DNA of 12,967 nt, from positions 1-12,967 of the forward strand of contig BRYA01000156.1 of assembly GCA_030267965.1 (NCBI GenBank). Direction: 5' to 3'. Within the stretch, counting starts at the first letter, position 1. Each line of letters begins with the position of its first letter. Shown here piece after piece: positions 1 to 12,967 of this stretch. The notes under the pieces are model-generated. The model was not told where the DNA came from. It saw only the letters and a program-made list of their open reading frames with translations, and did not search any database. This stretch comes from Triparma columacea (Eukaryota; Sar; Bolidophyceae; Parmales; Triparmaceae). A program made the position numbers and the translations under genes.

Positions 1-1879
1 GCAACCTGTTGGCCTCAACAAGCTGATTCTTTGCAAGGTAGTCAATTGCTTTATCCATCACTGCATTTTGAAGAAGGCCTGTAAAATGCAGATTGACGGT
101 CTGAATACGTGTCACTCTGCAGACATTTGGGGCAATCTCATTGAAGAAGTAGACACCTGTAGTCTCTGCTAGCACAAATCCTTCCTTACTGAGGTCCTTG
201 AAGCCTCCTCCAGGGCACTCTGTCAGTGGCACAAAAGCTAACATGTATGAAGTCCCTCCATTCTCAAGTTGGATTTCCTTCCACACGAACCAATTCTCAA
301 ATAGTCGATTGGTGGCGGCAGGGACCTTCTTACCTGCATGATAGTGCACACTTCTAGTTCCGTCGACATCCTTCCTGATTGTCCTTGGCAAGTTCTCTTC
401 TTTTTGGTAGTGTTTTAAAGACTTCTCCAATGTGTCAAGCAGAAATTGCTCTGCCAACATACCCTTTGCTGACTTGTCCACAGTGACCACAAAGGCTGCC
501 CAAACCTTGTCCTCCTCTCTCCACAGGAACTTATCAATGCCCTCCTTCAGTGTCCCCTTGACTCTCTTCCCCTTCGTGTGAAGTTCCTTCTCTAGCCTCC
601 CAACTCTCTCCAGCATTGCCTCCTCCTCTGTTGTCAGGTGCGGTGCTCTCGGCATGACCTCCTCCACAAAGTGTCTCTTCCTCCTCTCATCAATCACAGC
701 AGGCTGTCTGAACTCATCCATTACTTCTTTGAGAATTCCCTTCAATGAGGTATAGGCAGACTTGGCGTCGCTTTTCCCGCCACTTTTAAAACTAGGGCGC
801 GCAGGGCCCGCACTCTTGAAACTAGGGCGCGCACTTATGAAACTAGGGCGCGCACTCATGTAACTAGGGTGCACACTCTTTGAGCTCTTGTTTGTGCTAA
901 TGCCAACTTCCGATTTTGTCTCTGTTACCCTCTCCTCTGCCTTTAGAGTTCCCACCATGGTGACTGCAGTTTGTCCAAACTCAAAATCAGTGAAGGTGAG
1001 CTTGCCCTTAATGACACCTCGCTTGACAGTCTTGGTCTTTATTGACGCTAGAATTTCGACAAGCATAGCAGTGGCCTCATCAGAAAGGTCATCCTCATCA
1101 AGGGGTGCCAACTCCATAACGTTCGTCGATTCGTCAGGAGATATGACTTTGACGTCGAGGAAAAATTCCACAAACTTATTCCCGTTGCCGTAGTGCTGCC
1201 AGTAGACAAGTCTATGAATGACTCCTTCCTTTTCTTCATACTCCTGGAGGGTCTTCCTTCGGAACTTGCCCTGCTCACAATCGGTGAGGATATAGTCAAC
1301 GATCTTGTCGCGCTCGTCGTGGAATACACCAGCAATCTCCATAACTTTCACATCGACGCCGGTAGAGTTGTCTGTGAGGCCTTCAATGGCTCCTCGGTCA
1401 TCCAGAAGCTTGACAAGTTTGACTTGTTCGGGGCCAAGAGCTGTGTAATCGATATCTACGGGACCGCGTATTGCGGAGGGTGTGTGATTGGGGCTAGAGG
1501 GGGGCTCAGAGGCGAAGTAGGTCTTGCCGGCGTCATTCGCGACTCCATCTGCTTCAACCTCCAGCGCAGCTTGGTCAATCTCCTCATCAGTCTGTTTGGT
1601 GTCACCGACACTGACTGGGGACAGTTGGATCCCCTCGGGTATTTTTTCCTCCACATTGTCGGGGTCGTCAAGCTCGTCGGGGGGATCGTCGACGCGAGTA
1701 ACGTGTCCCTTCTCCATATCATTGTCATTGATCAACTCAATAACATCGTCAGGAGCACCAACAATCTCTTCGTTTACTTTGCTCTCAACGTCGACATTTT
1801 TTTCTTGATCAGTGGGGCCCCTCTTGTCGTCGTTTACGGCGATGACTTGGTCGTCCTCCTGCTTGGGACTAACATTCAT
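1..1879 (-). CDS. START-like (StARkin) domain protein, partial, runs off the left edge
   Basis: Reading the complement from 1879 down to 1 gives 626 codons with no stop, so the C-terminus lies outside the window. Residues 1-145 are acidic and low in complexity (many D, E, V), probably disordered. Residues 175-320 are a folded-looking segment (IHRLVYWQHY at 221-230) that may be a degenerate first START-like unit. Residues 335-366 hold a short tandem repeat. Residues 395-445 are charged and helical, likely coiled coil. Residues 458-626 look START-like: KVWAAFVV at 458-465, RSVHYHAGKKVPAATNRLFE at 509-528, FVWKEI at 531-536. START domains bind lipids in a helix-grip pocket; the ligand here cannot be told. 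No signal peptide or membrane segment is visible, so a cytosolic protein is inferred. The start is the first Met in the frame. The frame stays open without a Met to about 2104, so a further upstream exon cannot be excluded. The next gene upstream, on the same strand, also carries a START-like domain. Confidence 0.75.
   Translation of the reverse strand, partial: MNVSPKQEDDQVIAVNDDKRGPTDQEKNVDVESKVNEEIVGAPDDVIELINDNDMEKGHVTRVDDPPDELDDPDNVEEKIPEGIQLSPVSVGDTKQTDEEIDQAALEVEADGVANDAGKTYFASEPPSSPNHTPSAIRGPVDIDYTALGPEQVKLVKLLDDRGAIEGLTDNSTGVDVKVMEIAGVFHDERDKIVDYILTDCEQGKFRRKTLQEYEEKEGVIHRLVYWQHYGNGNKFVEFFLDVKVISPDESTNVMELAPLDEDDLSDEATAMLVEILASIKTKTVKRGVIKGKLTFTDFEFGQTAVTMVGTLKAEERVTETKSEVGISTNKSSKSVHPSYMSARPSFISARPSFKSAGPARPSFKSGGKSDAKSAYTSLKGILKEVMDEFRQPAVIDERRKRHFVEEVMPRAPHLTTEEEAMLERVGRLEKELHTKGKRVKGTLKEGIDKFLWREEDKVWAAFVVTVDKSAKGMLAEQFLLDTLEKSLKHYQKEENLPRTIRKDVDGTRSVHYHAGKKVPAATNRLFENWFVWKEIQLENGGTSYMLAFVPLTECPGGGFKDLSKEGFVLAETTGVYFFNEIAPNVCRVTRIQTVNLHFTGLLQNAVMDKAIDYLAKNQLVEANRL
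782..877 (-). repeat. In-frame tandem 21-nt repeat coding SARPSF(K/I)
   Basis: Inside the START-like gene, residues 335-366 contain four copies of a seven-residue unit of the type S-A-R-P-S-F-K. The first copy is diverged (VHPSYMS). The last is separated from the third by three extra residues (AGP). At DNA level the plus strand repeats aaactagggcgcgcact about every 21 nt, except for the spacer. The unit is basic and rich in Ser and Pro, unlike the acidic N-terminus, and probably forms a flexible linker. Its function is unknown. Confidence 0.8.
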
Positions 1880-2779
1880 GCTCAAGAGGGGGGGAAGGCT
1901 GAAAGGTGGAAGGGTAGTTTGGGGATAAGTGAGGTGTTTTTTGAAACGGTTTCGGTCGCGGTGAGATGATGAGGGGCAATAACAGTTGTCGCTACTTAAT
2001 ATACGGTAATTGACTCCAGTGCAGTCAACCAACCCCACAGACCTGGTCGAGGCACCAAGGTGGATTTGAGCTGAGCTTAAACATATAATCGTTGCGGTCG
2101 TTTCTTCCTCAATTTACGTTTCGTGTCCCCCGAGCTTGGGTCTCCATGCACATTCTTACCTTCAACGAAGCTTTTACAGGGGCTAATTCTAGGGGTTTAC
2201 TTTGGCTGAGGACGGGAGGGGGAAAGGTGGGGAGGTGGTGAGGGATAAAGGGTGATATATTCGTCAAAAGATCTCAGAAAGTCCGGAGGCATGGTACAGT
2301 TAGCCCGAAGGTGTAGCTAAAATCCCGTCGGGGTTCTCATGAAGATGAATAATCCGTGGAACCTCATATACTGGTCGGAGGTAAAACCCTTGTGATATTT
2401 CTATATACGGCCGAATTTGTGTTTCTTTTGCATTAAACGCGCCAATCAATAGACAGTGGTTACTCCTCGGACGTCCTCACCTCTGAGTTTTCGCTTTCTG
2501 GGTTCTTTCCCAAAACTAAAAAAGTTGGTTCAAAGTTGGGTTGCACTTACTAAACTCCCGTCTTCTCTGAGGTGTGTAATCAGGTCGCAAACGTTGAGTT
2601 TGAGCTGTGGCATATGTAACAGAGCCGTGCAGCAGCAAGGTCGTGTTCATAATAAAAGACGTTTTCGCGGTTTCAGGTTCCGCACAGTATGTACACAGTC
2701 ATTTTGGCTTTTACCTGAATGACGCCCAACGTAAAAATTAAACGTAGTCCCATTCTTATCTAAATAGCATGAATAAATA
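1880..2779. other. Intergenic region between two minus-strand genes
   Basis: About 900 bases lie between the stop of the receptor-fusion gene (2780-2782) and the start of the START-like gene (1879). The stretch should hold the 3' end of the first transcript and the promoter of the second. A TATA-like TATATTAA on the minus strand (1996-2003) and a CCAAT sequence on the plus strand (2442-2446) are the only promoter-like words I noticed. The open frames inside are short, start with non-ATG codons or have implausible composition. No tRNA fold or mobile element was recognised. Confidence 0.5.
1996..2003 (-). promoter_or_regulatory. Possible TATA element of the START-like gene
   Basis: The minus strand reads TATATTAA 117-124 bases upstream of the chosen ATG at 1879. 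The spacing would allow a transcription start near 1970 with a roughly 90-base leader. TATA-like words arise easily by chance in AT-rich intergenic DNA, so this is only a candidate. Confidence 0.2.
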
Positions 2780-5700
2780 TTACCGTCGCCCCCTCACGTC
2801 GCCATAACCCCCTTCTTCGTCCTCCTCTTCGATAACGACACCAACCTTCCTCCCCCCGCCAACTTCCACGTCTTCGTCTTCATCCTCCTCATCCTCCTCT
2901 TCTTCAATGCCCAGACTCATCCTCAAACTCATGCTATTCCTTCTACCCCTACTAGCCTTGTCTCCCAATTCCAGTGCCCTCTTCTCCTGTAAGGCGCTTG
3001 CTTTCCCTTCCAGCATGTCGTCGGGGATGCTTGCCAGGAAGAGGTCCGACCACCACAGTGGCTTCTCCTCCAGCCAGTCCAAGACGTTGTCTTGCACATA
3101 TGTCTTCACATCGTCTCTGAAGTGGGCGTAGCATGACTCGTGACGCATAATGGTCAACGAAAGTTTGATGTCAGGTTCCGTTTGTCCGTAGAATATCCTC
3201 TCAGACTGGTCCGCTGCTGTTTCCAAGGAGAAGAAAACGGAAACATGGCTGCGGTTAATGCTGAGGAAGAACGACACGAAGAATATCGCGAGGATACCAT
3301 TGGAGGCGACTACAAAGGGCCAGACCACCTCACCATTAAGTCCTCCACCACTCCCTCCGCCAAGATACACGGCCGCGACAACAAAAGTTGCGCATTGGTT
3401 GAATATGAGATTTCCAGTGAATCCCGCACCGCCCATCATAAAAGGGAAAATTGCGAGTAGACATGCTGTGAAATCCACAACTAATTTACCAACAGTGTGC
3501 AAGATGATAGACAGGAGAAACGGGTAGTTTCCGGAGTAGAAGTCACCTCTCCTGAGAAACTTGCGTGCCGAGTACAGCAGCGCCGGGATTGCGAAATATA
3601 GGACAAGAACCACAAAGCCCATCTTCCACAGAAGAATCACATTGAAGATTTGGGATGCCATCGTACACGCTGATATACCCATCATGAGTACAAAGACAAG
3701 AATTCGGTTCTGGTCTGGAATCATTCCACGCGTCTTGGGGTCTTCCCGCCTCGACTTAGGGTGCACGTCCGCATCATATGTGAGTGACTGCACCGTGAAG
3801 GTAGTGGCCATTATTGACATCGTGAGGGACAATGGAGAGGTAAACGAAACTGCTTTGCCGTCGCTGATGCGCCCGACGATAAATGTCGCCTGGACGATGG
3901 CACTGGGGATTGCCTCCGTGAATGTCTGAGAGGGAGTTTGTGACAGGTCAGTTAAAAGGCGGCGAAGGGTTTTGATGATGGGTGTTTTGTGGGGACAAAG
4001 GGACTCACCTCCATGAGCTTAGTTATCAGCATCTCGCTATACGGAGGGAGTTTCTCGTAGAATTCCTGCTCCCCTCTTATCACCCGGACTGCGTCTTGTG
4101 CGGGTTTGAGGCAGAGGATGGTGAGGAGCATATCCCATGCCATCAACCTCGGTCGCTTGCGCCTCTGCAAGAACACGATGAAAAGTTGGAAGATGATATT
4201 AAGCACAAGCAAGATCAATATTGCCCGTGCCTTGATATTCTCGCCAGCAGCAAAGAGTTCAGTGACAATAAATACGTCGGAGCCCATATCGAGGACGGAG
4301 AAAGTAGCGCCCAGGAAGACACGGAATTTCAGGCCAAAGTCGGCAGTAGCGAGCTTTTTACGCGTGACTACTTCAAGAAAGGGTCGAAAGAAGGAATGCC
4401 TTTCGTCGAGCTCCCGCATGCTGGGGAATGTCAAAATGAACTCATCCACCGCAGCAGCAGCGGTGAGGTTGCCGATAATTAGGGAGCTCATTGTCTTGCC
4501 AATCTTACGTCCATCAGCCTCAGTGATGTCCGCCAGCGGCTTGTCCACCTTACATGGTGGTGCAAGTCGATTCCTCAGTATATTAACCAGCATAGGCGCG
4601 AATGCCCTATACCTCCCATGGAGTTCCCTCAGAGCACGATTTTTCTCCATCATCGCCGTTACTGCTAGCCGCCCCATTGCCTGTCTATTGCTCCTACTAC
4701 TCCCAACCATGAACGCGTCCATCGAGTCCATCAGCATCGTGCCCATTGCGGTGCCGTCTTCAACGTCAAGCTCATCAAGCTTCCGGAGGTTTTGGAAATA
4801 CCGCTGCACCTGGCTCACCGCTCGCACTGTCATGGGCCTGCACATTTTCTCATTCTCCATCACAACCGATTGTGTGTTGAAGTCCATCTGAGTATACAGC
4901 TCGATGGTGGTTTTCTGTTGCCCGACCGTCTTGTTCCGGCCAAGCTCCATCTGTCGTTTCGAGATTCTCTCTGCCTTGATTCGAAACACCATCGTGTTAC
5001 TTGCTCGCACTCGATCCTCCTCCTCTGGTGCATTGGGGCATCTAGTGGGGAGCACAACATACAAAATATCGCCTTTGCCATCCAACCTGCTGCAGGTTTG
5101 TCTACTGACGACAGTGCGATCGCGGAACCTGCCAGTAGGGATTCGATATGTCGACAGCGTTGTTATCGAACGCGTCGCCCGCATTTCCTCCCCCTCTTGT
5201 TCGACTTTGAAGTGGTCGCGCACCATCACATCGTTTTCGGCTGCCTTGCTGAAGTAGGCCGAGTCAAAGTCGTGAAGGAAGCACGCAACGTCGATTGGGC
5301 TCGCTCGTACCTTGACAGTGGCCTTGAAGGTCTTTCTCCCACCGTCCCAAGCGCAACTCTCCAATTCTACTAACCCATTGCTCTGCTCGAGAGGCTCCAT
5401 CCGAGGGTCCGCATCAATTACCAGCATTCTCCCTCTCTGCAGGGCATCCCTCTCCTCGTCAGTCTCGTCGCTGTCGCCTTGGTCTATATGGTTGAAGAGG
5501 CGCTCTCTGATCTCACCCCTAGAAGTAGCGTCACACAACCGCGCTTCCTCTTCCTTATCTCCACTTGACCCTTTGGTGTCCTCTTCACCACCGCCCCAGT
5601 GAGAGACTCGGCTGCCCTTGTGCCCCTGCTTGCGAGTGTTACCTACCACGGACGCTGTCGTCTGGAACGTTGATGCGGTGGACCCGCCGATCCTGCGAGC

Positions 5701-6830
5701 GTTACGTTTGCGGCGGCCAAATACGAGGCCCCGCGCCTGCTTTTGTAGCTCAGGATCAAAGTATAGATTCACGATTGGATTGAATGTTGTGCAGGCGACG
5801 GTGAGGGTAACGAAAGAGAAGAACCTGAGCGGGCGCTCAATGGCCGATGTGTTAGATTTGACGTGAATCTTCTTCGCTCTCATCATCGCTCATTGACTTA
5901 CATGGGAGGCCAATAGCTGCTGCCAACTCCAAAGGGAAGTGAGATGAAGTACATTGCACAGATCGTCCAGCAAGCTAGAAAGAGCACTGTGACGGAAATC
6001 GCGAACCGAGTAGCCCTCTTCTCGGTCTGCACGGCTGTCTTTGTTGTGCTTCCTGTGCTCGAGGATGCAAGGAGGACACGGATGATCTTGAGGGACTTGA
6101 AGGAGGCGAATATCACAACGGAGAAACAAGAGGAGAAATACAGCATATTAGCAAGGGCGAACATGTCGTGCTTGAGTACGCCCTCGCCGCCGGTGGCGAA
6201 GCACAAGCCGTTGTTGGACTTTGGGGCGTAGTGGCCGTATTCCGAGCCCGTGAGGACGGGCAGCAGCGCGTGGAGTAAGAGTCCAGGGGCGACGACGTCT
6301 GCGTGTGCGTGAAGGAGTAAGTTGGGGTTGAGCGGTGGAGGAACGAGGAAGGAGGTTCGTGACTTACATTTGAAGATCCTCCAATGTGGGGCAACGCTGT
6401 TCTTGCCGGCGATACGAGTCAAAGAGTTGTCCCTGATCAAGCGAAGCCTATAATACCGCTCCCACACGAGCCCAGTGATAGCGCTGAACTGCAGGGTCGC
6501 CACGAAATGAATCGCCACACCGTTGAGCTGGCACACAGCAAAGCTTCGAACTTGCCGTTGCTGCAGGTTGAGAGCAGTAGCGGAAAAGAATACGAAGAAA
6601 AATGCCAAGTCAACCCAACACTGAAGCCGCTGCCCGTGACGCTGTGCACGATTGACACGACCACCTCTACGGTAGAAGCAAAGGAGGAGGAGAGACGTGA
6701 GCCCAAACCCCAGCAGGTACAGGCACAGCTCAAGGGACGTGAATCCCTGAGTTGTAGGAGTCATGAGAGGAGGAAGCGGGTGAGTCGAGTTGTTCCAGTT
6801 GTAGCCGTAGAGATCGGCATAGGAGGCCAT
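2780..6830 (-). CDS. Receptor fusion: class A-like GPCR, START-like domain, XK-like multi-helix module (4 exons)
   Basis: Exons 6830-6368, 6298-5902, 5824-4009 and 3925-2780 join in frame to 1273 residues; an in-frame TGA at 6888-6890 precedes the first ATG. Residues 1-320 form a seven-helix receptor. It has N-terminal sequons (NNST at 13-16) and seven hydrophobic segments. C100 at the top of helix 3 can pair with C187 in loop 2. E124-R125-Y126 sits at the DRY position, C264-W265 in helix 6, and NPIVNLY at 302-308 in helix 7, followed by an FDPELQKQ helix-8-like stretch. A basic linker (GRRKRNARR) leads to a disordered region, then a START-like domain at about 436-638. From about 786 on there are eight or so membrane segments. 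LDMGSD (798-803) and ETFTEAIPSAIVQ (892-904) resemble XK/XKR-family motifs. The tail holds an acidic run at about 1233-1248. Receptor identity is strong, START good, XK moderate. Ligand sensing coupled to lipid handling is inference. Confidence 0.85.
3926..4008 (-). other. Intron 3 of the receptor-fusion gene (83 nt, phase 0)
   Basis: The donor is GAG|GTGAGT and the acceptor is CCCTCTCAG|ACA. Reading through the intron meets a stop near 3952. Splicing joins E892 to TFTEAIPSAIVQ, which completes the conserved-looking motif across the junction and opens 31 further in-frame codons before the next long hydrophobic part. Confidence 0.85.
5825..5901 (-). other. Intron 2 of the receptor-fusion gene (77 nt, phase 2)
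   Basis: The donor is CCCAT|GTAAGT and the acceptor is CGCTCAG|GTTC. Retention gives an immediate TAA (5898-5900). Splicing rebuilds codon M287 and places receptor helix 7 with its NPIVNLY motif directly after helix 6, the order expected for a seven-helix receptor. Confidence 0.85.
6299..6367 (-). other. Intron 1 of the receptor-fusion gene (69 nt, phase 1)
   Basis: The donor is AAAT|GTAAGT and the acceptor is CACACGCAG|ACG. The intron is a multiple of three and has no stop, so an open frame runs through it. Removal turns a polar, Pro-rich 23-residue insertion into a clean helix 4 (HWRIFKYVVAPGLLLHALL). This is the main reason to call it an intron. Confidence 0.8.
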
Positions 6831-7527
6831 GATGGAGAGGGGCCTAGGTGAAAGGTTGTTGGGTCCGAGGCGATGAGTTTCAGGTTGTCAGTTGAGTTGT
6901 TGTTTTGAGGAAGTGGGCTGAGGAGTCGGGAGAGGACGGAGGAGGTAATGGACAAATGAGCGGGTGTAGGAATGCCTCTTACGGGACAGATATCATGCGC
7001 GAAACCAATCAGTGTTGTGGTAAGAAAATCGAAGGTGTTGGCGTACGTTTTGGATAGGATCGAGGTGTTGGCTGTTGACGAGGGTATTGCTAGGAGTTTA
7101 TGGACGTTATTACTACGGAGAGCCACGCACTCTTCAGCGTCGGTGGGGGGGGAGGAGGTAAGACTACGGATAGGCAGGAGAGCGGGGAACCCTGGGGGGG
7201 GGGAGAGGGGAGGGAGGGGGTGAAAGTTTTATTCGGAAAAACCACGACCAACTCCTGTCCTCCTGGGCTGGACTTTCGGATCTTTCTCCAGTTTGTCACA
7301 ACCGAACACAGAGTTCTCATAAATAGAGGTGCGTAAATACACTCATTCCGAAATTTTACAACATAAAACACCTCTCCCGTTACCCACCTCACCCCATTCA
7401 CCATCTCTAACACTCCCCAACCCCCCAAACAAACCTCCCAACCCCCCAACCCTCCCGGGCTTCCCGAAACCATATCTTCCTCATTTCACCTCCCCTCCCC
7501 CTCCCCCGTCCCGCCCTCCCTACCCAG
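6831..7527. promoter_or_regulatory. Divergent intergenic region between the receptor gene and the DUF285 gene
   Basis: This 697-base stretch must serve both genes. The half next to the receptor contains a possible 5'-UTR intron on the minus strand: GTAAGA ends near 6971 and a pyrimidine-rich TAG acceptor lies near 6844. No frame-compatible coding exon results, so I do not call one. The middle is G-rich on the plus strand (7144-7220). An ATAAATAG TATA-like word sits near 7319-7326, about 200 bases before the DUF285 ATG. The last 150 bases (7376-7527) are almost pure C/T and A/C on the plus strand, probably the leader of that gene. Confidence 0.4.
7194..7220 (+). repeat. G-run cluster able to form a quadruplex
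   Basis: The plus strand has a 10-base G run followed by GGGG, GGG and GGGGG, separated by one to three bases. Four or more runs of at least three G with loops this short satisfy the usual pattern for an intramolecular G-quadruplex. A second G run (7145-7152) lies 42 bases upstream. It sits in the shared upstream region of two divergent genes, so a regulatory effect is conceivable but unproven. Confidence 0.5.
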
Positions 7528-8025
7528 ATGGAATATGCAAACAACGAGACGTTGAAGGAAGCCGCGGCTGAGTGGTTGAGGGATAAGGAGAAGGCAGAGG
7601 AGAAGTATGGGCCGATTGAGGAGTGGGATGTCTCGAAGGTTACAAGTATGAAGGAGCTCTTTTTTGATGCCGATGACAAGGCTAAGGATTTCAATGAAGA
7701 CCTGAGTCAATGGAACGTTTCGAATGTCACGGATATGGAGGACATGTTTTATAACTGCCATTCTTTCAACTGTGACCTCTCTGAGTGGAACACATCGAAC
7801 TGCACGAATATGAGTGCCACGTTCTTTGCTTGCCATTCTTTCAACTGTGACCTCTCTGAGTGGAACACATCGAAGTGCACGAATACGAACGGCATGTTCT
7901 GGCATGCGACCTCTTTCAACTGTGATTTGTCTAAGTGGGACATGTCAAAGGTCGAAGACAAAGCCGACATGTTCACCAACGCAAAGCGTATGAAAGCGTC
8001 CCACAAGCCCAAGGGTGTAGAGTAA
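7528..8025 (+). CDS. BspA-like / DUF285 repeat protein
   Basis: This is a 165-residue intronless protein. After a charged helical start (ETLKEAAAEWLRDKEKAEEK, 7-26) it carries units of about 25 residues of the type F-N-x-D-L-S-x-W-x-x-S-x-x-T-x-M-x-x-M-F, at about 33-54 (partial), 55-79, 80-104, 105-129 and 130-154. This is the signature of the DUF285 (PF03382) group of BspA-like leucine-rich-repeat-related proteins, which are found in bacteria and expanded in some protists. The cellular role in algae is unknown; protein binding is the usual guess. No signal peptide or anchor is visible. The middle units swap the usual Val for Cys (SNCT, SKCT) and add further Cys, giving an unusual Cys ladder. 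The protein is short for the family. The ATG directly follows a CT-rich CCCAG that resembles a splice acceptor, so an upstream exon is possible. The one upstream exon I tried (7100-7157) is out of frame. Confidence 0.85.
   Translation: MEYANNETLKEAAAEWLRDKEKAEEKYGPIEEWDVSKVTSMKELFFDADDKAKDFNEDLSQWNVSNVTDMEDMFYNCHSFNCDLSEWNTSNCTNMSATFFACHSFNCDLSEWNTSKCTNTNGMFWHATSFNCDLSKWDMSKVEDKADMFTNAKRMKASHKPKGVE
7756..7905 (+). repeat. Two adjacent 75-nt units in the DUF285 gene, near-identical over 55 nt
   Basis: Positions 7756-7830 and 7831-7905 are consecutive units. Their first 44 bases are identical, then one base differs (c/g), then ten more are identical, after which they diverge. The next unit (7906 onward) keeps only the general pattern. 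Synonymous identity over this length points to a recent unit duplication or gene conversion rather than selection on the protein alone. Confidence 0.9.
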
Positions 8026-8547
8026 TACCAAGAAGGGAGGGTTGCAAGACGAAGTTAAAAACTCTAAAATCACATATGATTCAAACACGGAGGTGCCGCA
8101 TGTGTCACCGCATGAAGTCAACTCCTTTCCCAAAAACAACTTAGGACAAATTGATGCATTTTTTGTGATCAAACAATACAATCTCTTCACGTTTCATTAT
8201 TTTCATTGTTCCTGTTCCAAATGGCTTCCACATTTCACCAAATCTCCAATCCTTTCTCGTCCTACAACCTCGGTGAAGCGTTGCTTGTAGAAGCCTCCTT
8301 GTGAAAGTGAGCGTCGAGCAGGTTAGCCGATCGGCCACGAGCCTTGCCGACAATCCTCCCGACGAAGTAAGAAAGTGTGATCGCCCGTTGATGTAAGAGT
8401 TTGACGTTTGAGGCTGAAAGGTGCAACCCCGTCACTAGCAGCGACGAAAAAGGGCGTACCCTGACTGCTCCCGTTGTCTTCCTGCTCGCTCTCTCATCCC
8501 TGTTCCTCTTAAGTATCCCGTCGTGAAAGTAACTTCCTTTCTTTCCT
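8026..8547. other. Convergent intergenic region, nothing recognised
   Basis: This stretch lies between the 3' ends of the DUF285 gene (plus) and the flavoprotein gene (minus), so it should hold both transcript ends. No clear AATAAA, tRNA, repeat or credible coding frame was seen. Open frames here (for example 8141-8353 minus and 8042-8290 plus) lack recognisable protein features. A 10-bp palindrome GCCGATCGGC lies at 8326-8335. Confidence 0.4.
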
Positions 8548-9741
8548 TCACGTCATCTCCAGTACCTCCTCAGCCATCCCAACCTGTTCAATCCCAACCT
8601 TAATCAAGAACGCGCTCCCCCTCCCATAGCTCTTCATCCCTAGCACAACCATCCCCTTCTCCGGGTTCCCCAAAGTCCCCGGTCCTCCGCTGACCTGTTT
8701 CAGACAGTCCCCCCCTCCCCCTCCCGCCGCCATAAGGGACGCGGCTAGTTTCATAGGTCCCTCCGTAGCGTAGCATTGGTGCACCTGAAGCTCCCTCGTC
8801 ATTTCAAGATCCGGCCTGTACCCTACAGCCGAAACCACCTCGTCAACAGTAACCTTTTTGCCTCCTTTTAGAGTGACTACGATAGGTTCTGATCCCACGC
8901 AGCCTGTGGACGTTGAGGACATAGAAATAACCGAAGATCCTCCTTCGTGTGTAACCTTCCAAGTCCCCTTCCCCCCCTCTTTAATGATCTCCCTAGCAAG
9001 TTTATTAAGTCTATCCCTCATCGGTAGCGTATCATTCTCAACGTCCCTATATATCTCCTCCCCCAATCTCCTAGTCACCCATATAACCTCACCACCAACT
9101 CCCCCACAATTAGCTGAAAGGAGACGGTCGATGAATGTGATAGCGCTAGCCCCACTACCTACAACCATAACCACCTTCCCTCCTATAAACTTGCTCATAT
9201 CCTCCGGTATACCCTTAACAATCCTTCCACATAAACCCCTCTCACCAATGGCGGGCATACCACCGAGACCGAGGTTGTTAGGGTTACCCCATGTACCAGA
9301 GCAGTCTGCGATTCTTGAGAAGTTTAAGATCAACTCTGAACCGTCATTTCTTTGTAGGAGTGCGTTGAAATTTTGTGTGTTTCGGTTCGACATTGTAGAT
9401 TTTAGGAGGTTGGAACGGGAGAGTGATACTACAGTTGTTTCTGTTAGTTGTGTTACGCCTTTGTTATGGAGGTAAGTCCAGAGGGGGGAGAGGTAGGAGG
9501 ATATGTACTCTGAACCGAGAGGGTAGGATGACATGTCCAGGGTTAGGGAGGAGATCTGAAGACCCAAGGGACTTACGTTTAGAGACCAAGGTGAGAATAG
9601 CCGGACATGACCCCATTCTCTGACATTTCCTGCAAAGTTTGTGCTTCTTTCTACGATGGTGATCTCGTATTTGTCGACTAGGTGTATTGCGAGTTCTATA
9701 CCTATTGGCCCTGCGCCTATAATGAGTAGAGTAGGTTTCAT
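8548..9741 (-). CDS. FAD/NAD(P)-binding flavoprotein monooxygenase-like oxidoreductase
   Basis: This is a 397-residue intronless protein. It starts directly with a Rossmann fold: GAGPIG (9-14) binds FAD and E31 ends the second strand. A second dinucleotide fold, GSGASA (195-200) followed by WVTRR (221-225), fits NAD(P)H. SAVGYRP (304-310) is the late motif of such two-dinucleotide-fold flavoproteins. WGHVRLFSPW (43-52), CSGTWGNPNNLG (148-159), ATEGPMKLAA (325-334) and LGMKSYGR (367-374) match a bacterial group of class B-type monooxygenase-like proteins as I remember it, some of which sit in arsenic clusters. The substrate cannot be assigned. Length and motif order indicate an intact gene. 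No targeting peptide is seen, so it is probably cytosolic. Lack of introns in a window where two of the other four genes are clearly spliced, and the bacterial resemblance, suggest horizontal acquisition (inference). A glycine run (340-344) is a lineage-specific loop. Confidence 0.85.
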   Translation of the reverse strand: MKPTLLIIGAGPIGIELAIHLVDKYEITIVERSTNFAGNVREWGHVRLFSPWSLNVSPLGLQISSLTLDMSSYPLGSEYISSYLSPLWTYLHNKGVTQLTETTVVSLSRSNLLKSTMSNRNTQNFNALLQRNDGSELILNFSRIADCSGTWGNPNNLGLGGMPAIGERGLCGRIVKGIPEDMSKFIGGKVVMVVGSGASAITFIDRLLSANCGGVGGEVIWVTRRLGEEIYRDVENDTLPMRDRLNKLAREIIKEGGKGTWKVTHEGGSSVISMSSTSTGCVGSEPIVVTLKGGKKVTVDEVVSAVGYRPDLEMTRELQVHQCYATEGPMKLAASLMAAGGGGGDCLKQVSGGPGTLGNPEKGMVVLGMKSYGRGSAFLIKVGIEQVGMAEEVLEMT

Positions 9742-10107
9742 GTGTGTGTGTATTTGTGTTGCAGGGATTTGGCGGAGGGGTGTATGAAGGAGGTAGGGGT
9801 GGACTGAAAAGGGAATTGAGCTTATCGATGCAAAGAGAGAGCAGATAAATGGATGGACAATGTACGGGTCGGTGGCGAATAGGTGGGTTTGGGCCTTGTG
9901 GCGTTTGAATGAAGGTGAAAAGGAAACGAAGCGTAAACAAAGGTTCGAAGGATCGGCGTGGCGCAGTGGTAACGTTTGGGTGCAAAGCTATCAGGGTATT
10001 TGGGGGCCGAGATTATTTCTCTGGATTTCTGCGGAATCCCCTTTGCGGCATTATTTAAAGGCGGGTGAGTGATAGTGGCTAAGTTAGTTCTATTTGTATT
10101 TCTGTGG

Positions 10108-10150
10108 TATGTGTGTGTAGTTAATGTGTCTGTGTGTGTGTAGTGTGTAT
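10108..10150 (+). repeat. (TG)n microsatellite-like tract
   Basis: Alternating TG runs are interrupted by tagttaa and similar short breaks. Such purine-pyrimidine alternation is prone to length change and can adopt Z-DNA. It lies in the shared upstream region of two divergent genes. Confidence 0.7.
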
Positions 10151-10390
10151 CTGTTATGTACATAGAGTTAGTGAGGAAGAAATAAGGCTCACTCTTGAGA
10201 GTTGAGTTTCGGGTTCGATATCTCAACTATACCTCATTATATCTCCCTGTAAACATATTTATGTGTATTTGTGGGTATATATCCATATATATACACATAC
10301 ACACATATATATGCCCATAAAAACACACATAAACACCACACAACCCCACTCCCACACCCACACCCACTCTCCCCGATAACACACTTCAAT

Positions 10391-10430
10391 CAATTCATCT
10401 CAATTCACCTCAACTCACCTCAACTCACCT
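10391..10430 (+). repeat. Four tandem 10-base units in the phosphatase leader
   Basis: The units are caattcatct, caattcacct, caactcacct and caactcacct. Identity rises toward the 3' end, as expected for stepwise duplication. The array ends 22 bases before the phosphatase ATG and so probably lies in the 5' leader. It contains no ATG. Confidence 0.75.
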
Positions 10431-10452
10431 CCACAATCACACAAACAGCACA

Positions 10453-11621
10453 ATGGGAACACTCCTAGACAAACCAGTTACCGAGAAGCAGGACTCAGAG
10501 GAGGGTTCCGGGCACGGTCTAAAGTTCGGTGTCAGCTCCATGCAGGGTTGGAGGATCGACATGGAGGACAGCCACCGCATGGCCATCGACCTCGACTCCG
10601 CTCTCCATGGCCACAGCCTCTTCGCCGTGTTCGACGGTCACGGTGGTGCCTTCGCAGCAAAGTTTGCGGGGGAGAATATCGTACCCATCCTCAAGACCAT
10701 CCCACAGTATCTGCAGTACGTGAAGGTGGAGGAGGGGAAGAGGGGGGACAAGGAGAATGTCGAGCTACTAGAAGATGCACTCAAGGCGTGCTTCATAGAA
10801 ATCGACGAGGTGAGAAGAGAAGGCCCAAGGGAGGAGAGAGATTAAAGGAGAAGGAGAAGGAGAAGGAGAAGGATCACCCCACCACACCCCCTCCTCCACC
10901 TCTTATTAACCCCCCCCCCCCCACCCCCCCCACCCCTTAGGAAATGAAAAAGACTCCCGAGATGACAGAAAAGTCCGACCGTTCCGGTTGCACTGCAATC
11001 TGCGTAGTCATAACCCCCTCCCACATAATCTGCTCCAACGCCGGCGACTCCCGTTCCTGCTACCTGACCTCTTCAACCGTCGTCGCCTTATCCGACGACC
11101 ACAAGCCTTACAACCCCGGTGAAATGGCTAGGATAGAGGCAGGCGGTGGTTACGTATCCATGAAGCGCGTCGACGGTGACCTCGCGGTATCCAGGGCTTT
11201 AGGGGACTTCCAGTACAAGGACAAGGAGGGTTTACCGCCCCAAAAACAGAGGGTAACTGCCGACCCTGACGTCACGACGTACGAAAGGAAGAGGGGGAAG
11301 GATGAGTTTGTGGTCATCGCGTGCGACGGGATATGGGATGTTGCAACGAACGAGGAGTGCCTTGATATGGTTCAAGGGATACTCGACGAGGGGGAGACTA
11401 ACCCGCAGCTTGCGGCGGAGGAGATACTTGATCTGTGCCTGGAGAAAGGGAGCAGGGATAACATGACGGCGGCTGTTATTTGGTTCGAGGAGGGGGTTAA
11501 AATCAAAGAGGGAGAGGGGGGGAAGGGGGTTATGGGGAGGAGGGAGAAGAGGGAGAAGGAGAGGATTGAAAGAGAGGAAGAGGAAGCGAAGGCAAGAGGG
11601 GAAACGGGACAGGGGGAGTAA
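10453..11621 (+). CDS. PP2C (PPM) family protein serine/threonine phosphatase (2 exons)
   Basis: Exons 10453-10809 and 10941-11621 join in phase 0 to 345 residues. PPM phosphatases remove phosphate from Ser/Thr using two bound Mn/Mg ions. The family motifs appear in order: GWRIDMED (32-39), FAVFDGHGG (57-65, metal-binding D61), NAGDSRS (152-158), LSDDHKP (169-175), RVDGDLAVSRALGD (195-208), ADPDV (226-230), IACDGIWDV (245-253, metal D248) and SRDNMTA (290-296, metal D292). All expected metal ligands are present, so the enzyme should be active. The catalytic core is complete and of usual length. After about residue 300 comes a charged K/E/R-rich helix (318-345). No transmembrane segment or transit peptide is seen. 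HGLKFG (21-26) leads into the core as in fungal/plant PP2C. Substrate and pathway cannot be told from sequence. Confidence 0.95.
10810..10940 (+). other. Intron of the phosphatase gene (131 nt, phase 0) with purine and C-rich halves
   Basis: The donor is GACGAG|GTGAGA and the acceptor is CACCCCTTAG|GAA. Reading through gives a stop at 10843-10845. The first half is almost pure purine, including (AAGGAG) nearly five times at 10845-10873. The second half is C/T-rich with long C runs (about 10910-10932) before the acceptor. Confidence 0.9.
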
Positions 11622-11988
11622 AGAGGGGAGGGGGATGATATATTGGAAGAATAAGATATGAGAGGAAAGAGAGAGAGAAGAGGGAGGGAAGGTAAAGGGG
11701 ATAAGGATATATAAGAAGAAGAACATGGCCTTTGGGTTTGGTGTGGATAAGAAGGTGAAGAAGCGAAAGAGATCTTTCTTGAGAAAATAAATGGTTTTTT
11801 GGACATCTTAGATTTATTATTGAAGAGAATTAAAGATTGAAATTGAAGGAAGGAGAGAAGGAGGACGGCTCCCTCCTCCACGGCTTGCTTTCTTGTTAGT
11901 TTGTGGCATTTTGACGGCATTTTGAAGGGGTAATTTTCCCCAATTAATTTCCTAAGAAAGCCAAAAGTGTGCCAAATTAGCTTTACAC
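11622..11988. other. Intergenic region between phosphatase and seryl-tRNA synthetase genes
   Basis: The 367 bases start with a purine-rich 3' part (to about 11720), then become AT-rich. The region should contain the phosphatase 3' end and the synthetase promoter. Apart from the candidate polyadenylation signal listed separately, nothing else is recognisable. Confidence 0.45.
11786..11791 (+). terminator. Candidate polyadenylation signal AATAAA for the phosphatase gene
   Basis: AATAAA occurs about 165 bases after the phosphatase stop codon and is followed by a T-rich stretch (tggttttttgg). The position suits a 3' untranslated region. Many protists do not use a strict AATAAA, so this remains a candidate. 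Confidence 0.35.
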
Positions 11989-12967
11989 ATGTACAAGCTA
12001 TTATCGCGTATTTCAATAGTCTCAAGCCTACTTCTCCTCCTAATAAGCCTAACCCTTCCACAGCTATCAAATTCCCTGTGTAATTCACTTCCTAATTCAA
12101 TCTTTCATTCACAAATGTCGTCGATGAGGTTTCACAATTCCTTTCTTAAACTACCAATACAATCACAACAAACAATCACTGCATACTTCGCTCCAACTAG
12201 ACTCTACAATACACGCCTGTACAATACCCGGGAGAAAGAACAAGACAAACAACAACATAATGAACAAGGACAAGAGAAGGGGAGGATCATGAGGGAAGGG
12301 ACTGAGCTGGAGGACACTTGCGGGTACTCAAACCCAGCGACGATTGCCAAGGTGAGCAAAGCGTATGTTGAGGGAAGGGGTAACCTAACCTTCTCTGGGC
12401 ACACAAGCCTCACACACACGAGCCTCACCTCTCTCCCAAACTAATACTAACACAATCCTCTCTCCCACACTCCCCCCCCCCCCCTCCAGAACCTAGATCT
12501 GATAACGTCCCACTGCGTTGCTCGTTCCTCTTCCTCCTCTCTCCTCGATTCACTTTCCTCCATCAGTACCTTAGCGTCGTCCCGCGTTTCCCTAATCCAG
12601 GAGCGTGACAATTTCCTCTCCCTCCGTAAGAAGCTATCCGCCGAGGTCGGTAAGGCCATGAAGGTTGGTGAGAAGGACAGGGGTGATACGCTAAAAGCAG
12701 AGGCCGCGAGTGCCGGGGAGAGTGCCGACGAGGCTTCAAAGAAGCTAGAGGAGGTAGACGACATTATCAACGGTCTAACGCCGACGATACCTAACCTCCT
12801 TAATGACCAAGTTCCACCGGGGAAATCGGAGGACGATAATGTTGTCGTATCAACGTGGGGTGACGTGGAAGCTCTGCCGAAGGAGGTAAGAAGATTGGAG
12901 GATGCATTTCACTGCTTTACCTCCCACCACACACACACACAAAACCCTTGGCCTCACACCCCCCTCC
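11989..12967 (+). CDS. Seryl-tRNA synthetase, organellar type, N-terminal part (runs off the right edge)
   Basis: Exons 11989-12351 and 12490-12885 join in phase 0 to 253 residues; a third intron begins at 12886 and the catalytic domain lies outside. SerRS charges tRNA-Ser. Exon 2 encodes the N-terminal tRNA-binding domain: NLDLI at the start, a long antiparallel coiled-coil arm (about 150-215, with IQERDNFLSLRKKLSAEVGK at 157-176), then the typical linker IPNLLNDQVPPGKSEDDNVV (221-240). Preceding it is a presequence of about 110 residues. Residues 1-23 look like a signal peptide (MYKLLSR, then SSLLLLLISLTL). Residues 24-85 are Ser/Asn-rich and poor in acidic residues, like a transit peptide, and include a doubled RLYNT. 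This bipartite form is typical of nuclear genes for complex plastids. Starting at M43 or M46 instead leaves a mitochondrial-like leader. Family call is strong; compartment is inferred. Confidence 0.9.
12352..12489 (+). other. Intron 1 of the seryl-tRNA synthetase gene (138 nt, phase 0)
   Basis: The donor is GCCAAG|GTGAGC and the acceptor is CCCCCTCCAG|AAC. A perfect TACTAAC branch-point word lies at 12445-12451, 38 bases before the acceptor, followed by a C-homopolymer tract. Splicing links the presequence exon to the conserved SerRS N-terminal domain. Reading through gives a stop at 12442-12444. Confidence 0.9.
12886..12967 (+). other. Intron 2 of the seryl-tRNA synthetase gene, 5' part only
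   Basis: The donor is AAGGAG|GTAAGA, directly after a conserved-looking part of the protein. The following sequence has low coding character (CACACA run, C-rich). No acceptor is visible before the window ends. Confidence 0.75.

Follow-up and report, generated by a model that had tools for sequence, protein, structure and literature searches.

GPCR-bigrams, in which a seven-helix receptor and an accessory domain share one protein, are known from oomycetes and some protists as GPCR-PIPK, GPCR-INPP, GPCR-AC, GPCR-PDE, GPCR-TKL and AP-GPCR, the accessories being kinases, phosphatases, cyclases, phosphodiesterases and proteases (PMC5784254; PMC6033456). Another combination occurs in GPR155/LYCHOS, which binds cholesterol and carries a transporter-like membrane domain together with a 7TM part in one chain (PMC12716839). 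Animal XK works together with VPS13A, a lipid-transfer protein (PMC9436381); in XKR8 the cytosolic tail keeps the protein shut, and cleavage of this tail by caspase, or its phosphorylation, acts as the switch (PMC10938166). In the Parmales, START proteins are enriched and are combined with transporters, kinases and other domains (PMC10328945).

The window analyzed here is the whole 12,967-bp stretch of a Triparma columacea contig. On its minus strand, from 6830 to 2780, lies a gene of four exons which, after removal of three GT-AG introns, encodes 1273 residues, the stop codon ending at 2780 (Table 1). The encoded chain opens with a divergent class A-like seven-helix receptor (residues 1-320), continues with a START-like domain at about 436-640 and then carries an XK-like membrane module at about 780-1120. 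Its hydrophobicity profile displays seven segments within residues 35-305 and eight more from residue 735 onward. A sequence-only reading of the window had described one gene fusing these three parts; this observation was confirmed, and the coordinates and the three introns in one frame are as first given.

Table 1. Features of the window, with intron lengths compared to the paralogue on contig C147.
Feature	Positions	Strand	Content
Exon 1	6368-6830	-	Start codon, N-terminal tail with an NNS sequon at 13, TM1-TM3, ERY, to start of TM4
Intron 1	6299-6367	-	GT-AG, 69 bp, without in-frame stop; 67 bp in C147
Exon 2	5902-6298	-	TM4-TM6, CW264-265
Intron 2	5825-5901	-	GT-AG, 77 bp; 82 bp in C147
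Exon 3	4009-5824	-	TM7 with NPIVN, then linker and START-like domain; D799xxxD803 in the first membrane segments of the XK-like module
START-like domain	4765-5379	-	Residues 436-640, within exon 3
Intron 3	3926-4008	-	GT-AG, 83 bp; 79 bp in C147
Exon 4	2780-3925	-	Remainder of the XK-like module, then an acidic C-terminal tail and the stop
START-XK family gene, N-terminal part	2-1879	-	Separate from the fusion and cut by contig end; identity of 61-76% with N-terminal parts of the L011, L012, L013 and L017 frames
DUF285 open frame	7528-8022	+	184 bits; near-identical repeat units, by eye
FAD/NAD(P)-binding oxidoreductase-like frame	8548-9741	-	
PP2C phosphatase	10453-11618	+	In two frames, probably two exons
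Seryl-tRNA synthetase N-terminal domain	12451-12966	+	

Exon 3 by itself is an open frame of 605 codons that runs from TM7 across the START-like domain and reaches into the XK-like module, a length whose occurrence by chance at this base composition has a log10 of about -12.5. Since one exon thus holds TM7 together with the START-like domain and the beginning of the XK-like helices, the fusion has support beyond splicing, and the dependence on splicing is limited to TM1-TM6. Among the intron-2 acceptors listed, only that at 5825 preserves the frame at a normal intron length; the acceptor at 5879 would leave an intron of 23 bp, too short to be accepted.

When the assembly was searched with the receptor part, three fusion loci (the window, C147 and C347) and one distant receptor on C695 came up. 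The paralogue on C147 (80,943 bp) has all four exons in frame at 79-92% identity, and its introns, all GT..AG, differ in length from those of the window by 2, 5 and 4 bases. Introns 1, 2 and 3 are 91%, 66% and 90% identical between the two copies, so that introns 1 and 3 are no less identical than the exons, which limits the support that the paralogue provides. Gaps between the copies are multiples of three in exons 1-3; those of exon 4 (13 and 145) fall at its extreme 3' end, and the C147 protein finishes with MSG-stop in place of the YGDVRGRR-stop of the window. Neither copy has a stop in its exons before the 3' end. The third copy, on C347 (L009), contains the same segments, interrupted by an insertion of about 3.9 kb in exon 2 near residue 265, and one stop was reported in its exon 4 match. 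The insert (L009, about 5177-9041) holds no open frame longer than 182 residues between stops. The three loci share the same domain order at 5-21% DNA difference by segment, and exon 3 is open in all of them, so that TM7 is joined to the START-like domain and the start of the XK-like module in one exon at three loci, the receptor and accessory domain lying in one protein as in a GPCR-bigram.

Comparison of the window and C147 copies gave dS 0.557, dN 0.139 and dN/dS 0.25 for the receptor part, values that show purifying selection on it at the level of this pairwise comparison. Elsewhere dN/dS was 0.73 in the linker, 0.51 in the START-like domain, 0.50 in residues 641-780, 0.56 in the XK-like module and 0.21 in the tail. 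The dS values of the receptor (0.56) and of the START-like part (0.09) are six-fold apart, which suggests that gene conversion has perhaps taken place between the copies in part of exon 3. The distant receptor (L037, C695, 2157-3273, minus strand) belongs to class A, with a Pfam 7tm_1 score of 61.6 bits in its longer frame; it is matched by the receptor part of the fusion alone, and C695 yielded no START-XK match in the searches with exon 3 or exon 4.

The receptor part matches Pfam 7tm_1 over residues 74-305 with 27.0 bits (E 3.7e-6), and its C147 counterpart with 28.4 bits (E 1.4e-6); the match proposed for residues 1-320 was thus found, at scores that in both copies stay below the curated cut-off of 30.5. 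In a PDB search with the receptor, all 50 sequences at E<=1 were class A receptors or chimeras containing one (best E 0.0027). The seven hydrophobic segments, together with loop charges calculated from hand-set helix borders, fit an N-out/C-in topology, and the START-like domain would therefore be cytosolic; single-sequence structure models of window sequences had low pLDDT, 36 for the START-like part and 48 for the receptor, and show neither a seven-helix fold nor the helix-grip fold and lipid cavity of a START domain with confidence. All the residues highlighted by the sequence-only reading (C100, C187, ERY124-126, CW264-265 and NPIVNLY302-308) are present at their positions, and they agree unequally with class A. 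The two cysteines, which we take to be the C3.25-C45.50 pair, and the ERY of the E/DRY region conform to it. The CW belongs to a CWTI without the proline of CWxP, and NPIVN is not an NPxxY, since N306 occupies the tyrosine position (both from the PDB alignment). In the C147 receptor both cysteines are kept and ERF stands where the window has ERY.

The evidence for the other two parts comes from their relatives in this genome. Exon 3, used as the query, scored at least 72 places in the assembly and exon 4 at least 108 places on 100 contigs, receptor copies included in both counts. Of the 108 exon 4 matches, 93 lie in open frames of at least 1000 residues and 19 have one stop inside the match. 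To judge from these searches, the START-XK part is a member of a large family in this genome, which could not be seen from the window, and the fusion links a receptor to a single unit of this amplified family. The receptor-bearing form is represented by three copies, one of them interrupted. Its module is 26-29% identical to the 18 other modules of an alignment of 19 (A2), which are mutually 45-91% identical; the fusion therefore seems to be an old branch, or a fast one, rather than a recent capture. NCBIfam gave nothing relevant, and a scan of viral contigs with exon 3 confirmed no relative.

The XK-like module, placed at residues 786-1120 by the earlier reading, is supported through these relatives and not by the window protein itself, in which Pfam XK-related had no match. 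At E<=0.1 this profile matched 16 of the 19 A2 sequences, that of the window not being among them, and five of seven longer relatives passed its cut-off of 24.8 (L012, L016, L017, L018 and L019, with 28.2-33.4 bits; L007 and L011 failed). Hydrophobicity averaged over the 19 relatives reveals ten hydrophobic stretches in residues 727-1112. Residues D799 and D803 do not vary within A2, and they line up with the D-x3-D of the XK-related chain 7p14. In a PDB profile search with A2 this chain was the third of three weak hits (E 3.9), ranked after a T-cell receptor chain and a glucanase.

The START-like domain, which had been assigned to residues 436-638, is the most weakly supported of the three parts; Pfam START had no match in the window protein, and the assignment again stands through same-genome relatives. 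These were aligned as the domain preceding the XK part (A3), the repeat unit upstream of it (A4) and the next unit (A5). Profile comparison related A3 to A4 with 95.1% and A4 to A5 with 98.8%, and one A5 member reached 29.2 bits against START (cut-off 22), so that the START-like part is linked, via the A3-A4-A5 chain, to START domains scoring over the cut-off. Compared directly, A3 and A5 gave a weaker 79.7%. Pfam START matched none of the 19 A3 members at E<=1; at E<=0.1 it matched none of the 19 A2 members, one of eight in A4 and two of four in A5. Among the seven longer relatives, two passed the START cut-off (L007 and L017), three scored below it and two had no match. PDB profile searches with the START-like alignments returned no START structure and nothing relevant. 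Over the whole genome, 35 of 59 scored START candidates had E<=0.001, all 35 being over the cut-off, and on six contigs (C147, C620, C408, C166, C556 and C608) a START domain over the cut-off and an XK-like module apparently share one frame, as judged by equal frame length and nearness.

Genes with START repeats and an XK-like part lie at contig ends and read outward (100 contigs, e.g., L011, L012, L019 and L048). Exon 4 matches on the minus strand start less than 10 kb from the contig start in 50 of 52 cases, versus 0 of 56 on the plus strand; the plus-strand matches whose distance to the contig end was measurable all start within 8.5 kb of it (8/8). The gene adjoining the fusion downstream in the window is a further family member, without any Pfam match. 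Many contig ends in the assembly are capped by (TTAGGG)n arrays, with 130 array junctions: an array lies within 150 bp of the left end in 58 contigs, and a rightward array occurs on 62 contigs, being terminal in 10 of the 12 checked. The exceptions are C209 and C680, whose right-hand arrays are internal, and which were accordingly rejected as telomere-capped at both ends. Telomere repeats are found at both ends of C70 (75,484 bp), C71 (84,296 bp) and C75 (67,733 bp). The chromosomes may thus be very small, and the 37.9 Mb assembly may hold hundreds of them; a search of the accessible literature for Parmales telomeres found no paper. A telomere array and a START-XK match on the corresponding strand coincide on 14 left-array and 16 rightward-array contigs, and the nearby repeats oppose, for those contigs only, the explanation of the positions at contig ends as mere assembly breaks.

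The fusion resembles GPCR-bigrams in its 7TM receptor with an accessory domain, which in bigrams is often cytosolic and tied to lipid signaling; bigrams are, moreover, known in stramenopiles. It differs from them in that the accessories named in the accessible text on bigrams are catalytic, none being START or XK-like (PMC5784254; PMC6033456), whereas no catalytic domain exceeded its Pfam cut-off in the window protein, and in that it adds a second polytopic membrane module. It is similar to GPR155/LYCHOS in combining a transporter-like membrane domain with a 7TM part, but in that protein the transporter precedes the 7TM, the additional domain is DEP and not START, and the 7TM is likened to adhesion GPCRs rather than to class A (PMC12716839). 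Like the XK-VPS13A pair, it would couple an XK-family scramblase to a lipid-transfer protein, although XK and VPS13A are two separate proteins, with a bridge-type transfer protein and no receptor (PMC9436381). The combination of START with other domains is shared with the multidomain START proteins of Parmales, for which the accessible text names no receptor-START protein (PMC10328945). Searches for XK-related proteins combined with START, with and without a GPCR, and for receptor-START fusions, found no description of this order in the accessible literature. The earlier suggestion that the receptor-START-XK arrangement is undescribed holds within that scope. The fusion is most likely a GPCR-bigram of a new accessory class, with an accessory part that is not catalytic, and such a class is absent from the bigram lists in the accessible text of PMC5784254 and PMC6033456.

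The domain order, the single exon uniting TM7 with the lipid module, the conservation between paralogues and the selection on the receptor support, as properties of the sequence, the presence of receptor, START-like domain and XK-like module in one chain. We consider it probable that the product is a single polypeptide, in which an N-out rhodopsin-like receptor is followed by a START-like domain in the cytosol and by an XK-like module at the C terminus, together a GPCR-bigram with a lipid-handling output in cis. The START-like domain would load lipid at the cytosolic leaflet or present it there, the XK-like module, as a relative of the scramblase family, would equilibrate lipid between the leaflets, and receptor activation would change the START/XK-like activity in cis, the output being lipid handling and not a catalytic product. 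That an attached domain could control an XK-type module is plausible by analogy, given the coupling of XK to VPS13A and the closing of XKR8 by its cytosolic tail; we infer that an outside signal may control lipid movement in this way. That an external ligand at the 7TM directly switches START/XK-like lipid loading or leaflet asymmetry, with neither G protein nor second messenger, is a tentative extension that we think rather unlikely.

The chain may also be real while its receptor signals through G proteins as usual, or serves only to target the lipid module, with no gating in cis. G-alpha matches over the cut-off occur on six contigs (C46, C82, C763, C327, C165 and C252), leaving room therefore for ordinary G-protein signaling; the E/DRY region and the class A similarity are retained, and the mode of action of oomycete GPCR-bigrams is likewise undecided (PMC6033456). 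The absent CWxP proline and NPxxY tyrosine argue instead for an atypical switch, and we regard this explanation as rather unlikely. Two products would arise if an internal start in exon 3, e.g., Met420, gave a START-XK protein and the full chain were rare or non-functional, as might be expected from an in-frame methionine just ahead of the START-like domain and from a receptor at only 3 loci compared with at least 108 scored places for the XK part. Against this stand the sharing of one exon by TM7 and the START-like domain, the receptor dN/dS and the retention of all three introns in C147, which make two products improbable. An assembly chimera or a decaying relic is more improbable still, to the point of being hardly credible: the interrupted C347 copy with its exon 4 stop and the location of the window at a contig end could be so interpreted, but the order recurs at three diverged loci, exon 3 is open in each, and the window and C147 exons are intact up to the 3' end. 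For the preferred reading, that of one polypeptide with lipid handling in cis, such a natural union of receptor, lipid-binding-like domain and XK-like module in one chain would provide an example on which direct control of lipid movement by a signal could be tested.
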